The position numbers were made by a program, and so were the translations under genes. Shown here one piece after another: positions 1 to 64,000 of a stretch of DNA of 64,000 nucleotides; within the stretch, counting starts at the first letter, position 1, and each line of letters begins with the position of its first letter. The stretch spans positions 372,001 through 436,000 of the forward strand of contig JANZNS010000004.1 of the NCBI GenBank assembly GCA_025153445.1, written 5' to 3'. The notes under the pieces were generated by a model. It was given only the letters and a program-made list of their open reading frames with translations, ran no database searches and was not told where the DNA came from. Origin of the DNA: Marinobacter sp. BGYM27 (lineage in GTDB: Bacteria > Pseudomonadota > Gammaproteobacteria > Pseudomonadales > Oleiphilaceae).

Positions 1-2
1 TT

Positions 3-725
3 GAGCGGATGTCCGTGCTGACCTTGCTGCGCCAGTCCACCACCGGCATTGGTGGCGCGCTGATCTGTGGCGTGCTGCTCGGCGCCTTTTATGCGTTGGG
101 GCCGGTATACGCCACGATGATCGGCCTTGACCTTAAACAAACCTCCCTGTTTATGGCGATTGCGATTGTGGCGGCGATGATACTGGCATGGCCGCTGGGT
201 CGTATTTGCGACCGCCATGATCGCCGGCGCGTAATGTTAAGCGTGTCGTTTATCGGCGCAATTGCAGCGCTGGCAGCTGCTTTGTTAGGCGTCGAGTACC
301 CGATTCTGCTGATCGCAGCAGTCGGCGCATTTACCGGGCTGGCGGCGGCGCTCTATCCAATCGCGGTGGCCATCACCAATGACCGCATGGAGCAGCACCA
401 CATCGTATCGGCCAGCGCCACATTGCTACTGAGCTATGGCATTGGCAGCGTCATCGGCCCTGTCGTCATGTCTGAATTGATTGCCATCATCGGACCCCAG
501 GGATTGTTTTTGGGCTGTGCCGGGTTCCTGCTCCTGCTCGCTGCGATGACCGGCTATTACATCGTTACAACCGAGGATATTCCGATAGAAGCGCAGGAGC
601 ATTTCGTGGCGACCATGCCGCAAAGCTCAACCGCACTGGCAGAAATGGATCCGCGAAACGAAGACTTTCATGTCTCGGCAGAGGTGCAAGCAATGGAAGA
701 AGAGGAAGAAACCCGCCATCAGTAG
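3..725 (+). CDS. MFS transporter, C-terminal part (5' end outside window)
   Basis: The frame is open at the left edge, so only the C-terminal ~240 residues are present and the Met at base 9 is probably internal. The visible part has about six hydrophobic helices typical of a major facilitator half. The loop between the first two complete helices contains a GRICDRHDRRR segment that matches the MFS loop motif (G-x3-D-R-x-G-R-R-like). The tail is hydrophilic and acidic (a run of Glu before the stop) and cytoplasmic by inference. The substrate cannot be told from this half. It ends at a GC-rich hairpin and is followed by a gene on the opposite strand. Confidence 0.85.
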   Translation, partial: ERMSVLTLLRQSTTGIGGALICGVLLGAFYALGPVYATMIGLDLKQTSLFMAIAIVAAMILAWPLGRICDRHDRRRVMLSVSFIGAIAALAAALLGVEYPILLIAAVGAFTGLAAALYPIAVAITNDRMEQHHIVSASATLLLSYGIGSVIGPVVMSELIAIIGPQGLFLGCAGFLLLLAAMTGYYIVTTEDIPIEAQEHFVATMPQSSTALAEMDPRNEDFHVSAEVQAMEEEEETRHQ

Positions 726-737
726 CCATAGGCGGGT
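711..737 (+). terminator. Hairpin at the end of the MFS gene
   Basis: ACCCGCC (711-717) and GGCGGGT (731-737) form a perfect 7-bp stem across the stop codon of the MFS gene. No U-tract follows, so it is only a possible terminator. Confidence 0.4.
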
Positions 738-763
738 CTTGGACAAGGCCTCAGGGCGAGCCT

Positions 764-976
764 TTATTCCGCCTCAAAATCTCTAGGTTCCTGGCGGTCA
801 CATTTGACGCAGGCCAGCGTCGTGCCGATTCGCCCGGCTCGACCTGAGGCAGTCGTCGTCCAGGGCCGGTTCACGAATGGCGGCTTGTGGCGGACATGCT
901 GCCGATGCCCACAGGCCAGTAACGCCACCCAGTCGCCTTCTTCATCCTGAACAAAGCCGGTAATGATCTGGATCAT
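764..976 (-). CDS. DUF3565 family small protein
   Basis: A 70-residue cytoplasmic protein. The opening (ITGFVQDEEGDWVALLACGH), the RHKPPFVNRPW segment and a C-terminal CxxC (CVKC) match the DUF3565 family of short gammaproteobacterial proteins. The conserved Cys and His residues suggest a small metal-binding fold, but no function is known. The start has only a weak Shine-Dalgarno (CAGG directly before ATG). It is a single gene, convergent with the MFS gene and divergent from slyA. Confidence 0.75.
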   Translation of the reverse strand: MIQIITGFVQDEEGDWVALLACGHRQHVRHKPPFVNRPWTTTASGRAGRIGTTLACVKCDRQEPRDFEAE

Positions 977-1156
977 CCTGCAAACGCCCCGCTATCAATG
1001 ACCTGCTGATTTTTCGGTTTTCCCTGAGTATGATTTTTACAACAAAACTGTTCCCATTACACATGTTAGCAAACTATTATTAGGGAACCTCTGAGTAAAC
1101 CTGCCTGTGCCTCTAGCGGGTAATCATTCCTATTTTAAAGTTGGGAGTCTGAATCA
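977..1156. promoter_or_regulatory. Divergent intergenic region, DUF3565 / slyA
   Basis: This 180-bp AT-richer stretch must hold promoters for both flanking genes. No operator could be assigned with confidence; GGGAG at about 12 bp before the slyA ATG is its ribosome binding site. Confidence 0.4.
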
Positions 1157-1588
1157 ATGAAGGATCAATTTCCTTTTGCTGTTGCCCGAGTCACTCGTCG
1201 CTGGCGCAAACTGCTGGATGAGCGTCTGAAGGAGCTAGGCGTAACCCAGGCACGCTGGACCACCATGGTTTACCTGCAAAAAGGCGGAGAAGGCCTGACC
1301 CAGCGTGAGCTGGCCAACCTCATGGCCATTGAAAACCCGACGCTGGTGCGTTTGCTGGATAGCCTTGAAGGCCAGAACCTGATCGAGCGTCGCCCCTGCC
1401 AGAAAGACCGTCGGGCACGTCGCCTGCACCTGACGCCGTCCGGCGAAGCGTTTATGGATGACCTGAACAGCCGCGCAGACACCTTGCGCGAAGAGATGCT
1501 GGAAGGCGTCAGTGACGACGACCTCGCCATTGCGATGAGCGTGTTCAACCGCATCATGATTAACGGCGATCAGCTACAGAATCGTTGA
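1157..1588 (+). CDS. slyA: MarR/SlyA family transcriptional regulator
   Basis: A 143-residue winged-helix regulator. The sequence around residues 30-95 (VTQARWTTMVYL, LTQRELANLMAIENPTLVRLLDSLEGQNLIERRPCQKDRRARRLHLT) is the SlyA-type MarR DNA-binding domain, including the wing with D-R-R-A-R. Length and pattern are standard for SlyA, a dimer that usually antagonises H-NS-like silencing or responds to small phenolic ligands. GGGAG precedes the ATG. It converges with fhuB; no target is evident next to it, so its regulon cannot be deduced here. The name slyA is by family resemblance, not synteny. Confidence 0.85.
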   Translation: MKDQFPFAVARVTRRWRKLLDERLKELGVTQARWTTMVYLQKGGEGLTQRELANLMAIENPTLVRLLDSLEGQNLIERRPCQKDRRARRLHLTPSGEAFMDDLNSRADTLREEMLEGVSDDDLAIAMSVFNRIMINGDQLQNR

Positions 1589-1642
1589 GAGCAAGTCTCG
1601 CGGGTCACTCCGATGGCCCACAGGAATGATGACAGGTGGCGG

Positions 1643-3670
1643 TTAACCCAACCGCCGCCGAGTCAGCAGAAAGATGAAGTAAGCCCCACCCAGAATAGCC
1701 GCAATCGTACCCGCAGGCATTTGTTTGGGGTACAGCAGCGCCCACCCCAGCCAGTCCGAAAACAACATCAGCATCATGCCGACAGCGGGCGCCAGCCATA
1801 GTTGCGGCCATACTTTTCGAGCCCCCAGCATCGTCGCCACATGCGGTGCCAGCAAGCCGACAAAGGCAATTGGCCCCATAATAGCGGTGACCAGCGCACA
1901 AAACCCGCAAACCAATACCAGCAACACAAACCGGGAACGCTGAGTGTTCAGTCCCCGGGCCTGTGCGATGGCATCACCAGCTGAAATCAGCGTGAGTGCC
2001 CGCGAGGCCATCAGCGAGAACAGAAACAGCAACACCGTACCAGCCGCAAGGAACAGCGCCTGCCCGGAAGACACCCGATAAGTCGACCCCGACAGCCAGC
2101 CGATAATGGCATAGGCCTGATCGCTGCCCTTGGCGAGCACGAAGTGCACCAGCGCCTCAATCACCGCTGACAGCGAGATGCCTACCAGAATCATGATACC
2201 CGGCGCGTACCGGGTTTTACGTCCCAGTAATAACAGCACAGCCAACACGGAGGCACTGCCAGCGAAGGCGATAAACGGGCCACCTTCATGAATCGAGCCG
2301 CCGACAAATACGGTGAACGCCACCAGCGCAAACGTCGCCCCGGCGGACATGCCCAGAATGTCCGGACTGGCCAGCGGGTTGCGAATCAGGCGTTGCAGAA
2401 TCAATCCTGCAACGGCCATTCCCGCGCCCGCGCACAGGGCGGTCACGATCCGGGGCCAGCGCAGCGACAACACGAGATCCGACGGCCACTGGAATAGCGC
2501 CGACAGATCGAACGGCGAGAGCGCAGCCGGCGCAAATGCCAGATGTAAAAGCGTCAGCAAGGTCAGCAATACAGGCACACCAATCCAGACTCCGCGGCGC
2601 ACGCGTGCTGCACCTTCCGGCACCTGTAACGCTGTCTGGTCCCGGGACGACAGCTTGCTTCGAGCGAACCAGATCAGCGCCGGCGCACCGATCAGCGCAG
2701 CAGTCGTTCCGCTGGGCACCATATCCGGCGTCCATTGACTGATAATGACAGCCAACCCGTCAGTAAACAGCAGGAATAGCGCCCCGAGAACCAGGCTGAA
2801 TACCAGTTCGTCGAGCGACGTTCTGGCCCCCAGATTACGGGCAATATTGGGCGCAATCAGACCAATAAAGCTGATAACCCCTACCGCAGTAATTGCACTG
2901 GAAACCAGCCACAAGGACAGCAACAACAGAACCGCCAACACAGGTCCCGTGCTCAACCCCCGGGCGCTGGCCGCAGCATCTCCCAATCGTAAAAGTGTGA
3001 GCGGGCGGGGTGCAATCAACAGGATAACCAATGCAACACTAAGCTTGGGCAGCAACCACCTGACCCATTCCCAGTCGGTCTGGGTAAGATCCCCCGCTCC
3101 CCAGATAAACAGACTGTCAGCGGAATAGGGGTTCAGGAGGATAACCGCAGTGGCGACGGCACCCATCAGAATATGGGTGGCCATACCGGCCAGGATCACC
3201 GGCAAACCACCGAGACCACTGCGCCCGGCAATCAACAATACCAGCGTGACCGAGACAAGGGCTCCACCCATTGCAAACCAGGCACGATAATCAGCCAGCA
3301 GGTCCGGCAGCCAGATACTGACACACACCAGCGCCAACCAGGCGCCTGACGATGCGCCCAGCGTCATGGGTGACAACAGAGGGTTCTGGGTGACCTGTTG
3401 AAGCAAACTGCCCACCAGCGCCATCACAGCACCGACCATGACCGCCAACAGGGCGCGCGGCATGGCGGCGTAATAAAACTGGAACTCTTCGAAGGAATCC
3501 GGCGCGGCGCCGGTCGCGATGCGCCACTGGTCCGACAACGTCAACGCGCTGTCGAGCTGGAGATGAAGCAGAAACCCCACCAACAACAAGCCAACCGCCA
3601 GCCCGTAGCGGATCAGTCGCTTGCGCCTGACGTCAGGGGCGCTGCGAAACATAACGGCCGATGCGGTCAT
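1643..3670 (-). CDS. fhuB: Fe(3+)-siderophore ABC transporter permease (fused FhuB)
   Basis: A 675-residue inner membrane protein made of two tandem BtuC/FecCD-type permease halves (about residues 10-325 and 345-670), the arrangement typical of FhuB, giving about 20 membrane helices. Each half carries the conserved EAA-like sequence (for example ARGLSTGPVLAV and ARGLNTQRSRFVLL followed by GPIAFVGLLAPH). The start is taken as the ATG at 3670, which overlaps the fhuD stop in an ATGA junction; an upstream in-frame Met would run 26 residues into fhuD. It completes the fhuC-fhuD-fhuB set and should pass ferric siderophore from FhuD to the cytoplasm, powered by FhuC. Confidence 0.93.
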   Translation of the reverse strand: MTASAVMFRSAPDVRRKRLIRYGLAVGLLLVGFLLHLQLDSALTLSDQWRIATGAAPDSFEEFQFYYAAMPRALLAVMVGAVMALVGSLLQQVTQNPLLSPMTLGASSGAWLALVCVSIWLPDLLADYRAWFAMGGALVSVTLVLLIAGRSGLGGLPVILAGMATHILMGAVATAVILLNPYSADSLFIWGAGDLTQTDWEWVRWLLPKLSVALVILLIAPRPLTLLRLGDAAASARGLSTGPVLAVLLLLSLWLVSSAITAVGVISFIGLIAPNIARNLGARTSLDELVFSLVLGALFLLFTDGLAVIISQWTPDMVPSGTTAALIGAPALIWFARSKLSSRDQTALQVPEGAARVRRGVWIGVPVLLTLLTLLHLAFAPAALSPFDLSALFQWPSDLVLSLRWPRIVTALCAGAGMAVAGLILQRLIRNPLASPDILGMSAGATFALVAFTVFVGGSIHEGGPFIAFAGSASVLAVLLLLGRKTRYAPGIMILVGISLSAVIEALVHFVLAKGSDQAYAIIGWLSGSTYRVSSGQALFLAAGTVLLFLFSLMASRALTLISAGDAIAQARGLNTQRSRFVLLVLVCGFCALVTAIMGPIAFVGLLAPHVATMLGARKVWPQLWLAPAVGMMLMLFSDWLGWALLYPKQMPAGTIAAILGGAYFIFLLTRRRLG

Positions 3671-4587
3671 TGGGGTGCTATGGTGAGCAACGCGTCCGTC
3701 ATGGCCTGGGCAAGGTAGCCGATGGACAGGGCGCCGCCGTAGCTCCACGTCGACTCAACACCCGCCACTCGATTGGCACGGGCGACAGGCATGGCTTTCC
3801 ACAAGGGCGCGGCAAACAGTTTCTCAACTCCCGGTGAGGGTTTGAAGTAAAGCAGAATGCCGTCTTTGCTGATCGTGCTCAGCTCCGTCATTTTCTTCTG
3901 CACGATGCCCCACTGGTTGGACTCCTGATCCATCGCCATGCCGAACCCCATTTCAGTCAACGCCGCCTGCGACATCGCGTTGGGGCCATACACCATGACG
4001 ACCGAGCTGCTGGCAAAGCGGACACCGGTCACCTGCGGTAAATCCGGTCCAAAATGCGCTTTGAGCTGTTCACTCAGGCTGGCGATATGGGCATCCATGG
4101 CGTCCAGCTTCTGACGGGCCATCGCCTCCTTGTCGAATAACCGGCCCAGCTCCAGGAAAATCTCGCGTGCGGCTTTGGCGTTGTCGTGATCCTTGTTGTA
4201 GGCATCGAAAAACAATACCGGCGCGATCTGCTCCAGCTTGTCTATGAGACCTTCCTGACCGTTGGAGAGGATAATCACATCCGGCTTCAGCGCGGCCAGT
4301 TGCTCAATGCTGGGCTCATCGCGCTTACCCACATCACTGGCACCATCCGGTATCGCCGGACGCACTACCCAGGTGTTGTAGCCATCGATATCCGCGACGC
4401 CTACCGGCTGGATACCCAAACCGATCACATCCTCGGTCATCGCCCAGCTGATCGAGACTACCCGCTCAGGCACGGTGTCGAACTCGTGTTCGCCGCGACT
4501 ATCAGTCACGGTGACGGCCGATGCCGAGCTGCTAAACAGTACCGTCAGCCAGCACAACCCAGTCAGAAAAAATGCACGAACAGCCAT
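3667..4587 (-). CDS. fhuD: Fe(3+)-siderophore ABC transporter substrate-binding protein
   Basis: A 306-residue periplasmic protein with a cleavable signal peptide (hydrophobic residues 4-23, ending SSSASA). It has the helical-backbone class III binding protein pattern: RVVSISWAMTEDVIGLGI near residue 45 and LKPDVIILSNGQ near 100. It should deliver hydroxamate-type or related ferric siderophores to FhuB. The ATG at 4587 is preferred over the TTG immediately before it because AGAGAGG is well placed. It lies 14 bp downstream of fhuC and overlaps fhuB by four bases, so the genes are co-transcribed. Ligand specificity is not visible from sequence. Confidence 0.9.
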   Translation of the reverse strand: MAVRAFFLTGLCWLTVLFSSSASAVTVTDSRGEHEFDTVPERVVSISWAMTEDVIGLGIQPVGVADIDGYNTWVVRPAIPDGASDVGKRDEPSIEQLAALKPDVIILSNGQEGLIDKLEQIAPVLFFDAYNKDHDNAKAAREIFLELGRLFDKEAMARQKLDAMDAHIASLSEQLKAHFGPDLPQVTGVRFASSSVVMVYGPNAMSQAALTEMGFGMAMDQESNQWGIVQKKMTELSTISKDGILLYFKPSPGVEKLFAAPLWKAMPVARANRVAGVESTWSYGGALSIGYLAQAMTDALLTIAPQ

Positions 4588-4604
4588 CAATTACCTCTCT
4601 GAAA

Positions 4605-5372
4605 TCAGGCCACTACCGCTACCGGGCGTGTGTGCCCCGGCTGCGACACCAATTGAATATCAATACTGTAGAGCTCACTGAGACGGGGCTCTGACAAGAG
4701 TTCATCAGGGGCGCCATCAAACACCACCCGTCCGCCCTTGAGCGCAAGGACTCGATCGGCAAAGCGCGCTGCCAGATTAATATCATGCAGAATCACCACC
4801 ACACCCCGACCGGATTGCCGGTTGAGATCCCGCAGCAGGGACATGGAATCGTACTGATGTGACAAATCAAGCGCGGACGTTGGCTCATCCAGCAACAGCA
4901 GTGGCGACTGCTGAGCCAACAGCATTGCAATCCACGCCCGCTGCCGCTCACCACCGGACAACTGGTCGGTAATCTGATCGGCATAGCGGGTCACGTCTGT
5001 GCGCACCATTGCATCGTCGATCGCGGCCAGATCCTCTGCCTGCCAACGACCAAACAAGCCACGCCAGGGGAAGCGCCCCAAACGCACCAACTCGCGCACA
5101 TTCAAGCCGGCCACCTCTGGCAGGCGCTGGGGAAGAAATGCAATTTTACGGGCCAGATCCCGGGCGGAGTAGCGGTCGATGGGCTTGCCTTCCAGCTTGA
5201 CGGCTCCTTCATCCGGCGCCATCTGCCGGGCCAGCAGATTCATCAGGGTGGATTTGCCCGACCCGTTATGACCCAGTATCACCGTAAAATCCCGGGCGTT
5301 AATGGTCAGGGAATCAAGCGCCAATATGTCTCGCCCGTCACGGTGCACCCGAATATCAGTGAGCTCCAGCAT
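4605..5372 (-). CDS. fhuC: Fe(3+)-siderophore ABC transporter ATP-binding protein
   Basis: A 255-residue ABC ATPase. Walker A is GHNGSGKST (about residue 35), the signature is LSGGERQR, Walker B is [12 protein letters not shown] and the switch His is in ILHDINLAARF. The iron-chelate subfamily is supported by the neighbouring fhuD/fhuB and by the sequence between Walker A and the signature (LPQRLPEVAGLNVRELVRLGRFPW). The start overlaps the end of the reductase gene by 17 bases, indicating translational coupling in one operon. Confidence 0.93.
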   Translation of the reverse strand: MLELTDIRVHRDGRDILALDSLTINARDFTVILGHNGSGKSTLMNLLARQMAPDEGAVKLEGKPIDRYSARDLARKIAFLPQRLPEVAGLNVRELVRLGRFPWRGLFGRWQAEDLAAIDDAMVRTDVTRYADQITDQLSGGERQRAWIAMLLAQQSPLLLLDEPTSALDLSHQYDSMSLLRDLNRQSGRGVVVILHDINLAARFADRVLALKGGRVVFDGAPDELLSEPRLSELYSIDIQLVSQPGHTRPVAVVA

Positions 5373-6132
5373 ATTCCATCAACTCTTCTCTGATGCTTTG
5401 CAACCGCTCTGCGGGCCTGAACTTGGGGCAACCGGCACACAGGTCATCAGCGGCACAACGATAATGCATGCAGCAACCTTTTCTGCTGAGCCCGAGACGG
5501 ACGACATTGTCATCCAGCTGCACCGGAATAAGACCCGACTGCCCCTCAAGACCTGCTGCGGCCAGCCAGCGGTCGGCCAAAAACTGCAGACGATCCATAT
5601 TTGCGCCGTCACGCAAGCCCGGCAAGCGCATCAACCCGCCGACAATACTGTCGGCCACAAGACGCATGGCACTCAGGGGCTTGAACCGGATAACATCACG
5701 CAACTCGGCAAGTAGCTGATCGCACACCTGACGCAAAACGGCTCCACCGGCATCGATAAGCGCCAGCTCAGAATCCGCATGCCAGCCACTGTCGGGTAAC
5801 TGGTAGCCGGCGACATAACCGTACCCGGGACCAGTTTTCTGGCGCAGCGCATCTATCGGCGGCAATACGCCCGCCCCGTGCACACCAACGATAGAAAGTG
5901 CAATGGGCTGCCAGACCAGAAAGGTCCAGCATCGCGCTGACCAGTAGGGAGCACCGGCTTCCGGAAAACCGGCCTGCAAGCTTTCCACCAGCGCGACAAT
6001 CAGATCCCGATTGTCCTGCCCCGCGATAACACACGGGCTATCCCCCGAATACCGCTCCCCGGCTAACGCGGGATGCACCTGCGAAGACAGCTGGAAAAAC
6101 CGGTCAAGATCAGATGATTGAATCTGGGGCAT
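5356..6132 (-). CDS. Siderophore ferric iron reductase, FhuF-like
   Basis: A 258-residue cytoplasmic protein and first gene of the siderophore operon. The C-terminus carries CC-x10-C-x2-C (in CCMHYRC...CAGCPKF), the FhuF signature that ligates a [2Fe-2S] cluster. FhuF-type proteins reduce ferric siderophore after import so iron can be released. The rest resembles the AHA_1954-type siderophore ferric iron reductases rather than E. coli FhuF itself. The ATG at 6132 (MPQIQSS) is chosen because the 27 residues upstream are Pro/Cys-rich and unlike the family. A Fur-box-like site lies about 110 bp upstream. Confidence 0.85.
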   Translation of the reverse strand: MPQIQSSDLDRFFQLSSQVHPALAGERYSGDSPCVIAGQDNRDLIVALVESLQAGFPEAGAPYWSARCWTFLVWQPIALSIVGVHGAGVLPPIDALRQKTGPGYGYVAGYQLPDSGWHADSELALIDAGGAVLRQVCDQLLAELRDVIRFKPLSAMRLVADSIVGGLMRLPGLRDGANMDRLQFLADRWLAAAGLEGQSGLIPVQLDDNVVRLGLSRKGCCMHYRCAADDLCAGCPKFRPAERLQSIREELMEYAGAH

Positions 6133-6239
6133 GGGCAGATGCAGACATAGCAGAATAGGGAAGGGCCCCGGGCGTCCAAACGCGTCGCCGCAGCGCCATT
6201 GTGATGAGAACAAGTCTACCTATGCACCCCACCTAACGC

Positions 6240-6259
6240 AAATGCGAATTTATATCATT
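6240..6259 (-). promoter_or_regulatory. Fur box candidate upstream of the siderophore operon
   Basis: The 20 bases read AAATGCGAATTTATATCATT on the plus strand, close to the classical Fur consensus (GATAATGATAATCATTATC arranged as AAATGCnAATnATTATCATT). It sits directly upstream of the reductase-fhuCDB operon, where iron repression is expected. Assigned by motif and context. Confidence 0.7.
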
Positions 6260-6361
6260 AAGCTTACTAAAACAGCCCAATGACGGGTTACCGGCTTACC
6301 CCGACATCCAGCCCGTGAAAGTTGTCCCGGCACGCAGGTTTGGCTATTATGCGGGCATCTC

Positions 6362-6475
6362 CAGGGGAGTAGTCTCCGGCAAGGCTTGGCCTTCCGGGTG
6401 GCGGTCAACAAACTTGAGGCACATCCTCATGGCCGCTACGTCCTGTTATTCGAGGATTGACGAGACCTGGGATAT
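6362..6475 (+). ncRNA. yybP-ykoY manganese riboswitch
   Basis: The conserved landmarks of the Mn2+-sensing yybP-ykoY class are all present in order: GGGGAGTAG (6364-6372), GGTCAACAAACTTG (6403-6416) and TGACGAGACCTGG (6458-6470). The intervening sequence forms the expected GC-rich stems. It lies about 80 bp upstream of a GDT1/UPF0016 gene, one of the best-known targets of this class, where Mn2+ binding normally turns expression on. Recognised by motif; no covariance model was run. Confidence 0.85.
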
Positions 6476-6510
6476 ATCGATCTGCCATGGGGCGGGGGTC
6501 GATCTATCCC
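6469..6510 (+). promoter_or_regulatory. Riboswitch expression-platform hairpin
   Basis: GGGATATATCGA (6469-6480) and TCGATCTATCCC (6499-6510) pair with a single mismatch. The 5' arm starts inside the last conserved riboswitch segment, so formation of this hairpin would compete with closing the aptamer. No U-tract follows, which suggests control of ribosome access rather than intrinsic termination. Confidence 0.5.
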
Positions 6511-6550
6511 AGTGTCTGAAAATAAACCGCCCCCTGTCTACGGAGATTCA

Positions 6551-7129
6551 ATGGACGCCTTTCTTGCCTCAACACTGGCTGTAGCGATTGCCGAAATTGG
6601 CGATAAAACCCAGCTACTGTCACTGTTTCTTGCCTGCCGCTTCGCCCACCGCACACCTATTGTGCTTGGCATTCTTGTAGCAACACTCCTCAACCACGCA
6701 TTGTCGGCTCTGCTCGGCGCCTGGTTGGCCGAAGTTATTCCCGCAGGCTGGCTGCCATGGATCATCGCCGGCAGTTTCATCGCGATTGCTGTCTGGTTGC
6801 TGATACCCGACAAAGACGACAGCGAAGACTCGGGCCTGCTTCGATTCGGCGCCTTTACCGCAACCACAGTGATGTTCTTTCTCGCAGAAATCGGTGACAA
6901 GACCCAGATCGCGACCGTGGTGCTGGCTGCCCGCTACGACAACACGCTGATGGTGGTACTGGGCACGACCGTGGGCATGCTGCTCGCCAATGTCCCGATC
7001 ATCATGGCGGGGCGCTGGCTGATGGATCGCATGCCGCTGACAACAGCCCGGATCGCAGCCTGCGTGCTGTTCATTATCCTTGGGATCATCACGCTATGGG
7101 GCGCCTATAACGGTGTCCAGCTCAGCTGA
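6551..7129 (+). CDS. mneA: TMEM165/GDT1 (UPF0016) family manganese exporter
   Basis: A 192-residue inner membrane protein with two homologous halves, each carrying the family motif E-x-G-D-K-T-Q (residues 15-21 and 113-119) within a three-helix unit, separated by a short acidic loop (about residues 86-93). Bacterial members such as MneA/Mnx export Mn2+; others move Ca2+. The Mn2+ riboswitch upstream supports manganese. The ATG at 6551 is chosen because CGGAG stands 6 bp before it; an in-frame GTG at 6512 overlaps the regulatory hairpin. The symbol follows the functional family. Confidence 0.88.
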   Translation: MDAFLASTLAVAIAEIGDKTQLLSLFLACRFAHRTPIVLGILVATLLNHALSALLGAWLAEVIPAGWLPWIIAGSFIAIAVWLLIPDKDDSEDSGLLRFGAFTATTVMFFLAEIGDKTQIATVVLAARYDNTLMVVLGTTVGMLLANVPIIMAGRWLMDRMPLTTARIAACVLFIILGIITLWGAYNGVQLS

Positions 7130-7150
7130 TCGCCGTTGCAGGGGGTGCAT

Positions 7151-7180
7151 CCCGCCGGGTTGATTCACTAGCCCGGCGGG
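7151..7180. terminator. Bidirectional hairpin between mneA and mscS
   Basis: CCCGCCGGG and CCCGGCGGG form a strong GC stem between two converging genes, with a weak T-rich stretch on the plus side (ACTCTAGTCTTTT). Confidence 0.6.
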
Positions 7181-7183
7181 ACT

Positions 7184-8116
7184 CTAGTCTTTTAACGGGT
7201 CGGCCTTGCTGACGGAAACCTCGCCATTAGGCGCCACGCGTTCTATCTGGATAGCGGAACCGGCAGAGCGCAAATGCAAATCCCGTTGCGGGAAAGGCAC
7301 CTCGATACCCTCGCGACGGAAGACATCATCAATCCCCCACAGATAACTGGAAATGACATCGGACTGGCGCTTGAGCACTTCCGGCTGAATCCAGACCGCC
7401 AGTACGAAATCGAGACTGCTGTCGCCAAATCCGGTCATCCATACTTTTGCATCGCGGTCGGTCACGCCGCTGACCGTGTAGGCATTCGCAGTAACCACTT
7501 CCAGCACTGATTTGCGCACCAACTCCTTGTCACTGCCGTAAGCCACACCAAACGGAATGCGTAACCGGCAATTGGCATCCGAAAAGGTCCAGTTGGTGAC
7601 CTGGCCGTTAACCAATTCGGAATTGGGGATAATGATTTCGATATTATCCGGCGTGCGGATAATCGTGCTGCGAATATGGATCGCCTGTACCTCGCCCCGA
7701 AGGCCCGACGCCAGTTCCATGAAATCGCCGACCTTCAGCGTACGATCAAACAGGATAATAATCCCGGAGACGAAGTTGTTGACGATGTTCTGCAGACCAA
7801 AACCGATCCCCACACCCAGCGCACCGGCAATTATCGCCATCTTGCTCATGTCCAGGCCGAGAAATGACAGGGCCACCAGTATGCCCAACGCAATCAGCGC
7901 GTAGTGGACCATACGCTTGATGGTATAGATCGACGCATCGTTCATTGACTGGCGCCGCCCCGCCAGCGCGTCCAGCCCGCGCCGCAGAACACGCGAAGCC
8001 AGCATTGTAATAATCAATGCTGCAAACGCTGCCAACACACCTGAAACGCGTATTTCCACGTCCCCCAGGGTTATCAGCGAATAATTCAGCCACTCATTAA
8101 TGGTGTCCGGATTCAC
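7184..8116 (-). CDS. Mechanosensitive ion channel, MscS family
   Basis: A 310-residue inner membrane channel. An N-terminal helix (about 20-45), a second helix (about 70-90) and the pore-lining TM3 with Gly/Ala packing (SKMAIIAGALGVGIGFGLQNIVNNFVSG, about 93-120) are followed by the MscS beta-domain (GDFMELASGLRGEVQAIHIRSTIIRTPDN...IIIPNSELVNGQVTNWT) and an alpha/beta C-terminus. It should open on membrane tension during hypoosmotic shock. It starts at GTG 8116; no in-frame ATG exists nearby upstream. It fits the osmotic theme of the window. It is slightly longer at the C-terminus than E. coli MscS. Confidence 0.9.
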   Translation of the reverse strand: MNPDTINEWLNYSLITLGDVEIRVSGVLAAFAALIITMLASRVLRRGLDALAGRRQSMNDASIYTIKRMVHYALIALGILVALSFLGLDMSKMAIIAGALGVGIGFGLQNIVNNFVSGIIILFDRTLKVGDFMELASGLRGEVQAIHIRSTIIRTPDNIEIIIPNSELVNGQVTNWTFSDANCRLRIPFGVAYGSDKELVRKSVLEVVTANAYTVSGVTDRDAKVWMTGFGDSSLDFVLAVWIQPEVLKRQSDVISSYLWGIDDVFRREGIEVPFPQRDLHLRSAGSAIQIERVAPNGEVSVSKADPLKD

Positions 8117-8410
8117 AACAGGCCACTCTCTTTATTTGAACGGGATTGCCGGCCCTCACACTTCGGCAACACCGTATGGTGTATTGCACTGGGCAACTGC
8201 AGTCTTGGTTTGTCCATTCGAACCATTATCCCGCGACGCTGTCACTCTATGAGATAATAGCGGTATCGATCACTATGTGCTCATATTGTCCACACTGGAC
8301 GCGCTGGCGCGCAACGGGTAACGTCATTTGCTTTAACAGTGCGGCTGCAGGGCCAGCATCGGCAAACACATCATTGAAAGTCAGGGCGATAGATGCCCAA
8401 AGGAAGAGAA

Positions 8411-9460
8411 ATGGCAGTATTCAGACGCAGTCTGATGGTTACCAGTCTGGCGCTTTTTGCACTGTCGGCCAGGGCAGATAATGTTCAGTCGACCCCTGTC
8501 GTTGCACCAGATAGCCCCCAGGCATCATCCGCCAAGCCAGAAAAGGCCACTGAAGCACCGCGCGAAAACCGGCTGTTTCCCGTCAAGGATGATGTGATTG
8601 GCAGCATGCAGTCAATGACCACCCGCTACGAAGATACCTTCGCCGATATCGGCACGCGAACCAGCATAGGCTATCTTGAGCTGGTGCACGCCAATCCGGG
8701 TATCGATCCCTGGCTACCGGGCGATGGCACACGCATTACCCTGCCGCAGCAGCATGTGTTGCCGGATTCCCCACGTGAAGGCATTGTGGTCAATCTGGCT
8801 GAGTTCCGCCTCTATTACTACAAGGATGGTGGCGTTAAAACCTATCCCGTCGGCGTTGGCAGCGAACAGAACCCTTCTCCGCTAACCAAAAGCAAGGTCA
8901 CCATGCGGCTCGAATCACCCGCCTGGTACCCACCGAAAAGTGTACGGGAAGAATATGAAGCCTCAGGCACACCGCTGCCAAGGGTGATCCCGCCCGGGCC
9001 GGAAAATCCGTTGGGCAACTACGCGCTCAAGCTCAGCGCAGAGGGTTACCTGATTCATGGTACCAACAAGAAGTTCGGTATCGGCATGCAGGTCAGCCAC
9101 GGCTGCATCCGCATGTACAACAACGATATCAAGGAACTCGTTTTTGACGTGCCCAAGGGCACTCCGGTGGCGTTTGTCGATCAACCGGTCAAAGTGGGCC
9201 TGAACGGCAATGAAGTCTGGCTTGAAGTGCATCGTCCGAAAGAGGACCTGGACGCACAAACCAAGGACCGCTTGTGGAAAGCCGTGATGGCACGTATGGA
9301 TACCTTGATGGATTCCAACCCCGGCCTCGAGTTCCAGCGGGCCGCTGTCGAGAACGCGATAGATCAGGCTGACGGCATTCCTCGCCTGGTCGGCGAGCGG
9401 ACCCGGCAGGTTGCCAAGGCCAGCGTTGAGTCAGGCAGGAAAGAGCGGGTATCCCATTAA
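8411..9460 (+). CDS. L,D-transpeptidase (ErfK/YbiS/YcfS type)
   Basis: A 349-residue periplasmic enzyme. The signal peptide covers residues 1-24 (ending LSARA), a LysM-like segment lies near 65-110 (YEDTFADIGTR...NPGIDPWLPGDGTRITLP), and the YkuD catalytic domain spans about 115-275 with the motif SHGCIRMYN, Cys232 being the nucleophile. Enzymes of this architecture attach the C-terminal Lys of Braun-type lipoprotein to meso-diaminopimelate in peptidoglycan, or make 3-3 crosslinks. ATG 8411 follows AGGAAGAG; the Met six codons earlier lacks one. The next gene, converging, is an Lpp-like lipoprotein ending in Lys, which makes tethering the more likely role. Confidence 0.92.
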   Translation: MAVFRRSLMVTSLALFALSARADNVQSTPVVAPDSPQASSAKPEKATEAPRENRLFPVKDDVIGSMQSMTTRYEDTFADIGTRTSIGYLELVHANPGIDPWLPGDGTRITLPQQHVLPDSPREGIVVNLAEFRLYYYKDGGVKTYPVGVGSEQNPSPLTKSKVTMRLESPAWYPPKSVREEYEASGTPLPRVIPPGPENPLGNYALKLSAEGYLIHGTNKKFGIGMQVSHGCIRMYNNDIKELVFDVPKGTPVAFVDQPVKVGLNGNEVWLEVHRPKEDLDAQTKDRLWKAVMARMDTLMDSNPGLEFQRAAVENAIDQADGIPRLVGERTRQVAKASVESGRKERVSH

Positions 9461-9534
9461 GGAAATGCTCGGGGGGATAAGGGCGGTGCAGCAGGTGTCG
9501 CTCACACAAACCTGAGAGTTTTTCCTGAAGACAC

Positions 9535-9564
9535 AAAAAAGGGCCGGATAAACCGGCCCTTTTT
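9535..9564. terminator. Bidirectional intrinsic terminator, ldt / lpp
   Basis: A6, GGGCCGG (9541-9547), a 5-base loop, CCGGCCC (9553-9559) and T5: a classic symmetrical rho-independent terminator serving both converging genes. Confidence 0.92.
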
Positions 9565-9584
9565 AGCATCAGCTCGAGCAATAC

Positions 9585-9869
9585 TTACTTCATGCTCGAC
9601 TTCTGCAGCATACGCTTGGCACGCTCGTTTGCTTCTTCAGCAGACTTCTGAGCTTTCATGGCAGCTGCCATGGCATCTTCAGCCTTGCTGTATGCAGCGT
9701 TGGCACGGCTTTGAGCCGAGTTAGCTGTGCTCAGAGCGTTGCTAGCAGTCTGCTCTGCAGAGTTTGCAGTTGCAGCCGCATCATCCATTGCTTCCTGGGA
9801 GCCTGAGCTAGCACAACCAGCAGTCAGAGCGGTAGCCATTACAAAACCAGCGATCATCAACTTGCGCAT
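9585..9869 (-). CDS. lpp: Major outer membrane lipoprotein, Lpp/OprI type
   Basis: A 94-residue lipoprotein. The lipobox LTAGC places the lipidated Cys at residue 19; the next residues are Ala-Ser, not Asp, so outer membrane sorting is expected. Residues 30-90 form an Ala-rich heptad coiled coil (repeated Ala/Ser/Asn with AxxAxxKAxDA), close to Pseudomonas OprI, and the chain ends in Lys as needed for covalent attachment to peptidoglycan. AAGGGG lies 8 bp before the ATG. The facing L,D-transpeptidase is the likely attaching enzyme. Expected to be one of the most abundant proteins in the cell. Confidence 0.92.
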   Translation of the reverse strand: MRKLMIAGFVMATALTAGCASSGSQEAMDDAAATANSAEQTASNALSTANSAQSRANAAYSKAEDAMAAAMKAQKSAEEANERAKRMLQKSSMK

Positions 9870-9980
9870 TCTAAATACCCCTTATTGGTGGTTATGTCTT
9901 CCTGTTATTGCAGAAGTCTGCGGTTTCGACATCCTGTCGATACCTGAGTTTGGACTACAAACATCCAAATCGTCTTCGTC

Positions 9981-10010
9981 AGTGTAGAACACTGCGTCAT
10001 GATTAGTGAA
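9981..10010 (-). promoter_or_regulatory. Possible sigma-70 promoter for lpp
   Basis: On the minus strand TTCACT (10010-10005) and TACACT (9986-9981) are separated by 18 bp, giving a start about 105 bp before the lpp ATG. Weak match; assigned by position. Confidence 0.35.
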
Positions 10011-10077
10011 CTATAGACGACTGAATTTACTAAGCCAATTACCGCTTCGTAACTCAGCGACGAGCAAACAGGAAAAC

Positions 10078-10635
10078 TCAGGGATAGATTTTAATCGGGG
10101 TACCATCGCTGACCAGTGACCAGATCTCGTCAATTGCAGCATTGGAAACCGCAATGCAGCCATCTGTCCAGTCCAGACCCGTGTAGGCAAAGGCCATGTC
10201 GCCAACATCGTTAGGTAATCCATGGATCATGATCTGCCCACCCGGGTCGAGTCCCCAGGCAGCTGCATCTTCCCGATCCCGGTCATTAGGGTAGGAGACG
10301 TGAATCGATTTGTGGAACTGACTGCCAGGATTACGCCAGTCGAGTGTGTACTCGCCCTCAGGCGTACGCTCATCGCCTTCGAACAACTTGTGACCCACCG
10401 GATTATCGCCCAGTGAAATCCGGTAGCTGCGCACCGCCTCACCATCGGACATCAGATAAATACGGCGCTCGCCTTTTCGCACCTCCACCCGATCAACGCG
10501 AATGCCGGTCGTGCTGTCATCCTGCGATTTCGCTTCAGGATACTGGGTGATCGCCATCGCCAGATTCTCCGCCGCAGCAGCACCGGAAAAAAGGGAAATT
10601 GTCAGAAGCACGAGGGCCGAGATACGCACAAACAT
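10078..10635 (-). CDS. L,D-transpeptidase family protein (second, short form)
   Basis: A 185-residue YkuD-domain protein. It has a signal peptide (residues 1-21, ending SGAAAA), then the catalytic domain with the conserved IMIHG and WTDGCIAVSN motifs; Cys160 is the nucleophile. The compact form with an H-G...D-G-C-I motif resembles the YafK group rather than ErfK, so crosslinking or removal of bound lipoprotein, not lipoprotein attachment, are both possible. ATG 10635 starts a clean signal peptide; a GTG at 10725 overlaps the upstream gene stop (GTGA) but would add 30 basic residues. It is the last gene downstream of the antiporter and COG0523 genes. Confidence 0.82.
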   Translation of the reverse strand: MFVRISALVLLTISLFSGAAAAENLAMAITQYPEAKSQDDSTTGIRVDRVEVRKGERRIYLMSDGEAVRSYRISLGDNPVGHKLFEGDERTPEGEYTLDWRNPGSQFHKSIHVSYPNDRDREDAAAWGLDPGGQIMIHGLPNDVGDMAFAYTGLDWTDGCIAVSNAAIDEIWSLVSDGTPIKIYP

Positions 10636-10721
10636 AAACCGTCCGGAAGATTGCATAAAAGTAATGCGCTTTGTATAGCACAGAGATCTGTAACGTTCGA
10701 CTTCAAAACGTAATTTTGCGA

Positions 10722-11705
10722 TCACTCCAGCATCGCCAGCAACCGCTGGTCCAACTGCCCGGCATCCAACTCAAGACGACTGATGATCTCCAGCCGCCCT
10801 TCCGGTTGCGGATCGATTCGCTCTGACGCCGCATCGCCACCGACTGCATTGATCGCCAACCAGCCGTCAGCGGTTCTTACTACGCCCTTGACCCGGGCGA
10901 AGCGGGCGTCCATCACCACACCCATCAGCGGTGACCTTTTGAAACAAATTTCAGGGCCCATCTGCCAGCCAATACTGAAATGTCCGTCACCGGCGTTCTC
11001 CCGATACCACCATTCAGCCTCCGTCGCTGTCTCGGTCTGCGCGACGGCACTCTCGGCACCGTGCCCGTGATGGTGGTGAGCAGTCGGAAACTGGAGCGAT
11101 CGTGGAGTTGAGGGTAATTGCAGCCACGCGGGATCAAGCGCGCCATTGCGGGTATGCGCGATCCGGGCTTTTGGCGGCTGAAAACCTTTGGCCCAGAGAT
11201 CAAAGTTCGCAAGCTGGCTGTCCGAGCACAGGTCGATTTTGTTCGCGACCAGTACATCCGCAATGGCTGCCTGATCCTGGAACTGGACGTCCTTCAAGAC
11301 GCGCGAATCATCCAGCCGCCTTGGGTCAACCAGACAGAAGGTGGACTCAACCGATAGGAGGTCAGTGTAAAACTCGCCGCGCAAAATACGCATAATCTGT
11401 TCGGGATGCCCCAGTCCGGTGGGCTCGATCAACAACCGGTCAGGTTGTGCTTGCTGAATCAGCATATTGAGCCCCATCTGCATGGGCAGGCCGGCCACGC
11501 AGCACATGCAGCCACCAGGCACTTCCCGAACCATGGCGCCACGAGCGCGTAGCAGGGCTCCATCGATCCCGACTTCGCCAAATTCGTTCACCAGTACAGC
11601 CCAGATTTCGCCCTCCGGCTTGTGCTGCAACAGGTCGAGAATCGCGGTGGTTTTCCCCGCCCCGAGAAAACCCACAATCAGGTGGGTTGGTATTGGTCGT
11701 GTCAT
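10722..11705 (-). CDS. CobW/COG0523 family GTP-binding protein, putative zinc chaperone
   Basis: A 327-residue G3E GTPase. P-loop GFLGAGKTT (12-20), Walker B-like LLIEPTGLG, NKID guanine motif (VANKIDL) and the metal-binding motif C66-M-C68-C69 are intact. A CobW C-terminal domain follows residue ~225. A His-rich stretch (AHHHHGHG, about residue 207) lies between the two domains, a feature of metallochaperones that handle Zn2+ or similar ions. It is not near cobalamin genes, so a role in cobalt insertion is unlikely; the YeiR/ZigA-type is the better comparison. No Zur box was recognised upstream. It is 44 bp after the antiporter gene and may be co-transcribed. Confidence 0.87.
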   Translation of the reverse strand: MTRPIPTHLIVGFLGAGKTTAILDLLQHKPEGEIWAVLVNEFGEVGIDGALLRARGAMVREVPGGCMCCVAGLPMQMGLNMLIQQAQPDRLLIEPTGLGHPEQIMRILRGEFYTDLLSVESTFCLVDPRRLDDSRVLKDVQFQDQAAIADVLVANKIDLCSDSQLANFDLWAKGFQPPKARIAHTRNGALDPAWLQLPSTPRSLQFPTAHHHHGHGAESAVAQTETATEAEWWYRENAGDGHFSIGWQMGPEICFKRSPLMGVVMDARFARVKGVVRTADGWLAINAVGGDAASERIDPQPEGRLEIISRLELDAGQLDQRLLAMLE

Positions 11706-11749
11706 GAGTGATTCCCGTCAGACACCGCAAATGAAAATGGATACCGGGC

Positions 11750-13480
11750 CTATGCAGACGGCGGCTTGCTGTCTTCCAGCTTAAGACCCACCTTGGTGAC
11801 GCTGTCGGCGTCCGTTGCCCGTGCAACCAGCGATACAGGCCCCAGCGTGACCCTGTCACCCACAACCGGATGACCCTTGGTGCGACGGGCGAAACATTCG
11901 GCCAGCGACAAATCTGGGGGCAGCTCATCAAACTCGATCCCATAGACCTGCTCCACATCACCCAGCAAGGCATCGCCGTTCAGCACGAAGTCGCCAAAGA
12001 AGGCGCGTTCCCTCAAATGCTGGGGCGGCTGACGACCGCTCAGTGCATGGCCCAGTTCCACCAGATTCTCGGACAGCGCGAACAACGCAAGCACGTCGCC
12101 TTCCTGCACCTCGAGCTCAGGAGAGGGCGCGATACAGCCACGATCCCTGAAGATCCCCGCCACCGCCGCCCGCTCGGGCAGGTTCAGCCTGTTCAGCGGC
12201 CGTGGCTCACCCCAGCGCTCCCCTCTGAGGGGAAACAGCATCAATTCGTGATCGCCGGCCGCCGCTATATCCAGCGGCAAGCGGCGGTATGGTTCAGTGG
12301 GAGCCGGCACTTCCAGCTTGAGCCAGCGGGCAAATCCAGCCAGCGAACTGCCCTGTACGACCAGCGAAATCAAAACCACGAAGAAGGCGATATTGAACAG
12401 CAATTGCGCTTCCGGCAAACCATACATCACCGGAAACAGGGCCAGCACGATGGGTACAGCACCGCGCAGCCCCACCCAGCTGATAAACGTCAGCTCCCGA
12501 CGGTTGAACCCGAAAGGCCAGAGCGTGGTAAAAACGGCCAACGGCCGCGCAAACAGTATCAGCACCAAGGACAACAACAAGGCGCTGCCGGCAATCGGTA
12601 GCATATCGACCGGTTTCACGAGTAAGCCGAGAATCAGGAACAGGCTCATTTGCGCAAACCAGGCCAGCCCATCGTGAGCCTGCAGAATCATGGGCATCAT
12701 GCGTACCTGCCGGTTACCCATAACAACACCGGCAAGATAAACTGCAAGGAAACCGCTACCACCGAGACCGTTTGCCGCCGAGAACAGCGCCATGCCGGCA
12801 GCCACCACCAGCAGTGGGTAAAGCGCCGGCAGCAGGTGCGAACGATTGACCAGCCAGGCCAACGCCCGACCACCGAGCACTCCCAGCAATGCGCCGATAC
12901 CGAATTGCTGCACCAGCAGCAGAACGGCGCCCCATACCGAACTCTCGGAACCGGTTTCTACCAGCGCCAGCAGCATCAGCGTGAGAAAAATCGCCATCGG
13001 GTCGTTGCTGCCCGACTCGATTTCCAGCGTCGCACTGACTCGTTCATTCAGATGTAATCCGCGCCCCTGCAACAAGGAAAATACCGCTGCAGCATCGGTG
13101 GAGGAGATCAGTGCTCCCATCAGCAGCGCCGTCATCCAGTTCAGATCGAACAGCCAGTACGCGACCGCACCGCAGATAACAGCGGTCATGAGGACGCCGA
13201 TTGAAGCCAGCACCAGCGCCGGTTTGAGGCCAACGCGGAAAGTCTCAGCCCGGGTACGCATACCACCGTCGAGCAGAATCACCGCCAACGCGAGGTTGCC
13301 GACAAAAAAGGCCACTTCAAAATTATCAAACCGGATACCGCCGGGGCCGTCTTCGCCCATGAGCATGCCGACGCCGAGAAATATCAACAGCACGGGCATG
13401 CCGAGCCGGCTGGAAAGGGGGCTAAGCAGAATGCTGATGACCAGCATTGATGCGCCGATCAGGGTAAGCGTTGGGTCCAT
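11750..13480 (-). CDS. nhaP2: K+/H+ antiporter, NhaP2/CvrA type (CPA1)
   Basis: A 576-residue inner membrane protein. Residues 1-390 are a Na+/H+ exchanger domain with about 12 helices, containing ILLDGGMRT and the ion-binding SGSNDPMA (ND in the CPA1 pattern) and WVGLRGAVPIVLALFP. The C-terminus adds a TrkA-C/RCK-C domain (about 405-480) and a CorC/HlyC-type domain (about 490-565), the typical arrangement of NhaP2/CvrA. Such proteins exchange cytoplasmic K+ for H+ and protect at low osmolarity or high K+. It fits the many osmotic genes in the window. Confidence 0.9.
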   Translation of the reverse strand: MDPTLTLIGASMLVISILLSPLSSRLGMPVLLIFLGVGMLMGEDGPGGIRFDNFEVAFFVGNLALAVILLDGGMRTRAETFRVGLKPALVLASIGVLMTAVICGAVAYWLFDLNWMTALLMGALISSTDAAAVFSLLQGRGLHLNERVSATLEIESGSNDPMAIFLTLMLLALVETGSESSVWGAVLLLVQQFGIGALLGVLGGRALAWLVNRSHLLPALYPLLVVAAGMALFSAANGLGGSGFLAVYLAGVVMGNRQVRMMPMILQAHDGLAWFAQMSLFLILGLLVKPVDMLPIAGSALLLSLVLILFARPLAVFTTLWPFGFNRRELTFISWVGLRGAVPIVLALFPVMYGLPEAQLLFNIAFFVVLISLVVQGSSLAGFARWLKLEVPAPTEPYRRLPLDIAAAGDHELMLFPLRGERWGEPRPLNRLNLPERAAVAGIFRDRGCIAPSPELEVQEGDVLALFALSENLVELGHALSGRQPPQHLRERAFFGDFVLNGDALLGDVEQVYGIEFDELPPDLSLAECFARRTKGHPVVGDRVTLGPVSLVARATDADSVTKVGLKLEDSKPPSA

Positions 13481-13599
13481 ATCATCTCCACCAGTTAACC
13501 TGATAATAACAGTTCAGGCAGCGCCCAACGCCCATTTCATTATAAATTTTAAATATTTAGCGCCGCTTGTGAAACCAGGAAAAGGTCTGAAAAGACCGC

Positions 13600-16374
13600 T
13601 CAGTAAGCGGAAGGTTCCTTTGGCATCGAGACAACCTGATCGCGGCCGCCTGATTTGGCAGCGTAAAGTAGCGTATCCAAACGCTTGAAGGCATCCTCCC
13701 TGGATTCGTCCAATTGTACTTCGACGACACCGAAGCTTGCCGTCATATGGCCATTGAATGGCAACGGCATCTGACGAATCGACTCCAGCAGGCTTTGCGC
13801 GAGACGCACAGCCCCCTCTGCAACCGTGTCTTCACACAGAATCAGAAATTCTTCACCACCCAAGCGGTAGACAACGTCGGTCGAGCGCACTTCGTTGCTG
13901 AGCAATCGCCCGAGACGCACCAGCACCTCGTCACCCGCTGCATGACCGTGGCTGTCATTGATGCGTTTGAAATGGTCGATATCCAGCATGACAATTGAAA
14001 ATGGCACCTGCTTTCGATGGAAGCGTGCCATATCCCTATCCCAATGGGTCTCAAGGTGGCGACGATTGAAGGCACCGGTCAGCGGGTCAACCGTGGCTTC
14101 CTGACGCAACCCAAACTCCAGTTTTTTAATCTCGGTGATATCATTCAGATAACCATGCCAGAGGATAGCGCCATCATCCAGCCGCCGGGGAAGTGCCTCA
14201 CCCCGCAACCAGCGTTCACCATGACGCGGCAGCGATACACGGAACTCGCAGAGCCAGCGTGACAGTGTATCTGCAGACAAGCGGACGGATGAACGCACCA
14301 TTGTCTCGTCTACCGGGTCGATTCTCCCGAACACCAGCGCTGCGTTACCTTGAGCCTCTTCCTGCGTCATCTCCAGCAAATGTTTGACGCCATTGCTGAC
14401 ATAAAGAAAGCGGTCTGAACCGTCAGACTTCAACAGATATTGAAAGATCATTCCCGGTACGCTGGCCGTCAGCTCCTGGAATAGTTTGTCACTGCGCTCC
14501 AGTGCGGCCACCGCCTCCAGATAATCCGTCATATCGAGCCCGATCGCGAGATATCCCAAGTGCAGGCCGTTGTCGTCACGAATGCTCGATAACGTCAGAC
14601 GAACCTGCCGGTGTTCGCCGTTTTTGCGCCGATAGGTCCAGCGTCCTGCACGCAAATCAGGCCGGGCGACACAGGCTGCCAATACACCCATACCCTGGAT
14701 GGAACGACCCGTCTGACGGCTGAGCGTGGCTTCCCAGGCGGTTATCTCCGATGGCAGGTGGAAATCCACAGGCGTCAGACGACCAATCACTTCCTTTGAG
14801 TCGTACCCCAACAGCCGCTCTGCACCTCGATTAAACAGGGTGACCGTACCCAGAGGATCAGTCGCGATAATTGAGACATCCTCTGCAGACGCCAGCAATC
14901 CCGACAGGAAACCGTTAACCTCACGCAAGGCCAGCTCGGCCCGCTTAACATCATCAATATCAGAATGGGTACCGATCACCCTGGCCGGTTGCCCCGGCGC
15001 CAGCCACTCAATCACCTTGCCCCGATCAAGAATCCATTTGTAATGACCGTCTTTGCAAAGCAGGCGATGCACATCCTCGTAGTAAGGCGTCTCGCCCCGA
15101 AGGTGCTCTTCAAGACTGGCCTGACTGCTATCTTCATCGTCCGGATGTTTGCGACTGATCCATTCCGAAAGTGTATTGCCGATTTCATCATGGCTATAGC
15201 CCAATAACGCTTTCCAGCCATCCGAAAAAAAGACCTCATTTGTTCGCAGGTCCCAGTCCCAGACGCCGTCACCTGAGCCTTCAAGCGCAAACTGCCAGCG
15301 CGCTTCTGATTCGGACAAGGCTTTCAGCGTGGACTGCAATTCGCTTGTCTTGCTGGCTACCATTCTCCGCGCGCGGGAACGCTGGAGCAGCACCAGCGCG
15401 ATATAGCCGGCAACCAGAACGGATACAATCCCACCGGAAACAAACACAAAAAGGGCGGTTGGGCGCCGTTCCCAGTCAGAAGAATGCGTCGGCACAGCGG
15501 ATACCTGAAGGGTTCTGTCTGCGACATTCATGTCACGGCTGAACAGCAAACCACTGCCGTCGTTGCCGGCGCCGTTGCCGCTGAACAGGGTTTGAACCGC
15601 ATCCGGGTCAGTGGTATCCACAAAAGAGAAGTTAAAGTCGTGACCGCCGACCTGTGCCGCTGAAGCCACGTCCGCCAGATTGAACAGCCTTAACCCAAGC
15701 CCGACAAACCCCCGCAGATTGCCGAAGTGGTGATCGGTAATATCCTGCACCGCCCCTCTGGCATATACCGGCGCAAACACCAGCACCCCCGAACTCTGGA
15801 CCGGATCGTCAATGGTTCTGACATCACTGACCACCACTGCGCTGCCTTGCGCCATCGCATCCTCATACGCCGCCACGCGCCGGGGCAGATAACTCACATC
15901 AACCCCTTCGATGCTTGGCTGGGGGGCTGTTGAATTCACAAACGAGATCGGAAAGTGGCGCTGGACATCCCCGGACGAAAGTAGCTCCACAGCCGGCGGT
16001 TTGCGCAAATGGAAACGCGGACCATAAAAAAGCCGCATATGATCAAGGTAAGAGGCGAGGCGGGTAGTGGGGATATTTTCGATCCAGGCAATCGTCATCT
16101 CCAGACGATCGGACAAGCGCACCATCTGATCGAACTCATCTTTCGTGAGATTCGGATTGAGCGTGATAAAGCGCCGAACGGTGTCCAGCTCGCGAAGCTG
16201 CGCCTGTAGCAACTCCTCAATCAACAGAATGCGGGAGCGCGCTTCCTGTTCGAAGCGCGCCTGGACGATCTGGCGTTCGACCTCGTCCGCTTTCAGCGCA
16301 AGAATGGCCGTTAATACGAAGCCGGCCACAAGCGAGACCAGCACGGGCCATCCCTGAGTGAGTATTCGCCGCAT
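13600..16374 (-). CDS. CHASE-PAS-PAS-PAS-GGDEF diguanylate cyclase
   Basis: A 924-residue membrane sensor that should make c-di-GMP. TM1 is at about 10-30, a periplasmic CHASE domain at about 60-270, TM2 at about 305-328, then three PAS/PAC modules (about 350-480, 485-620, 635-745) and a GGDEF domain (about 755-920). The active site is GGEEF (839-843), and RSTD (830-833), five residues before it, is the RxxD inhibitory I-site, so product feedback is expected. No EAL domain. Start at ATG 16374 gives a short Arg-rich N-terminus before TM1; the longer reading would need TTG at 16398. It is a single gene with no linked effector. Confidence 0.9.
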   Translation of the reverse strand: MRRILTQGWPVLVSLVAGFVLTAILALKADEVERQIVQARFEQEARSRILLIEELLQAQLRELDTVRRFITLNPNLTKDEFDQMVRLSDRLEMTIAWIENIPTTRLASYLDHMRLFYGPRFHLRKPPAVELLSSGDVQRHFPISFVNSTAPQPSIEGVDVSYLPRRVAAYEDAMAQGSAVVVSDVRTIDDPVQSSGVLVFAPVYARGAVQDITDHHFGNLRGFVGLGLRLFNLADVASAAQVGGHDFNFSFVDTTDPDAVQTLFSGNGAGNDGSGLLFSRDMNVADRTLQVSAVPTHSSDWERRPTALFVFVSGGIVSVLVAGYIALVLLQRSRARRMVASKTSELQSTLKALSESEARWQFALEGSGDGVWDWDLRTNEVFFSDGWKALLGYSHDEIGNTLSEWISRKHPDDEDSSQASLEEHLRGETPYYEDVHRLLCKDGHYKWILDRGKVIEWLAPGQPARVIGTHSDIDDVKRAELALREVNGFLSGLLASAEDVSIIATDPLGTVTLFNRGAERLLGYDSKEVIGRLTPVDFHLPSEITAWEATLSRQTGRSIQGMGVLAACVARPDLRAGRWTYRRKNGEHRQVRLTLSSIRDDNGLHLGYLAIGLDMTDYLEAVAALERSDKLFQELTASVPGMIFQYLLKSDGSDRFLYVSNGVKHLLEMTQEEAQGNAALVFGRIDPVDETMVRSSVRLSADTLSRWLCEFRVSLPRHGERWLRGEALPRRLDDGAILWHGYLNDITEIKKLEFGLRQEATVDPLTGAFNRRHLETHWDRDMARFHRKQVPFSIVMLDIDHFKRINDSHGHAAGDEVLVRLGRLLSNEVRSTDVVYRLGGEEFLILCEDTVAEGAVRLAQSLLESIRQMPLPFNGHMTASFGVVEVQLDESREDAFKRLDTLLYAAKSGGRDQVVSMPKEPSAY

Positions 16375-16519
16375 TGCAGACTGGGGATCTGTTGCCAAAG
16401 TACGATCCAGACGAGTTGCCGGTTTTACTCAACTCTAACACAGGGTTGCCAACCCTGCCTGCGACCACCCTTGCCAGCCGGCAGGCCGGCGCTTATATTG
16501 CGGGTGAGGCAATCCTCAT

Positions 16520-16593
16520 GCGGGTGTAGCTCAATGGCAGAGCAGAAGCTTCCCAAGCTTACGACGAGGGTTCGATTCCCTTCACCCGCTCCA
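16520..16593 (+). tRNA. tRNA-Gly (anticodon CCC)
   Basis: A 74-base cloverleaf. Acceptor GCGGGTG pairs with CACCCGC, the D-arm is GCTC/GAGC, the anticodon loop is TTCCCAA with CCC at positions 34-36, the T-arm has GGTTCGATTCC, and the 3' CCA is encoded. The anticodon stem AAGC/GCTT is extended by a G-A mismatch at the base. It closely follows the pattern of E. coli glyU. It reads GGG codons. The desaturase reading frame on the other strand ends inside it. Confidence 0.96.
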
Positions 16594-17497
16594 TACTTTC
16601 CCCTTGGCTTCGATTCCCCCTCACGTCATTCGCCACTTCCGGCGGACCGAACATCAGCCTCAGCCGCTGCTTTAATGACAGGCCGGGCAGGCAGACATCG
16701 CGAAACATGTCTTTCCATTCGTGAAAATTAAGCGCCACCGGGTTGTGGGTGTGGATCTGGCGGGGAATGCCGTAGTCCGGCTGATTGTCTTCCTGTTCCT
16801 CTACAAAGGTGCCGAATAGCCGGTCCCAGATAATCAGGATGCCGCCATAGTTGCGATCGATGTAGATCGGGTTACGGCCGTGGTGAGCCCTGTGGTGGGA
16901 CGGGGTATTGAAGAACCACTCCAGCACGCCGAGTTTGCCGACCACCTGGGTATGGATAAAAAACTGGTACGCCAGACTCATGGCCACGACGAAAATCACC
17001 GATTCAGGCGGAAAGCCGATCAATACAATCGGCAGCCAGAACAGCCACATACCGGTAATCGGATAGGTAATGCTCTGGCGAAACGCGGTCGACAGGTTAA
17101 GCTTTTCCGACGAGTGATGCACCACGTGAGAACACCAGAACCAACGGATCCGATGGTGCGCACGATGGAACCAGTAGTAGACAAAATCCTGCACCACAAA
17201 CAGCATCAGGATAGTCCAGCCGTTGAACGGTATATCAAACAGCCGGACATCGAAAAACGCGTTGTAGACTACGATGGTCAGCAGGGCGGCAATGACATCG
17301 CTGGCCTGGTACAACCCCGCCAGCGTCATATTGCTGATGGTGTCTACCCAGGTGTAACCAGCAGAGGGGTAGCGTTGCTGGTTGCCCCGCAAATGCCACC
17401 ATTCGCCCGCCATCGTCAGAAAGAAGACGGGAGCAAGGACGAGGGTGACCAGATGGGGATCAAACCCCAGCAAATCGGTCAGTGGCGTGGGTGACAT
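16559..17497 (-). CDS. Sterol desaturase / fatty acid hydroxylase family protein
   Basis: A 312-residue integral membrane di-iron protein. The His boxes are HRAHH (about 112), HVVHHSSE (about 125) and HHRAHHG (about 205), the layout of the PF04116 superfamily. Four or more membrane helices lie between. Bacterial members act on diverse lipids (hydroxylation or desaturation, including ether-lipid cleavage); the substrate is unknown here. The last 11 codons (MERVKGIEPSS) run antisense through the tRNA-Gly gene, and the stop is the TAA formed at 16561-16559 inside the tRNA, an overlap of 35 bp. The C-terminal tail is therefore probably unconserved. Confidence 0.85.
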   Translation of the reverse strand: MSPTPLTDLLGFDPHLVTLVLAPVFFLTMAGEWWHLRGNQQRYPSAGYTWVDTISNMTLAGLYQASDVIAALLTIVVYNAFFDVRLFDIPFNGWTILMLFVVQDFVYYWFHRAHHRIRWFWCSHVVHHSSEKLNLSTAFRQSITYPITGMWLFWLPIVLIGFPPESVIFVVAMSLAYQFFIHTQVVGKLGVLEWFFNTPSHHRAHHGRNPIYIDRNYGGILIIWDRLFGTFVEEQEDNQPDYGIPRQIHTHNPVALNFHEWKDMFRDVCLPGLSLKQRLRLMFGPPEVANDVRGNRSQGESMERVKGIEPSS

Positions 17498-17591
17498 GGC
17501 AGCTCCGGTTTAACCTTTGATGGAAACCAGTATGCCACCCGCTGTCCGATTTAACGTTGACGAATTCCGACGAATCCACTCGCAAATAGCG

Positions 17592-18926
17592 TCAATGCAG
17601 TTTCAGACGCGGCTGCATCGCCCGACTCACCCGATCCATCAGCCAGATCACGCCAACACGCAGGAAGCCGTGCAGTGCCACCTGATGCATGCGGTAGAGC
17701 GAGATGTAAAACAGTCGCGCAACCTTGCCTTCAATGTACATGCTGCGACCGGTGAGATTGCCCATCAGGTTGCCGACTGTGGTGTAACGGCTGAAGTTGA
17801 TCAACGACCCATGATCGTTGTAAACGAAATCCACCGGCGGCTTGCCCTGCAGACGGTTTACCAGGGTTTCATAGAGGGTATCCGCCTGCTGATGCGCCGC
17901 CTGGGCTCGCGGTGGCACCGGGCGGTCAGAATCCGGCTGAGGGCAGGCCACACAGTCGCCCAGGCCGAACACATTCTCGTCCCGCGTGGTCTGCAGATTC
18001 TGGTTCACGACCAGCTGATTACCGCGGTTGGTCTCCAGACCGCCCAGTTCATGCAGGAATGCCGGTGCCTTGATGCCGGCTGCCCATATGGTCATTTCAG
18101 ACGGCACTTCGGTTCCGTCTTTCATAACGAAACTGTGCTTGCGCACTTCCGCAACCGGCTGGCCAGTCTGGACCTCAACGTTATGGCGCTCCAGCTCACG
18201 CGTCGCGGCAGCTGACAGTCGTGTGGGCAAAGCCGGCAGAATACGATCAGCCGCTTCGATAACCCGAATGGTCACGTCTTCCGGGCGCAGATGGTTCATG
18301 CCGTACACCGGCAGCTCACGGGACGCCAGACGCAACTCGGCCGCCAGCTCTACCCCGGTTGCGCCGGCGCCGATAATGCTGATGGGCAGCTCATGGTCGC
18401 GGCCTTCCTGTGCTTCGTGATTCTTGCGCAGGAAGGCATTCAGCATCAGCTGATGAAAACGATGGGCCTGCCCGAGACTGTCGAGGAACAGGCAATGGTC
18501 CTGCGCGCCCGGTGTGCCGAAATCGTTGGCGGTGCTGCCAACCGAAATCACCAGCGTGTCATAGGCAATCCGCCGTTCAGGCACGACTTCTGCGCCTTCG
18601 TGGTCGTGAAATGCTTCGACCACCACTTCCCGCTGTTCACGATCAAGCCCGCACATACGCCCGAGCTGAAACTCGTAGCGATGCTTGCGCGCGTGGGCAC
18701 GGTAATTGATTTCGTTGGCACTGGCATCAAGCGAGCCGGAGGCCACTTCGTGCAGCAAGGGTTTCCAGACGTGGGTCAAACCTGAATCAAGCAGTGTGAT
18801 GCGCGCTTTTTTACGCTTGCCGAGTTTATTGCCGAGGCGAGTGACCAGTTCGAGGCCGCCAGCCCCGCCACCGACAACCACTATGTGGTGCAGTTTATCC
18901 TGTTGCTGATTTTCCATATCAAACAT
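17592..18926 (-). CDS. ndh: Type II NADH dehydrogenase (NDH-2)
   Basis: A 444-residue peripheral inner membrane flavoprotein. The FAD-binding GxGxxG is at the N-terminus (HHIVVVGGGAGGLEL), the NADH-binding second dinucleotide fold has IGAGATGVELAAEL (about 170), and the second FAD segment is NVFGLGDC. A basic/amphipathic C-terminal helix (SLYRMHQVALHGFLRVGVIWLMDR) is the expected membrane anchor. It oxidises NADH and reduces ubiquinone without pumping protons. Start choice is between ATG 18926 and ATG 18917; a TTG at 18947 is unlikely. A tetR-family gene lies 140 bp upstream on the same strand, with an 8-bp inverted repeat in the gap. Confidence 0.9.
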   Translation of the reverse strand: MFDMENQQQDKLHHIVVVGGGAGGLELVTRLGNKLGKRKKARITLLDSGLTHVWKPLLHEVASGSLDASANEINYRAHARKHRYEFQLGRMCGLDREQREVVVEAFHDHEGAEVVPERRIAYDTLVISVGSTANDFGTPGAQDHCLFLDSLGQAHRFHQLMLNAFLRKNHEAQEGRDHELPISIIGAGATGVELAAELRLASRELPVYGMNHLRPEDVTIRVIEAADRILPALPTRLSAAATRELERHNVEVQTGQPVAEVRKHSFVMKDGTEVPSEMTIWAAGIKAPAFLHELGGLETNRGNQLVVNQNLQTTRDENVFGLGDCVACPQPDSDRPVPPRAQAAHQQADTLYETLVNRLQGKPPVDFVYNDHGSLINFSRYTTVGNLMGNLTGRSMYIEGKVARLFYISLYRMHQVALHGFLRVGVIWLMDRVSRAMQPRLKLH

Positions 18927-18940
18927 CTCATAAGAAAAGA

Positions 18941-18974
18941 CAGCCAAATGCTCTGGTATAAAAGCCTTTGGCTG
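18941..18974 (-). promoter_or_regulatory. Inverted repeat upstream of ndh
   Basis: CAGCCAAA (18941-18948) and TTTGGCTG (18967-18974) are perfect inverted copies with an 18-bp spacer, just ahead of the ndh start. It may be an operator or a 5' UTR hairpin; the function is inferred from position only. Confidence 0.4.
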
Positions 18975-19067
18975 TCTTCACTTGCCCTTTACATCCGGGC
19001 GACAGTGGAAAAGCAACTCATCCTAACGTGAAGGGTATAGGGGAACAAACCGGTAAGTTCAGGCAGA

Positions 19068-19688
19068 TCAATGCGCTGGCGACTTCTGCGTATAGCCATC
19101 CAGTATACTGACCATATCATCCGCCACCTGTTCGACGGTCAGCGCCGGCACATCGCGCTGGGCAAATGACCGTAACCCCATGATCTGGGCCTGTAACAGG
19201 CGCGCCAGACGGACACAATCGACCCCTGGTTTCAGCTCACCCGCATCTCGCGCCTCCGTTAGCACCGCAAACAAACCCTGTTCCAGTGCTTCCAGAAGCT
19301 CATTGGCCTTGCGTTGTATCGCCTCGTCCTGGTAGTTAATTTCCAGCAGTGTTTTAACGATCATACAGGCCGCAGCCGGTGGAGTGGGTGCGTTTTTGGC
19401 AATACAGGTTCGTGCCAGTTCACGCAGATAGGCGCTGATACCGCCAATAACAGAATCAGACGCGTTGATGTGAGCACGCAGCGATACTCCCATCCGGCCC
19501 GCATATACATCCAGCGCTTCGAGAAAGAGCCCGCTCTTCGAGCCAAACGCGGCATACAGGCTACCCGGGCGCATATCCAGCGCCTGCTCGATGTGCTTCA
19601 GTGACGTGGCGTAATAACCCCGTTGCCAGAACAGTGCGACGGCCTTTTCCAGTGCAAGCTGGCGATCATATTTTACAACGCGGGGCAT
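19068..19688 (-). CDS. TetR family transcriptional regulator
   Basis: A 206-residue repressor. The N-terminal helix-turn-helix is at about residues 8-55 (ALEKAVALFWQRGYYATSLKHIEQALDMRPGSLYAAFGSKSGLFLEAL), typical of the TetR/AcrR group with YAAFGSKSGL. The C-terminal ligand domain belongs to the TetR_C type seen in thiol/electrophile-responsive members. ATG 19688 is chosen because GGAGAAGG stands correctly before it; the 22 residues upstream are not family-like. It is divergent from the AhpD-like gene, with two palindromic sites between, so it probably represses itself and that gene. Confidence 0.88.
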   Translation of the reverse strand: MPRVVKYDRQLALEKAVALFWQRGYYATSLKHIEQALDMRPGSLYAAFGSKSGLFLEALDVYAGRMGVSLRAHINASDSVIGGISAYLRELARTCIAKNAPTPPAAACMIVKTLLEINYQDEAIQRKANELLEALEQGLFAVLTEARDAGELKPGVDCVRLARLLQAQIMGLRSFAQRDVPALTVEQVADDMVSILDGYTQKSPAH

Positions 19689-19743
19689 ACTGCCTTCTCC
19701 CGACACATCCCGGAATCTATAGCCGAGAAGTTCTGAGCAAATC

Positions 19744-19780
19744 TGAATGATCACTCAATTTTAACTTGAGTGATCATTCA
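19744..19780. promoter_or_regulatory. Palindromic operator O1 between tetR and the AhpD-like gene
   Basis: Two perfect 15-bp inverted arms (TGAATGATCACTCAA at 19744-19758 and its complement at 19766-19780) flank a 7-bp AT-rich spacer. Size and position suit a TetR dimer (or pair of dimers) operator overlapping both promoters. Confidence 0.75.
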
Positions 19781-19804
19781 ATAATAGTTACGGTGACTCT
19801 CAAG

Positions 19805-19820
19805 TTGAGCAACCGCTCAA
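19805..19820. promoter_or_regulatory. Secondary operator-like palindrome O2
   Basis: TTGAGC-AACC-GCTCAA repeats the TTGAG half-site of O1 and lies 38 bp before the start of the AhpD-like gene. It could be a second, weaker binding site. Confidence 0.45.
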
Positions 19821-19857
19821 AAAAGAAAATGCAAAGCCAAACTTGAGGAGGCAATGT

Positions 19858-20412
19858 ATGAGCGATTTCAAGAAACATGATCGGGCATCTGCACCTGAAG
19901 CGTCCAAAGCCCTTATCGACAAATCTGAAGCTACATTCGGTCGACTTCCCGGCTTGCACGCCATTATGGCGGAATCTCCCGGACTGCTTGAGGGCTACCA
20001 GACCCTTCACCGGTTGTTCCAGGACACCAGTTTTGATGCCGACGAGCTAACCGTGGTCTGGCAGACAATCAACGTTGAGCATGAGTGCCACTACTGTGTA
20101 CCGGCTCATACCGGTATCGCCAAAATGATGAAGGTCTCCGACGACATCATTGATGCGCTGCGTGATGAGACGCCATTGCCCAGCGACAAACTGGAAGCGC
20201 TGCGCACCTTCACTCTGGCGATGGTACGTACTCGCGGCAACGTGACCGAGCAAGACCTGCAAGCCTTCTATGATGCCGGCTACGCACAGCGCCAGGTACT
20301 GGAAGTCATTCTTGGCCTGTCACAAAAAGTGATGAGCAACTACGTCAATCATATTGCGCAAACGCCAATTGACGAGCCATTCAAAAAATTCGAGTGGAAA
20401 AAGGCGAAGTAA
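19858..20412 (+). CDS. Carboxymuconolactone decarboxylase (AhpD-like) family protein
   Basis: A 184-residue cytoplasmic protein. The motif ECHYCVPAHTGIA near residue 75 is the AhpD-type E-x-C-x-x-C-x3-H active site, so it is likely a thiol peroxidase or reductase-like disulfide protein rather than a true decarboxylase. GAGGAGG precedes ATG 19858. It is divergent from a TetR regulator across strong palindromes, suggesting induction by an electrophile, quinone or peroxide sensed by that repressor. It has no other partner in a visible operon. Confidence 0.85.
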   Translation: MSDFKKHDRASAPEASKALIDKSEATFGRLPGLHAIMAESPGLLEGYQTLHRLFQDTSFDADELTVVWQTINVEHECHYCVPAHTGIAKMMKVSDDIIDALRDETPLPSDKLEALRTFTLAMVRTRGNVTEQDLQAFYDAGYAQRQVLEVILGLSQKVMSNYVNHIAQTPIDEPFKKFEWKKAK

Positions 20413-20707
20413 TTACGCCCTATTGCTCACTCCCCTGGGTGCGGCCACTGTGCCGTGCCCCGTCCCAACAGGGCAAAAGAAAACACGCCTATTCTCGCCT
20501 CCCTGAACGATCGCTTTATCCTCCGTGGCAGAAGCGCTACCAGCCAGTTGGCAACCCCTTATTCGCCAGATTCCTCCCGCGCGCCCCCAACCCCCGGGAC
20601 ATCGCGTTTAAAGGATGACGAATCGTTTAGCCACTGCATCTCCACTGGACATAGACGAAACGCCCCTGTTACAACATTAGCATCCACACCCGACAGAGGA
20701 ATCAATT
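20413..20707. other. Intergenic stretch, no gene seen
   Basis: About 295 bp between the AhpD-like gene and the PEBP-like gene. Short open frames here are GC-driven and lack ribosome sites. The only recognisable element is AGAGGA just before the GTG start at 20708. Confidence 0.5.
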
Positions 20708-21331
20708 GTGAAGCTTGAAGTCAAAGGACTCCCGGACCAACAACCCATTCCCGAAATCTTCGCGTTTGGCGTGTTCAATGAAGCAGACCACATGAGCTTT
20801 GGCCGCAATCGCAACCCAGAACTTGTCTGGTCAGATGTGCCGGAAGACACGCGCAGCTTTGCGGTCGTGATGTTTGATGAAGACGTGCCCAGCGTAGCTG
20901 ATGACGTCAATCAGGAAGACAAAACCATTCCGAAGGACCTGGAACGGGTCGATTTTTTCCACTGGTTGCTGGTCGATATTCCGCCCAACATTAACCAGAT
21001 CGCCGAGGGTACCGACAGCGACGGCGTGATTCCCAAAGGCAAGCCGGTTGCACGCGATTCCATCGGCAAGCCAGGCGTGAATACCTTTACCCATTTTCTG
21101 GCGGGTAATCCGGATATGGCCGGCACCTATACCGGCTACGACGGCCCCTGTCCGCCCTGGAACGATGAGCGGGTGCACCGCTATCACTTTGAGGTCTACG
21201 CGCTGGATGTTGCCTCGCTAGAACTGAGCGACGGCTTTGAAGGCGACGCTGTCAGAGAGGCGATGAAAGGCCACGTGCTGGACAGCGCAAGGGTCAGCGG
21301 TACCTATACCCTGAACCCGGAACTGCGCTAA
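20708..21331 (+). CDS. YbhB/YbcL family Raf kinase inhibitor-like protein (PEBP)
   Basis: A 207-residue cytoplasmic protein. The PEBP fold is visible as NPELVWSDVPEDTRSFAVVMFDEDVP (about 37-63), VDFFHWLLVDIP (about 80-92), GYDGPCPPWNDERVHRYHFEVYALD (about 142-170) with the conserved phosphate-pocket D-x-D, H-W and G-P-C-P-P elements. Bacterial members have no settled role. It starts at GTG preceded by AGAGGA. It is slightly longer than E. coli YbhB because of an insertion after the first motif. It is monocistronic, ending at a strong terminator. Confidence 0.87.
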   Translation: MKLEVKGLPDQQPIPEIFAFGVFNEADHMSFGRNRNPELVWSDVPEDTRSFAVVMFDEDVPSVADDVNQEDKTIPKDLERVDFFHWLLVDIPPNINQIAEGTDSDGVIPKGKPVARDSIGKPGVNTFTHFLAGNPDMAGTYTGYDGPCPPWNDERVHRYHFEVYALDVASLELSDGFEGDAVREAMKGHVLDSARVSGTYTLNPELR

Positions 21332-21354
21332 CCGGGCCCGCCAGCCACAAAAAA

Positions 21355-21386
21355 GCCGGGCAGCCCCAATGAGCTGCCCGGCTTTT
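21355..21386. terminator. Bidirectional intrinsic terminator
   Basis: GCCGGGCAGC (21355-21364), an 8-base loop, GCTGCCCGGC (21373-21382) and TTTT, with an A-run before it, between the PEBP-like gene and aapP, which converge. Confidence 0.92.
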
Positions 21387-21408
21387 ATGACCGGTCATCA
21401 GACCCCGG

Positions 21409-22212
21409 TCAGTGATGCAGGATCTGCTGCAGGAACTTCTGGGTACGCGCTTCACGAGGGTTATCAAAAAACTCGTGGGGCGGTGCCGATTCGACAATCT
21501 CACCCGCATCCATAAAGATCACCCTGTCAGCCACTGTTTTTGCAAAACCCATCTCGTGGGTTACGCAAATCATGGTCATGCCGCTGCCTGCCAACTCGAT
21601 CATGACATCCAGCACTTCCTTGATCATCTCCGGGTCCAGCGCCGATGTCGGCTCGTCGAACAGCATGATTTTCGGCTTCATGCACAGCGCCCGTGCAATC
21701 GCGACCCGCTGCTGCTGACCACCTGAAAGCTGCCCGGGAAACTTGTTCGCCTGCTCCGGAATTTTTACCCGCTCCAGGTATTCCATTGCCGTTGCTTCCG
21801 CTTCCTTGCGAGGCGTCTTGCGCACCCAGATTGGTGCCACGCAGCAGTTTTCCAGAACGGTCATATGGGGAAACAGATTGAAGTGCTGGAACACCATGCC
21901 AACTTCCCGGCGCACCGAATCAATCTGGCGTATATCGTTAGTCAGTTCCACATCATCGACAATGATTTTACCCTGCTGGTGCTCTTCCAACCGGTTGATA
22001 CAGCGTATAAACGTCGATTTACCCGAACCTGAAGGGCCACAGATGACGATCCGCTCGCCTTGTGCCACGTTAAGGTTGAGATTTTTCAGTACGTGAAACT
22101 GGCCGTACCACTTGTGCATATCCTCGACGCGGATAATGGTTTTCTCCGCCTTGGCGGAACCTACTGCATCGCCGTCACTGCGGTCCTGCTGTGTTTGCAT
22201 TTGTTCAGTCAT
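21409..22212 (-). CDS. aapP: General L-amino acid ABC transporter ATP-binding protein
   Basis: A 267-residue ABC ATPase of the polar amino acid family. Walker A is GPSGSGKST, the signature LSGGQQQR, Walker [15 protein letters not shown], and the switch [14 protein letters not shown]. It is the last gene of the aapJQMP operon, 12 bp after aapM. It energises uptake of a broad range of L-amino acids. A hydrophilic N-terminal extension of about 25 residues precedes the domain, as is common for AapP. Confidence 0.92.
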
Positions 22213-22224
22213 TTTGCGTATCCA

Positions 22225-23310
22225 TCAGGTCTTGTGACCGGTATCCAACTTGCGTTCAAGGTTCTGGCTATAGCGCGACATGCCAAAGCAGAACACCCAG
22301 AAACAGAAAGCGACAAAGACATAACCCTCAATAGCCACGTTCTGCCAGGCCGGGTCGGTCACCGTCGACTGCACCGTACCGAGGATGTCGAACAGGCCGA
22401 TGATCAGCACCAGCGTGGTGTCCATGAACAGTGAGATGAAGGTGTTAACAATGCCCGGTATGACAAGCGTCAGCGCCTGGGGCAGGATGATCAATCGCAT
22501 CTTGCGCCAGTAACCCAGCCCGAGTGCACTGCCCGCCTCGTATTGCCCTCTGGGAATCGCCTGCAGACCACCACGAATGACTTCCGCCATGTAAGCCGAC
22601 TGCCATAATGTGAGGCCGATGAGTGCCCGCATCAGTTTCTCGAAGTTCATCCCTTCCGGCAGGAACAGCGGCAGCATCACCGAAGCCATAAACAGCACGG
22701 TAATCAGCGGCACCGCCCGCCAGACTTCGATGAAAATAACGCAGAAACCACGGATGATCGGCATTTCCGACCGTCGCCCCAGGGCCAGCACAACACCAAG
22801 CGGCAATGAGCCCAGAATCCCGATGTAGGCCAGAATCAGGGTCAGCATCAGCCCGCCCCATTTGCTGCTTTGCACCTCTTCAAGGCCAAACCAGCCACCC
22901 GGAATGAGGAAGTAGCCAATGATCGGCAAGCCGGTCATACCGAAAATGCCAAACCAGCGACGGCCCGGAAAACGCTCGATAAACTGGGGCACAAAAGCGA
23001 CCGCCAGCAGTGCGAACATGATGTCCACACGCCATTGCAGCTCATCCGGATAGAAGCCATACATGAAGAAATTCATGCGTTGATTGATAAACAGCCAGCA
23101 GGCGCCCGCACTGGTGCAGTCACTGGGCGATTCGCCAGCGAAGTTGGCATCAAAAAATGCCCAGTTCAGCAGCGGCCAGAGACTGGTCACCAGCAAGTAG
23201 CCGACCACCAGGGTCAACAGAATGTTGTACCAGGTATTGAACAGATTGTTCCGCACCCACTGAACGGGGGCGAACGCGCGTACAGGAGGTGCCATGGATT
23301 CGCTCATCAT
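22225..23310 (-). CDS. aapM: General L-amino acid ABC transporter permease AapM
   Basis: A 361-residue inner membrane protein. The first ~150 residues hold two or three helices and a long periplasmic loop (with paired Cys in CTSAGACW); the C-terminal half is a HEAM-type permease with the EAA loop (EVIRGGLQAIPRGQYEAGSALGLGYWRKMRLIILPQAL). AapM/BztC proteins have this length and layout. ATG 23310 overlaps the aapQ stop (ATGA) and has AAGGAGAG before it. Confidence 0.92.
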   Translation of the reverse strand: MMSESMAPPVRAFAPVQWVRNNLFNTWYNILLTLVVGYLLVTSLWPLLNWAFFDANFAGESPSDCTSAGACWLFINQRMNFFMYGFYPDELQWRVDIMFALLAVAFVPQFIERFPGRRWFGIFGMTGLPIIGYFLIPGGWFGLEEVQSSKWGGLMLTLILAYIGILGSLPLGVVLALGRRSEMPIIRGFCVIFIEVWRAVPLITVLFMASVMLPLFLPEGMNFEKLMRALIGLTLWQSAYMAEVIRGGLQAIPRGQYEAGSALGLGYWRKMRLIILPQALTLVIPGIVNTFISLFMDTTLVLIIGLFDILGTVQSTVTDPAWQNVAIEGYVFVAFCFWVFCFGMSRYSQNLERKLDTGHKT

Positions 23311-24488
23311 CTCTCCTTAAGCGCGACTGCGCGGTTGTAGATATTCATAAAGAAGGAGATCAACAAGCTGACAGCGAGATACACCGCCATTGTCATGGCC
23401 ACCACTTCTACCGCCTGACCGGTCTGATTCAACGTCGTGCCCATAAAGACCGACACCAGATCGGGATAACCGATCGCTGTCGCCAGCGAGGAGTTCTTGA
23501 ACAGGTTCAGATACTGACTGGTCAGTGGGGGAATAATCACGCGCATGGCCTGGGGGATCACCACCAATCGCAATGTCATGCCGGAATGCAGACCCAGCGC
23601 ACGGGCGGCCTCTGTCTGCCCCTTGCTGACCGACAGAATCCCCGAGCGTACGATCTCAGCAATGTAGGACGCCGTGAACAGGGTCAGCGCCACCCATAGC
23701 GCGGCCAGTTCCGGCAGCACAGTATAGCCACCGCCAAAGTTGAAGCCCTTGAGTTCCGGTACGCTCCACTCCAGAGGTCCGCCGGTTATCAGGTAAGCCA
23801 GTACTGGCAACGCAATCAGCACCACAAGGCTGACTTTCACGGTCGGAAAGATCTGACCGGTCGCAAGCTGCCGTTTATGGGCCCAACGTTTGATGACAAC
23901 CACCGCAGCGATAGCGAAAACAATCGCTGCGATCACCCAGCCAAAGCCCGGTTGGGTGATCGGTTCTGGCACCGAGAGCCCGCGATTGTTCAGGAAGATC
24001 ATCCCGCCCATATCCATACTTTGCCGTGGTGACGGCAGAGCGCCCAGGACCGCGAAGTACCAGAAAAAGATCTGCAGCAGGATGGGGATATTGCGGATCA
24101 CCTCGATGTAGACCAGCGACAATTTGGCAATCAGCCAGTTGCTCGACAGGCGGGCCACACCGATCACAAAGCCCAGGATCGTGGCCGTTACAATGCCCAT
24201 GGCAGACACCAGCAAGGTGTTTAACAGACCAACAAAGAAAGTTCGCCCGTAGCTCATGGTGGCATCGTAGGGGATCAGACTCATGATGATGCCGAAGCCG
24301 GCAGACTGATCAAGGAAGCCGAAACCGGTACTGATACCACGACTTTCCATATTGGTCAGCGTGTTATCGAACAGTGTCCAGCCGGCATAGAAAACCGCGA
24401 CTATCGCCGCGGCCTGAAAGAAAAGAGCCCTCACTCGCGGATCATTCCACGGCTTGGGTTGCGCAGCGTTAGGTTTAACTTGGTTCAT
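23307..24488 (-). CDS. aapQ: General L-amino acid ABC transporter permease AapQ
   Basis: A 393-residue inner membrane permease with the N-terminal extended domain typical of AapQ/BztB (WTLFDNTLTNMESRGISTGFGFLDQSAGFGI) and a C-terminal EAA loop (EIVRSGILSVSKGQTEAARALGLHSGMTLRLVVIPQAMR). It pairs with AapM to form the channel. ATG 24488 (MNQVKP) is preferred; the reading frame extends 16 codons upstream without a ribosome site. A strong hairpin lies between it and aapJ. Confidence 0.92.
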   Translation of the reverse strand: MNQVKPNAAQPKPWNDPRVRALFFQAAAIVAVFYAGWTLFDNTLTNMESRGISTGFGFLDQSAGFGIIMSLIPYDATMSYGRTFFVGLLNTLLVSAMGIVTATILGFVIGVARLSSNWLIAKLSLVYIEVIRNIPILLQIFFWYFAVLGALPSPRQSMDMGGMIFLNNRGLSVPEPITQPGFGWVIAAIVFAIAAVVVIKRWAHKRQLATGQIFPTVKVSLVVLIALPVLAYLITGGPLEWSVPELKGFNFGGGYTVLPELAALWVALTLFTASYIAEIVRSGILSVSKGQTEAARALGLHSGMTLRLVVIPQAMRVIIPPLTSQYLNLFKNSSLATAIGYPDLVSVFMGTTLNQTGQAVEVVAMTMAVYLAVSLLISFFMNIYNRAVALKER

Positions 24489-24533
24489 GCAGAATCCCGA
24501 AAGCACCCATGCGGAAAACGTGAATCTCGGCAT

Positions 24534-24564
24534 CACCAGCGGGCCGTTAGCCGGCCCGCTGGTG
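24534..24564 (-). other. Intercistronic hairpin between aapJ and aapQ
   Basis: CACCAGCGGGCCG (24534-24546) and its exact complement (24552-24564) form a 13-bp stem with a 5-base loop, 20 bp after the aapJ stop. No U-tract follows. Such hairpins after binding-protein genes usually stabilise the upstream message, so the binding protein is made in excess over the permeases. Confidence 0.7.
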
Positions 24565-24584
24565 TCTGGTTGCTATATCAGGAA

Positions 24585-25610
24585 TTAACGCACTGGCGGC
24601 GCGTACAGGATACCGCCATCATTCCAGAGCGCATTGATTCCGCGGTCCAGTCCGAGCGGCGTGTCCGGACCAACGTTACGGTCGTACATTTCACCGTAGT
24701 TACCAACTTCCTTCACCACTTTGTAGCCAAAGTCAGCCGGCAAGCCGAGTTTCTCGCCCATGTCACCATCGGTGCCCAACAGGCGCTGGATATTCGGGTT
24801 GTCCGACTTTTTCATGTCGTCCACGTTATCCATGGTCACGCCCAGTTCTTCAGCGTTGATCTGCACCGACAACACCCACTTCACGATGTTGAACCACTGA
24901 TCGTCGCCCTGGCGCACAACCGGGCCCAGAGGCTCCTTGGAAATGGTGTTTGGCAGAATGATCGCGCTGTTAGGATCGGTCAGCTTCGAACGCAATGCCG
25001 CCAACTGCGAACGGTCAGACGTCAGAACGTCACAACGGCCGGCAGCAAAACCCTGAACCGTCTGCTCCGAGGTGTCGAATACCAGCGGCTTGAACTTCAT
25101 GCCCTTGGCACGGAAATAATCCGCAAGGTTCAGCTCAGTAGTGGTCCCTGCCTGAATACAGACTGTGGCACCATCCAGTTCCTCAGCATCCTTTACGCCC
25201 AGATCTTTCTTCACCAGAAAGCCCTGACCGTCATAGTAGTTTACGCCGGCAAAGTTCAGGCCCAGTGATGCATCACGGGTCAGCGTCCAGGTGGTGTTAC
25301 GGGACAGTACGTCGATTTCGCCGGACTGCAGCGCGGTGAAGCGCTCTTTTGCAGTCAATGGGGTGAACTCAACAGCCGAGCCCTTGCCGAAAACCGCCGC
25401 CGCAATTGCGCGGCAGGTATCAACGTCAATACCTGTCCAGTTACCTTTGTCGTCAGGCTGAGAGAAGCCAGGCAGACCCGACGTCACACCACACTGGAGA
25501 TGACCTTTTTCCTTGACGCTATCAAGCGTTGAAGCCGCCATCGCGGTGCCCGTCATAAAGGTACCGACAAGGACGGCGGTTCCTGCAGCGAGTGAAATCA
25601 GTTTTTTCAT
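24585..25610 (-). CDS. aapJ: General L-amino acid ABC transporter substrate-binding protein
   Basis: A 341-residue periplasmic protein, first gene of aapJQMP. The signal peptide is residues 1-25 (ending TAMA). The family-3 solute-binding pattern is clear: GHLQCGVTSGLPGFSQPDDKGNWTGIDVDTCRAIAAAVFG (28-67) and LSRNTTWTLTRD near 100. ATG 25610 has GGAGAC 8 bp upstream. It captures a broad range of L-amino acids, notably Glu, Asp, Gln and Asn in characterised homologues. Confidence 0.93.
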   Translation of the reverse strand: MKKLISLAAGTAVLVGTFMTGTAMAASTLDSVKEKGHLQCGVTSGLPGFSQPDDKGNWTGIDVDTCRAIAAAVFGKGSAVEFTPLTAKERFTALQSGEIDVLSRNTTWTLTRDASLGLNFAGVNYYDGQGFLVKKDLGVKDAEELDGATVCIQAGTTTELNLADYFRAKGMKFKPLVFDTSEQTVQGFAAGRCDVLTSDRSQLAALRSKLTDPNSAIILPNTISKEPLGPVVRQGDDQWFNIVKWVLSVQINAEELGVTMDNVDDMKKSDNPNIQRLLGTDGDMGEKLGLPADFGYKVVKEVGNYGEMYDRNVGPDTPLGLDRGINALWNDGGILYAPPVR

Positions 25611-25983
25611 TATAAGTTGTCTCCAAAATCGGTTGTGTGCATAACAACCTGGCAACAGCAAGGCCTAAGCCAATCTTTGCAAGTTGTTGATATTGTTGTA
25701 TTTGTGATATTTATCTGCTCAAAACCACTGCTTTTTACCCTCAACCAGATGCAATGAGCGGCGCTGCTGCACACTTCTGGTGCGCCTGCCAGCCATCCGC
25801 GCTGATTGATATGGGCTAGGTCTAGCATAGAATAAAATTGCAGCTTGCACCGAATTGGAATGCATTACAGATGGGGTTTGTTATGTCGTATTTGATGACA
25901 CAAGTTGGATAACCCCTTGGTATCAAGGAGCCCTGAGGCAGGAGACGTTGGCGGAAGCAAAGCCTAGTAAAAAGGTCTAATCG
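25611..25983. promoter_or_regulatory. Upstream region of aapJ and end of anti-sigma gene
   Basis: About 370 bp without a convincing gene. It is AT-rich near 25680-25730 and must carry the aapJ promoter; no specific operator was recognised. Confidence 0.4.
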
Positions 25984-26235
25984 TCAACTATTTTTATCAC
26001 GGCTATCTTGGAGCGCCTGCGCTATATTCAGTTTGACGCGACGGAAATAATCCTCATTAACTTGCTGACTGGAGTGCTTTTGCAGCACGGTCGCGCTGTT
26101 GCGAAGATTATTCACAAGCGCGCGACAGTGACGACACATCATCAGATGCACCTTCACTGAAAGTCGCTGGCCTGGGCTCAGCTCCCCATCAATATAGTCA
26201 CTGGCCACGACGGCCAGATCACGACACATCAGCAT
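25984..26235 (-). CDS. Putative zinc-finger anti-sigma factor
   Basis: An 83-residue cytoplasmic protein without a membrane segment. The N-terminal half has Cys4 and the H-x3-C-x2-C motif in VHLMMCRHC (about residues 30-38), the ZAS (zf-HC2) fold that binds the sigma factor. It overlaps the ECF sigma gene by 7 bp, so the two are translationally coupled, as usual for a sigma and its inhibitor. The absence of a membrane helix suggests a cytoplasmic signal such as redox state, as in RsrA, but the signal is unknown. ATG 26235 follows GGGAGACAGG. Confidence 0.8.
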   Translation of the reverse strand: MLMCRDLAVVASDYIDGELSPGQRLSVKVHLMMCRHCRALVNNLRNSATVLQKHSSQQVNEDYFRRVKLNIAQALQDSRDKNS

Positions 26236-26861
26236 TTGCCTGTCTCCCGAAACGTTTCCACCATCAAAAATATCCGCTGCCGGGCCCGGTGCAGTATCAC
26301 CCTCAGGTTAGATGCAGAAACTCCCAGGATGTTACAGACGTCTTCTGATTTATGCTGATGCGCCTCGTATAGCATTAATGCCGAGCGATGCTGCTCCGGC
26401 AATGCCGTCAGGTGCTTGTCGAGACAAGCCTTGAGCGCACCGCTTTCCAGCCATTGCTCGGCCGATTCGGTAGTTTTCAAGCGCGGCGGCTCGGACCAGG
26501 TGCCCCGGGTCCGGAACCGCGAATCCAGTGCCGGCTCCAACGGTTCCGAAAAATCCATCGCGATCTCCCGCCCCGCTTTACGCAGCCCGTCTTTTGCCTG
26601 GTTGGCCACAATCCGGTGCAGCCAGGTTTTCAGACTGGCACGCCCCTCAAATGATTGAATTGCCTGAACCACCTTGATCCAAACCTCCTGAACAGCATCC
26701 TCGGCAGAGGCAGGATCAAGATAAAAGCGCGCCACCAATAACATCGAAGGCGTGTAGGCACGCACCGCCTCATCAAATGCAGCCTGCTCTCCGGCCTGCA
26801 GACGCTTGATCAGCGAGGATTCATCACCACTTCTGGCTGACGATTCACCTGTTTTCACCAT
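26229..26861 (-). CDS. ECF sigma-70 family RNA polymerase sigma factor
   Basis: A 210-residue sigma factor. Region 2 is at about 25-95 (FDEAVRAYTPSMLLVARFYLDPASAEDAVQEVWIKVVQAIQSFEGRASLKTWLHRIVANQAKD) and region 4 at about 145-205 (LPEQHRSALMLYEAHQHKSEDVCNILGVSASNLRVILHRARQRI). A longer-than-usual linker (about 50 residues) joins them. It pairs with the overlapping anti-sigma gene and reads away from the DUF547/radical SAM operon. The intergenic region has two matching ECF-type promoter motifs back to back, suggesting autoregulation and control of the operon. Confidence 0.9.
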   Translation of the reverse strand: MVKTGESSARSGDESSLIKRLQAGEQAAFDEAVRAYTPSMLLVARFYLDPASAEDAVQEVWIKVVQAIQSFEGRASLKTWLHRIVANQAKDGLRKAGREIAMDFSEPLEPALDSRFRTRGTWSEPPRLKTTESAEQWLESGALKACLDKHLTALPEQHRSALMLYEAHQHKSEDVCNILGVSASNLRVILHRARQRIFLMVETFRETGKC

Positions 26862-26947
26862 ACTCTAGCGCTTCCTCTCGTTATAAAAATGCTGCACGCT
26901 GACGCGGCAACATACGGCCTCGAACCATCGAAAACCGGCCTGAGGTG

Positions 26948-26973
26948 GACGCTGTTTTTCTTCAAAAGTTCAC
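26948..26973 (-). promoter_or_regulatory. ECF-type promoter candidate for the sigma gene
   Basis: Minus strand GTGAAC (26973-26968), 16-bp spacer, CGTC (26951-26948). AAC in the -35 and CGTC in the -10 with 15-17 bp spacing is the general ECF pattern. It implies a leader of about 80 bp before the sigma ATG. Confidence 0.55.
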
Positions 26974-26974
26974 C

Positions 26975-27000
26975 TGTAACAAATAATCCGCCGATGCGTC
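26975..27000 (+). promoter_or_regulatory. ECF-type promoter candidate for the DUF547/radical SAM operon
   Basis: Plus strand TGTAAC (26975-26980), 16-bp spacer, CGTC (26997-27000). Same spacing and same core letters as the promoter on the opposite strand, whose -35 is only one base away. It implies a leader of about 90 bp before the DUF547 ATG. Confidence 0.55.
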
Positions 27001-27098
27001 TCTGTTAGTAGATGCACAGTGATGGATGCATCCTCTAACGAAAAGCTGACGTACAAAAGAAGCATGACCAACACCTGACGTATCCTGGAGACCTGTTG

Positions 27099-27923
27099 AT
27101 GACGTCTGCAATCGGTACCACCCTGACCGCTGTCGCACTGATGATATTGAGTATAGGCGCAGCCGGCGCAACCTCCTTCGACCACAGTCACGGTCGCTGG
27201 AATGGCCTTCTGCAAGCTCACGTCAGCTATATTGAAGACGGCATTGCGTCGACGGTTGATTATGATGGCTTCGCCAAAGACGAGAAGGCGCTCGACCGTT
27301 ATCTCGGCTCGCTCTCGGCCGTGTCCCTGCAAACGCTTGATGGTTGGCCGAAAGAACAGCGGCTGGCGTTTCTGATCAACGCCTACAACGCCTTTACTGT
27401 TAAGCTCATCCTCAACCATTATCCGGGCCTCGAGTCGATTCGCGACATTGGCAATATTTTTCAGTCGCCCTGGTCACGCTCGTTTTTCACGCTGCTGGGA
27501 AAAGAACGCAGCCTGGATGAGCTGGAACACGAGATGATCCGCGAGTGGTTCAACGAGCCGCGCATTCATATGGCAGTGAACTGCGCCTCTGTCGGCTGCC
27601 CAGCGCTGGCCGCGTCGGCCTACACCGGCGATTCGCTGGATGCTCAGCTAGACAAGGCGGTGGAGCGCTTCTTGTCCGATTCGACACGCAATCGTTATCT
27701 CTCTGTGACAAATCGGTACGAAGTCTCCTCTATCTTTGACTGGTATGGCGATGACTGGAATCGCGATAGCAGCTATCCCGGTGGCGTAAGGGCGTTTCTG
27801 AATGAGCATATCGGCCTGATGGCTCAAGCGAAGGTGCCTGACAAGGCCACTTTGAACAAGGCTGAAATCAAGTTCCTGGACTACGACTGGGCACTGAACA
27901 CGCAAGAATATTCAAGGGAGTAA
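27099..27923 (+). CDS. DUF547 domain-containing exported protein
   Basis: A 274-residue protein with a signal peptide (residues 1-23, ending GAAGA). The DUF547 core is recognised from FLINAYNAFTVKLIL (about 92-106), FFTLLGKERSLDELEHEMIR (about 133-152) and HMAVNCASVGCPALAASAYTGDSLDAQLDKA (about 163-193), with two conserved Cys in NCASVGCP. Domain function is unknown; periplasmic location is inferred from the signal. It is first of four tightly spaced genes, ending 2 bp before the radical SAM start. ATG 27099 is preferred to the TTG before it; GGAG lies 8 bp upstream. Confidence 0.85.
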   Translation: MTSAIGTTLTAVALMILSIGAAGATSFDHSHGRWNGLLQAHVSYIEDGIASTVDYDGFAKDEKALDRYLGSLSAVSLQTLDGWPKEQRLAFLINAYNAFTVKLILNHYPGLESIRDIGNIFQSPWSRSFFTLLGKERSLDELEHEMIREWFNEPRIHMAVNCASVGCPALAASAYTGDSLDAQLDKAVERFLSDSTRNRYLSVTNRYEVSSIFDWYGDDWNRDSSYPGGVRAFLNEHIGLMAQAKVPDKATLNKAEIKFLDYDWALNTQEYSRE

Positions 27924-27925
27924 AC

Positions 27926-28888
27926 ATGGCATTTGACTTGGCCAATGCACAGCGTATTCCGGCCGCCGAGCTGGCGACACCGCGCAACCGCGATAGTTGG
28001 ACGCACACCCGGGAGGGTGAGGCGCGCGGTTATATTGATGCGGACCAGCTCAAGGAGCTGTGGATCCATACCGGCACCGCCTGCAACCTTGCCTGTCCGT
28101 TCTGTCTCGAAGGTTCGCACCCCGGCGATGGCCGTATTCCGGGCATGAAACTGGATGATGTGCGCCCGTTTATTCACGAAGCCATCGACATGGGCGTCGA
28201 GCAGTTTTCATTTACTGGCGGCGAGCCCTTTGTGATTCGCGATTTCGTCAACATTCTGGACTACGCCAGCCAGCACCGCCCCTGCTTCGTGCTGACCAAT
28301 GCCACAGATCCATTACTGAAGCGCACACACCAACTGCTGCCGTTGCGCGACAATGCCTATCCGATTCGTTTTCGGGTCAGTCTTGATTTCCCGGATGCGG
28401 CCAAACACGACGTGGATCGCGGCGAAGGAAGTTTTGACAAGGCTCTGGAAGGCATTCGCTGGTTGCACAACAACGGCTTTGCGGTATCCATTGCCCGCCA
28501 GATAGAGGATGGCGAAGTGGCGCCTGAGGTCGAAGCCCGTTTCCGCGCGATATTCCGGGAATGGGGCATCCCTGAAGACCTGGCTTTCACTGCATTCCCC
28601 GATTTCGGCATTCCCGGCTCTGAAGATGGCAGCCCCGAAATTACCGAAGGCTGCATGGACAAATTCCCCACCAAAGAGAGCCGGGCCCACTTCATGTGCA
28701 CCTATACCCGCATGCTGGTGAAACGGGACGACAAAGTCCGGGTGTTTGCCTGCACGCTGGTGGACGACGATCCGGATTACGATCTGGGAAGCACGCTGCA
28801 GGAAAGCATGGACATCCGCATCATGCTCCGTCATCACCGCTGCTTTTCATGTTATCGCTTCGGCGCCAGCTGCAGCGCGCCGGTTTAA
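27926..28888 (+). CDS. Radical SAM protein with auxiliary Cys cluster
   Basis: A 320-residue cytoplasmic enzyme. The SAM-binding [4Fe-4S] motif is C53-x3-C57-x2-C60 (in TACNLACPFC), followed by FTGGEP near residue 100 and the radical SAM half-barrel. The C-terminus has further Cys residues (FMC...FAC...RCFSCYRFGASCS), a SPASM/Twitch-like arrangement for an auxiliary Fe-S cluster, so a modifying reaction on a peptide or small molecule is plausible. No precursor peptide gene was found nearby. It is the second gene of the ECF-linked operon; the substrate is unknown. Confidence 0.88.
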   Translation: MAFDLANAQRIPAAELATPRNRDSWTHTREGEARGYIDADQLKELWIHTGTACNLACPFCLEGSHPGDGRIPGMKLDDVRPFIHEAIDMGVEQFSFTGGEPFVIRDFVNILDYASQHRPCFVLTNATDPLLKRTHQLLPLRDNAYPIRFRVSLDFPDAAKHDVDRGEGSFDKALEGIRWLHNNGFAVSIARQIEDGEVAPEVEARFRAIFREWGIPEDLAFTAFPDFGIPGSEDGSPEITEGCMDKFPTKESRAHFMCTYTRMLVKRDDKVRVFACTLVDDDPDYDLGSTLQESMDIRIMLRHHRCFSCYRFGASCSAPV

Positions 28889-28927
28889 AACTGATGTTAT
28901 TGACCACTTACAGGGACGTCACCACTC

Positions 28928-30331
28928 ATGTCTTTCGCTGAAGCCAGCTTATTCTGGGGATTTCTGGTGGTGTACGGCATTATCATGTATGCCCTCTCGC
29001 CGCGCAGCCGCAATGCAGCCTCGTTCTACAAAGGTGCGGATGACAGCGGCAAGCCCGTGAGTCAGTGGTCACTCACTGCCAGCATATTCATCAGCTGGAT
29101 TTTCGCCAAGTCAGTCACCAATGCCGCGAACCTTGGCGCCGCCTATGGCGTCACCGGAGGGCTGGCATACGCGACTTACTGGCTATCCATTCCGGTTGCG
29201 GGCTATATCATTTATCTGATCCGCACCCAGACCGGCGCCCGCAGTCTTCAAGAGTTTCTGACATCGCGCTTTGGCCGACTCGCTGCGGTCAGCTTCGCCG
29301 CCGCCATTCTGATCCGTCTTTATAACGAAGTATGGAGCAATACCGCGGTGGTGGGCGGCTACTTCGGCCTGCCGGGGGAGTGGCAGTATTATACCGCCGC
29401 GCTGCTGTTTACCGCTTTCACACTGGCATACAGCCTCAAAGGCGGACTTCGGAGTTCGATCTTCACCGATGTTATTCAGGCTGTGGTTTTTGTGTTCTTC
29501 GTGGCTGCGGTGCTATTCCTGATAGTACCTGCCAACGATACCAGCGCATTGCTCAGTGCCGGCGAATTCAAGCTGAACGCCGGCGCCGATCTACTGCTCG
29601 TCGCTGGTCTGCAGCTTTTCAGCTACCCGTTCCACGATCCGGTGCTGACCGACCGAGGCTTTGTGAACAGGGAAAAAACCATGCTGAAAAGCTTCGTAGT
29701 CGCCGGTTTACTGGGCTTCGTAGCGGTCTTCATCTTCAGCCTCGTAGGTGTGCACGCCCAGCTCAACGGCATCGAAGCCAACGGCAATGCCCCGGCTGCC
29801 GTGGGACAGGCGCTGGGCATGACCGCACTCTTCTTTATGAGCGTGGTGATGATGACGTCCGCCGGCTCAACCCTGGACTCCACCTTCACCTCACTGTCGA
29901 AATCGATTGCGGTCGACCTGCCCCAACTAGTCCGCAGTGCTGCGGACAAACTGCCCAGCATGCGTGTAGGCGCCGTGGTAATGGTTGCGTTCGCGATACT
30001 CGGCAACCTGCCAATGTTTGCCGGCACTGACATCCTCAAAGCCACGACCGTGTCCGGCACCATGGTCATGGGGCTGGCGCCGGTGTTTCTGTTTTACGGT
30101 TTCACCCGCTGGTCGCCCTGGAGCTTCCACCTCAGTTTCTGGAGCGGCATCGTGCTCGGGTTGATGCTGGCCATGGGGTTAATTCCTGCCAGCTGGTCAA
30201 TCGGAGAAGGCCATTACGCCGCACTGCTGGGAGTGAATGCCTGGGGGATACTGATCTGCACGACCGGCTTCTTTTTACCGCTGGCGCTGCAGCGTCTGAG
30301 TGGCCGCCACACCGTTTCCACCAACGCATGA
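28928..30331 (+). CDS. Sodium:solute symporter (SSS) family transporter
   Basis: A 467-residue inner membrane protein with about 13 helices of the SSS/APC fold. Recognisable parts are the first helix, the segment WSLTASIFISWIFAKSVTNAANLGA (about 40-64) that lines the ion path, and AYSLKGGLRSSIFTDVIQAVVFV (about 168-190), the SSS signature region. It should drive solute uptake with Na+. The substrate cannot be read from sequence; its place between a radical SAM enzyme and a phosphoesterase-like protein suggests import of the pathway's substrate or recovery of its product. Its stop overlaps the next start (ATGA). Confidence 0.87.
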   Translation: MSFAEASLFWGFLVVYGIIMYALSPRSRNAASFYKGADDSGKPVSQWSLTASIFISWIFAKSVTNAANLGAAYGVTGGLAYATYWLSIPVAGYIIYLIRTQTGARSLQEFLTSRFGRLAAVSFAAAILIRLYNEVWSNTAVVGGYFGLPGEWQYYTAALLFTAFTLAYSLKGGLRSSIFTDVIQAVVFVFFVAAVLFLIVPANDTSALLSAGEFKLNAGADLLLVAGLQLFSYPFHDPVLTDRGFVNREKTMLKSFVVAGLLGFVAVFIFSLVGVHAQLNGIEANGNAPAAVGQALGMTALFFMSVVMMTSAGSTLDSTFTSLSKSIAVDLPQLVRSAADKLPSMRVGAVVMVAFAILGNLPMFAGTDILKATTVSGTMVMGLAPVFLFYGFTRWSPWSFHLSFWSGIVLGLMLAMGLIPASWSIGEGHYAALLGVNAWGILICTTGFFLPLALQRLSGRHTVSTNA

Positions 30332-31272
30332 GCGAGCAACCGGGGCGCAGCTGCCCAATCCATTATCGTTATCAGCCCGAGCGATTGTGCCGTGATCCGG
30401 AGCCGGTAAAAGCCGACGTGCTTTACGTGATTGGCGGGCTATACGGCAACCCGCTGGCACTCGATGCCATTGACGCCATGGCGGCGTCCGAACAGGCCCT
30501 CGGCCGGCGAGTGAAACTGCTGTTTAACGGCGACTTCAACTGGTTTAACGCCGACGAAGACGCTTTCGTCGACGTTAACAACCGCGTGCTTGTGCACGAC
30601 ATTATTCAGGGCAATGTCGAATACGAACTGGCCAACCCCAGTCCGGATGCCGGTTGCGGCTGCGCCTACCCGGACTTTGTCGATAATGGCACCGTCGAAC
30701 GCTCGAACCGGATCATTACGCGCCTGCAAGCCATCGCCTCTCGGCACCCCGGCATTCAGGCATCACTCAGGGCAGCACCACGCTGGCGCTGCCTCTCGTT
30801 TGGCGGTGAAACCCTGCTGATTCTCCACGGGGATCCCGAATCCCTCGCAGGCTGGGGCCTGGCCAGCGAAAACCTGTCCCGCCCGAGTCACCAGCATCAG
30901 CTGCATCAATGGTTTGCCCAAACCGGTGCAACTCTGATGGCGTGCACCCACACATGTCTGCCCGCCTTGTGGCAGCGTCATGACACCTTACTGTCACAGA
31001 CCATCATCAATAATGGTTCGGCAGGCATGGGCAATCTGCATGCCGATCCCCGGGGGCTGATCACCCGCGTTTCCACTATCCCTGCGGACACCGCACTCGC
31101 ATCCGCCCGCCAGGGGGACCTTGAGGTATCGCTGGTGCCGGTCGCGTTTGACGCCCAGGCCTGGGTTGCACGCTTTGACGAGTGCTGGCCGACAGGCAGT
31201 GATGCCGCCATTTCTTACCGGCAAAGAATCCTGAAGGGGACTAAACTTACGGTCGCGGATATTCGTCTGTAA
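30328..31272 (+). CDS. Metallophosphoesterase-like protein with altered metal site
   Basis: A 314-residue cytoplasmic protein of calcineurin-like fold, last gene of the operon. The familiar motifs appear in order but are changed: the first (normally D-x-H-G-N) is GLYGN at about residues 37-41; GD is kept (FNGDFNWF); GNH[DE] reads GNVE; H-G-D is kept (ILHGDPES); and G-H-T-H reads CTHTC. Asp and His of the first motif and the catalytic His of the third are missing, so ordinary two-metal catalysis is doubtful. Cys-rich spots (CGCAYPD, CTHTC) could give a different metal site. It may be a binding or regulatory protein rather than a phosphatase. Confidence 0.75.
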   Translation: MSEQPGRSCPIHYRYQPERLCRDPEPVKADVLYVIGGLYGNPLALDAIDAMAASEQALGRRVKLLFNGDFNWFNADEDAFVDVNNRVLVHDIIQGNVEYELANPSPDAGCGCAYPDFVDNGTVERSNRIITRLQAIASRHPGIQASLRAAPRWRCLSFGGETLLILHGDPESLAGWGLASENLSRPSHQHQLHQWFAQTGATLMACTHTCLPALWQRHDTLLSQTIINNGSAGMGNLHADPRGLITRVSTIPADTALASARQGDLEVSLVPVAFDAQAWVARFDECWPTGSDAAISYRQRILKGTKLTVADIRL

Positions 31273-31574
31273 GACATGAGCGAAAACGGCGAGAAGAGGG
31301 GCCGCTTAAAGCCGCTGAATACCGGCCAGGCGACGGTTTCAACGCCCTCACAGGGGCGCAAACTGGTTGCGTAAACGGCCTGTAGCAACCAACGCCATTT
31401 GATTTTTATTTCGTGGTCTATATAATTACAACCCTAAAGATTGAAGCCAGCATAACTTAATTCGCTAATTTTCAACGAGTTATGTTTGGGCAAGACCTTC
31501 AATCCAGCGGCTCCGCATTAGTAGACGCCGCGTAATTGAATTTAACTCTAAATGACTGAGTGACCAAGACCGCT
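31273..31574. other. Upstream region of ectA
   Basis: About 300 bp with no gene. It holds a sigma-70-like promoter (listed separately) and about 145 bp of leader before the ectA start. No operator was identified. Confidence 0.5.
31399..31426 (+). promoter_or_regulatory. Sigma-70-like promoter for ectA
   Basis: TTGATT (31399-31404) and a perfect TATAAT (31421-31426) with a 16-bp spacer, in an AT-rich stretch ahead of the ect operon. Confidence 0.6.
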
Positions 31575-32096
31575 ATGACAAACGAAGGATCAAATACCAC
31601 CGCCATCACCCTTCGCACACCGTGCAAGGATGATGGCTTCCGGCTTTACCAGTTGGTAGAACAGTGCCCACCACTGGATCCCAACTCGATCTACTGCAAC
31701 TTGCTGCAATGCAGCCACTTCGCCGAAACCGGTGTTGCCGCTGAAAAGAACGGTGACTTGGTCGGCTTTATCTCCGGTTATATTCCCCCGCAGCAACCCG
31801 AGACGGTTTTCGTCTGGCAGGTTGCCGTCCACGAAAACGGACGAGGCCAAGGCCTTGCAAAACGAATGCTCAAAGCCATCGTGGCCCGTGATGTGTGTCA
31901 GAACGTCACACACATGGAAACGACGATTACTGAAGATAACGAGGCGTCCTGGGCATTGTTTCGCTCGTTTGCCCGTGATCTCGGCGCCGAGCTGACCTAT
32001 TCCGAGCATTTCGAGAAAGGTACCCACTTCGGTGGCAACCACGACTCGGAATTCCTGCTCCGGATAGGCCCCTTCACGAAGCCAGTCAACGGCTAG
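31575..32096 (+). CDS. ectA: L-2,4-diaminobutyrate acetyltransferase
   Basis: A 173-residue GNAT enzyme that acetylates the gamma-amino group of L-2,4-diaminobutyrate, giving N-gamma-acetyl-DABA, the ectoine precursor. The EctA pattern is clear: PPLDPNSIYCNLLQCSHFAETG (about 35-56), the acetyl-CoA loop VHENGRGQGLAKRML, and HMETTITEDNEASWALF. ATG 31575 gives the usual EctA N-terminus; a GTG five codons earlier is possible. It is followed by ectB after 135 bp. Confidence 0.95.
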   Translation: MTNEGSNTTAITLRTPCKDDGFRLYQLVEQCPPLDPNSIYCNLLQCSHFAETGVAAEKNGDLVGFISGYIPPQQPETVFVWQVAVHENGRGQGLAKRMLKAIVARDVCQNVTHMETTITEDNEASWALFRSFARDLGAELTYSEHFEKGTHFGGNHDSEFLLRIGPFTKPVNG

Positions 32097-32231
32097 GGAT
32101 TTCGCGGCTACACAAAGTCCGTAAACCCTGACCCGACTGGCACTATCACTGGCAGCCGCCACCTGAATGCGACCGAATCCGTTCACTGGCACTGCCTTAA
32201 CCTCGAACCTGACATGCTAAGAGGCAAGACA

Positions 32232-33500
32232 ATGGAAATTTTCAAGTCGACCGAATCAGAAGTACGTGTTTATTCACGAGCGTTCCCCGTGATCTTCAAC
32301 CGCGCGAAAAACGCGCATCTTTACGCTGAAGATGGCAAGGCGTACCTCGACTTTCTGGCGGGTGCAGGCTCGCTGAACTACGGTCACAACAACGACATCC
32401 TGAAAAAGGCACTGCTTGAGTACATCGAAAACGACGGTGTCAGCCAGGGTCTCGACATGTACACCACAGCCAAGCATGACTTCATGGAAGCCTACAAGAA
32501 GTACATTCTTGAGCCTCGTGATCTGGACTACAAAATGCAGTTCACCGGCCCTACCGGTACCAACTGTGTCGAAGCGGCCATGAAGTTGGCACGCAAGGTT
32601 AAAGGTCGTGACAGCATTATTTCGTTCACTAATGGTTTCCACGGTGTATCGCTGGGTGCGGTCGCCGCTACCGGTAACAAGCACCACCGCGGTGGTGCCG
32701 GCGTCGCACTGGGCAGCGTCAGCTTCATGCCGTACGACGGTTATCTGGGCGATGATGTCGACACCATCGAAATGATGGACAAGATGCTGACTGACAACTC
32801 ATCAGGCATCGATCTGCCAGCGGCTGTCATCGTTGAGGCGGTGCAGGGTGAAGGTGGTCTTAACGCGGCCCGTGCCGAATGGCTCCAGAAGCTGTCCAAG
32901 CTGTGCAAGAAGCACGACATTCTGCTGATTGTTGATGACATCCAGGCAGGTAATGGCCGCACCGGCCAGTTCTTCAGCTTTGAAGAAGCCGGCATCAAGC
33001 CTGATATCGTCACCGTATCCAAGTCACTGAGTGGCTATGGTCTGCCGATGGCACTGGTACTGTTCAAGCGCGAGTTGGACGTGTGGACATCAGGTGAGCA
33101 CAACGGCACCTTCCGGGGTAACAACATGGCCTTCGCTACCGCCAGGGCCGCGCTGGAGACCTACTGGAAAGACAACAGCTTCGCCGATGAAGTGAAGAAG
33201 AAGGCCGGTATCCTGAATGCAGGCCTGAAAGCGGTCAGCGACCAGTTCAAGGGCCAGTTCAAGCTCAAGGGCCGTGGCATGATGCAGGGCATCGCCTGTC
33301 GTGATGGCGATCTGGCGGGCAAGATTTGTGCTCGCGCCTTTGAGAAGGGCCTGATCATTGAAACAGCCGGGCCTGACGATGAAGTCGTCAAATGCCTGAT
33401 GCCGCTGACCATCAGCGATGAAGATCTCCAACAAGGTCTGGACTTGCTCAAGCAAAGTGTTGAAGAGATCATGAAAGAAGACATGAGCCAGGCATCCTGA
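32232..33500 (+). CDS. ectB: Diaminobutyrate-2-oxoglutarate aminotransferase
   Basis: A 422-residue PLP enzyme (class III aminotransferase) that converts aspartate semialdehyde and glutamate to L-2,4-diaminobutyrate. EctB features: [15 protein letters not shown] (about 38-52), [21 protein letters not shown] (about 107-127), [15 protein letters not shown] (about 234-248) and the PLP lysine in [15 protein letters not shown] 32232 is chosen; the six residues before it lack family similarity. The gene that normally follows, ectC, is missing; ask comes 112 bp later. Confidence 0.95.
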
Positions 33501-33515
33501 GGCAGTTGCAGGATG

Positions 33516-33565
33516 GGGAGAGCCAGCCAACGGCCGGGACGCCAGGTGGCGCAAGCGGCTCTCCC
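33516..33565 (+). repeat. Intercistronic hairpin between ectB and ask
   Basis: GGGAGAGCC (33516-33524) and GGCTCTCCC (33557-33565) are perfect inverted arms enclosing 32 bp that include a smaller CGCC-AGGT-GGCG hairpin. It fills the gap where ectC would be expected. It has no U-tract. Confidence 0.6.
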
Positions 33566-33612
33566 GCTCAGAATACTCCCGGCGCCCATTCAAGCGACCG
33601 AAGACCAGGATC

Positions 33613-35055
33613 ATGACTAGCCAAGACCATACAGTAGAGAAAATTGGCGGTACGTCCATGAGCGACTTTACCGCCGTTCGTGACAATATCGTTGTTGGCG
33701 ATCGCAGCGCCGACGAACTGTACCAACGCATTTTTGTGGTATCCGCCTATAGCGGCGTAACGGACGAGTTGCTGGAGCACAAGAAAACCGGCGAGCCCGG
33801 CGTTTACGCCCTGTTTGCAGATGCCGAGTCAGATTGGGCCTGGGGGGACGACCTCACCAAACTGACCCAGTTCCTGATCGACATCAACAAGCAGTTGTTT
33901 GATGACCCGATGCTCAAACAGCAGGCCGACCAGTTCATTATGGACCGCGTGGAAGGCGTCCGTGGCTGCCTGATCGATCTGCAGCGTTTGTGCTCCTACG
34001 GCCAGTTCCAGCTCGAAGAACATCTGCTGACAGTGCGTGAGATGCTCGCCGGTATCGGTGAAGCACACAGTGCATTCAACACCACGCTCAAACTGCAGGC
34101 TGAAGGCATCAACGCCCGCTTCGTCGATTTGACCGGGTGGCGCGATAACGAGTTGCTGCCGCTGGATGCCAAACTGAAGCAGGCGTTTGACAGCATTGAC
34201 CTAACCCGGGAAATGCCGATCTGTACCGGCTATGCCCAGTGTGAGGAAGGGCTGATGCGCACCTTCGATCGCGGCTACAGTGAAATGACCTTCAGCCGTG
34301 TGGCGGTTATTACCGAAGCCCGTGAAGCGATTATTCACAAGGAATACCACCTGAGTTCGGCTGACCCCAAGATCGTCGGTGAAGATAAAGTGGTACCGAT
34401 GGGTCGGACCAACTATGACGTCGCTGACCAGCTTGCCAACCTGGGTATGGAAGCAATCCACCCACGGGCGGCAAAGGGGCTGCGCCAGAATGATATCCCG
34501 CTGCGGGTCAAGAACACTTTCGAGCCGGAACATACCGGTACGCTCATCACCCGCGACTATGTGAGCGAGAAGCCACAGGTGGAAATCATCGCCGGTCGCA
34601 AGGGTGTATTTGCCATCGAAGTGTTTGATCAGGACATGCAGGGTGACCCGGGTTCCGATCGCCGGATTCTCGATGTACTGGCACGGTTCAAGATCCGCTG
34701 CATCAGCAAGGACACCAACGCCAACACCATCACCCATTATGCGGACAGCACACTGAAGCACGTGAAGCGTGTCGTCCGGGCACTGAAGGAAGAGTTCCCG
34801 AACGCAGAAATCTCTACCCGTAAAGTGGCGCTGGTGTCTGCTATCGGCAGTGACATGCAGGTTCCGGGCATTCTGGCCAAGACTGTGACGTCACTGGCTG
34901 AAGAAGAGATCAGCGTGCTGGCTCTGCACCAGTGTATGCGCCAGGTGGATATGCAGTTCGTGATTGATGAAGATCATTACGAAAAGGCGATCGCCAAGCT
35001 GCACGCCACACTGATCGAGCCACATAACCACGAATACGCCATCGTTGCCGCCTGA
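33613..35055 (+). CDS. ask: Aspartate kinase, ectoine-cluster type (Ask_Ect)
   Basis: A 480-residue aspartokinase producing aspartyl phosphate, the entry to aspartate semialdehyde. The N-terminal kinase motif is VEKIGGTSM; an insert typical of Ask_Ect follows (YALFADAESDWAWGDDLTKLTQF). Two C-terminal ACT domains (about 325-475) carry FAIEVFDQDMQGDPGSDRRILDVL and VSAIGSDMQVPGILAKTVTSLAEEEISV. Ask_Ect enzymes found in ect operons are relatively insensitive to feedback, ensuring precursor supply. Co-transcription with ectAB is likely. ATG 33613 has AGGA just upstream. Confidence 0.93.
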   Translation: MTSQDHTVEKIGGTSMSDFTAVRDNIVVGDRSADELYQRIFVVSAYSGVTDELLEHKKTGEPGVYALFADAESDWAWGDDLTKLTQFLIDINKQLFDDPMLKQQADQFIMDRVEGVRGCLIDLQRLCSYGQFQLEEHLLTVREMLAGIGEAHSAFNTTLKLQAEGINARFVDLTGWRDNELLPLDAKLKQAFDSIDLTREMPICTGYAQCEEGLMRTFDRGYSEMTFSRVAVITEAREAIIHKEYHLSSADPKIVGEDKVVPMGRTNYDVADQLANLGMEAIHPRAAKGLRQNDIPLRVKNTFEPEHTGTLITRDYVSEKPQVEIIAGRKGVFAIEVFDQDMQGDPGSDRRILDVLARFKIRCISKDTNANTITHYADSTLKHVKRVVRALKEEFPNAEISTRKVALVSAIGSDMQVPGILAKTVTSLAEEEISVLALHQCMRQVDMQFVIDEDHYEKAIAKLHATLIEPHNHEYAIVAA

Positions 35056-35158
35056 TCCGGGCAACGTCAGCGTACCCCCGGCAACCCCGGGGATAACGAG
35101 TTGTCGAAGCCGGAACCGGTCGCTCGGGCTTCGATAATGGAGGACGTCTTGCCTCCCT

Positions 35159-35200
35159 GATCGGGCCGCCTGAACTGCGAAATTCAGGCGGTACCCGATC
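35159..35200 (+). terminator. Long hairpin after ask
   Basis: GATCGGG-CCGCCTGAA, an 8-base loop and TTCAGGCGG-TA-CCCGATC give a 16-bp stem with one small bulge. A pyrimidine-rich but not pure T stretch follows. Probable end of the ect operon. Confidence 0.6.
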
Positions 35201-35271
35201 AACCTTCCCTTCTTGCCTTCCCCTTCTACTTCACACGCCAGGCCAAATTGATCTGCACCCATCCTCGAGTA

Positions 35272-35718
35272 TTAACGTAAGCCGAGCGCTATCGCGACTG
35301 TCACCAGACAAACGCAGGCAACAACCGTCAACACCAGCCGCAGCTTGCGATACCAGTCCGGCCAGTAAATCCGCATCCAGCGCGCATCCACAATATACAG
35401 TGCGATATAGGCCAGCGGATAAACCACCATCTGACCTGCCAACGGCAGTAGCAGTGACAAGCCGGCTGTTACGAAAAACAGTTGGCTGATGATCAGGGTG
35501 ACAACCGGCGACAACGGAAAGCAGCGATCTTCAAGTTGCAGCGCAATCGGCCAGTACACACCGGCCATAAACGCAAGAACGCCGGCGCTGTAGGTATAGA
35601 AAAGCTCGATACAGAGCGCCTCGGCCTCCGGAAAAAGCAGCACGCTGAGTGCGCCGAGGATGAATGGAATCAGTCCTGCAAGACCAATCGCAGTGGCAAG
35701 TCGGGCGACGGCAATCAT
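35272..35718 (-). CDS. DUF3429 family membrane protein
   Basis: A 148-residue inner membrane protein with about five helices. The segment FYTYSAGVLAFMAGVYWPIAL (about 40-60) and the aromatic-rich loop WMRIYWPDWYRKLR (about 112-125) match DUF3429. No function is known for the family. The start overlaps the preceding gene stop by four bases (ATGA), so the two are co-translated. Confidence 0.8.
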   Translation of the reverse strand: MIAVARLATAIGLAGLIPFILGALSVLLFPEAEALCIELFYTYSAGVLAFMAGVYWPIALQLEDRCFPLSPVVTLIISQLFFVTAGLSLLLPLAGQMVVYPLAYIALYIVDARWMRIYWPDWYRKLRLVLTVVACVCLVTVAIALGLR

Positions 35719-36041
35719 CGCCGTGGCCCCTGAACCGGAATTCGCATAGGTTCGGGCTGCTCTTCTCCAAGCCCCACCATTTCGTGATACGCCGATGCGT
35801 GAACAACATCGGTCCGCAGTACCCTGAGCTCTTCCAGCGCACTCTGAGCCTGCCAGGCGCTTTTAAACAACACGGTGTTACCACTCTTATCCGATAGCAC
35901 CCGCAACGTGCCCTCATGGTCGTCCGGCGGCGTCTCAAAATGCAGACGCGCAATATAGAACTGACCTTCCAGCGAGAGTAACTCGAGTAGTGCGATGCGG
36001 GGATTCTCCAGCGATTGCAGCTCGTCAAGCGTCATACGCAT
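35715..36041 (-). CDS. DUF6482-like small protein
   Basis: A 108-residue cytoplasmic protein. Its layout (LELLSLEGQFYIARL, then VLSDKSGNTVLFKSAWQAQSALEEL and a closing VVHASAYHEMVGL) resembles the DUF6482 proteins of pseudomonads and halomonads; the role is unknown. ATG 36041 has GGAGGG before it. It forms a two-gene unit with the DUF3429 gene. Confidence 0.7.
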   Translation of the reverse strand: MRMTLDELQSLENPRIALLELLSLEGQFYIARLHFETPPDDHEGTLRVLSDKSGNTVLFKSAWQAQSALEELRVLRTDVVHASAYHEMVGLGEEQPEPMRIPVQGPRR

Positions 36042-36109
36042 GATTGAGCCCTCCAATTAAATAACCGGGAGGACTTACGACTGCCAATGCTTAAAAGATC
36101 AGAAAAGAA

Positions 36110-36715
36110 TCAGCGAACAGGAAAATCCAGACCTTCCGCCATCCGGGCGCAGGGCTCGCGCATCGGACATCCATCAAGGTGGTCATTCACCATGCCGACG
36201 GCCTGCATGAAGGCGTAAACGATGGTCGGCCCGACAAAGTTGAACCCGCGCTTCTTAAGGGCTTTCGAAAGGGCCTCGGCCTCCGGAGTGTAGACCGGCA
36301 CATCCGCCATCGACGGCCAGGCATTTTGTGCAGGACGGTGACCCACAAAGCCCCACAGGAACTCTGAAAAGGATTCATCCTGCTCCCTGAATGCCAAAAA
36401 ACCACGGGCATTGCGAATAATGGACTCCACTTTCAGCCGGTTACGGATGATGCCCGGATTCTGCAGCAGACTCTCGATACGCGCCTGGTCGTAACGCACA
36501 ATTTTCTCAGCATCGAAGCCGTCAAAAGCCGCCTCGTAGCTGGCCTGCTTCCTGAGAATCGTAATCCAGCTCAGCCCCGCCTGCTGACCATCAAGACACA
36601 GCTTTTCAAACAGCGTCTGATCATCAGACACCGGGCGCCCCCAGACATGATCGTGATAGTCCACATATAAGGGATCTGTGCCACACCAACCGCAACGCTC
36701 GCCATCAACCGTCAT
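36110..36715 (-). CDS. tag: DNA-3-methyladenine glycosylase I
   Basis: A 201-residue base-excision repair enzyme that removes 3-methyladenine. The full Tag pattern is present: CGWCGTDPLYVDYHDHVWGRP (8-28) with zinc ligands Cys and His, SWITILRKQASYEAAFDGFD (about 49-68), and the C-terminal NDHLDGCP providing the other His and Cys ligands. The length is normal. It is 43 bp downstream of pdxH on the same strand. Confidence 0.93.
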   Translation of the reverse strand: MTVDGERCGWCGTDPLYVDYHDHVWGRPVSDDQTLFEKLCLDGQQAGLSWITILRKQASYEAAFDGFDAEKIVRYDQARIESLLQNPGIIRNRLKVESIIRNARGFLAFREQDESFSEFLWGFVGHRPAQNAWPSMADVPVYTPEAEALSKALKKRGFNFVGPTIVYAFMQAVGMVNDHLDGCPMREPCARMAEGLDFPVR

Positions 36716-36758
36716 TCCATTGCTCCTTCCGACACATCGTCACTAATGTAGAGACCGC

Positions 36759-37394
36759 TCAGGGCTGCAAGCGCTGGATCCGCCACCGATCACCTTCGCG
36801 CACATATTCAAAGCGATCATGCAGCCGGCTGGGACGCCCCTGCCAGAACTCAATGCGCTCGGGTACGACCCGATACCCGCCCCAGAACGAAGGCAAGGGG
36901 ACGTCACCGTCACTGAATCGCTGCTTGATCTCCGCCACTTTCTGCTCCAGTAACCCTCGCGAAGTAATGACCTGACTCTGGTCTGACACCCAGGCGCCAA
37001 TCTGGCTACCCCGCGGCCGGGATGCAAAGTACCGCAGCGACTCTGCCTTGCTGACTTTCTCCACCTTGCCCTGAACAATGACCTGCCGGTTCAGGGCGAT
37101 CCAGGGAAAGAGCATGGCCGCCTGCGGATTGCCATCAAGTTCATTGGCCTTGCGGCTACCGTAATTGGTAAAGAAAACGAAGCCGTTGTCATCAAAATAC
37201 TTCAGCAATACCGTTCGTAATCCGGGCATCCCATCAGCCTTTGCTGTGCCCAATGACAGGGCATTCGGCTCCAGTACACCAGCTTCACGGGCATGATTGA
37301 ACCAGATTTCAAACTGCTTCACCGGATTGTCATCGAGGGCGTCACGGTCCAGACCGTCGCTCTCGAAATCCCGGCGCATATCACTGATATCCAT
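36759..37394 (-). CDS. pdxH: Pyridoxamine 5'-phosphate oxidase
   Basis: A 211-residue FMN enzyme that makes pyridoxal phosphate, the cofactor used by EctB among others. FMN and substrate motifs are intact: PNALSLGTAKADGMPGLRTVLLKYFD (about 42-68), FFTNYGSRKANELDGNPQAAMLFPW (about 74-98), SRPRGSQIGAWVSDQSQVI (about 126-144), FWGGYRVVPERIEFWQGRPSRLHDR (about 170-194) and the C-terminal LQP. Standard length. Confidence 0.94.
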   Translation of the reverse strand: MDISDMRRDFESDGLDRDALDDNPVKQFEIWFNHAREAGVLEPNALSLGTAKADGMPGLRTVLLKYFDDNGFVFFTNYGSRKANELDGNPQAAMLFPWIALNRQVIVQGKVEKVSKAESLRYFASRPRGSQIGAWVSDQSQVITSRGLLEQKVAEIKQRFSDGDVPLPSFWGGYRVVPERIEFWQGRPSRLHDRFEYVREGDRWRIQRLQP

Positions 37395-37748
37395 CTATTT
37401 TCCTCACGTTAGCCGATATCCGAATGGTGCTGACCCGACTCATGATCAGACCTGACCAGGCGGCAATCACCCAATAGTAACAGCAGACTGGCACAGCCAT
37501 TGCGTTGCTCTCAACAACCTTTTACAGGTATCACCCGAAACCCACGACTGTTTACGTCAGATCGGGACAACAAGCTCAACTGTTCTGATTAGTTAAACGA
37601 CATATTTAGTGTCAATCTGCGAAGCGCTTTGTTAGCGTGAAACAGGTGATTGCGCCCGACTTGCGCAGACAAGCGCCTCACAGCTGTAAATGTTGACTAC
37701 ACTCAAAGAAAACAAGATTCAGGCTAGCGCCGCCAGGATTCCCTAGGA
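37395..37748. promoter_or_regulatory. Divergent upstream region of pdxH and proV
   Basis: About 350 bp without a gene. A TTGACT at about 37691 could be a -35 for proV, but no matching -10 is convincing. Osmotic control of proV is expected from known systems but no element was identified. Confidence 0.35.
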
Positions 37749-38939
37749 ATGAAGCCAAAAGTCGTTGTAAAAAACCTCTTCAAAGTCTTCGGCAATAACC
37801 CGGAAGAGGCCATGCAACTGTTAGATCAGGGCATAGGCAAGGCAGAAATTTTCGAGCGTACCGGCAAAACCATTGGCGTTCTGGACGCCTCTTTTGAAAT
37901 CTACGAAGGCGAGATTTTCGTGATTATGGGGCTGTCCGGTTCCGGCAAATCCACCATGGTGCGGCTACTGAACCGACTGATCGAGCCCACCTCCGGCGAA
38001 GTCTGGGTCGGCGACCAGAATATCTCGGCGCTGTCGCGTAAAGAACTCAACCAGCTGCGTCGCACCCGCATGAGCATGGTCTTCCAGTCGTTTGCGCTCA
38101 TGCCTCATATGAATGTGATCGACAACGCCGCCTTTGGCCTTGAGCTGTCGAACATTCCCCGCGAAGAACGGCACAAACGAGCGCTGAGCGCACTGGCACA
38201 AGTCGGCCTGGAAGCCAACGCACACAGCTACCCTGACGAATTGTCCGGTGGTATGCAGCAGCGCGTCGGCCTGGCACGGGCACTGGCGAACGATCCTGAA
38301 ATCATGCTGATGGATGAAGCCTTTTCAGCACTCGACCCGCTGATTCGCACCGAGATGCAGGATGAGCTGGTCAAGCTGCAGCGAGATTCCCGGCGCACGG
38401 TGGTGTTTATCTCCCACGATCTGGACGAAGCCATGCGCATTGGCGACCGTATCGCCATTATGGAAGGCGGCCGGGTGGTGCAGGTTGGCACCCCTGACGA
38501 GATTCTCAAGAATCCGGCTGATGATTATGTGCGCTCATTCTTCCGCGGCGTCAATGTGTCGAGCGTGCTCACAGCAGCCGATATTGCCCGCCGTAAACAG
38601 GTAACCGTCATCGAACGGGAAGGTGCCGGCGTGACCGCGGCTCTGGAGCGACTGCGCCAGAACGAACGGGATTTCGGTTACGTCGTCAGCCCGGACCAGA
38701 CCTATCACGGCACAGTATCCATGGACTCGCTCCTGCAGACCGAACGTGAAGGCGGTCGTGTCAGCGATGCCTTGTTGCCCGATGTCACACCGCTCAATGG
38801 ACGCGATTCGCTGACGGACATCATGGGCGCAGTCGCCACGGCCCCTTGCGGTCTGGCGGTTGTCGATGACGCAGGCTATTACCTGGGTGTGATTTCACGA
38901 GGCGTGCTGCTGCAGGCGCTCGACCGGGACGGAGACTGA
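37749..38939 (+). CDS. proV: Glycine betaine/proline ABC transporter ATP-binding protein
   Basis: A 396-residue ABC ATPase. Walker A is GLSGSGKST (about 59-67), the signature LSGGMQQRV, Walker [13 protein letters not shown] (ProV has the EAF variant) and the switch [10 protein letters not shown]. Two C-terminal CBS domains (about 275-390) follow, used by relatives to sense ionic strength. It energises import of betaine and related osmolytes. It is followed by proW after 2 bp. Confidence 0.94.
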
Positions 38940-38941
38940 TC

Positions 38942-40075
38942 ATGGCTGAAGAAAACAATCCGCAAACCGGCGACAACGCCACAACCGCTGACACCGCCTC
39001 AAACCCCTGGGCTGATGCTTCCGCGCAGCAGGGCAGTGGCGGCACCGCGAGCGACCCATGGGGGAGTGCCGGCCCGACACCCGACGCTGGCACCAACACC
39101 GGCGCTGAGAGCTGGCTCGACAATTCTGACGCCGTAGCCACAGTTCAAAACACTGTCTTGGAACCATTCAACACGGAGTGGTTCGATGTCCAAACAGGTG
39201 TCGAACACGGCATTGACTGGATCGTCGACAATTTCCGGGTCTTTTTCCAACTGATCAAACAGCCGGTGGACTTTGCTCTGGGCGTTTTTGACGCCACTCT
39301 GCAAAGCGTGTCGCCGATCATCATGATTGCGCTTTTCGGGTTGCTGGCATGGCAGCTTGCCGGTCGGCGACTCGGCATTGCAGCCGTCATCGGCATGACT
39401 GCGATGGGAGCAATCGGTGCCTGGAACGAGGCGATGACAACCCTGTCGCTGGTTATCACCTCGGTCATGTTCTGCATGGTGATTGGTATTCCTACCGGCA
39501 TCTGGATGGCCAAGAGTGACGGCATCGCCCGGGTGGTCAGACCTCTGCTGGATGCCATGCAGACCACACCGGCATTCGTCTATCTGGTACCGATTGTCAT
39601 GCTGTTCGGCATCGGCAATGTGCCGGGGGTCATCGTGACCATTATTTTTGCGGTAGCACCGGTTATCCGCCTGACCAACTTGGGCATTCGACAGGTGCCA
39701 TCGGATCTTGTTGAAGCCTCTCGCTCGTTTGGGGCCAGCCCGCAACAGTTGCTTTTCAAGGTGCAGCTGCCGCTGGCAATGCCCACCATCATGGCCGGCG
39801 TTAACCAGACGTTGATGCTCGCCCTGTCGATGGTGGTGATTGCCTCCATGATTGCCGTACCCGGATTGGGCCTGATGGTGCTCCGTGGTATCGGCAGGCT
39901 CGATATCGGCCTCGCCACGGTGGGCGGTATCGGCATCGTTATTCTGGCCATCATCCTGGATCGCATGACCCAGGCTTTGGGCCGGGACTCTAGGGAAAGA
40001 GGAACCCGTCACTGGTACCAATCCGGCCCGGTCGGATTAGTTTATGGGCTGGTGAGCAAGAACAGGGACGCGTGA
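38942..40075 (+). CDS. proW: Glycine betaine/proline ABC transporter permease
   Basis: A 377-residue inner membrane permease. It has a long hydrophilic N-terminus rich in Asp, Asn, Gly and Thr (residues 1-60, with two NPWAD/SDPWGS repeats), then six or seven helices and the EAA loop (DLVEASRSFGASPQQLLFKVQLPLAMPTIMAGVNQT). The extended N-terminus is typical of ProW. It is in operon with proV and proX. Confidence 0.93.
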   Translation: MAEENNPQTGDNATTADTASNPWADASAQQGSGGTASDPWGSAGPTPDAGTNTGAESWLDNSDAVATVQNTVLEPFNTEWFDVQTGVEHGIDWIVDNFRVFFQLIKQPVDFALGVFDATLQSVSPIIMIALFGLLAWQLAGRRLGIAAVIGMTAMGAIGAWNEAMTTLSLVITSVMFCMVIGIPTGIWMAKSDGIARVVRPLLDAMQTTPAFVYLVPIVMLFGIGNVPGVIVTIIFAVAPVIRLTNLGIRQVPSDLVEASRSFGASPQQLLFKVQLPLAMPTIMAGVNQTLMLALSMVVIASMIAVPGLGLMVLRGIGRLDIGLATVGGIGIVILAIILDRMTQALGRDSRERGTRHWYQSGPVGLVYGLVSKNRDA

Positions 40076-40111
40076 CCTAAATAACTCGACATAAAAAAGA
40101 GGAAGAATTGC

Positions 40112-41101
40112 ATGACGATGAAAAAAACACTGACCGGCATTGTGCTGGCGAGCGGCGTCGCCTTTGGCGCCCAGGCCCAGGACATGCCCGGCGAGGGCGT
40201 CAGCGTCCAGGCGATTCAGAGCCCGATTGCGGAAGAAACCTTCCAGACCATGCTGGTGAACCAGGCCCTGACGGACCTTGGTTATGACGTACAGCCCATC
40301 CAGGAAGTGGATTACAGCGCCGGCTACACCTCAATCGCCAACGGCGATGCGACCTATATGGCCGTCAACTGGTATCCGCTGCACAACAACATGTACAAGA
40401 ACGCCGGGGGTGACGGCAAGTTTTACCGCAAGGGCAACTACATCAACGGTGCTGCCCAGGGTTACCTGATCGACAAGAAAACCGCCGAAAAATACGACAT
40501 CGACAACATCGAAGACTTCAAGGATCCGGAAATCGCCAAGATCTTCGATACTGATGGTGACGGCAAAGCCGATCTAACCGGCTGCCAGGCAGGCTGGGGC
40601 TGCGAAGGCGTGATCGAGCACCAGCTTGATGCGTTCAAGCTGCGCGACTCGATTACCCACAAGCAAGGCCAGTACGCGGCCATCATCTCGGATACCATTA
40701 CCCGCTACGAGAACGGCGATTCGATCTTTTACTACACCTGGACGCCGTATTGGGTATCGGGAATCCTGGTGCCGGGTAAAGATGTGATCTGGCTGGAAGT
40801 GCCGTTCTCGTCCAACCCCAATGGCGCCGATACCAAGCTGCCTAACGGCAAGAACTATGGGTTCGAAATCAACAGTGAGCGGATTGTTGCCAACAAGGCA
40901 TTTGCGAAAGCCAATCCGGCGGCAGCCAAGCTGTTCGAGATCATGGAGCTCTCGGTTAACGACGTGAGCGCCCAGAACATGAAGATCCGTGACGGCGAAG
41001 ATTCGCAGGAACAGATCATGGCCCACACCCAGTCATGGATCAAAAGTCACCGCGAGACTTATGACAACTGGCTGAAAGCTGCACGTGACGCAGCAGAGTA
41101 A
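40112..41101 (+). CDS. proX: Glycine betaine/proline ABC transporter substrate-binding protein
   Basis: A 329-residue periplasmic protein with a signal peptide (1-22, ending GAQAQ). OpuAC/ProX features: [15 protein letters not shown] (about 89-103), the segment [10 protein letters not shown] with paired Cys (about 154-163) and [13 protein letters not shown], whose Trp residues form the aromatic cage for quaternary ammonium. ATG 40112 follows AAAGAGGAAG. It is the last gene of proVWX. Confidence 0.94.
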
Positions 41102-41108
41102 TCCCAAT

Positions 41109-41138
41109 GGCCGGGCACCCGAATATCGGGGCCCGGCC
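41109..41138 (+). terminator. Hairpin after proX
   Basis: GGCCGGGC (41109-41116) and GCCCGGCC (41131-41138) enclose CCCG/CGGG inner pairs. A strong stem 8 bp after the proX stop, without a clear U-tract. Confidence 0.6.
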
Positions 41139-41338
41139 CATCCCGCATTGCGCATCCTGATCACGACACTGCGGTGACACAGACCCACCTGTCAGACTAT
41201 CCTTAACAATGTATTGCAAAACGACTGTGCTCAGCCATGCAGTGCCGTGAATCCGCTCGGACACCCGTCTGTTAAAAACGCGAATCCTGCGATCATTGCC
41301 GGCTATTCTTACTGCACGATGCTGACAAGGAGTGTTCC

Positions 41339-44320
41339 GTGGCCAACCCCCATACACGCAAGCCTTTGTATACCATGCTGACCTTCTGGCTCGCGCTGGT
41401 GTTCGCACTATTATTTGTACTCTACGTCATCGTCGGATTTGTCGGCGTTCCCTGGTGGCTTGAACGGAACCTGCCCCCCATGCTCAAAGAGAATATGGGC
41501 TGGGAGACCACCATCGACAATATCGATTTCAATCCCTTTCTGCTCACGCTGGATGTGACCGGCTTTAAAGCCAAAGATGACACCGGCACAGACGTGGTCA
41601 CTCTCGAGAAGCTGCACACTGACGTCGCCTACTTCAAGTTGTTCACCGGTACTGTCGGCTTTGAAAATATCACGCTGGTCCGGCCTTTCACCCGTATCGA
41701 CCTGCTGCAGGATTACGGCATCAACCTGGCCAAGGACTGGAACAGCCGTCACTCAGATGACACGCCAGAAGATGCCCCGAACGATACCGCTGACGACTCG
41801 CCACTTCGTGTCTACTTCGATGAAATTGCGCTACAGGAAGGCCACATCCGGTTCCGGGATTTCAGTACTGACAAAAATCAGACCTTCGATATTCAGCCCC
41901 TCAACCTGGACCTGAACGACCTCGCTACTTTCAATGATGGCAGCGAAGACAGCGACTACCAGTTGTCGGCCGCGATCGACAAGCAACAGATAAAGTGGGA
42001 AGGCTCGATGGCATTGCGCCCGTTCCGCTCGAACGGCAGCGTTGAATTGACCGATATCACCTATTCCACGCTCTGGCATTTCGCCGAACAATACGCCCCC
42101 TATGTAGTGGATAACGGCAGCCTGTCCCTGAAAACGGACTACGCCATGCACGGCGGTGAGCAGTTTGATCTCCAGACACGTAACGGCGAACTGAGCATCA
42201 AGAACATCCGTGCACGCCTGGCGGACTCGGACACACCTTTCGCCAAACTGGCCTCCCTTGCGGTGAGCGACATCGGTTTCAGCCTGACCGAACGCGCGCT
42301 CTCGATCGACAGCATCGCTCTGAGCGGCCTGGATGGCAGTGTCAGTCGTAGCGAGGATGGCACCATCAATTTGATGCAACCCTATGCTCAAAGCGAACAG
42401 GAACCCGAAGAACCCGCCGCCGGAGCAGGTGAACCAGAGAGCAACAGCCCCGAATTCCGCTGGAACATCAACAGTATTACCCTGGCCGACAGCAAGCTGA
42501 ACTGGCAGGACAACAGCCTTGCCACACCGGCCAACCTCAGCGTCAGTGACCTGAATATCGAAATCGGTCAATTAAAGGGCAATCAGGAAGACCCTGTTCC
42601 CTACGAACTCAATCTGAATACCGGCGAACAGGGCACCCTGTCGGTTAAAGGCCAGACCACCCTGTCGCCCTTTACACTTGAAGCGTCACTGGCACTGGAC
42701 AAAATCGCCCTGGCGCCTTTCGAGCCTTATGTGCAGGACAGCGCAGACCTGAAGCTCAACAACGGCCTGTTAACCGTCAACGGCAAGCTTGATCTGGATG
42801 ACCAGACTCCGACGCTCACCGGCACCTTCAATGGCTCCGGCCAGATCAATGACCTGGCCCTGTCACGCCCGGGCAGCGACGAGCCGCTGCTGGCCTGGCG
42901 CTCAGTAGTCGCCCAGCCCATTGAATACAATCTGGATCCGGCACGCCTTGAAATCGGCCGAATAACAGTGACGGACCCCAAAGGCCATATCGTGCTGTTC
43001 AAGGACGGCACGACCAACATCGACCAGATCACAGGTGGCCCAGAAACGGCCGATACCGCCACACCTCAAGCCAACACCACTGAAGCAGCGGCCGACGAGC
43101 CAACGACAGATGAACAGAAGCCCGAGTTCATTTTCCGCATTCAGGATATCAACATTGCCAATGGTGATTTCGACTTTGTCGACCGCAGCATCGAGCCAGT
43201 GTTCAGTACCCGTCTCAGCGCGCTGGAAGGGAATATCGAAGGCCTGAGCAATATCTCGCCCCAGCAAGGCAAGATCAACCTCAAAGGCAAACTGGGCGAG
43301 CGGGGCAGCCTGGCCGTGACCGGCTCGATCGGCACGCTGGGCGAGGAGGACACCACCAAACTCAAACTCAATGCCGACAACCTGGCGATGTCTGACCTGT
43401 CACCCTACTTCGGCCGCTACGTCGGCTATAGCGTCGATAGCGGCAAGCTGAAACTGGATCTGGATTACGACATCACCGGCAGTCATATCAAGGCCGATAA
43501 CCGGGTGATCATGGACCAGCTTGCGCTTGGCGAAAGTGTCCAGAGCGAGGAAGCGGTCAATGCTCCGGTTCGTCTCGGGCTGTCGTTGTTGCGTGATGGT
43601 GATGGTGTGATCGATATCGATCTGCCGATTGAGGGCGATCTCGATGATCCGGAATTCCGGGTGGGCCGGGTGGTCATGCGCACCTTTGTGAACCTGCTTG
43701 CACGGGTCGCCACATCACCATTCAATGTGCTGGGTTCGGTCGCCGAGTTGGCCGGTTTCTCAGGTGAAGAGCTCGGGCAAATGGCATTTGTACCCGGCGA
43801 AGCGCGGCTGGCTCCGGGTGAAGAGAAAAAGTTCGAACTGCTGGCCAAAGCCTTGTCCGACCGTTCGCAGCTGCTGTTGAACGTCAGGGGCTCTGTGGCA
43901 CCGGAACTGGATGAACTCGGCCTCAAAAGTCAGAAACTGTTCAACAAGGTTGGCCTCAGAGACAACGCCAGTATCCGGGAACGGATTACGGCGCTCGAGA
44001 GCCAGTACAGCAAGCAACAAGGTCAGGCTGCACTGGACAACCTCAAACAGTCAGCAGGCAAAACCGGCAACGAACGCTTGGACGATGGCACCTGGCTGGA
44101 AACCCTGGCTAAAGATATGACCGCCGATGTGTCGCTGCCACCGGAAGCACTCGACCAGCTCGCAAAACAACGAGGCGCGATGCTACATGACCGGTTGGCG
44201 AAGGAGTTCAACATACCCGACGATCAGCTGTTTATGCTGGCCCCCTCAAGGGATGCCAAAACCGTGACCACCGCCGACAAGATTCAGGTGATAGTGCCCT
44301 TTACCATGGACGCCCGCTAG
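41339..44320 (+). CDS. DUF748 / AsmA-like large protein
   Basis: A 993-residue protein with one N-terminal membrane helix (about 13-40) and a very large periplasmic part. DUF748 features include ENMGWETTIDNIDFNPFLLTLDVTGF (about 51-76) and repeated beta-rich AsmA-like units, separated by two acidic/Pro-Ala linkers (about 355-375 and 565-600). The C-terminus (about 830-990) ends in a conserved DUF748 tail with VRGSVAPELDE. Related AsmA-like proteins bridge the envelope and are linked to phospholipid transport; that role is only an inference. GTG 41339 has AAGGAG upstream. Confidence 0.82.
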   Translation: MANPHTRKPLYTMLTFWLALVFALLFVLYVIVGFVGVPWWLERNLPPMLKENMGWETTIDNIDFNPFLLTLDVTGFKAKDDTGTDVVTLEKLHTDVAYFKLFTGTVGFENITLVRPFTRIDLLQDYGINLAKDWNSRHSDDTPEDAPNDTADDSPLRVYFDEIALQEGHIRFRDFSTDKNQTFDIQPLNLDLNDLATFNDGSEDSDYQLSAAIDKQQIKWEGSMALRPFRSNGSVELTDITYSTLWHFAEQYAPYVVDNGSLSLKTDYAMHGGEQFDLQTRNGELSIKNIRARLADSDTPFAKLASLAVSDIGFSLTERALSIDSIALSGLDGSVSRSEDGTINLMQPYAQSEQEPEEPAAGAGEPESNSPEFRWNINSITLADSKLNWQDNSLATPANLSVSDLNIEIGQLKGNQEDPVPYELNLNTGEQGTLSVKGQTTLSPFTLEASLALDKIALAPFEPYVQDSADLKLNNGLLTVNGKLDLDDQTPTLTGTFNGSGQINDLALSRPGSDEPLLAWRSVVAQPIEYNLDPARLEIGRITVTDPKGHIVLFKDGTTNIDQITGGPETADTATPQANTTEAAADEPTTDEQKPEFIFRIQDINIANGDFDFVDRSIEPVFSTRLSALEGNIEGLSNISPQQGKINLKGKLGERGSLAVTGSIGTLGEEDTTKLKLNADNLAMSDLSPYFGRYVGYSVDSGKLKLDLDYDITGSHIKADNRVIMDQLALGESVQSEEAVNAPVRLGLSLLRDGDGVIDIDLPIEGDLDDPEFRVGRVVMRTFVNLLARVATSPFNVLGSVAELAGFSGEELGQMAFVPGEARLAPGEEKKFELLAKALSDRSQLLLNVRGSVAPELDELGLKSQKLFNKVGLRDNASIRERITALESQYSKQQGQAALDNLKQSAGKTGNERLDDGTWLETLAKDMTADVSLPPEALDQLAKQRGAMLHDRLAKEFNIPDDQLFMLAPSRDAKTVTTADKIQVIVPFTMDAR

Positions 44321-44350
44321 GGCTTTCAAAACACAGGATTTACCCACGAT

Positions 44351-44947
44351 ATGGCAACTCCGGTCAGTCATTTCTTCGCGTACATTTCCCGGCTGCGATG
44401 GATTCGCCGCTGGGGATTGATGCGTAATGCCATTGAAGAAAATGTTGCCACCCATTCCTGGGAAGTGGCCACCATTGCGCATGCCCTGGCGCTGATCCGC
44501 AACCGGGAATTCAACGGGCAGGTGAATGCTGATCGCATTGCAACAGCCGCGCTCTATCACGACGCCACCGAAGTCATCACCGGCGATCTGCCGACTCCGG
44601 TCAAATACCATTCGAGCTCTATGCGTGCAGCCTTCAGCACGGTCGAGCACAAAGCCGAAGATGAGCTGCTCGATTTATTGCCATCGGGACTGCGGGGTGA
44701 TTTCGCGGAGTACATCAAGGAATCGGAGTGGCCAGACGACACCAAAGCCATCATCAAAGCAGCAGACCGGCTGTCTGCCTGGTTCAAGTGCCAGGCTGAG
44801 ATCAACGCAGGCAACACGGAGTTCGAACCGGCCGCAATCAAGATTATGGAGCGACTCCAGGCCGATCCGCTGCCGGAGGTTCATTACTTCCTTGAGGTGT
44901 TCGCGCCCAGTTACAGTCAGCCTCTGGATCATCTGCTAGGCGACTGA
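44351..44947 (+). CDS. yfbR: 5'-deoxynucleotidase YfbR
   Basis: A 198-residue HD-domain phosphohydrolase that removes phosphate from deoxynucleoside 5'-monophosphates. The metal ligands are in THSWEVATIAHAL (about 35-47) and ALYHDATEVITGDLPTPVKYHS (about 67-88), with the closing D in KAADRLSAWFKC. Length and order match E. coli YfbR. It is 30 bp after the DUF748 gene and converges with queE. Confidence 0.93.
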   Translation: MATPVSHFFAYISRLRWIRRWGLMRNAIEENVATHSWEVATIAHALALIRNREFNGQVNADRIATAALYHDATEVITGDLPTPVKYHSSSMRAAFSTVEHKAEDELLDLLPSGLRGDFAEYIKESEWPDDTKAIIKAADRLSAWFKCQAEINAGNTEFEPAAIKIMERLQADPLPEVHYFLEVFAPSYSQPLDHLLGD

Positions 44948-44974
44948 CCGGACGCATTTATTGTCAGGACCGGT

Positions 44975-45646
44975 TTAATCTATCCCGATGATCTTGTGCA
45001 TCTGCAGCGTCAGCCGCCACTGCGGATGGGCCAGGCAGTAGTCAGTGGCCTTACGGGTGTTGCTCTGTTTAACCGGATCTGCGCTCTGCTCGGGAATAGC
45101 CGGCGACGCCATGGGAGACAGGAAAAAATGCTGTGCCTGCATGTCAGTAAAGCGCTCGGGCATTGCCAGTGGCTGGGGATAAACCAGTTTGAGTTCGTCA
45201 CAGCGCTCGATCACGACCTTCGCATCCGCTTTCGGGCTCACACACAACCAGTCCAGTCCTGCCGGCGCGGGTAAGGTGCCGTTTGTTTCCACACCCACTT
45301 CAAACCCGCGCTGATGAAACGCCTCGATCAATGGCGTATCCAGTTGCAACAAGGGCTCACCGCCGGTACACACCACATAAGGTTTAACCCGATCGCTTGC
45401 TCCGGTATCTGCCGGCCATAAGGCCGCGACGTGATCTGCCAGCGCAGCCGCATCTGCAAATTGACCGCCGTTCTGACCATCGGTACCGACAAAATCGGTA
45501 TCACAGAATGAGCACACCGCATTGGCACGGTCCGATTCGCGGCCGTTCCACAGGTTGCACTTGCTGAACCGGCAGAACACAGCTGCGCGTCCTGCCTGAG
45601 CGCCTTCGCCCTGAAGTGTGTAGAAGGCTTCTTTTACCCGATACAT
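44975..45646 (-). CDS. queE: 7-carboxy-7-deazaguanine synthase
   Basis: A 223-residue radical SAM enzyme of queuosine/preQ0 biosynthesis, converting 6-carboxytetrahydropterin to 7-carboxy-7-deazaguanine. It has a compact substrate motif LQGEGAQAGRAAVFCRFSKCNLW and the atypical cluster motif C-x14-C-x2-C (CNLW...CSFCDTDF), as in E. coli-type QueE, plus VCTGGEPLLQLD. It starts on the last base of the queC stop, so the two genes are coupled. Confidence 0.93.
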   Translation of the reverse strand: MYRVKEAFYTLQGEGAQAGRAAVFCRFSKCNLWNGRESDRANAVCSFCDTDFVGTDGQNGGQFADAAALADHVAALWPADTGASDRVKPYVVCTGGEPLLQLDTPLIEAFHQRGFEVGVETNGTLPAPAGLDWLCVSPKADAKVVIERCDELKLVYPQPLAMPERFTDMQAQHFFLSPMASPAIPEQSADPVKQSNTRKATDYCLAHPQWRLTLQMHKIIGID

Positions 45647-46311
45647 CAGACTGCCACCTCATAAGGAAGCGGATCACGCAGGCCATGGCTCGCGAAAGCT
45701 TCCAACCGCTCGACACAGGAGCCACAACGACCACAAGCCGCCTCACGGCCGTTGTAACAGGTCCAGCTCTGGCTGTAGTCCAGATTCATGGCAAGACCTT
45801 CTGCCAATATTTCACCCTTGTCAGACTGCATGTAAGGCGCCTCAATACGCACGGGCTCGTAGTTGGCAACCCGACACACGGCATCCATCTTCTCCACAAA
45901 CTCGGGCCGGCAATCCGGATAAATCGCGTGGTCACCGCCATGTGCACCGTACCAGACCGCCTGGGCGCCAACCGAAACCGCATAACCTGTGGCCAGAGAG
46001 AGCAGGATCATATTCCGGTTCGGCACCACGGTCGCCTTCATGCTTTCTTCTTCGTAGTGGCCTTCCGGTACATCGACACCGTCAGTCAGTGCTGACCCGG
46101 ACAACAGACTGCCAAGTTGGGTCATATCGACTATCTTGTGTGGAATCGACAACGCACCGCAGACCCGTCGGGCGTAGTCCAGTTCACGCACATGACGCTG
46201 GCCATAATCGAACGACAGCGCATGCACCTCATGGCCTGCCGCCCGGGCACGATGTAACAAAGTGAACGAATCCATGCCACCGGAGTAGATGACCACGACT
46301 TTCTCGGACAT
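45646..46311 (-). CDS. queC: 7-cyano-7-deazaguanine synthase
   Basis: A 221-residue enzyme that turns 7-carboxy-7-deazaguanine and ammonia into preQ0 with ATP. It has the PP-loop SGGMDS near residue 10 and four zinc-binding Cys at the C-terminus ([15 protein letters not shown]). ATG 46311 ([12 protein letters not shown]) is the family start; the frame continues 16 codons upstream without support. It is first of a queC-queE pair; queD and queF are not in the window. Confidence 0.94.
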
Positions 46312-46479
46312 AGCGGGAACCTCGGAATAGAATGATTTTCGATCAGGCGCGCCGATCAATGGATGAATTGTAACAGGCCCTTGTGATGATGGGTTCGCGT
46401 CCTGCCTTGATGGCAGTTAAACTCCATGGAGGCAGTCACTGGCGCCGCCTTCCCAACTTACATAATCAGAATAAGCAGT

Positions 46480-47013
46480 ATGAGCGTTCCCGAAACACCT
46501 GCATTTATAGACTTTGAAGCCTCCAGCCTTGATCTGATAGCCAGCTATCCGATCGAAGTGGGTGTGTGTATGCCTGACGGGTCATTGCACAGCTGGCTCA
46601 TTGCGCCGCATGTGCTCTGGCGGGACTGGTCTGAAAGCGCCGAAGCGATCCACGGGATCAGCCTGGAAACACTCAAACGGGAAGGACGACAGATACAGGA
46701 CGTCGCACAGGAACTGAACGCACTGATAAAAGGCCCGGTCTACTGTGATGCGTGGACCTTCGATAGTTTCTGGCTACATCGGCTGTTTCGGGGCGCGCGG
46801 GTAGAGGCTGCCTTCACACTGGAGTCCGTCTCGTCCATTCTTGGCGCGCATCAGGTGCAGCAATGGCCGGAAGTGCGTCAACAGGTGATTGCGTCACTCG
46901 GCCTCCCCGTTCATCGTGCCGCCAATGATGCCCTGATCCTGCAGGAAACCTGGCGCCGGGTCAGTCTAGGCGACGCACATCAGCCCCTCGGCCTGCGAAC
47001 AGCCCGGCGCTAA
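46480..47013 (+). CDS. 3'-5' exonuclease, DEDDh type
   Basis: A 177-residue nuclease-like protein. DFEASSL (residues 9-15) supplies the first D-x-E, the middle Asp is in VYCDAWTFDSFW (about 86-97), and HRAANDALIL (about 149-158) supplies the last His and Asp: the DEDDh exonuclease set of RNase T/DnaQ relatives. The substrate is unknown. ATG 46480 is chosen; the upstream extension has no ribosome site. Confidence 0.8.
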   Translation: MSVPETPAFIDFEASSLDLIASYPIEVGVCMPDGSLHSWLIAPHVLWRDWSESAEAIHGISLETLKREGRQIQDVAQELNALIKGPVYCDAWTFDSFWLHRLFRGARVEAAFTLESVSSILGAHQVQQWPEVRQQVIASLGLPVHRAANDALILQETWRRVSLGDAHQPLGLRTARR

Positions 47014-47048
47014 CACACTATCAAACTCCCCAGTGGCGCCATTCCCGA

Positions 47049-47294
47049 TCAGCGATTGCGGATGTTCCGGCGCTCGGCAACAACACCGATCAAGTCGCTG
47101 GTCGTCGTCAATGTCCAGAAAGTGGCCACGACCATGAGCGCTGCACCAATCGCAGTAAAGACGATGTCATCGCCAACGATATGGCTTTCTGCCAGGAAAA
47201 AATAAACCGCCAGGGCCAGAATCAGTACCGTTTCGACAACGGCATGGTACTTCAGGCGGGCTGTTTGGGTCTTGCTGTGGGTGTCGTGTGACAT
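47049..47294 (-). CDS. Small two-helix membrane protein
   Basis: An 81-residue protein with a His/Lys-rich N-terminus, two hydrophobic helices (about 20-38 and 45-63) and a basic C-terminus (ERRNIRNR). I do not recognise the family. It converges with the exonuclease gene. Confidence 0.6.
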   Translation of the reverse strand: MSHDTHSKTQTARLKYHAVVETVLILALAVYFFLAESHIVGDDIVFTAIGAALMVVATFWTLTTTSDLIGVVAERRNIRNR

Positions 47295-47490
47295 GGCGTT
47301 CTCGATTTTTCTCTCATCGGGCTTAATTGGGGCATCACCGCAGATCCTTCAGACGGTTGGGAATATTCAGTTAGTAAGCGAATTATAATGCCGGACACCA
47401 CTCCCGGCTGTAAGAAGAAGCCTGTACGAAGAAGCCGATACACCGGCGATCAGGCGAAGAGCGCAGACAGCCGGAGGAGAAACGGAAGGC

Positions 47491-47518
47491 AAAAAAAAGC
47501 GCACCCAAAGGATGCGCT
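47491..47518 (-). terminator. Minus-strand intrinsic terminator
   Basis: Read on the minus strand: AGCGCATCC, loop TTTG, GGTGCGCT and T8 (47498-47491). A good rho-independent terminator with no protein gene behind it, marking the end of an unknown minus-strand transcript. Confidence 0.8.
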
Positions 47519-47760
47519 ATTAAAGGAGAGATTCATCACACCCGCCACAAAGCGGTAAAAAGGATGAATTACACAACGTAAACACGTGACAGATGCCATT
47601 ATGCTCATGGGCACTTGCGATATCTGTACGGGATTGCCGCAGACGCCCCAAAAGCGGGTTATCAGAGCCTCGCAGGGGCTTGCAAAGTACAGCAGTCCCG
47701 ATAGACTGAGCCATATCGGGAGTGATATCAGAGTCACCCCGATCACTACCTTATTCAATT
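47519..47760 (-). ncRNA. Candidate minus-strand small RNA
   Basis: The ~240 bp upstream of the minus-strand terminator form several stacked hairpins (47531-47569, 47591-47627, 47698-47721). A 102-residue open frame overlaps it but runs 40 bp past the terminator, which argues against a protein. The 5' end is not known. Confidence 0.35.
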
Positions 47761-47843
47761 GCCAATAACGGGTTATTACCCGGAGTAACCGGACAGTGAC
47801 TGCACCTGTATTTGTTGAAAAGACCTGATTCCCGAATCCCCCT

Positions 47844-47915
47844 CGCCGGGTGATTCGCGGAGCGAATCTTCCGGTGGCAAAAAGCCCGGAAGCGCTCTGA
47901 TTCCGGGCTTTTTTT
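47844..47915 (+). ncRNA. Candidate plus-strand small RNA 3' end: hairpin plus terminator
   Basis: A 12-bp hairpin (CCGG-GT-GATTCGC, loop GGA, GCGAATC-TT-CCGG at 47846-47874) is followed at once by an intrinsic terminator: GCCCGGAA (47884-47891), 9-base loop, TTCCGGGC (47901-47908), T7. The A-run on the other side would also let it act on the minus strand. No protein gene ends here. Confidence 0.45.
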
Positions 47916-48093
47916 ATGGCCAGCGTTCAATCTGCCAGGCCATCGTACAGACGTCACAACACACTAACGATCAGCAGTGATCAGAGGTTTCGATACCCAT
48001 GCGACAGCTCTCAGTTGCTCTAATAAAGCCGACCGCAGGCCCAGAAGCCCTGCATGTGTCGCGTTTTGTCGCCATGCGTGCGATCGCCATTTA

Positions 48094-48124
48094 CTGACGG
48101 TTCCCATTCCCCGGGTGCCGTCAG
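48094..48124 (+). other. Hairpin upstream of the switch-like element
   Basis: CTGACGG (48094-48100) and CCGTCAG (48118-48124) form a perfect 7-bp stem with a 17-base loop, abutting the antiterminator arm that follows. Confidence 0.5.
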
Positions 48125-48179
48125 GCAACCGGGCAAAGAGTCTCTCGACTGACCCCGGTTGCACTGACCGGGGTTTTTT
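48125..48179 (+). promoter_or_regulatory. Intrinsic terminator with a competing upstream stem
   Basis: The terminator is ACCCCGGT (48152-48159), 7-base loop, ACCGGGGT (48167-48174) plus T5. Its 5' arm can instead pair with GCAACCGGG (48125-48133), through CCCGGTTGC (48154-48162), a 9-bp perfect alternative. The two structures exclude each other, as in attenuators and riboswitches. The next gene is the 89-residue protein at 48266. Confidence 0.55.
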
Positions 48180-48191
48180 ATGTCTTTCGGT

Positions 48192-48230
48192 CACTTTCGC
48201 CGGAGCCGAAAAAGGCTTCCGCCGAAAGTG
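48192..48230 (+). other. Leader hairpin before the 89-residue gene
   Basis: CACTTTCG (48192-48199) and CGAAAGTG (48223-48230) with inner GGAGCC/GGCTTCC pairing give a long stem ending 35 bp before the start codon. Confidence 0.5.
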
Positions 48231-48265
48231 CGAGGAAAGCACAACAGTTGCCATAGGAGAGAGTC

Positions 48266-48535
48266 ATGAGAAAACAAGCGTACCGTCCTGGACCACAAGT
48301 AAAAGCACCTTCCCAGGGGCCTCTTCGTCGCCCGGCTAAACTGCCGCTGCTGGATGCTATCTGTAAAAAACTGAACCAGCGCGTGAATATGGAAAGCGAG
48401 CAAAGTGTGCTTGGCCTGTACGAGCGGGGCTGGATTTTCAAGGGAGTGATTGCCAACCTGGACGATTCAGAGGCGCGTTATGTCCGCGCGCTGGCTACCC
48501 GATACAACTCGTGGATCGCGCGTCAGGTCGCCTGA
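48266..48535 (+). CDS. Small basic protein of unknown function
   Basis: An 89-residue protein. The N-terminal 27 residues are basic and Pro-rich (RKQAYRPGPQVKAPSQGPLRRP) and probably disordered; the rest is helical with conserved-looking LYERGWIFKGVIANLDDSEARYVRALATRYNSW. I do not recognise the family. A strong ribosome site (AGGAGAG, 7 bp before ATG) supports it. It has a long structured leader with a possible attenuator, and a GC hairpin 30 bp after the stop. Confidence 0.7.
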   Translation: MRKQAYRPGPQVKAPSQGPLRRPAKLPLLDAICKKLNQRVNMESEQSVLGLYERGWIFKGVIANLDDSEARYVRALATRYNSWIARQVA

Positions 48536-48566
48536 TCGGAAGCCATCTCGGCGGGCGCAGGGTTCG

Positions 48567-48586
48567 GGGCCGGAGGTTTCCGGCCC
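48567..48586 (+). terminator. Hairpin after the small basic protein gene
   Basis: GGGCCGGA (48567-48574) and TCCGGCCC (48579-48586) form an 8-bp stem, followed shortly by CTTT. Probable terminator. Confidence 0.5.
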
Positions 48587-48614
48587 GGCCCTTTGCCATT
48601 CTCAAAGCTGAAGT

Positions 48615-48643
48615 ATGCCCCTGAACCTCAGGTTCCGGGGCAT
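48615..48643 (-). terminator. Hairpin after the response regulator gene
   Basis: ATGCCCC-GAACC and GGTTC-GGGGCAT pair around a short loop just beyond the response regulator stop. It has no clear U-tract on the minus strand. Confidence 0.45.
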
Positions 48644-48655
48644 GTCGATGCGAAA

Positions 48656-49069
48656 TCAGTGGGGGCGGGTCAGGCCTTTGAGCGTCTCGGCCTCGTCGCT
48701 ATGAACCATGATGTAATTATTGACCACGTCCTGAATCTTTTCTTTTGAATAGGGCTTGACCACGTAGCCGTTGGCGCCAGCACTGATCGCCCGCTGGATA
48801 CTGTCGATGGAGTCGTCAGCGGTAACCAGCACAATATGCTGGCTGTCGTTGCTTGTCTTGAACTCCTGCATCAACTCATGGCCATCCATATCGGGCAATC
48901 CCAGATCCAGCATGATGATATGGAAACTTTCGGCGGCGAAATGGGCCTTGGCAGCAGCGGCGTTCTCGCACGCCACGACCAGCGTGGCACCGGTCTGATA
49001 CAGCATATCCTTGAGCAGCTCACGCATGATCGGTTCATCCTCGATAACGAGGACCCGCAGATTTTCCAT
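48656..49069 (-). CDS. Single-domain response regulator (CheY-like)
   Basis: A 137-residue receiver without an output domain. Acidic pocket EDE near residue 10, phosphoacceptor Asp in IIMLDLGLPDMDG (about 54), Thr in LVTADDS (about 83) and Lys in VVKPYSKEKI (about 104) are all present. ATG 49069 has GAGGG before it. It is last in a minus-strand series after the hybrid kinase and the four-helix membrane protein, so it may receive phosphate from that kinase. Confidence 0.88.
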   Translation of the reverse strand: MENLRVLVIEDEPIMRELLKDMLYQTGATLVVACENAAAAKAHFAAESFHIIMLDLGLPDMDGHELMQEFKTSNDSQHIVLVTADDSIDSIQRAISAGANGYVVKPYSKEKIQDVVNNYIMVHSDEAETLKGLTRPH

Positions 49070-49114
49070 TTTAAATCCCTCTTGGTTTATCTGTTCGTGA
49101 TCCATCAACAAAGG

Positions 49115-49645
49115 TCAACTCCCGGACGTACGACGCGGTATCACCAGTGCTGTCGGCTTTGAAGCCGCCTGAGGATCATGGTTCTCGTCAACGTCCATTG
49201 CCTCCGAAGCGCCCCTGGACCGGGACAACATATTACTGATACTGATCGCTGTGGTGTAGAGCGAGATCGAGACAATCAGCAATACGGGTTGTAAAAACGC
49301 CACAAAGCCCGGAACGTCGCTACTGCCCACCAGGCTGAGGATCATGATAATGGACGGTCCAAGCACCAGAAACAACGTAAGCGCGATGAAAAAGACGATG
49401 CGCTCCTTGTGTGCGCCCAGCTCACGATTGACGACCAGCCCCAATACAAACTTGCCGATAGCCAACCCCCCGAGAATCGCGGCCGCAATGCTCAGGTCCG
49501 GACGCAGCAAAACGTCCTCCAGCTCGCCCACCCACAGTCGCTGCATGAAAATAACCAGAAACGGAAACAGCACAAACAATACGTCGGCATAGGTTCCGAA
49601 CATGGTATTGAGTGATGACTGTTCACTGCTGTGTTTATCACCCAT
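49115..49645 (-). CDS. Four-helix membrane protein of unknown function
   Basis: A 176-residue inner membrane protein with hydrophobic helices at about 20-36, 50-70, 84-103 and 112-138, and a Ser/Ala/Asp-rich tail ending in basic residues (VIPRRTSGS). I do not recognise the family. It starts 5 bp after the hybrid kinase stop and sits before the response regulator, so it is probably part of the same operon. Confidence 0.65.
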   Translation of the reverse strand: MGDKHSSEQSSLNTMFGTYADVLFVLFPFLVIFMQRLWVGELEDVLLRPDLSIAAAILGGLAIGKFVLGLVVNRELGAHKERIVFFIALTLFLVLGPSIIMILSLVGSSDVPGFVAFLQPVLLIVSISLYTTAISISNMLSRSRGASEAMDVDENHDPQAASKPTALVIPRRTSGS

Positions 49646-49650
49646 AACGG

Positions 49651-52600
49651 TTAGTCCTCTGTCGGTGTTTCGGGTGAGGCACGGTGATCGGTAATGGCCT
49701 GCCTCATCTGCGTTTTAAGGTTATCGAACAACTCGGGAACCCGGTTCGTCTCGGCACGTTTGAGTACCGCTTCAAGTTCCGCGGCCAATGCCGTCATCTG
49801 CGGATAGCCCATAGCGCCGGCGGTGCCCTTTATCTGATGTGCGTGACTCTGCAAGGCTTGCCAGTCGCCGGCTGTATTGGCCTGATCCATACTCTCAATA
49901 CGTGCCGGCAAGCCATCCAGGAACTGATTCACCAGCGCCTGAAGGCCTTCCTGCTCGGCTCTGGCGGCGCCATTGCTGTGTCGGGTCTCCAGATAGCGGA
50001 TAAGCAACGCCGCCAGATGTCCCTGATCGATCGGCTTGTTCAGGACATCATCACAACCGGCATCGACCAGTTCATCGATTTCCCTCTGATTGCCGGCAGT
50101 AAAGGCAATCACCGGCCGTCGGAAGCCCGTTTTACGAAGCATTGCAGTGGCTTCAGGGCCGTCCATTTCCGGCATATGCCGGTCCATCAGCACCAGATGC
50201 ACCGTCCTCGCAATTGCCAGCTGCACCGCTTCGCGACCGTTGGAGGCGGCCAGTACTTCAAGGCCATACCGCTTCAACAAATGCTCAACCAGCTGGCGAT
50301 TATCCTGGTTGTCTTCCGCCACCAGGACGGTTCCTTCGAACTGACGTTCTTCAATTTCGCCGGGGCCACTCTCGATTGTCAGGAACTGGGCCAGGGTTTC
50401 ATAGAATCGCTGTTTGTCGATCGGCTTGGCCAGATGACCGGTACACCCGGCCCGTCGATAATCCTCGATATCTTCCGCCATGACATTAGCCGTGAGGGCC
50501 ACAATCGGTGTATTGATGCCGGCTTCCCTGATGGCAGCGGTCGCATCCCGACCATTCATGACGGGCATCTGGATGTCCATCAGGATCAGATCAAATGCGT
50601 CATGAGTGGCCGCCTCAAGTGCTTCAGCACCGTTCTTGACGAACACGATGGCGGCGCCGGTGCGCATGACCATCAGGTTCACCAGCTTGCGATTCACGTC
50701 ATTATCTTCAGCGCACAGAATACGCCCGCTCAACCGTGGAGCAGCCACCATGGGCAACAACCGACGGCGCTCTGTCAGCTCCGATGCATCCCGCAACAGG
50801 TGGACCCCCTCCAGAGAGCCGATGGCAATGGTGACTTCAAACTCGCTGCCTTCACCATACACACTGCTGACTTCAATGGTGCCGCCCAGCATTTCTGACA
50901 GCCGGCGGGAGATGCTCAGCCCCAGACCAGTACCACCGTACTGGCGCGCTATGGCCGGGCTACCTTGAGCGAATGGATCAAACAGGCGATTGATCTGCTC
51001 GGGTTTCATCCCAATACCACTGTCCACCACACGGGCAATCAGCATCTCCGTCTCCCGCTGACAACGCACCGAGATCGAAATTGTTCCGCTCTCAGTAAAT
51101 TTGAGCGCATTACCACAGAGATTGATCAGGATCTGGCGCAAACGGGTAGGGTCTGTCTGGATGGTTTCAGGCAGCGGAAATTCACACACAATACTGAAAT
51201 TGACGCCTTTTTCCCTTGCCCGCGGCTCGAAGAAGGCCCGGACTTCGTCCAGCAGCTCAGGCAGGTTAACGGTCAGGATCTCAACATTCAGTTTGTTGGC
51301 GTCAATCTTGGAGTGGTCGAGGATATCGTTCACCAGGTCAAGCAGATGGCGACCACTGCGCACAACGACCTCGGCGCTGCTACGCTTTTCTGCGCTGCCC
51401 AATTCAGGATCCAGCAGCGTCTCGCCATAGCCGATGATCGCCGCCAGCGGGGTCCTGATTTCATGGCTCATATTGGCCAGAAACTGACTCTTGGCTTCTG
51501 CAGAGTTACGCGCAAGCTCTTTCTCCATTCGCTCGTTTTCGCGCTCTCTTTCGATCTGCTCCCGTTGCTTGCGTTCGGTGATATCGATGCAAGTGCCTTC
51601 AAGATGCTCCGGATCACCGTCGGCGTTGTAAACGGTATTCAGCGACACATTCAACCAGCGTTCATCGCCCTGCAGCGTAAAGCAGCGGGACTCCACGCCT
51701 TTAACGGTGCCTTCTGATTCCAGCTGCAGCAAAACACGGCGCCGCAATGACTCTTCTGCGAAGCAGGTCGACAGGACATCGTTTACCTGGCGTACCATAT
51801 CGTCAGGATTCGAGTAGCCCAGCAGTTCCGCCATTGCCGGATTAACCGCCATAAAACGCCGCTTCAGCGACATCTGGAAAATGCCCTCAACCGCGTTATT
51901 GAACAGCGATTGATAACGGCTGAGATTGGACAGCGCACGCCGGCTCCAGCCCAACGCATCGGCCTGAATCAGTTTGATACGGTCGGCCAGGGCGAACGAG
52001 AACAGAATGATCTGCGCCGTCAGGCCGATCTGCGGCGCGTGCGAGGTCATGCTGTTCAACGGCAGGTACCCCATAACAGTGAACGCATAGGCGCCGACGC
52101 CGGCCAGTGTGCAGGTCCATGCCATGAAGTAACTGCGGGCTGCGGGGTTGAAATGACGCCAGGACCAGTAACTGACAAGAATCATCATCAGCGCCAGCGT
52201 GATGGACCCCAGCACCGTCCACTCCATCGAGATGTGATAGGGCATGAACAGACTCATCACAAACGTGAGCACCACGGCGTAAAGTGCCACTTTCATGATG
52301 TTGTCGAGATCCGGCGAACGCTCCCTCAATTCAAGCAGGCCACGGGCCATCTGGATACCAAAGAACCAGGCCAGCAGGATGTGATATTGCAGATACTGCT
52401 TGTCGAGGAACCAGGGCCGCTCATCGAACAATTGCAGACCGTGCACCTGTTCCGTGGCAATAAACAGGGTGGCGAACACCAGATACAACACATAGTAAAT
52501 ATTGCTTCGCTCCCTTACGGTCACGGCAACAAACAGGTTGTACGCCAGCATGGCGAGAATACTGCCCAGAAAAATACCCTGCAGGGTTTCATCAACCGCG

Positions 52601-53211
52601 ACCTTCTCGACATAGGCATCAGCCGACCAGAGCGTCAGAGGCAGGCGAAAGGTATTGGTGGTCTTGACCCGGAGATAAATACGCACCGCTTCGTCGGGAT
52701 TCAGCTTCAGCTTGAACACCGGATTGGGCACCATTAGTTCCCGATCCTCCCAGCTGCGGGTGTAACCCAACTCCCGCTGATCAGACAGAATGCCGTCACG
52801 GTAGACATAGAGTGAGGCGTGATCCACCAGCGGCAGATTCAGTTCAAGCACGCGCTCGGCCGGCTCGAGCCCCGTATAGGCCAGATCGAAACGGGTCCAG
52901 TAGGCAGATTCGGTATAGCCAAAGTTGAGAACGCCGCCATCGTGTTTCTGAAACACCAGCCCCATGCTCTGATCACGAATATCCGACAGGGCCAGCTCCC
53001 CGGTCTTGTCTTCGATGTACCAGAGGCAATAAGCGAGATCGATGCGTTCATCGGCGGTCGCCACCTTGATCGGCGCATCGTGACAACCCTTGGTTGCCGC
53101 CAATGCAGAGGAACCGCCCGCCAGCAACGCGATCAGGCTGAGGAGTGCGCAAAGGGCAGCGATCGGACGGAGTGCCCGCTGTAATACCGGTCGCAATTCC
53201 AGGAACCGCAA
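49651..53211 (-). CDS. 7TMR-DISM hybrid sensor histidine kinase with two receivers and Hpt
   Basis: An 1186-residue membrane phosphorelay protein. Signal peptide 1-38; periplasmic 7TMR-DISMED2 domain about 45-185; 7TMR-DISM seven-helix domain about 205-415; PAS about 430-555; HisKA with H583 in MSHEIRTP; HATPase with NALKF and GGTGLGLSI; receiver 1 with D879 (LILMDIQMP); receiver 2 with D1010 (LVLMDRHMP); and a C-terminal Hpt domain with H1125 (AHQIKGTAG). All phosphotransfer residues are present, so a His-Asp-His-Asp relay is possible within the chain. The start is TTG 53211, with GGAG upstream; no other start leaves the signal peptide intact. The ligand is probably a carbohydrate or similar molecule; the DISMED2 fold suggests this but does not prove it. 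Confidence 0.92.
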   Translation of the reverse strand: MRFLELRPVLQRALRPIAALCALLSLIALLAGGSSALAATKGCHDAPIKVATADERIDLAYCLWYIEDKTGELALSDIRDQSMGLVFQKHDGGVLNFGYTESAYWTRFDLAYTGLEPAERVLELNLPLVDHASLYVYRDGILSDQRELGYTRSWEDRELMVPNPVFKLKLNPDEAVRIYLRVKTTNTFRLPLTLWSADAYVEKVAVDETLQGIFLGSILAMLAYNLFVAVTVRERSNIYYVLYLVFATLFIATEQVHGLQLFDERPWFLDKQYLQYHILLAWFFGIQMARGLLELRERSPDLDNIMKVALYAVVLTFVMSLFMPYHISMEWTVLGSITLALMMILVSYWSWRHFNPAARSYFMAWTCTLAGVGAYAFTVMGYLPLNSMTSHAPQIGLTAQIILFSFALADRIKLIQADALGWSRRALSNLSRYQSLFNNAVEGIFQMSLKRRFMAVNPAMAELLGYSNPDDMVRQVNDVLSTCFAEESLRRRVLLQLESEGTVKGVESRCFTLQGDERWLNVSLNTVYNADGDPEHLEGTCIDITERKQREQIERERENERMEKELARNSAEAKSQFLANMSHEIRTPLAAIIGYGETLLDPELGSAEKRSSAEVVVRSGRHLLDLVNDILDHSKIDANKLNVEILTVNLPELLDEVRAFFEPRAREKGVNFSIVCEFPLPETIQTDPTRLRQILINLCGNALKFTESGTISISVRCQRETEMLIARVVDSGIGMKPEQINRLFDPFAQGSPAIARQYGGTGLGLSISRRLSEMLGGTIEVSSVYGEGSEFEVTIAIGSLEGVHLLRDASELTERRRLLPMVAAPRLSGRILCAEDNDVNRKLVNLMVMRTGAAIVFVKNGAEALEAATHDAFDLILMDIQMPVMNGRDATAAIREAGINTPIVALTANVMAEDIEDYRRAGCTGHLAKPIDKQRFYETLAQFLTIESGPGEIEERQFEGTVLVAEDNQDNRQLVEHLLKRYGLEVLAASNGREAVQLAIARTVHLVLMDRHMPEMDGPEATAMLRKTGFRRPVIAFTAGNQREIDELVDAGCDDVLNKPIDQGHLAALLIRYLETRHSNGAARAEQEGLQALVNQFLDGLPARIESMDQANTAGDWQALQSHAHQIKGTAGAMGYPQMTALAAELEAVLKRAETNRVPELFDNLKTQMRQAITDHRASPETPTED

Positions 53212-53377
53212 AATGTGATCTCCGCGCGGGAAGGTGCAGGATTAATTCGATAAGGTGCCGACTGGCTGGGCTTTTCTATTTATTAGACGTTCGCGCCCAT
53301 TGCCCGATACTTTAGCCTGTTATCGAGGATTTCGCACCCTCTGCATGCGGCTTCACCGCTTTCCAAGGATACCTGAC

Positions 53378-54343
53378 ATGCCGACTCTGAAAACCTGCCT
53401 TATTCTCAGCACCCTGGGCATTGCACTGACTGGCTGTGGCGGAGGCGACAGTGATTTTGCCAGTGGTGGTGGCAAGGGCGGCAGCTGCAGCAATGCCTTT
53501 AACCCTGCTTCAAACGTGATTATATCGCTCAGTTCGTTCGAACTCAGCGACCCGGCCGACCTTGAGCACACGCTGTTCCGCGATTTTATCCGGGGTATCC
53601 AGCCGGCTGTCAGCGATCCCACCAGCACAGCGGTGGTCGATTCAGTCATGATCGAGACAGCCCGCTTTAACGGCGGTGAAAACACTGACTCCAATCAAAA
53701 CAATTTCACCAGCGTCCGCAATCCCGCCGACCTGATAAATAATCAGATCGGTACCAACGAAATCGATAATTTCAATCAGGGGCGCCGCTACATCAGCGAT
53801 TGCATCGATGCGAGCACAGCAGCCGAATACAGCAACTCGGCTAACGGCGTCGGCATCCGTTTTGATGAAGCGCCCGCCGGCACACCGGTCGACCGTTACA
53901 ACTACGCATTGCTGCGATGGGTCTATGCGCCTCAGGGCTCAAATAAAATCCAGAAAGTGGTGCAATATGTCGGCACCGCGGACGACTTTCTCGATGGCAT
54001 CATCCTGGCCGAACAGTACGACCCGACCAATTTTTCCAGCGTCGGCTTCAACACGCCTGATCGCGCTTCGGTCTCATTCACAGGCGGCAACGACACAGAG
54101 CGGTTGGGGTTTGATCAGGATCTGATCAGCGATAAACAGGATTCCTGGACGCGGAGCAGCGATACGCCGTTCACATTCGCGGGCGCATCAGTGGATTGTG
54201 CAAGAGTCGTGGTGGATTACCCTATGGCAACCGCGACTGTGTATACCTCAGTCGGGGTTGACCAAAAGGCGGAAGGCTATTGCGGCACCAAAACAGCGTC
54301 GGACAACACCTATAGCACCGCACCGGTAGCATCGAGACAGTAA
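53378..54343 (+). CDS. Putative lipoprotein of unknown function
   Basis: A 321-residue exported protein. The lipobox ALTGC puts the lipid Cys at residue 20, followed by a Gly/Ser-rich linker with a second Cys. The mature part is rich in Asn, Asp and Thr and contains several spaced Cys residues, suggesting an extracytoplasmic disulfide-stabilised beta fold. I do not recognise a family. ATG 53378 follows AAGGA; the frame extends 41 codons upstream but only this start gives a signal sequence. Confidence 0.7.
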   Translation: MPTLKTCLILSTLGIALTGCGGGDSDFASGGGKGGSCSNAFNPASNVIISLSSFELSDPADLEHTLFRDFIRGIQPAVSDPTSTAVVDSVMIETARFNGGENTDSNQNNFTSVRNPADLINNQIGTNEIDNFNQGRRYISDCIDASTAAEYSNSANGVGIRFDEAPAGTPVDRYNYALLRWVYAPQGSNKIQKVVQYVGTADDFLDGIILAEQYDPTNFSSVGFNTPDRASVSFTGGNDTERLGFDQDLISDKQDSWTRSSDTPFTFAGASVDCARVVVDYPMATATVYTSVGVDQKAEGYCGTKTASDNTYSTAPVASRQ

Positions 54344-54396
54344 TCGCGACTTGCCGGAACAGGGATCAGTTAGGGGACTTTGTCAGTATCAGGGAA

Positions 54397-54690
54397 CTAC
54401 TGCGATGGGTTTGCTGAATACCTGTCGCGCATACCCCAGGTGCTCATAAAGCCTTTCTTGCGATCAATCATGCGCTCATAAGTGGCGATGATAATGGCCG
54501 TATGGGGGGCACTGCTGCGACGCAGACTTTCAATCCGCTCTTCCAGATCAGCCACTTCGCGATTGAGGCGCAGTTGGAGATGTTCCCGCACGCTATCGTG
54601 CTGGTTCAGGTTGGGCTGAAGGGGAGGTGAAGGCATATGCCTGTCGGCGAGGCCATTTTCCACATCGTTGTGGGGGATCAGTCTGTCCAT
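54397..54690 (-). CDS. Small hypothetical protein
   Basis: A 97-residue hydrophilic protein with a coiled-coil-like centre (SVREHLQLRLNREVADLEERIESLRRS, about 33-59) and a basic, Met-rich C-terminus. No family recognised. GAGACGGA before ATG 54690 supports the start; ATG 54705 is an alternative. Confidence 0.55.
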   Translation of the reverse strand: MDRLIPHNDVENGLADRHMPSPPLQPNLNQHDSVREHLQLRLNREVADLEERIESLRRSSAPHTAIIIATYERMIDRKKGFMSTWGMRDRYSANPSQ

Positions 54691-54985
54691 GAATCCGTCT
54701 CTCATCCTTGAGTTGGGGGTTATTACCGTATCCTCGGTATCACGCCTGCTGCACTGCAGTATAGACATACAATGTCATGAATAGTGCACAAAGCATACAA
54801 ATGATTGTGCATGACTGTCGGACAAACTGCAACAAACAATGAACGAAGATTCATTTACCGGTAAAGTATTTTGAACAATCGCTCAGTAACCAACGATTTT
54901 TCAGCCCCTTGCAGCGATCCCAGGCGGTTTCACTCTGCAACAGGGCTGCTATTCTTGAAGCACTCTTATCCATAAGCCGGAGCCG

Positions 54986-55333
54986 ATGATGATCGCCCCT
55001 TCTGTCGCTGATACCTTGCGGGAATACCTGTCACTACTGGAGTTGCTGGACGATGCCTACTGGGAAGCCAGCACCCTTCAGCACAAGGACATGCTGTACG
55101 ACATTATCAGCATCTTTCATCAGGAGGTGGCGGAGCTGAACAAGCTCAGCGTGATGGATCACCACTACCCCTACGAGGTGATCACGGAAGGCATACGACG
55201 GGTTATTCCGAAACTGTTGCGACTGGAGGAACAACAGGAGGATGTTATCCAGCGCACCCAGACCGTGACTGATTTCAAGGAAATCCAGTCATCGGTCCTG
55301 GCCATTCTGGAGTCACAGCTGGACGACGTCTGA
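54986..55333 (+). CDS. Small helical hypothetical protein
   Basis: A 115-residue, largely helical, acidic cytoplasmic protein (LREYLSLLELLDDAYWEAST, HQEVAELNKLSVMDHHYPYEVITEGIRRVIPKLLRLEEQQEDV). No signal or metal motif. I do not recognise a family. GCCGGAG lies just before the paired ATG ATG; either could start. It converges with the serine hydrolase gene, 6 bp apart. Confidence 0.6.
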   Translation: MMIAPSVADTLREYLSLLELLDDAYWEASTLQHKDMLYDIISIFHQEVAELNKLSVMDHHYPYEVITEGIRRVIPKLLRLEEQQEDVIQRTQTVTDFKEIQSSVLAILESQLDDV

Positions 55334-55339
55334 CACCTA

Positions 55340-56629
55340 TCAGGCAGCGACGAGCGGCCATTCGGTCCGGGGCAGTTTCGGGCAGTGGCGACAAATCGTC
55401 CAGACGAACTTCCCCAGTGCCGGCAGATGATGCCCTACAATCGGCAGCCCGGTATTGAGCAGGCTGACCGATATATCACGTGAGGCATCTGCCCAGCAGA
55501 ATTTGTTGATCAGGCCCACGTGCCCAAAAGCTTCACGGCTGTGCGGCCCCCAGATACCCACAGGATCGCCGCCCAGCATCAGGCCGGCACTGAAGCGCAT
55601 CGGGATCATCATCGTGCGATCGATCTGCAGCGAACCGAACTGCTGAATCGCCCGACGCACCGTTTCGGTCGTGCAGATGCGCTGACCATTCCAGACGCCA
55701 CCATTCAGCATCATCTGAAAAAACCGTCCCATCTCATCAGCGGTACCACAGAGGTTACCCGCAGGAATGACCGCCTCCTGAAAGCGAGGATCATTGACCA
55801 CCGTTTCGATGGTCTCAATGTCACCCCCCAGCGCCCGGCGCAGGATCCAGGACACCGGGAACACCGGCGCCGGGCCGGTCGCGTAGTTGCATGCCAGCGC
55901 GTCGAGCTTGTCTCGCTGGATGCCGTAGGTGAACCAACGCATCCCCATGGGTTGGCGAATATGGCGATCAAGAAAATTCTCGATCGAGTCGCCGGTAACC
56001 CGCTCCAGCACCTGTTGCAGCACATAACCGCCGGTAATGGCGTGGTAGGCCACCTTGGCACCGTCGACCTCCACCGGTCGGGCATCACACAGAATGCGCC
56101 AGATCGCATCGGTATCCCAAAGCACATCCAGTGGTGTGTTTTTCGGTATCGCCGGTATGCCCCCTCGATGGGACAGAATCTGGTGAATGGTAATCGTGCG
56201 TTTGCCATTACGGGCAAATTCAGGGCAATAGTGACTGACCGGATCAAGCAGGTTGATACGCCCCTGCTCTGCCAGAATATGGATCAGCAACGCCGTTACC
56301 GCCTTGGATGCCGAGAAATAGCAGATCGGGGTGTCGTTGGTCATCACCGTTTTGGGTGTGTGCCGGCTGTCCCGGGGACCGTTACCCGCGGCATGTCCCA
56401 ATGAGCGCTGCAGGATAATCTCGCCCTTGTGACGAACCGACAGCTGCATCCCCGGATGAGTGCCGGTGCGGTAGAGCCGCTCGGCGCTGCGCCAGATGTC
56501 ATCCACGGCATCCGGTGACAATCCGACGGTTTGAGGGCGCACTTCGCTGGCATTATCTATAGAAGTCACCGGCGCCAGATCACGCGGTATAGCGGCGGAG
56601 TTCAGGGCACGGCGGGTAATACGATTCAT
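55340..56629 (-). CDS. Serine hydrolase, beta-lactamase (class C-like) family
   Basis: A 429-residue protein of the EstB/class C beta-lactamase superfamily. The nucleophile motif is S106-x-x-K109 in YFSASKAVTALL; the second motif begins with Tyr in YHAITGGYVLQQVLE; and EAFGHVGLINKFCW fits the third (H-x-G in place of K-T-G). This pattern favours an esterase or peptidase over a beta-lactamase. No signal peptide is evident, so a cytoplasmic role is likely. Monocistronic. Confidence 0.85.
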   Translation of the reverse strand: MNRITRRALNSAAIPRDLAPVTSIDNASEVRPQTVGLSPDAVDDIWRSAERLYRTGTHPGMQLSVRHKGEIILQRSLGHAAGNGPRDSRHTPKTVMTNDTPICYFSASKAVTALLIHILAEQGRINLLDPVSHYCPEFARNGKRTITIHQILSHRGGIPAIPKNTPLDVLWDTDAIWRILCDARPVEVDGAKVAYHAITGGYVLQQVLERVTGDSIENFLDRHIRQPMGMRWFTYGIQRDKLDALACNYATGPAPVFPVSWILRRALGGDIETIETVVNDPRFQEAVIPAGNLCGTADEMGRFFQMMLNGGVWNGQRICTTETVRRAIQQFGSLQIDRTMMIPMRFSAGLMLGGDPVGIWGPHSREAFGHVGLINKFCWADASRDISVSLLNTGLPIVGHHLPALGKFVWTICRHCPKLPRTEWPLVAA

Positions 56630-56812
56630 GGGCAGACATCCTTCAGACTGCGTTGGTGTTTGCCACCTGGGAGATGGATTCCCTAGTTTAGATCAGCCTG
56701 AGGGCTGAGACAGTGACGCAATCGAATGATACATTGCGGTGATAGCCAACTTCGACGGCCTGACATACTCAATACGGGCCAATTCACTGATAACTCGGGA
56801 CGGGATGCCAAC

Positions 56813-57637
56813 GTGATTGCACTTTACCTGCTGGCCGCTATCGCGGTAATCGGCTTTGCTGCAGACCGGCTGTTTTTCTATCCCCGCCGGCGCCAGAGCG
56901 ACATTATCTCGCAGGCTTTTCCGGACGAGTGGCGCAAGCAGCTTGAGCGGGACATGGTGCACTACACCCGTTTACCACAAGATTTACGCAAGAAACTTGA
57001 GGATGGTGTTCTGCTTCTGCTCGACAGGGTCAGTTTTTATGGCTGCAACGGCGTCGAAGTCACGGATGCCATGAAGCGACTTATTGCAGCTCACGGGGCA
57101 CTGCTAACCTGCGGCATGAGGACCGGCTACGATTCGGGAATCCGCACCATACTGGTGTATCCCGACGGCTACCGGGCGCCATCCCACACGGCAGAAGGCA
57201 TGGTGCACACCACGACATCCGATGCCCGGCTTGGCGAATCCTGGGGCGATGGCAGGGTTGTGCTGGCATGGTCCACGCTTAAACAGGAAGCCGCCGATCC
57301 GCAGGCTACCAGCAACCTGGCAATCCATGAGTTTGCCCATCAACTCGATACACTGGATGGTCAGGCCGATGGTGCGCCACCCCTGTCCTCAGGGGAGCAG
57401 GCCCGCAATTGGGAGGCCGTGTTCTCAGAATCCTGGGAGCGCCTCAAGGCGGCACCCACCAACCCCCACAATGTGCTCGACCCTTACGGCGCAACGAATC
57501 CGGCGGAATTTTTTGCGGTAGCAACTGAAGCCTTCTTCCAGTCACCGCAGGCTCTGCAGACCCACGAGCCGCATCTTTATGACTGCCTGAAAGGGTTTTA
57601 CCAGCTGTCCCCTGCCGAATGGGGCAAACAGACCTGA
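56813..57637 (+). CDS. mtfA: Zinc-dependent peptidase MtfA
   Basis: A 274-residue M90-family peptidase. It has an N-terminal hydrophobic helix (1-18), then the MtfA domain with the zinc motif H172-E173-F-A-H176-QLD and the distal Glu in NPAEFFAVATEAFF (about 228-241). In E. coli MtfA binds the Mlc repressor and has aminopeptidase activity. GTG 56813 gives a length close to the family; a TTG/ATG further upstream is not supported. The end overlaps the converging cyclase gene by 40 bp. Confidence 0.9.
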   Translation: MIALYLLAAIAVIGFAADRLFFYPRRRQSDIISQAFPDEWRKQLERDMVHYTRLPQDLRKKLEDGVLLLLDRVSFYGCNGVEVTDAMKRLIAAHGALLTCGMRTGYDSGIRTILVYPDGYRAPSHTAEGMVHTTTSDARLGESWGDGRVVLAWSTLKQEAADPQATSNLAIHEFAHQLDTLDGQADGAPPLSSGEQARNWEAVFSESWERLKAAPTNPHNVLDPYGATNPAEFFAVATEAFFQSPQALQTHEPHLYDCLKGFYQLSPAEWGKQT

Positions 57638-59166
57638 TTACGGCCGGCACTTTTGGCGGCATACATGGCTTTATCCGCAACACTGCAGAGTGTTTGCCAG
57701 TTGTCACCATGCAGAGGATAAACCGCCACACCTATACTCACCGACAGGTTGATGCTTTCACCTTCGGCCACCTCAATGTCCTGTTCGGCCACCAGACTGC
57801 GCAGGCGCTCCGCCGTCTCGCTGGCTTCCTCCAGATCACGTTCCGGCAGTACCACCACAAATTCTTCACCACCGTAGCGGGCGGCAATGTCCACCGCACG
57901 TACAGAGGACTGCAGCAAATCACTTATCCGGCGTAAAACGTCATCACCTTTGGCATGACCAAAGCGGTCATTCACCGACTTGAAGTGGTCCACATCAATC
58001 CACAGCAGAGCCACCGGCCGCCGATAACGCCGCGCCCTGCGGACTTCGCTTTCCAGGCGGGCTTCCAGCTCACGCCGGTTCAGGAGGCCGGTGAGGGCAT
58101 CATGGGTGGCCATGCGGGACAGTTCCTGCTCCAGCGCCTTGCGTTCGGTGATATCGAAAATGATTCCTTCGAGCATCAGCTCGCCGTCCACATCGACCCC
58201 GCGCCCTTTCTCCCAAACCCAGATTCTCTTGCCGTCACGGCGGGTAATGGCGTACTCGATGGCAAACGGCTCCGCCTCCGCAATAGCGTTCTCAACGGTA
58301 CGGGTGTTCTTGTCATTGTCGTCCGGCTCAATCAGATCAAGAAACGAGACCACATTGTTTTCGATCAGCTCGTCTGGCTCGTAGCCGGTAATCTCGCGAC
58401 AGCCTTCCGAGACGAACTTCATGGTCCAGCTTTCGTCAAACAGGCAACGATAGGCCATACCCGGGATATTGCCCATCAAGGTCTTCAGCTGGCGTTCGCG
58501 GCCACGGGCATCCGCCTCGGCGTTACGCCGATCCGTCACATCGAGCGCAATTACGATAATCCCGGCGACCTTTCCATGCGCGTCATACAACCGGCGACCA
58601 CTCCAGGACATGAGGCGTTTTTCCCCATTGCGGGTGACAATGGGTGCTTCAACCTCCGATACCTGCTCCCCCATATTCAGGGTATCCGTAGCCTTCTTGA
58701 TAAGCTGGTCATGAAACGTCCGATCGGGAAATAACTGACGCCAGATCCGGCTGTGGCCAATCACATCCTGTCGTGCGTAACCACTGATGTGCTCCGCAGC
58801 CTTGTTCCAGATCAACGCCTTTCCGTCTGCCGCAAACACATTGATCCAGACCGTGGCATTGTCGATCACGCTCTCCTGGAACTGACCCAGCTCACGAATC
58901 GCATTCGCTTGCTCTTCGTTGAGAGACTCGCTTTCACGTTGCTCGAGCAGGAGCTGATAGACCACATAGAACAGCAACAAACTGCTGACCAGCACAAAGC
59001 CCCAGCCCATGTAGGTCTGCACCGGTGAATAGAGTTCAGGATTCTTGAAAAGCGCAGCGGCAAGCTGATCACTGCCGATAACCCACAGGCATCCGATTGC
59101 ACCGTAGAGCACACCCACCAGCAAAGCCCTGCGGAACGGGGAGGAGGACTCCCTGGACATTTTCAT
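57598..59166 (-). CDS. PAS-PAS-GGDEF diguanylate cyclase
   Basis: A 522-residue membrane-anchored enzyme making c-di-GMP. Two N-terminal helices (about 14-34 and 47-70), a short coiled segment, PAS1 (about 95-215), PAS2 (about 225-345) and GGDEF (about 350-515). The active site is GGEEF (432-436) and RAVD (423-426) is the RxxD inhibitory site. The topology gives a short periplasmic loop, so sensing is likely cytoplasmic or in the membrane. Its 3' end overlaps mtfA on the other strand. Confidence 0.9.
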   Translation of the reverse strand: MKMSRESSSPFRRALLVGVLYGAIGCLWVIGSDQLAAALFKNPELYSPVQTYMGWGFVLVSSLLLFYVVYQLLLEQRESESLNEEQANAIRELGQFQESVIDNATVWINVFAADGKALIWNKAAEHISGYARQDVIGHSRIWRQLFPDRTFHDQLIKKATDTLNMGEQVSEVEAPIVTRNGEKRLMSWSGRRLYDAHGKVAGIIVIALDVTDRRNAEADARGRERQLKTLMGNIPGMAYRCLFDESWTMKFVSEGCREITGYEPDELIENNVVSFLDLIEPDDNDKNTRTVENAIAEAEPFAIEYAITRRDGKRIWVWEKGRGVDVDGELMLEGIIFDITERKALEQELSRMATHDALTGLLNRRELEARLESEVRRARRYRRPVALLWIDVDHFKSVNDRFGHAKGDDVLRRISDLLQSSVRAVDIAARYGGEEFVVVLPERDLEEASETAERLRSLVAEQDIEVAEGESINLSVSIGVAVYPLHGDNWQTLCSVADKAMYAAKSAGRNQVCLPHSAGDSW

Positions 59167-59322
59167 CTACGGTTAAATCCTTCTTGGAAGGCGCATCACC
59201 TGCAAGTGACGCGAAAATCACGCTCTCCAGCGAAATCGTTGCAATGCTGACTCAAACAATAGCGGTTGGGCCGGTCAACGTCGAGCGCATTGCGCGCCCT
59301 GTCAGCCCCGTTTGACAGGATT

Positions 59323-60360
59323 TCACCCCGAACGTGCCGAACCTTGTCCCAATCGTCGTAAACGGCGGCTCCAGCGGGTCCGGGCATAGCGACGCATATT
59401 GGCAACATTGTCCGTCTCATCCATGATTTCGAGCCCGAGAATCGTTTCGATGATGTCTTCCATCGTCACCAGGCCGGCCCAGACATTTTGCTCGTCGTAG
59501 ACCACCGCCATATGCTGGCGCTGGCGCAGCATGTCCGAGAACAAGCTTTCGATATCCGCTTTGATCCGTGTGGTCATCGCTTCCCGCGCTACCGTCATCA
59601 CCAGCGCATCGCCTTCGGCCGTCAGCACATCGGATTTGTGAACATAACCCAGCGTCGCGTCTTCGTTGTCGACAATCGGGTAACGGGTGAATGGTAGCTT
59701 TTCGTAGTCTTCCCTGAACGCGGCAACCGTCAGGTCCGGCGCCACAAAACGGCAGACTGTGCGGGGCGTCATCACCGAGTCGACGGTAATTTCATGCAGC
59801 CGCAGAATATTCTGGATCACCCGGCGCTCATCCTCGTCCAGTGCCTGATGCTCACGGCCTATCTCCGTCAGCGCGCTGATTTCGGCGCGGATATCAATAT
59901 CGGGTTCCTGGCCGCCAATACGTCGCGTGATGATATTGGAAAACCAGATAAACGGCTTGAGCGGCACCATAATGAACCGCAGCACGACTGGAAGGTAAGG
60001 CGCCAGCTCGCGCCAGAAGCGAGCTCCGATCGTTTTCGGAATAATTTCAGAGAACACCAGAATGGCGAAGGTCATCACCCCTGACGCCACACCAATCCAG
60101 ATTTCGCCGAACACGACGGCCACCTGTGCACCAACGCCAGTGGCACCAACCGTGTGGGCCACGGTATTGAGTGTCAGGATAGCCGCAAGCGGATCGTCAA
60201 TATTGTCTTTGAGCTGCCGCAACTGTTCGAACAGGCGAGGGCGCTGCTCCCGCAGGGACGCAATATAGCTCGGGGTCACGGAAAGCAGGGTGGCTTCAAG
60301 CACCGAGCATAAAAACGAAAAGCCTATGGATATGGCCGCAAAGGCAATGAGCAGTAACAT
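59323..60360 (-). CDS. CNNM/DUF21 and CBS domain membrane protein
   Basis: A 345-residue inner membrane protein. The CNNM (DUF21) domain covers residues 1-165 with about four helices, including LTLNTVAHTVGATGVGAQVA and EIIPKTIGAR, typical of the family; two CBS domains follow (about 185-315). The C-terminal CorC/HlyC domain common in relatives is absent, replaced by a basic tail. CNNM proteins take part in Mg2+ (or Co2+) efflux. The start is taken as ATG 60360 at the head of the first helix; a longer form from 60444 would add 28 residues. Confidence 0.83.
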   Translation of the reverse strand: MLLLIAFAAISIGFSFLCSVLEATLLSVTPSYIASLREQRPRLFEQLRQLKDNIDDPLAAILTLNTVAHTVGATGVGAQVAVVFGEIWIGVASGVMTFAILVFSEIIPKTIGARFWRELAPYLPVVLRFIMVPLKPFIWFSNIITRRIGGQEPDIDIRAEISALTEIGREHQALDEDERRVIQNILRLHEITVDSVMTPRTVCRFVAPDLTVAAFREDYEKLPFTRYPIVDNEDATLGYVHKSDVLTAEGDALVMTVAREAMTTRIKADIESLFSDMLRQRQHMAVVYDEQNVWAGLVTMEDIIETILGLEIMDETDNVANMRRYARTRWSRRLRRLGQGSARSG

Positions 60361-60555
60361 AATCAGAACCGCGAAAAAGCAGGCACTCCAGTCTACGCAA
60401 GTGAGCCCAGCCGGGTAAGGGGCAGAAGGTTGCGGCTTGGTCATCCAGCGCCGGGCATCTGAATAACGGGCGCCAACGTAGTCTGAACTGTAACCGCGGC
60501 GCGCCTGAGTTTCCGGCGCAACCGCCTGCCCTCTTGCTGACGTTTTGGAGTCCGA

Positions 60556-61434
60556 ATGAAGCCTGTTGCCAGTTTGGTTGCCCTGCTATTGCTCGGCGGC
60601 TGTGCCAGCCACCTTAACCCTCCGGACCAGACCATTCATTTCGAGGAAACAGACTGGCATATGCAGCAAAAGGTTCGATATTCACCTGAAGACTGGCCTC
60701 AGGCTTTGTTCGCAGACATTTATCTGCCCGACGATGTCCAATCCGCTCCGGCGGTGCTGCTGGTTCACGGTGGTGGTTGGGAAGGTCGCTCGCGGGACGA
60801 CATGGACAGCATTGCCGAAACCCTGGCGTCCAGAGGCTTTGCTGTCATGAATATTGATTACCGCTTTGCGCCTGTCTATCGCTTTCCCGCGCAACTGCAC
60901 GATCTCCAACAGGCGATGCACTGGCTCCACCGGCAGAGCACGGAGCTGAACATTGATACCCGGCGCATTGGCGCCTTTGGCTATTCATCGGGAGCGCATC
61001 TGGTCAGCCTGCTGGCACTGGTCGCCAGTGAAGGCGGGGCCCTCGACAGCCCTTACGGTGGGCCGGAAACCCGTCCGGTCGCCGTCGTTGCGGGTGGCAC
61101 ACCCTCTGATTTACGCAAGTTTGGTGATGGAAAACTGGTGGAGCAGTTTCTGGGCGGCACAATTGAAACTCACCCCGAAGCCTACACCGCAGCATCGCCC
61201 GTCACTCACATTACCGCGAACGCGCCCCCATTCTTCCTCTATCACGGCGCGTGGGACTCGCTGGTGCCAACGGATCATGCGACGGATTTCCAGGCTGCCC
61301 TGGCCGCCAAAGGCATACCAACGGAAATGGAGATCTTACGTTTACGCGGCCATATCACCACGTTTCTGTTCAGTGGCGGCGCGATTGACGATGGTATCCA
61401 GTTTCTGGGGCGGCAGATGGGTATGGGGGACTAA
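60556..61434 (+). CDS. Alpha/beta hydrolase (esterase) lipoprotein
   Basis: A 292-residue exported hydrolase. The lipobox LLGGC puts the lipid Cys at residue 16. Catalytic features: oxyanion HGGGW (about 71-75), nucleophile GYSSG (about 142-146), Asp in YHGAWDSLVPTDHA (about 235) and His in LRGHITTF (about 266). It resembles the BD-FAE/carboxylesterase group. The substrate is unknown. It is divergent from the CNNM gene. Confidence 0.87.
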   Translation: MKPVASLVALLLLGGCASHLNPPDQTIHFEETDWHMQQKVRYSPEDWPQALFADIYLPDDVQSAPAVLLVHGGGWEGRSRDDMDSIAETLASRGFAVMNIDYRFAPVYRFPAQLHDLQQAMHWLHRQSTELNIDTRRIGAFGYSSGAHLVSLLALVASEGGALDSPYGGPETRPVAVVAGGTPSDLRKFGDGKLVEQFLGGTIETHPEAYTAASPVTHITANAPPFFLYHGAWDSLVPTDHATDFQAALAAKGIPTEMEILRLRGHITTFLFSGGAIDDGIQFLGRQMGMGD

Positions 61435-61471
61435 GTCTCTCACTCGGGCACGCGCCTGATGTTTTAACAGG

Positions 61472-61831
61472 CTACCAGCCGATAAAAGGCCCGATACTCA
61501 AAGCGAGAATAAAAACGACAGCAACCAATACCGCGAGCACTGTCACCGGCCTGCGCCATAACCGCTGGCCGAAAGAGAGTACCGAGCCCTCCTGTTTCTG
61601 CTGCTCGTAAAGGGCCTTCTGAGTGGTAAAGCGCTGTTGCTGGTAGGCCTTCAACAACGCTTTGGCACGCGCCGCCTCATCCGCATCCCGCGCCCAGAAC
61701 CCACCCATGCTGATCCCCCAGCGACTCGGCGGCGTCTCGTAATAGTCCACATTGTTGTCATCGAGTAACGCGCGAACGTCATCAGCCTCGTCGTCAGGCA
61801 CGTTGCGCAGATTCATCAGGAAATGGGGCAT
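61472..61831 (-). CDS. DUF6164 family membrane protein
   Basis: A 119-residue protein. The N-terminal half (MNLRNVPDDEADDVRALLDDNNVDYYETPPSRWGISMGGFWARD) and the C-terminal helix (about 94-116) match DUF6164, a small family of gammaproteobacteria. The function is unknown. It has one C-terminal transmembrane segment. It converges with the esterase gene. Confidence 0.75.
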   Translation of the reverse strand: MPHFLMNLRNVPDDEADDVRALLDDNNVDYYETPPSRWGISMGGFWARDADEAARAKALLKAYQQQRFTTQKALYEQQKQEGSVLSFGQRLWRRPVTVLAVLVAVVFILALSIGPFIGW

Positions 61832-62096
61832 AAGTTACCTATCTATCGGATAAATCAAAATATTTTAACTTTTTTCACAAAAATGGAGCATTTCCTTACA
61901 AACTGAATATTGGTTCATTAATTCATATAGTTAGCGCTTATTTTCTCCGGCAAAACATTACCGAAAGTTTACCTATCCCCAATTTTAGGTATAGCGCCCC
62001 TCTCAGCCTGCCCCTAGATTTCGCACTACTGAAATACCTATCGCCAAAACCGACCCGTTTGAGGGTCGGTCCACGAAATTCGCCGGAGAACTGGAC
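61832..62096. promoter_or_regulatory. Upstream region of the PEGA lipoprotein gene
   Basis: 265 bp with low GC at 61850-61960 and two small inverted repeats: TACCTA...TAGGTA (about 61971-61992) and the hairpin ACCGACCC/GGGTCGGT at 62049-62070. The second lies 26 bp before the start codon, in the likely 5' leader. Confidence 0.45.
62049..62070 (+). other. 5' leader hairpin
   Basis: ACCGACCC, 6-base loop, GGGTCGGT: a perfect 8-bp stem 26 bp before the ATG of the lipoprotein. It might be an upstream terminator without U-tract or a translation-control element. Confidence 0.45.
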
Positions 62097-63299
62097 ATGC
62101 TGCTAAACGTCAAACACTTCGGGGCCCTTGCCCTGATCACGATGCTCGGAGGCTGCGCTGCAATCGATCCTCCCAAGACAACGGTTTATAACATTACCAC
62201 CGTGCCGAGCGGTGCCACTATCTACAAAGGCCCGACACCGGACAACCTGACTGAATACCAGACCACACCATTCAACGCTGTGATGACCAACAATACGAGC
62301 CTGCGCTGGTCAAACAGCTATTTCCAGGCACGTATGGAAGGCTATGAAGATACTGAAGTTTTTCAGCAGCCCATGTTTCCCGTTGGTACACCAACAAGTA
62401 TCAGCTTCACTCTGACTCCGGTGACGGGGACTGAAGAAGATCTGGCACCTTTCCGCGCGACCAATACCATTCCCGCGTACAAGACGTTTCTTGAGCAATA
62501 CCCGAGGACACCGCTCCGGGCTGACGTATACGAGCTTATGATTGAGCGTGCGGCGGTTTCCGGCGAACCCATCAAAGCCTCTCTGGCGCTGGCCGCAGAA
62601 TACCCCGACATGGTGCCGATGCTGAACGAAGACATCCAGCTGTACCTCGTCGGTCCTGAAGGATTGAAAGTATTCCAACTCGCCGATGCGATCGAAACGG
62701 GCGCCCGGTCTGATGATCTTGTTGTGGCCATCCAGGCCGCGGACAGCGGCTACCGACCGTTTACTCTGGAAGAAATTGATCACCTCACTTCCATGGGCTT
62801 TTCCGACGACGTGATCACCGCCATGACAGACAAAACGGAAGCCATCGCCCGCGCCATCGAAGCCGCAAAACATTCACTGGTACTCGCCAATAATACCGGT
62901 CGCTACATGTGCCCCTGGACCAGCGACGGCGTCACCGCTGAATGGGTAGACAAGGCGATCAACGCCAACATGGGCGCCACCGCAGGCTCAGGGCTGGGTG
63001 CAGTAGCCGGCAGCTTCCTCGGTTCACAGTTGCTCGACCAGGTACCGGGTGGCTCGCTGTTGGGCGGTCTGGTTGGTGGTATCGCCGGTTCGGCGGCTGG
63101 CGAGGATGTGGGTCGTGATAGCGCCATTCAGGCGTCTGGCGGCTGGGAGTATATCCGAGCCACGTCCGATCGCTCCTTCAACAACCTCAACGACATGGCC
63201 GTCTACCTCAGCCAGGAATACGGCGGACACTCCAACTACCAGGATGTGATGAACGCCGCGGTTGCGATTTATCCCGAGTTGGCTAACCACATTCGTTAA
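62097..63299 (+). CDS. Lipoprotein with PEGA-like N-terminus and glycine-zipper region
   Basis: A 400-residue lipoprotein. The lipobox MLGGC puts the lipid Cys at residue 20. Residues about 30-105 (VYNITTVPSGATIYKG...) look like a PEGA domain, often found in surface or peptidoglycan-associated lipoproteins. A helical middle section (about 120-260) follows, and residues about 295-345 are a Gly/Ala-rich zipper (GSGLGAVAGSFLGSQ...GGLVGGIAGSAAGEDVG), suggesting membrane insertion or oligomerisation. It ends 57 bp before lpoB and is probably co-transcribed. Function unknown; a role with LpoB in envelope growth is an inference. Confidence 0.75.
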   Translation: MLLNVKHFGALALITMLGGCAAIDPPKTTVYNITTVPSGATIYKGPTPDNLTEYQTTPFNAVMTNNTSLRWSNSYFQARMEGYEDTEVFQQPMFPVGTPTSISFTLTPVTGTEEDLAPFRATNTIPAYKTFLEQYPRTPLRADVYELMIERAAVSGEPIKASLALAAEYPDMVPMLNEDIQLYLVGPEGLKVFQLADAIETGARSDDLVVAIQAADSGYRPFTLEEIDHLTSMGFSDDVITAMTDKTEAIARAIEAAKHSLVLANNTGRYMCPWTSDGVTAEWVDKAINANMGATAGSGLGAVAGSFLGSQLLDQVPGGSLLGGLVGGIAGSAAGEDVGRDSAIQASGGWEYIRATSDRSFNNLNDMAVYLSQEYGGHSNYQDVMNAAVAIYPELANHIR

Positions 63300-63356
63300 T
63301 CATTCCGGGCAATGCTGTCTCTTGCATTGCCCGTCTATTTGTTCAGGAGCCGGATC

Positions 63357-63998
63357 ATGACTCTGACTTACAAAGGCGGCATTTGCACCGCCCTCGCGCT
63401 GTCTTCCTTGCTGCTCACGGGCTGCGCAACACAAATTGAAAATGCTGCAGGTAAGCCTACGGTATACGAAGACCCGTCAACCACCGGCCGTGTCAGTGGC
63501 GTTGGTATTGAAAGCCAGGACGTCGTCGGCATGACCGACCAGATGATGCGCGACATGCTCAGCAATCCCATGCTGACCGGCCGTGACACGTCGCCACGGA
63601 TCATCATCGATAACCAGTACATGCGTAACGAGAGCTCGTCGGTGATTAACACCAACCAGTTGACAGACCGACTGCGCATCGAGCTGAACCGTGCCGCCAA
63701 CGGGCGCATGGTATTCGTTGCCCGCGAACTGTCCGACATGGTCCAGCAGGAACGCGACTTGAAGCGTGATGGCGTGGTTGACGGCGGCACCATTCGCAAA
63801 ACCCGGGCTCAGGCTGGCGCCGATTTCCGTCTGGCAGGTCGCATTACCTCACTGGACGCAGTCGACCGCAGCACCGGTACCAAATCCCGTTATAGCCAGA
63901 TCACATTTGAAATGGTTGATCTCGAACTGGGCACCATTGTCTGGAGCGGCTTGTATGAAATGCGCAAGGCAGCACAAGACAATGTCCTTTACCGGTAA
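63357..63998 (+). CDS. lpoB: Penicillin-binding protein activator LpoB
   Basis: A 213-residue outer membrane lipoprotein that reaches through the periplasm to stimulate PBP1b. The lipobox LLTGC gives Cys22. The YcfM/LpoB core is visible: VSGVGIESQDVVGMTDQMMRDML, PRIIIDNQYMRNESSSVINTNQLTDRLRIELNRAANGRMVFVAR and ADFRLAGRITSLDAVDR...YSQITFEMVDLELGTIVWSG. ATG 63357 has CAGGAG upstream. The stop is at the window end, so the gene is complete. It is preceded by the PEGA lipoprotein. Confidence 0.92.
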   Translation: MTLTYKGGICTALALSSLLLTGCATQIENAAGKPTVYEDPSTTGRVSGVGIESQDVVGMTDQMMRDMLSNPMLTGRDTSPRIIIDNQYMRNESSSVINTNQLTDRLRIELNRAANGRMVFVARELSDMVQQERDLKRDGVVDGGTIRKTRAQAGADFRLAGRITSLDAVDRSTGTKSRYSQITFEMVDLELGTIVWSGLYEMRKAAQDNVLYR

Positions 63999-64000
63999 AT

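Follow-up and report, generated by a model that had tools for sequence, protein, structure and literature searches.

A radical SAM protein of Marinobacter sp. BGYM27 (rSAM) is encoded together with a DUF547 protein, a sodium:solute symporter family transporter (SSS) and a calcineurin-like phosphoesterase relative (MPE), in an operon that probably represents an arsenosugar-type pathway in its Marinobacter version, with rSAM doing the job of ArsS (probability roughly 0.7). This role is assigned because genome comparisons place rSAM where ArsS would be. The operon lies in a window of 64,000 nt, the whole stretch of DNA analysed here (assembly GCA_025153445.1, contig JANZNS010000004.1, positions 372,001-436,000). 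A sequence-only reading had presented it as an unknown system with a gene set matching no characterised pathway. That view was dropped, since relatives of rSAM lie beside TIGR04282, ArsM-like, ArsC-like, MTAP-like and TIGR04283 genes, and rSAM tracks, genome by genome, the glycosyltransferases TIGR04282 and TIGR04283, whose curated NCBI name is 'arsenosugar biosynthesis', and lies amid them in some relatives. The accompanying suggestion that a small molecule is taken up and modified fits the evidence.

A broader proposition, to which we give even odds, is that rSAM represents another, hitherto overlooked family of C-As bond-forming radical SAM enzymes in Proteobacteria ranging from Marinobacter to Roseomonas, an alphaproteobacterium, found with arsenosugar glycosyltransferases and without ArsS; in most Marinobacter, which are devoid of ArsM, it would be fed by Na+-symporter import of methylated or phosphorylated organoarsenicals under an ECF sigma switch. 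None of the matches listed in a literature search (titles and abstract openings, with subscription journals mostly outside it) describes an alternative ArsS-type enzyme, and none of the 15 (of 181) listed for one query contains TIGR04283. If true, the proposition would fill the adenosyl-transfer gap in many bacteria that have arsenosugar glycosyltransferases and lack ArsS, add to the organisms known as possible arsenosugar producers and provide a second enzyme for studying radical C-As bond formation. The import idea, if true, would also tie methylated arsenic in seawater to bacteria that are common there and place DUF547, SSS and MPE in a pathway context for the first time.

Organization of the locus and its promoter

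Gene coordinates and spacing given by the sequence-only reading were exact on recheck (Table 1). The plus-strand genes are separated by 2 bp (DUF547/rSAM), 39 bp (rSAM/SSS) and -4 bp (SSS/MPE), and the ZAS and sigma genes overlap by 7 bp. The evidence agrees with a single operon, a fixed-spacing ECF-type promoter standing in front of it.

Table 1. Features of the locus (positions in the window)
Feature	Position	Strand	Remarks
ZAS, short cytoplasmic zinc-finger anti-sigma, 83 aa	25984..26235	-	zf-HC2, NF052368
ECF-type RNA polymerase sigma factor, 210 aa	26229..26861	-	Sigma70_r2, TIGR02937
Possible -35 element of sigma-gene promoter, TGAACTT	26966..26972	-	relatives mostly GGAACTT
ECF-type promoter TGTAAC-N15-GCGTCT, divergent intergenic region	26975..27001	+	
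DUF547 protein	27096..27923	+	PF04784; start TTG 27096 or ATG 27099
Radical SAM protein (rSAM), 320 aa	27926..28888	+	Radical_SAM; candidate alternative ArsS
Sodium:solute symporter family transporter (SSS), 467 aa	28928..30331	+	PF00474
Calcineurin-like phosphoesterase relative (MPE)	30328..31272	+	G-x-Y replacing first D-x-H; invariant C-G-C

The motif TGTAAC-N15-GNGTC[TCA] is carried by 31 of 37 intergenic regions, as against a mean of 0.065 regions after base shuffling, and is present in a single copy within the window; six regions are without it, and two of the regions compared (L029 and L114) belong to the same genome. Its spacer measures 15 bp in every match, though 13-18 bp were permitted. 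GGAACTT or TGAACTT is found on the minus strand in 28 of the 37 regions, a signal weaker than the operon promoter and without an established -10 element.

Assignment of the two minus-strand genes to an ECF sigma/ZAS pair is borne out by TIGR02937 (79.8 bits, cut-off 42.9), together with Sigma70_r2 (1.2e-16), and by zf-HC2 (2.6e-9; 37.4 bits, cut-off 22.2) and NF052368 (55.5 bits, cut-off 50). The sigma factor has regions 2 and 4, and ZAS has a zinc finger of the HX3CX2C type, which reads C4-H30-x3-C34-x2-C37; C..H-x3-C-x2-C is retained in 37/37 homologous stretches. As in ChrR/RsrA-type pairs, the two coding regions overlap, and a conserved bipartite promoter lies opposite them. Unlike ChrR and RsrA, the ZAS of the window scores under the cut-offs of both families. 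The pair would activate the operon via the promoter TGTAAC-N15-GNGTCT, which this sigma factor is predicted to use. The sequence-only reading suggested a redox or metal signal for the pair; a metalloid is now the obvious candidate.

Genome comparisons of rSAM and ArsS

Among 97 related genomes, with ArsS counted as TIGR04167 over cut-off, rSAM is present in 39 and ArsS in 35, and the two never coincide (14.1 expected); the genomes being related, such counts are not independent. Of the 74 genomes that carry one or the other, 71 score above the TIGR04283 cut-off and the remaining three have TIGR04283 matches of 146-160 bits; among the other 23, one scores above it. The same pattern appears in a draw of 348 genomes across the phylum (rSAM 37, ArsS 78, both 0), where TIGR04283 is found at E<=1e-38 in 35/37 rSAM genomes and 76/78 ArsS genomes, and over cut-off in 28 and 72 of them, respectively. 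In 8/37 a TIGR04283 match lies within 4 kb of rSAM, two of these matches being over cut-off and six scoring 160-172 bits. The genome of the window (G000) carries TIGR04283 and TIGR04282 side by side (L145), each over cut-off. C0, a VTT/FAD-oxidoreductase fusion resembling MerA, follows the same distribution (73/74 genomes with rSAM or ArsS vs 4/23 others); its copy in the genome of the window (C17:141786-143936, 56% identity) lies outside the operon. In our reading, rSAM would be a separate family distantly related to ArsS; none of the genomes searched has ArsS alongside it.

The distribution of ArsM introduces a complication. No ArsM was detected in the genome of the window, either with an ArsM-like query (E<=1e-15) or with NF008823 (E<=1e-25), and ArsM-like genes, none of them above the NF008823 cut-off, occur in 11/39 rSAM genomes vs 24/35 ArsS genomes. 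It could be argued that the pathway of ArsM-less Marinobacter involves no arsenic at all, that its substrate contains, for instance, a phosphonate group or sulfur, and that the arsenosugar names are misleading. The absence of an ArsM-like gene from 11/35 ArsS genomes, as well as a PhnD-type importer adjoining rSAM in Roseomonas, would accord with this. We nevertheless regard it as unlikely: an ArsM-like gene adjoins rSAM or lies within 2 kb of it in eight loci (L101, L103, L189-L191, L194-L196), L103 also has an arsenate-reductase-like (ArsC-like) gene (144 bits, cut-off 174), and ArsS is itself reported to adenosylate arsenic (PMC12159101).

Gene neighbourhoods

Sixty-seven Marinobacter-type loci were compared, with denominators restricted to loci having enough flank for the gene in question. 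The question put by the sequence-only reading, whether the whole set recurs, is answered positively for rSAM, SSS and MPE, which are found together (SSS after rSAM in 58/66, MPE in 58/65), and less so for sigma (upstream in 35/65) and DUF547 (within 1.5 kb upstream of rSAM in only 2/66). In 64/66 loci C0 stands no more than 1.5 kb upstream of rSAM, with DUF547 in between in two, and is missing from this spot in the window. Some Marinobacter-type loci keep rSAM without SSS, MPE or sigma.

Since the whole block is syntenic, ectA following in 63/64 loci with enough flank, one might suppose that ECF/ZAS, rSAM, SSS and MPE have nothing in common but a conserved place beside the ectoine genes; loci of other types indeed have rSAM without SSS (0/11) and without MPE (0/10). 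Such a chance neighbourhood is very improbable, as SSS (E<=1e-100; 30/97 genomes) and MPE (E<=1e-20; 31/97 genomes) are confined to the 74 genomes with rSAM or ArsS (30/30 and 31/31). These include G013, which has no rSAM, where ArsS lies beside TIGR04283 and where sigma/ZAS, C0, DUF547, SSS and MPE are kept in that order, rSAM alone being absent from the operon. An rSAM-importer-MPE order is also seen on a plasmid of Roseomonas, where the importer is unrelated to SSS. By its conservation the gene set is more than chance, and its exact membership is variable.

Some relatives of rSAM occupy the place of ArsS within arsenosugar-type clusters: in seven loci (L103, L189, L190, L191, L194, L195 and L196) rSAM is clustered with several of TIGR04282, ArsM-like, MTAP-like, TIGR04283 and C0 genes. 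ArsS shares with rSAM the company of TIGR04283 and TIGR04282 and, in some loci, of C0, ArsM-like and MTAP-like genes. ArsS clusters can likewise contain DUF547 and the C0 oxidoreductase; among 11 ArsS loci examined, C0 lies inside the cluster in only three, and SSS and MPE in none.

The radical SAM protein compared with ArsS and other families

rSAM matches Radical_SAM (5.5e-18; 66 bits, cut-off 29.5) and carries the CX3CX2C motif at residues 53-60. Nine cysteines are invariant across 14 aligned homologues, so that the extra C-terminal residues remarked on earlier are real (C243, C258, C276, C306, C309 and C316). Seven solved structures match the radical SAM core at E<=0.01 (best 9.9e-7). Identity with ArsS, Rv1681 or any other NCBIfam family was rejected, none of the best 25 of 59 matches (E<=1) reaching its cut-off. 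The ArsS model TIGR04167 gives 40.0 bits against a cut-off of 300 and covers the core only; the uncharacterised Rv1681 family (NF049973), nearest to the rSAM core, is the best NCBIfam match with 105.3 bits against 380, confined to residues 43-217. Thus, to the question raised by the sequence-only reading of whether rSAM falls in a characterised subfamily, the answer by score is negative among these 25, although rSAM apparently stands in for one, ArsS.

Profile comparison with ArsS extends over 276 columns and reaches the C-terminus (probability 98.9, identity 21%), whereas the sole control, MoaA (identified by eye), aligns almost as surely (probability 98.2) yet over the core only, along 132 columns, and does not reach the C-terminal part. 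Judging from these alignments, rSAM is probably homologous to ArsS through its C-terminal part. The three core cysteines (CX3CX2C) and C276, C306, C309 and C316 are in register with ArsS, the shared C-terminal motifs being YxC or FxC, CxxC and SC. The cysteine of an MC motif differs: C258 of rSAM and C250 of ArsS are three residues out of register. C243 of rSAM and C102 and C132 of ArsS are unpaired. A first count, in which all five C-terminal cysteines aligned with ArsS, was accordingly corrected to four in register and a fifth three residues off. Confidence in the ArsS role is unchanged by this recount because it rests mainly on genome comparisons.

In a tree of 32 rSAM, 10 ArsS and 5 MoaA (by eye) sequences and one TrsS-like protein, rSAM is distant from ArsS, on a distinct branch whose relative position is obscured by long branches. 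The long branches join and rSAM does not form one group (3 changes), a topology compatible with a single origin. Common descent with ArsS was not retained as a conclusion from the tree, given this joining of long branches.

Another radical SAM enzyme, ArsL, is reported to form a C-As bond by transferring a 3-amino-3-carboxypropyl group in arsinothricin biosynthesis, its cluster also having ArsM and a transporter (PMC8552651). As described there, ArsL has 428 aa and three conserved cysteines, which sets it apart from rSAM with 320 aa and nine, and their partner genes differ. The existence of this related chemistry allows for rSAM acting in the same TIGR04283 pathway yet making another C-As bond or transferring another group, with a product other than a standard arsenosugar. 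Its score under the ArsS cut-off, its distance in the tree, the different placement of several cysteines and the 28/39 rSAM genomes without an ArsM-like gene are consistent with such a variant. It seems doubtful to us, as TIGR04283 and TIGR04282 accompany rSAM and ArsS alike, C0 and MTAP-like genes occur in some loci of each, the strict mutual exclusion points to a single step common to the two, and the four C-terminal cysteines are in register.

Accessory proteins and the proposed pathway

The DUF547 protein (PF04784, 2.9e-25; 89 bits, cut-off 27) has an N-terminal signal peptide, judged by eye, and would be an exported accessory protein. No solved structure matched it under E 0.2, and among the literature matches listed, the one combining DUF547 with the term operon concerns co-expression in Arabidopsis. 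C0 is followed directly by DUF547 in L003, L054, L155 (an ArsS cluster), L178, L183 and L184; the genome of L183 (G085) is without ArsS, rSAM and TIGR04283, and therefore the C0-DUF547 pair is not limited to pathway genomes.

SSS belongs to the SSF family (PF00474, 1.1e-11; 44.7 bits, gathering score 22.8). MPE has no Pfam or NCBIfam match of its own at E<=1, including Metallophos and Metallophos_2, its homologue in L010 has no Pfam match either, and no solved structure was found under E 0.8. Metal ligands of calcineurin-like metallophosphoesterases are D-x-H, GD, GN-[HD/E], H and H. In 35/35 aligned MPE homologues GD, GN, H, H and a C-G-C motif are invariant, and the first D-x-H is G-x-Y. Its description as a metallophosphoesterase relative draws on 27% identity to a Roseomonas protein (L188) that itself matches Metallophos_2 at 4.1e-9, but is tempered by the lack of a family match and by this replacement.

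In the arsenosugar-type pathway that we favour, rSAM would cleave S-adenosylmethionine and join the 5'-deoxyadenosyl group to trivalent methylated arsenic, creating a C-As bond. The adenosyl product would then lose adenine, after which TIGR04283 and TIGR04282, whose genes lie elsewhere in the genome, would extend it. No ArsM having been found in the genome of the window, SSS would import a methylated (or phosphorylated) organoarsenical, which MPE would trim; the pathway may thus be fed by imported methylated arsenic rather than by a starting compound made in the cell.

Genomes with TIGR04283 alone

Exceptions to the tie between rSAM or ArsS and TIGR04283 are few in the phylum draw: 2/37 rSAM genomes are without TIGR04283, and 9/120 TIGR04283 genomes are without both rSAM and ArsS. 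These nine were examined as a possible contradiction; in 4/9 the choice of reading frames masked TIGR04283 itself. Three (G143, G428 and G347) have C0-TIGR04282-TIGR04283 beside an apparent ABC importer and no rSAM, and in a fourth (G178) TIGR04282 lies near genes of this kind. In the other five, blast matched neither rSAM nor ArsS in the vicinity of the glycosyltransferase; two of them have another protein with a CX3CX2C motif.

Gene layout of the locus

The sequence-only reading had described an ECF sigma/zinc-finger anti-sigma (ZAS) pair beside four plus-strand genes, which encode a DUF547 protein, a radical SAM protein (rSAM), a sodium:solute symporter (SSS) and a metallophosphoesterase relative (MPE); its coordinates and spacing were confirmed throughout. 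MPE has no Pfam or NCBIfam match of its own and gave a 27% alignment with a Roseomonas 'metallophosphoesterase family protein', which matches Metallophos_2 at 4.1e-9. In 35 of 35 aligned homologues the D-x-H of the first metal motif is replaced by G-x-Y, and a C-G-C is invariant.

Features of the rSAM locus in the window
Feature	Position	Strand	Remark
Zinc-finger anti-sigma (ZAS) gene	25984-26235	-	
ECF sigma gene	26229-26861	-	7 bp overlap with ZAS gene
TGTAAC-N15-GNGTC[TCA] motif	26975-27001		sole copy in the window, both strands
DUF547 gene	27096 or 27099 to 27923	+	
Radical SAM gene (rSAM)	27926-28888	+	gap after DUF547, 2 bp
Sodium:solute symporter gene (SSS)	28928-30331	+	gap after rSAM, 39 bp
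MPE gene	30328-31272	+	gap after SSS, -4 bp
Ectoine-type genes (ectA, ectB, aspartokinase by eye)	31560-35055		3' of operon

Mutual exclusion of rSAM and ArsS

We propose that rSAM probably functions like ArsS, the radical SAM enzyme known from arsenosugar biosynthesis, which adenosylates arsenic according to PMC12159101. ArsS was not found in the window's genome, where a match to TIGR04283 (261 bits, cut-off 182) adjoins one to TIGR04282 (167 bits, cut-off 134); NCBI names both families 'arsenosugar biosynthesis glycosyltransferases'. Among 97 related genomes, rSAM is present in 39 (counted at E<1e-40, a cut placed post hoc where the next score drops from 142 to 34 bits, and with two pieces in one genome, G057, counted once) and ArsS in 35 (counted above its curated cut-off), while none has both (14.1 expected). 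The same exclusion was seen when 348 genomes with a completeness of 90% or more, a few of them also in the first sample, were drawn across the phylum: 37 have rSAM (counted above 300 bits, two matches near 122 bits being excluded), 78 have ArsS and none has both (8.3 expected). Because the genomes are related, the p-values of this exclusion overstate the independent evidence, and its repeat in the phylum-wide draw is the stronger point.

TIGR04283 scores above cut-off in 71 of the 74 related genomes with rSAM or ArsS, against one of the 23 others (G071, 81% complete). The remaining three of the 74 have matches of 146-160 bits, located within the rSAM cluster in G067 and near ArsS on the same contig in G021 and G077. 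C0, a fusion of 734 aa that joins a VTT (TVP38-type) membrane domain to a MerA-like FAD oxidoreductase, is present in 73 of the 74 genomes and in 4 of the 23 others; DUF547 comes after C0 in G085 too, a genome that lacks rSAM, ArsS and TIGR04283. In the phylum draw, TIGR04283 at E<=1e-38 accompanies rSAM in 35 of 37 genomes and ArsS in 76 of 78 (above cut-off, 28/37 and 72/78), and is found in nine genomes with neither. A single genome, G402, holds two rSAM and two TIGR04283 matches.

Genomic company of rSAM

The first distant rSAM relative found in clear company lies in locus L103 of G067, flanked by an ArsM-like methyltransferase gene and an arsenate-reductase-like gene; TIGR04282, TIGR04283 and an MTAP-like gene belong to the same cluster. 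Its named neighbours all score under their family cut-offs (among them TIGR04282 116/134, TIGR04283 160/182 and NF008823 180/263 bits). Within the phylum draw, rSAM lies at most 4 kb from a TIGR04283 match in 8/37 rSAM genomes (G194, G344, G375, G413, G429, G216, G219 and G295), the match being above cut-off only in G194 and G344 and at 160-172 bits in the other six. Of the 37 loci, 20 were taken with preference for linked ones, and in two of these the choice of reading frames missed rSAM. Inspection of the other 18 revealed within 6.5 kb of rSAM an ArsM-like gene in six, TIGR04282 in five and an MTAP-like gene in four; most remaining loci have none of these three. Locus L189 has the order TIGR04282-TIGR04283-ArsM-like-rSAM-C0, with TIGR04283 above cut-off and TIGR04282 at 101 of 134 bits.

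The gene frame of rSAM loci is in part common to ArsS loci. Both glycosyltransferase families lie by ArsS in 10 of 11 examined loci (L146-L156), and C0 stands between ArsS and TIGR04283 in three (L147, L152, L155). One locus each has DUF547 after C0 (L155), an MTAP-like gene (L152) or an ArsM-like gene (L156); SSS and MPE occur in 0/11.

Sequence relation of rSAM to ArsS

Profiles built from 14 rSAM and 10 ArsS sequences aligned over 276 columns with a probability of 98.9% and an identity of 21%, the three core cysteines being in register. Four C-terminal cysteines are also in register (rSAM/ArsS C276/C265, C306/C304, C309/C307 and C316/C315), whereas the 'MC' cysteine is offset by three residues (rSAM C258, ArsS C250) and rSAM C243 is unpartnered. 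A MoaA control, named by eye, reached 98.2% against rSAM, but over 132 core columns only. On the ArsS model rSAM scores 40 bits (cut-off 300), its best-scoring model is Rv1681 (105 bits, under the cut-off of 380), and long branches kept the tree from placing ArsS relative to the rSAM clades; rSAM is therefore not classed as ArsS.

Conservation and proposed control of the operon

The best rSAM match, from Marinobacter mangrovi (85%), marks the source organism as a relative of Marinobacter. The best 80 of 109 rSAM relatives in the GTDB genome collection comprise 67 Marinobacter-type and 13 other loci, each gene being counted only where the flank sufficed. In Marinobacter-type loci, SSS (58/66), MPE (58/65) and, 3' of the operon, ectA (63/64) follow rSAM, and the sigma gene lies upstream in 35/65. 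Within 1.5 kb upstream of rSAM, C0 is found in 64/66 and DUF547 in just 2/66. In the window, C0 is absent between sigma and DUF547; a relative (56%) is encoded elsewhere in the same genome (C17:141786-143936; L169 8724-10913), adjoining hemB-like and ppk-like genes (by eye), an arrangement that recurs in other genomes. Adjoining rSAM in the non-Marinobacter-type loci, C0 (0/13), SSS (0/11), MPE (0/10) and sigma (0/10) were not found, and 4/13 have an ArsM-like gene.

G020 retains MPE but has another SSS protein adjoining rSAM (35% identity; L114 9934-11316), and in Marinobacter-type G057 two overlapping pieces match rSAM (C1:3133639-3134579).

Between sigma and the next gene, TGTAAC-N15-GNGTC[TCA] occurs in 31 of 37 intergenic regions (one genome being represented twice, as L029 and L114) and is lacking in six. 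Spacers of 13-18 bp were permitted in the search, and every motif-bearing region has 15 bp; base shuffles gave the motif in a mean of 0.065 regions. The regions share descent, but the spacers vary and both elements persist, including in L178, a locus of G013. We infer that the operon's sigma reads this promoter.

In G013, which has no rSAM match, ArsS adjoins TIGR04283. At a separate site (L178), ZAS and sigma face C0, DUF547, SSS and MPE in that order: the window's operon minus rSAM alone, with C0 retained.

Possible import and related clusters

ArsM was not found in the window's genome. An ArsM-like gene (E<=1e-25 to NF008823, none above the cut-off of that model) is present in 4/30 SSS genomes versus 31/44 other rSAM-or-ArsS genomes, although a single clade confounds this comparison. 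In a gene cluster on a Roseomonas plasmid, a PhnD-type ABC importer and an MPE relative come after rSAM; TIGR04282, two DUF547 genes, a second rSAM and FAD/VTT genes lie in the same cluster. Three genomes without rSAM or ArsS (G143, G428 and G347; L220, L222 and L223) have C0-TIGR04282-TIGR04283 adjoining an apparent ABC importer, consisting of an ATPase (31-32% to aapP), a permease-like gene and an exported-like gene, and a fourth (G178; L221) has TIGR04282 with importer-like genes. L220-L223 are possibly an import-only form of the pathway. Taken together, the ArsM distribution, the plasmid importer and the importer-adjoining C0-TIGR04282-TIGR04283 genes suggest that import could replace early pathway steps.

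The arsenosugar-like cluster of the Roseomonas plasmid (L188 6640-8019, L219) also includes DoxX and chalcone-isomerase-like genes, and its second radical SAM gene best matches TrsS (100 bits, cut-off 490). Another plasmid, pHP-187 of Marinobacter adhaerens HP15, carries an unannotated two-piece rSAM match (L187 9001-9937) near a sodium:solute symporter gene.
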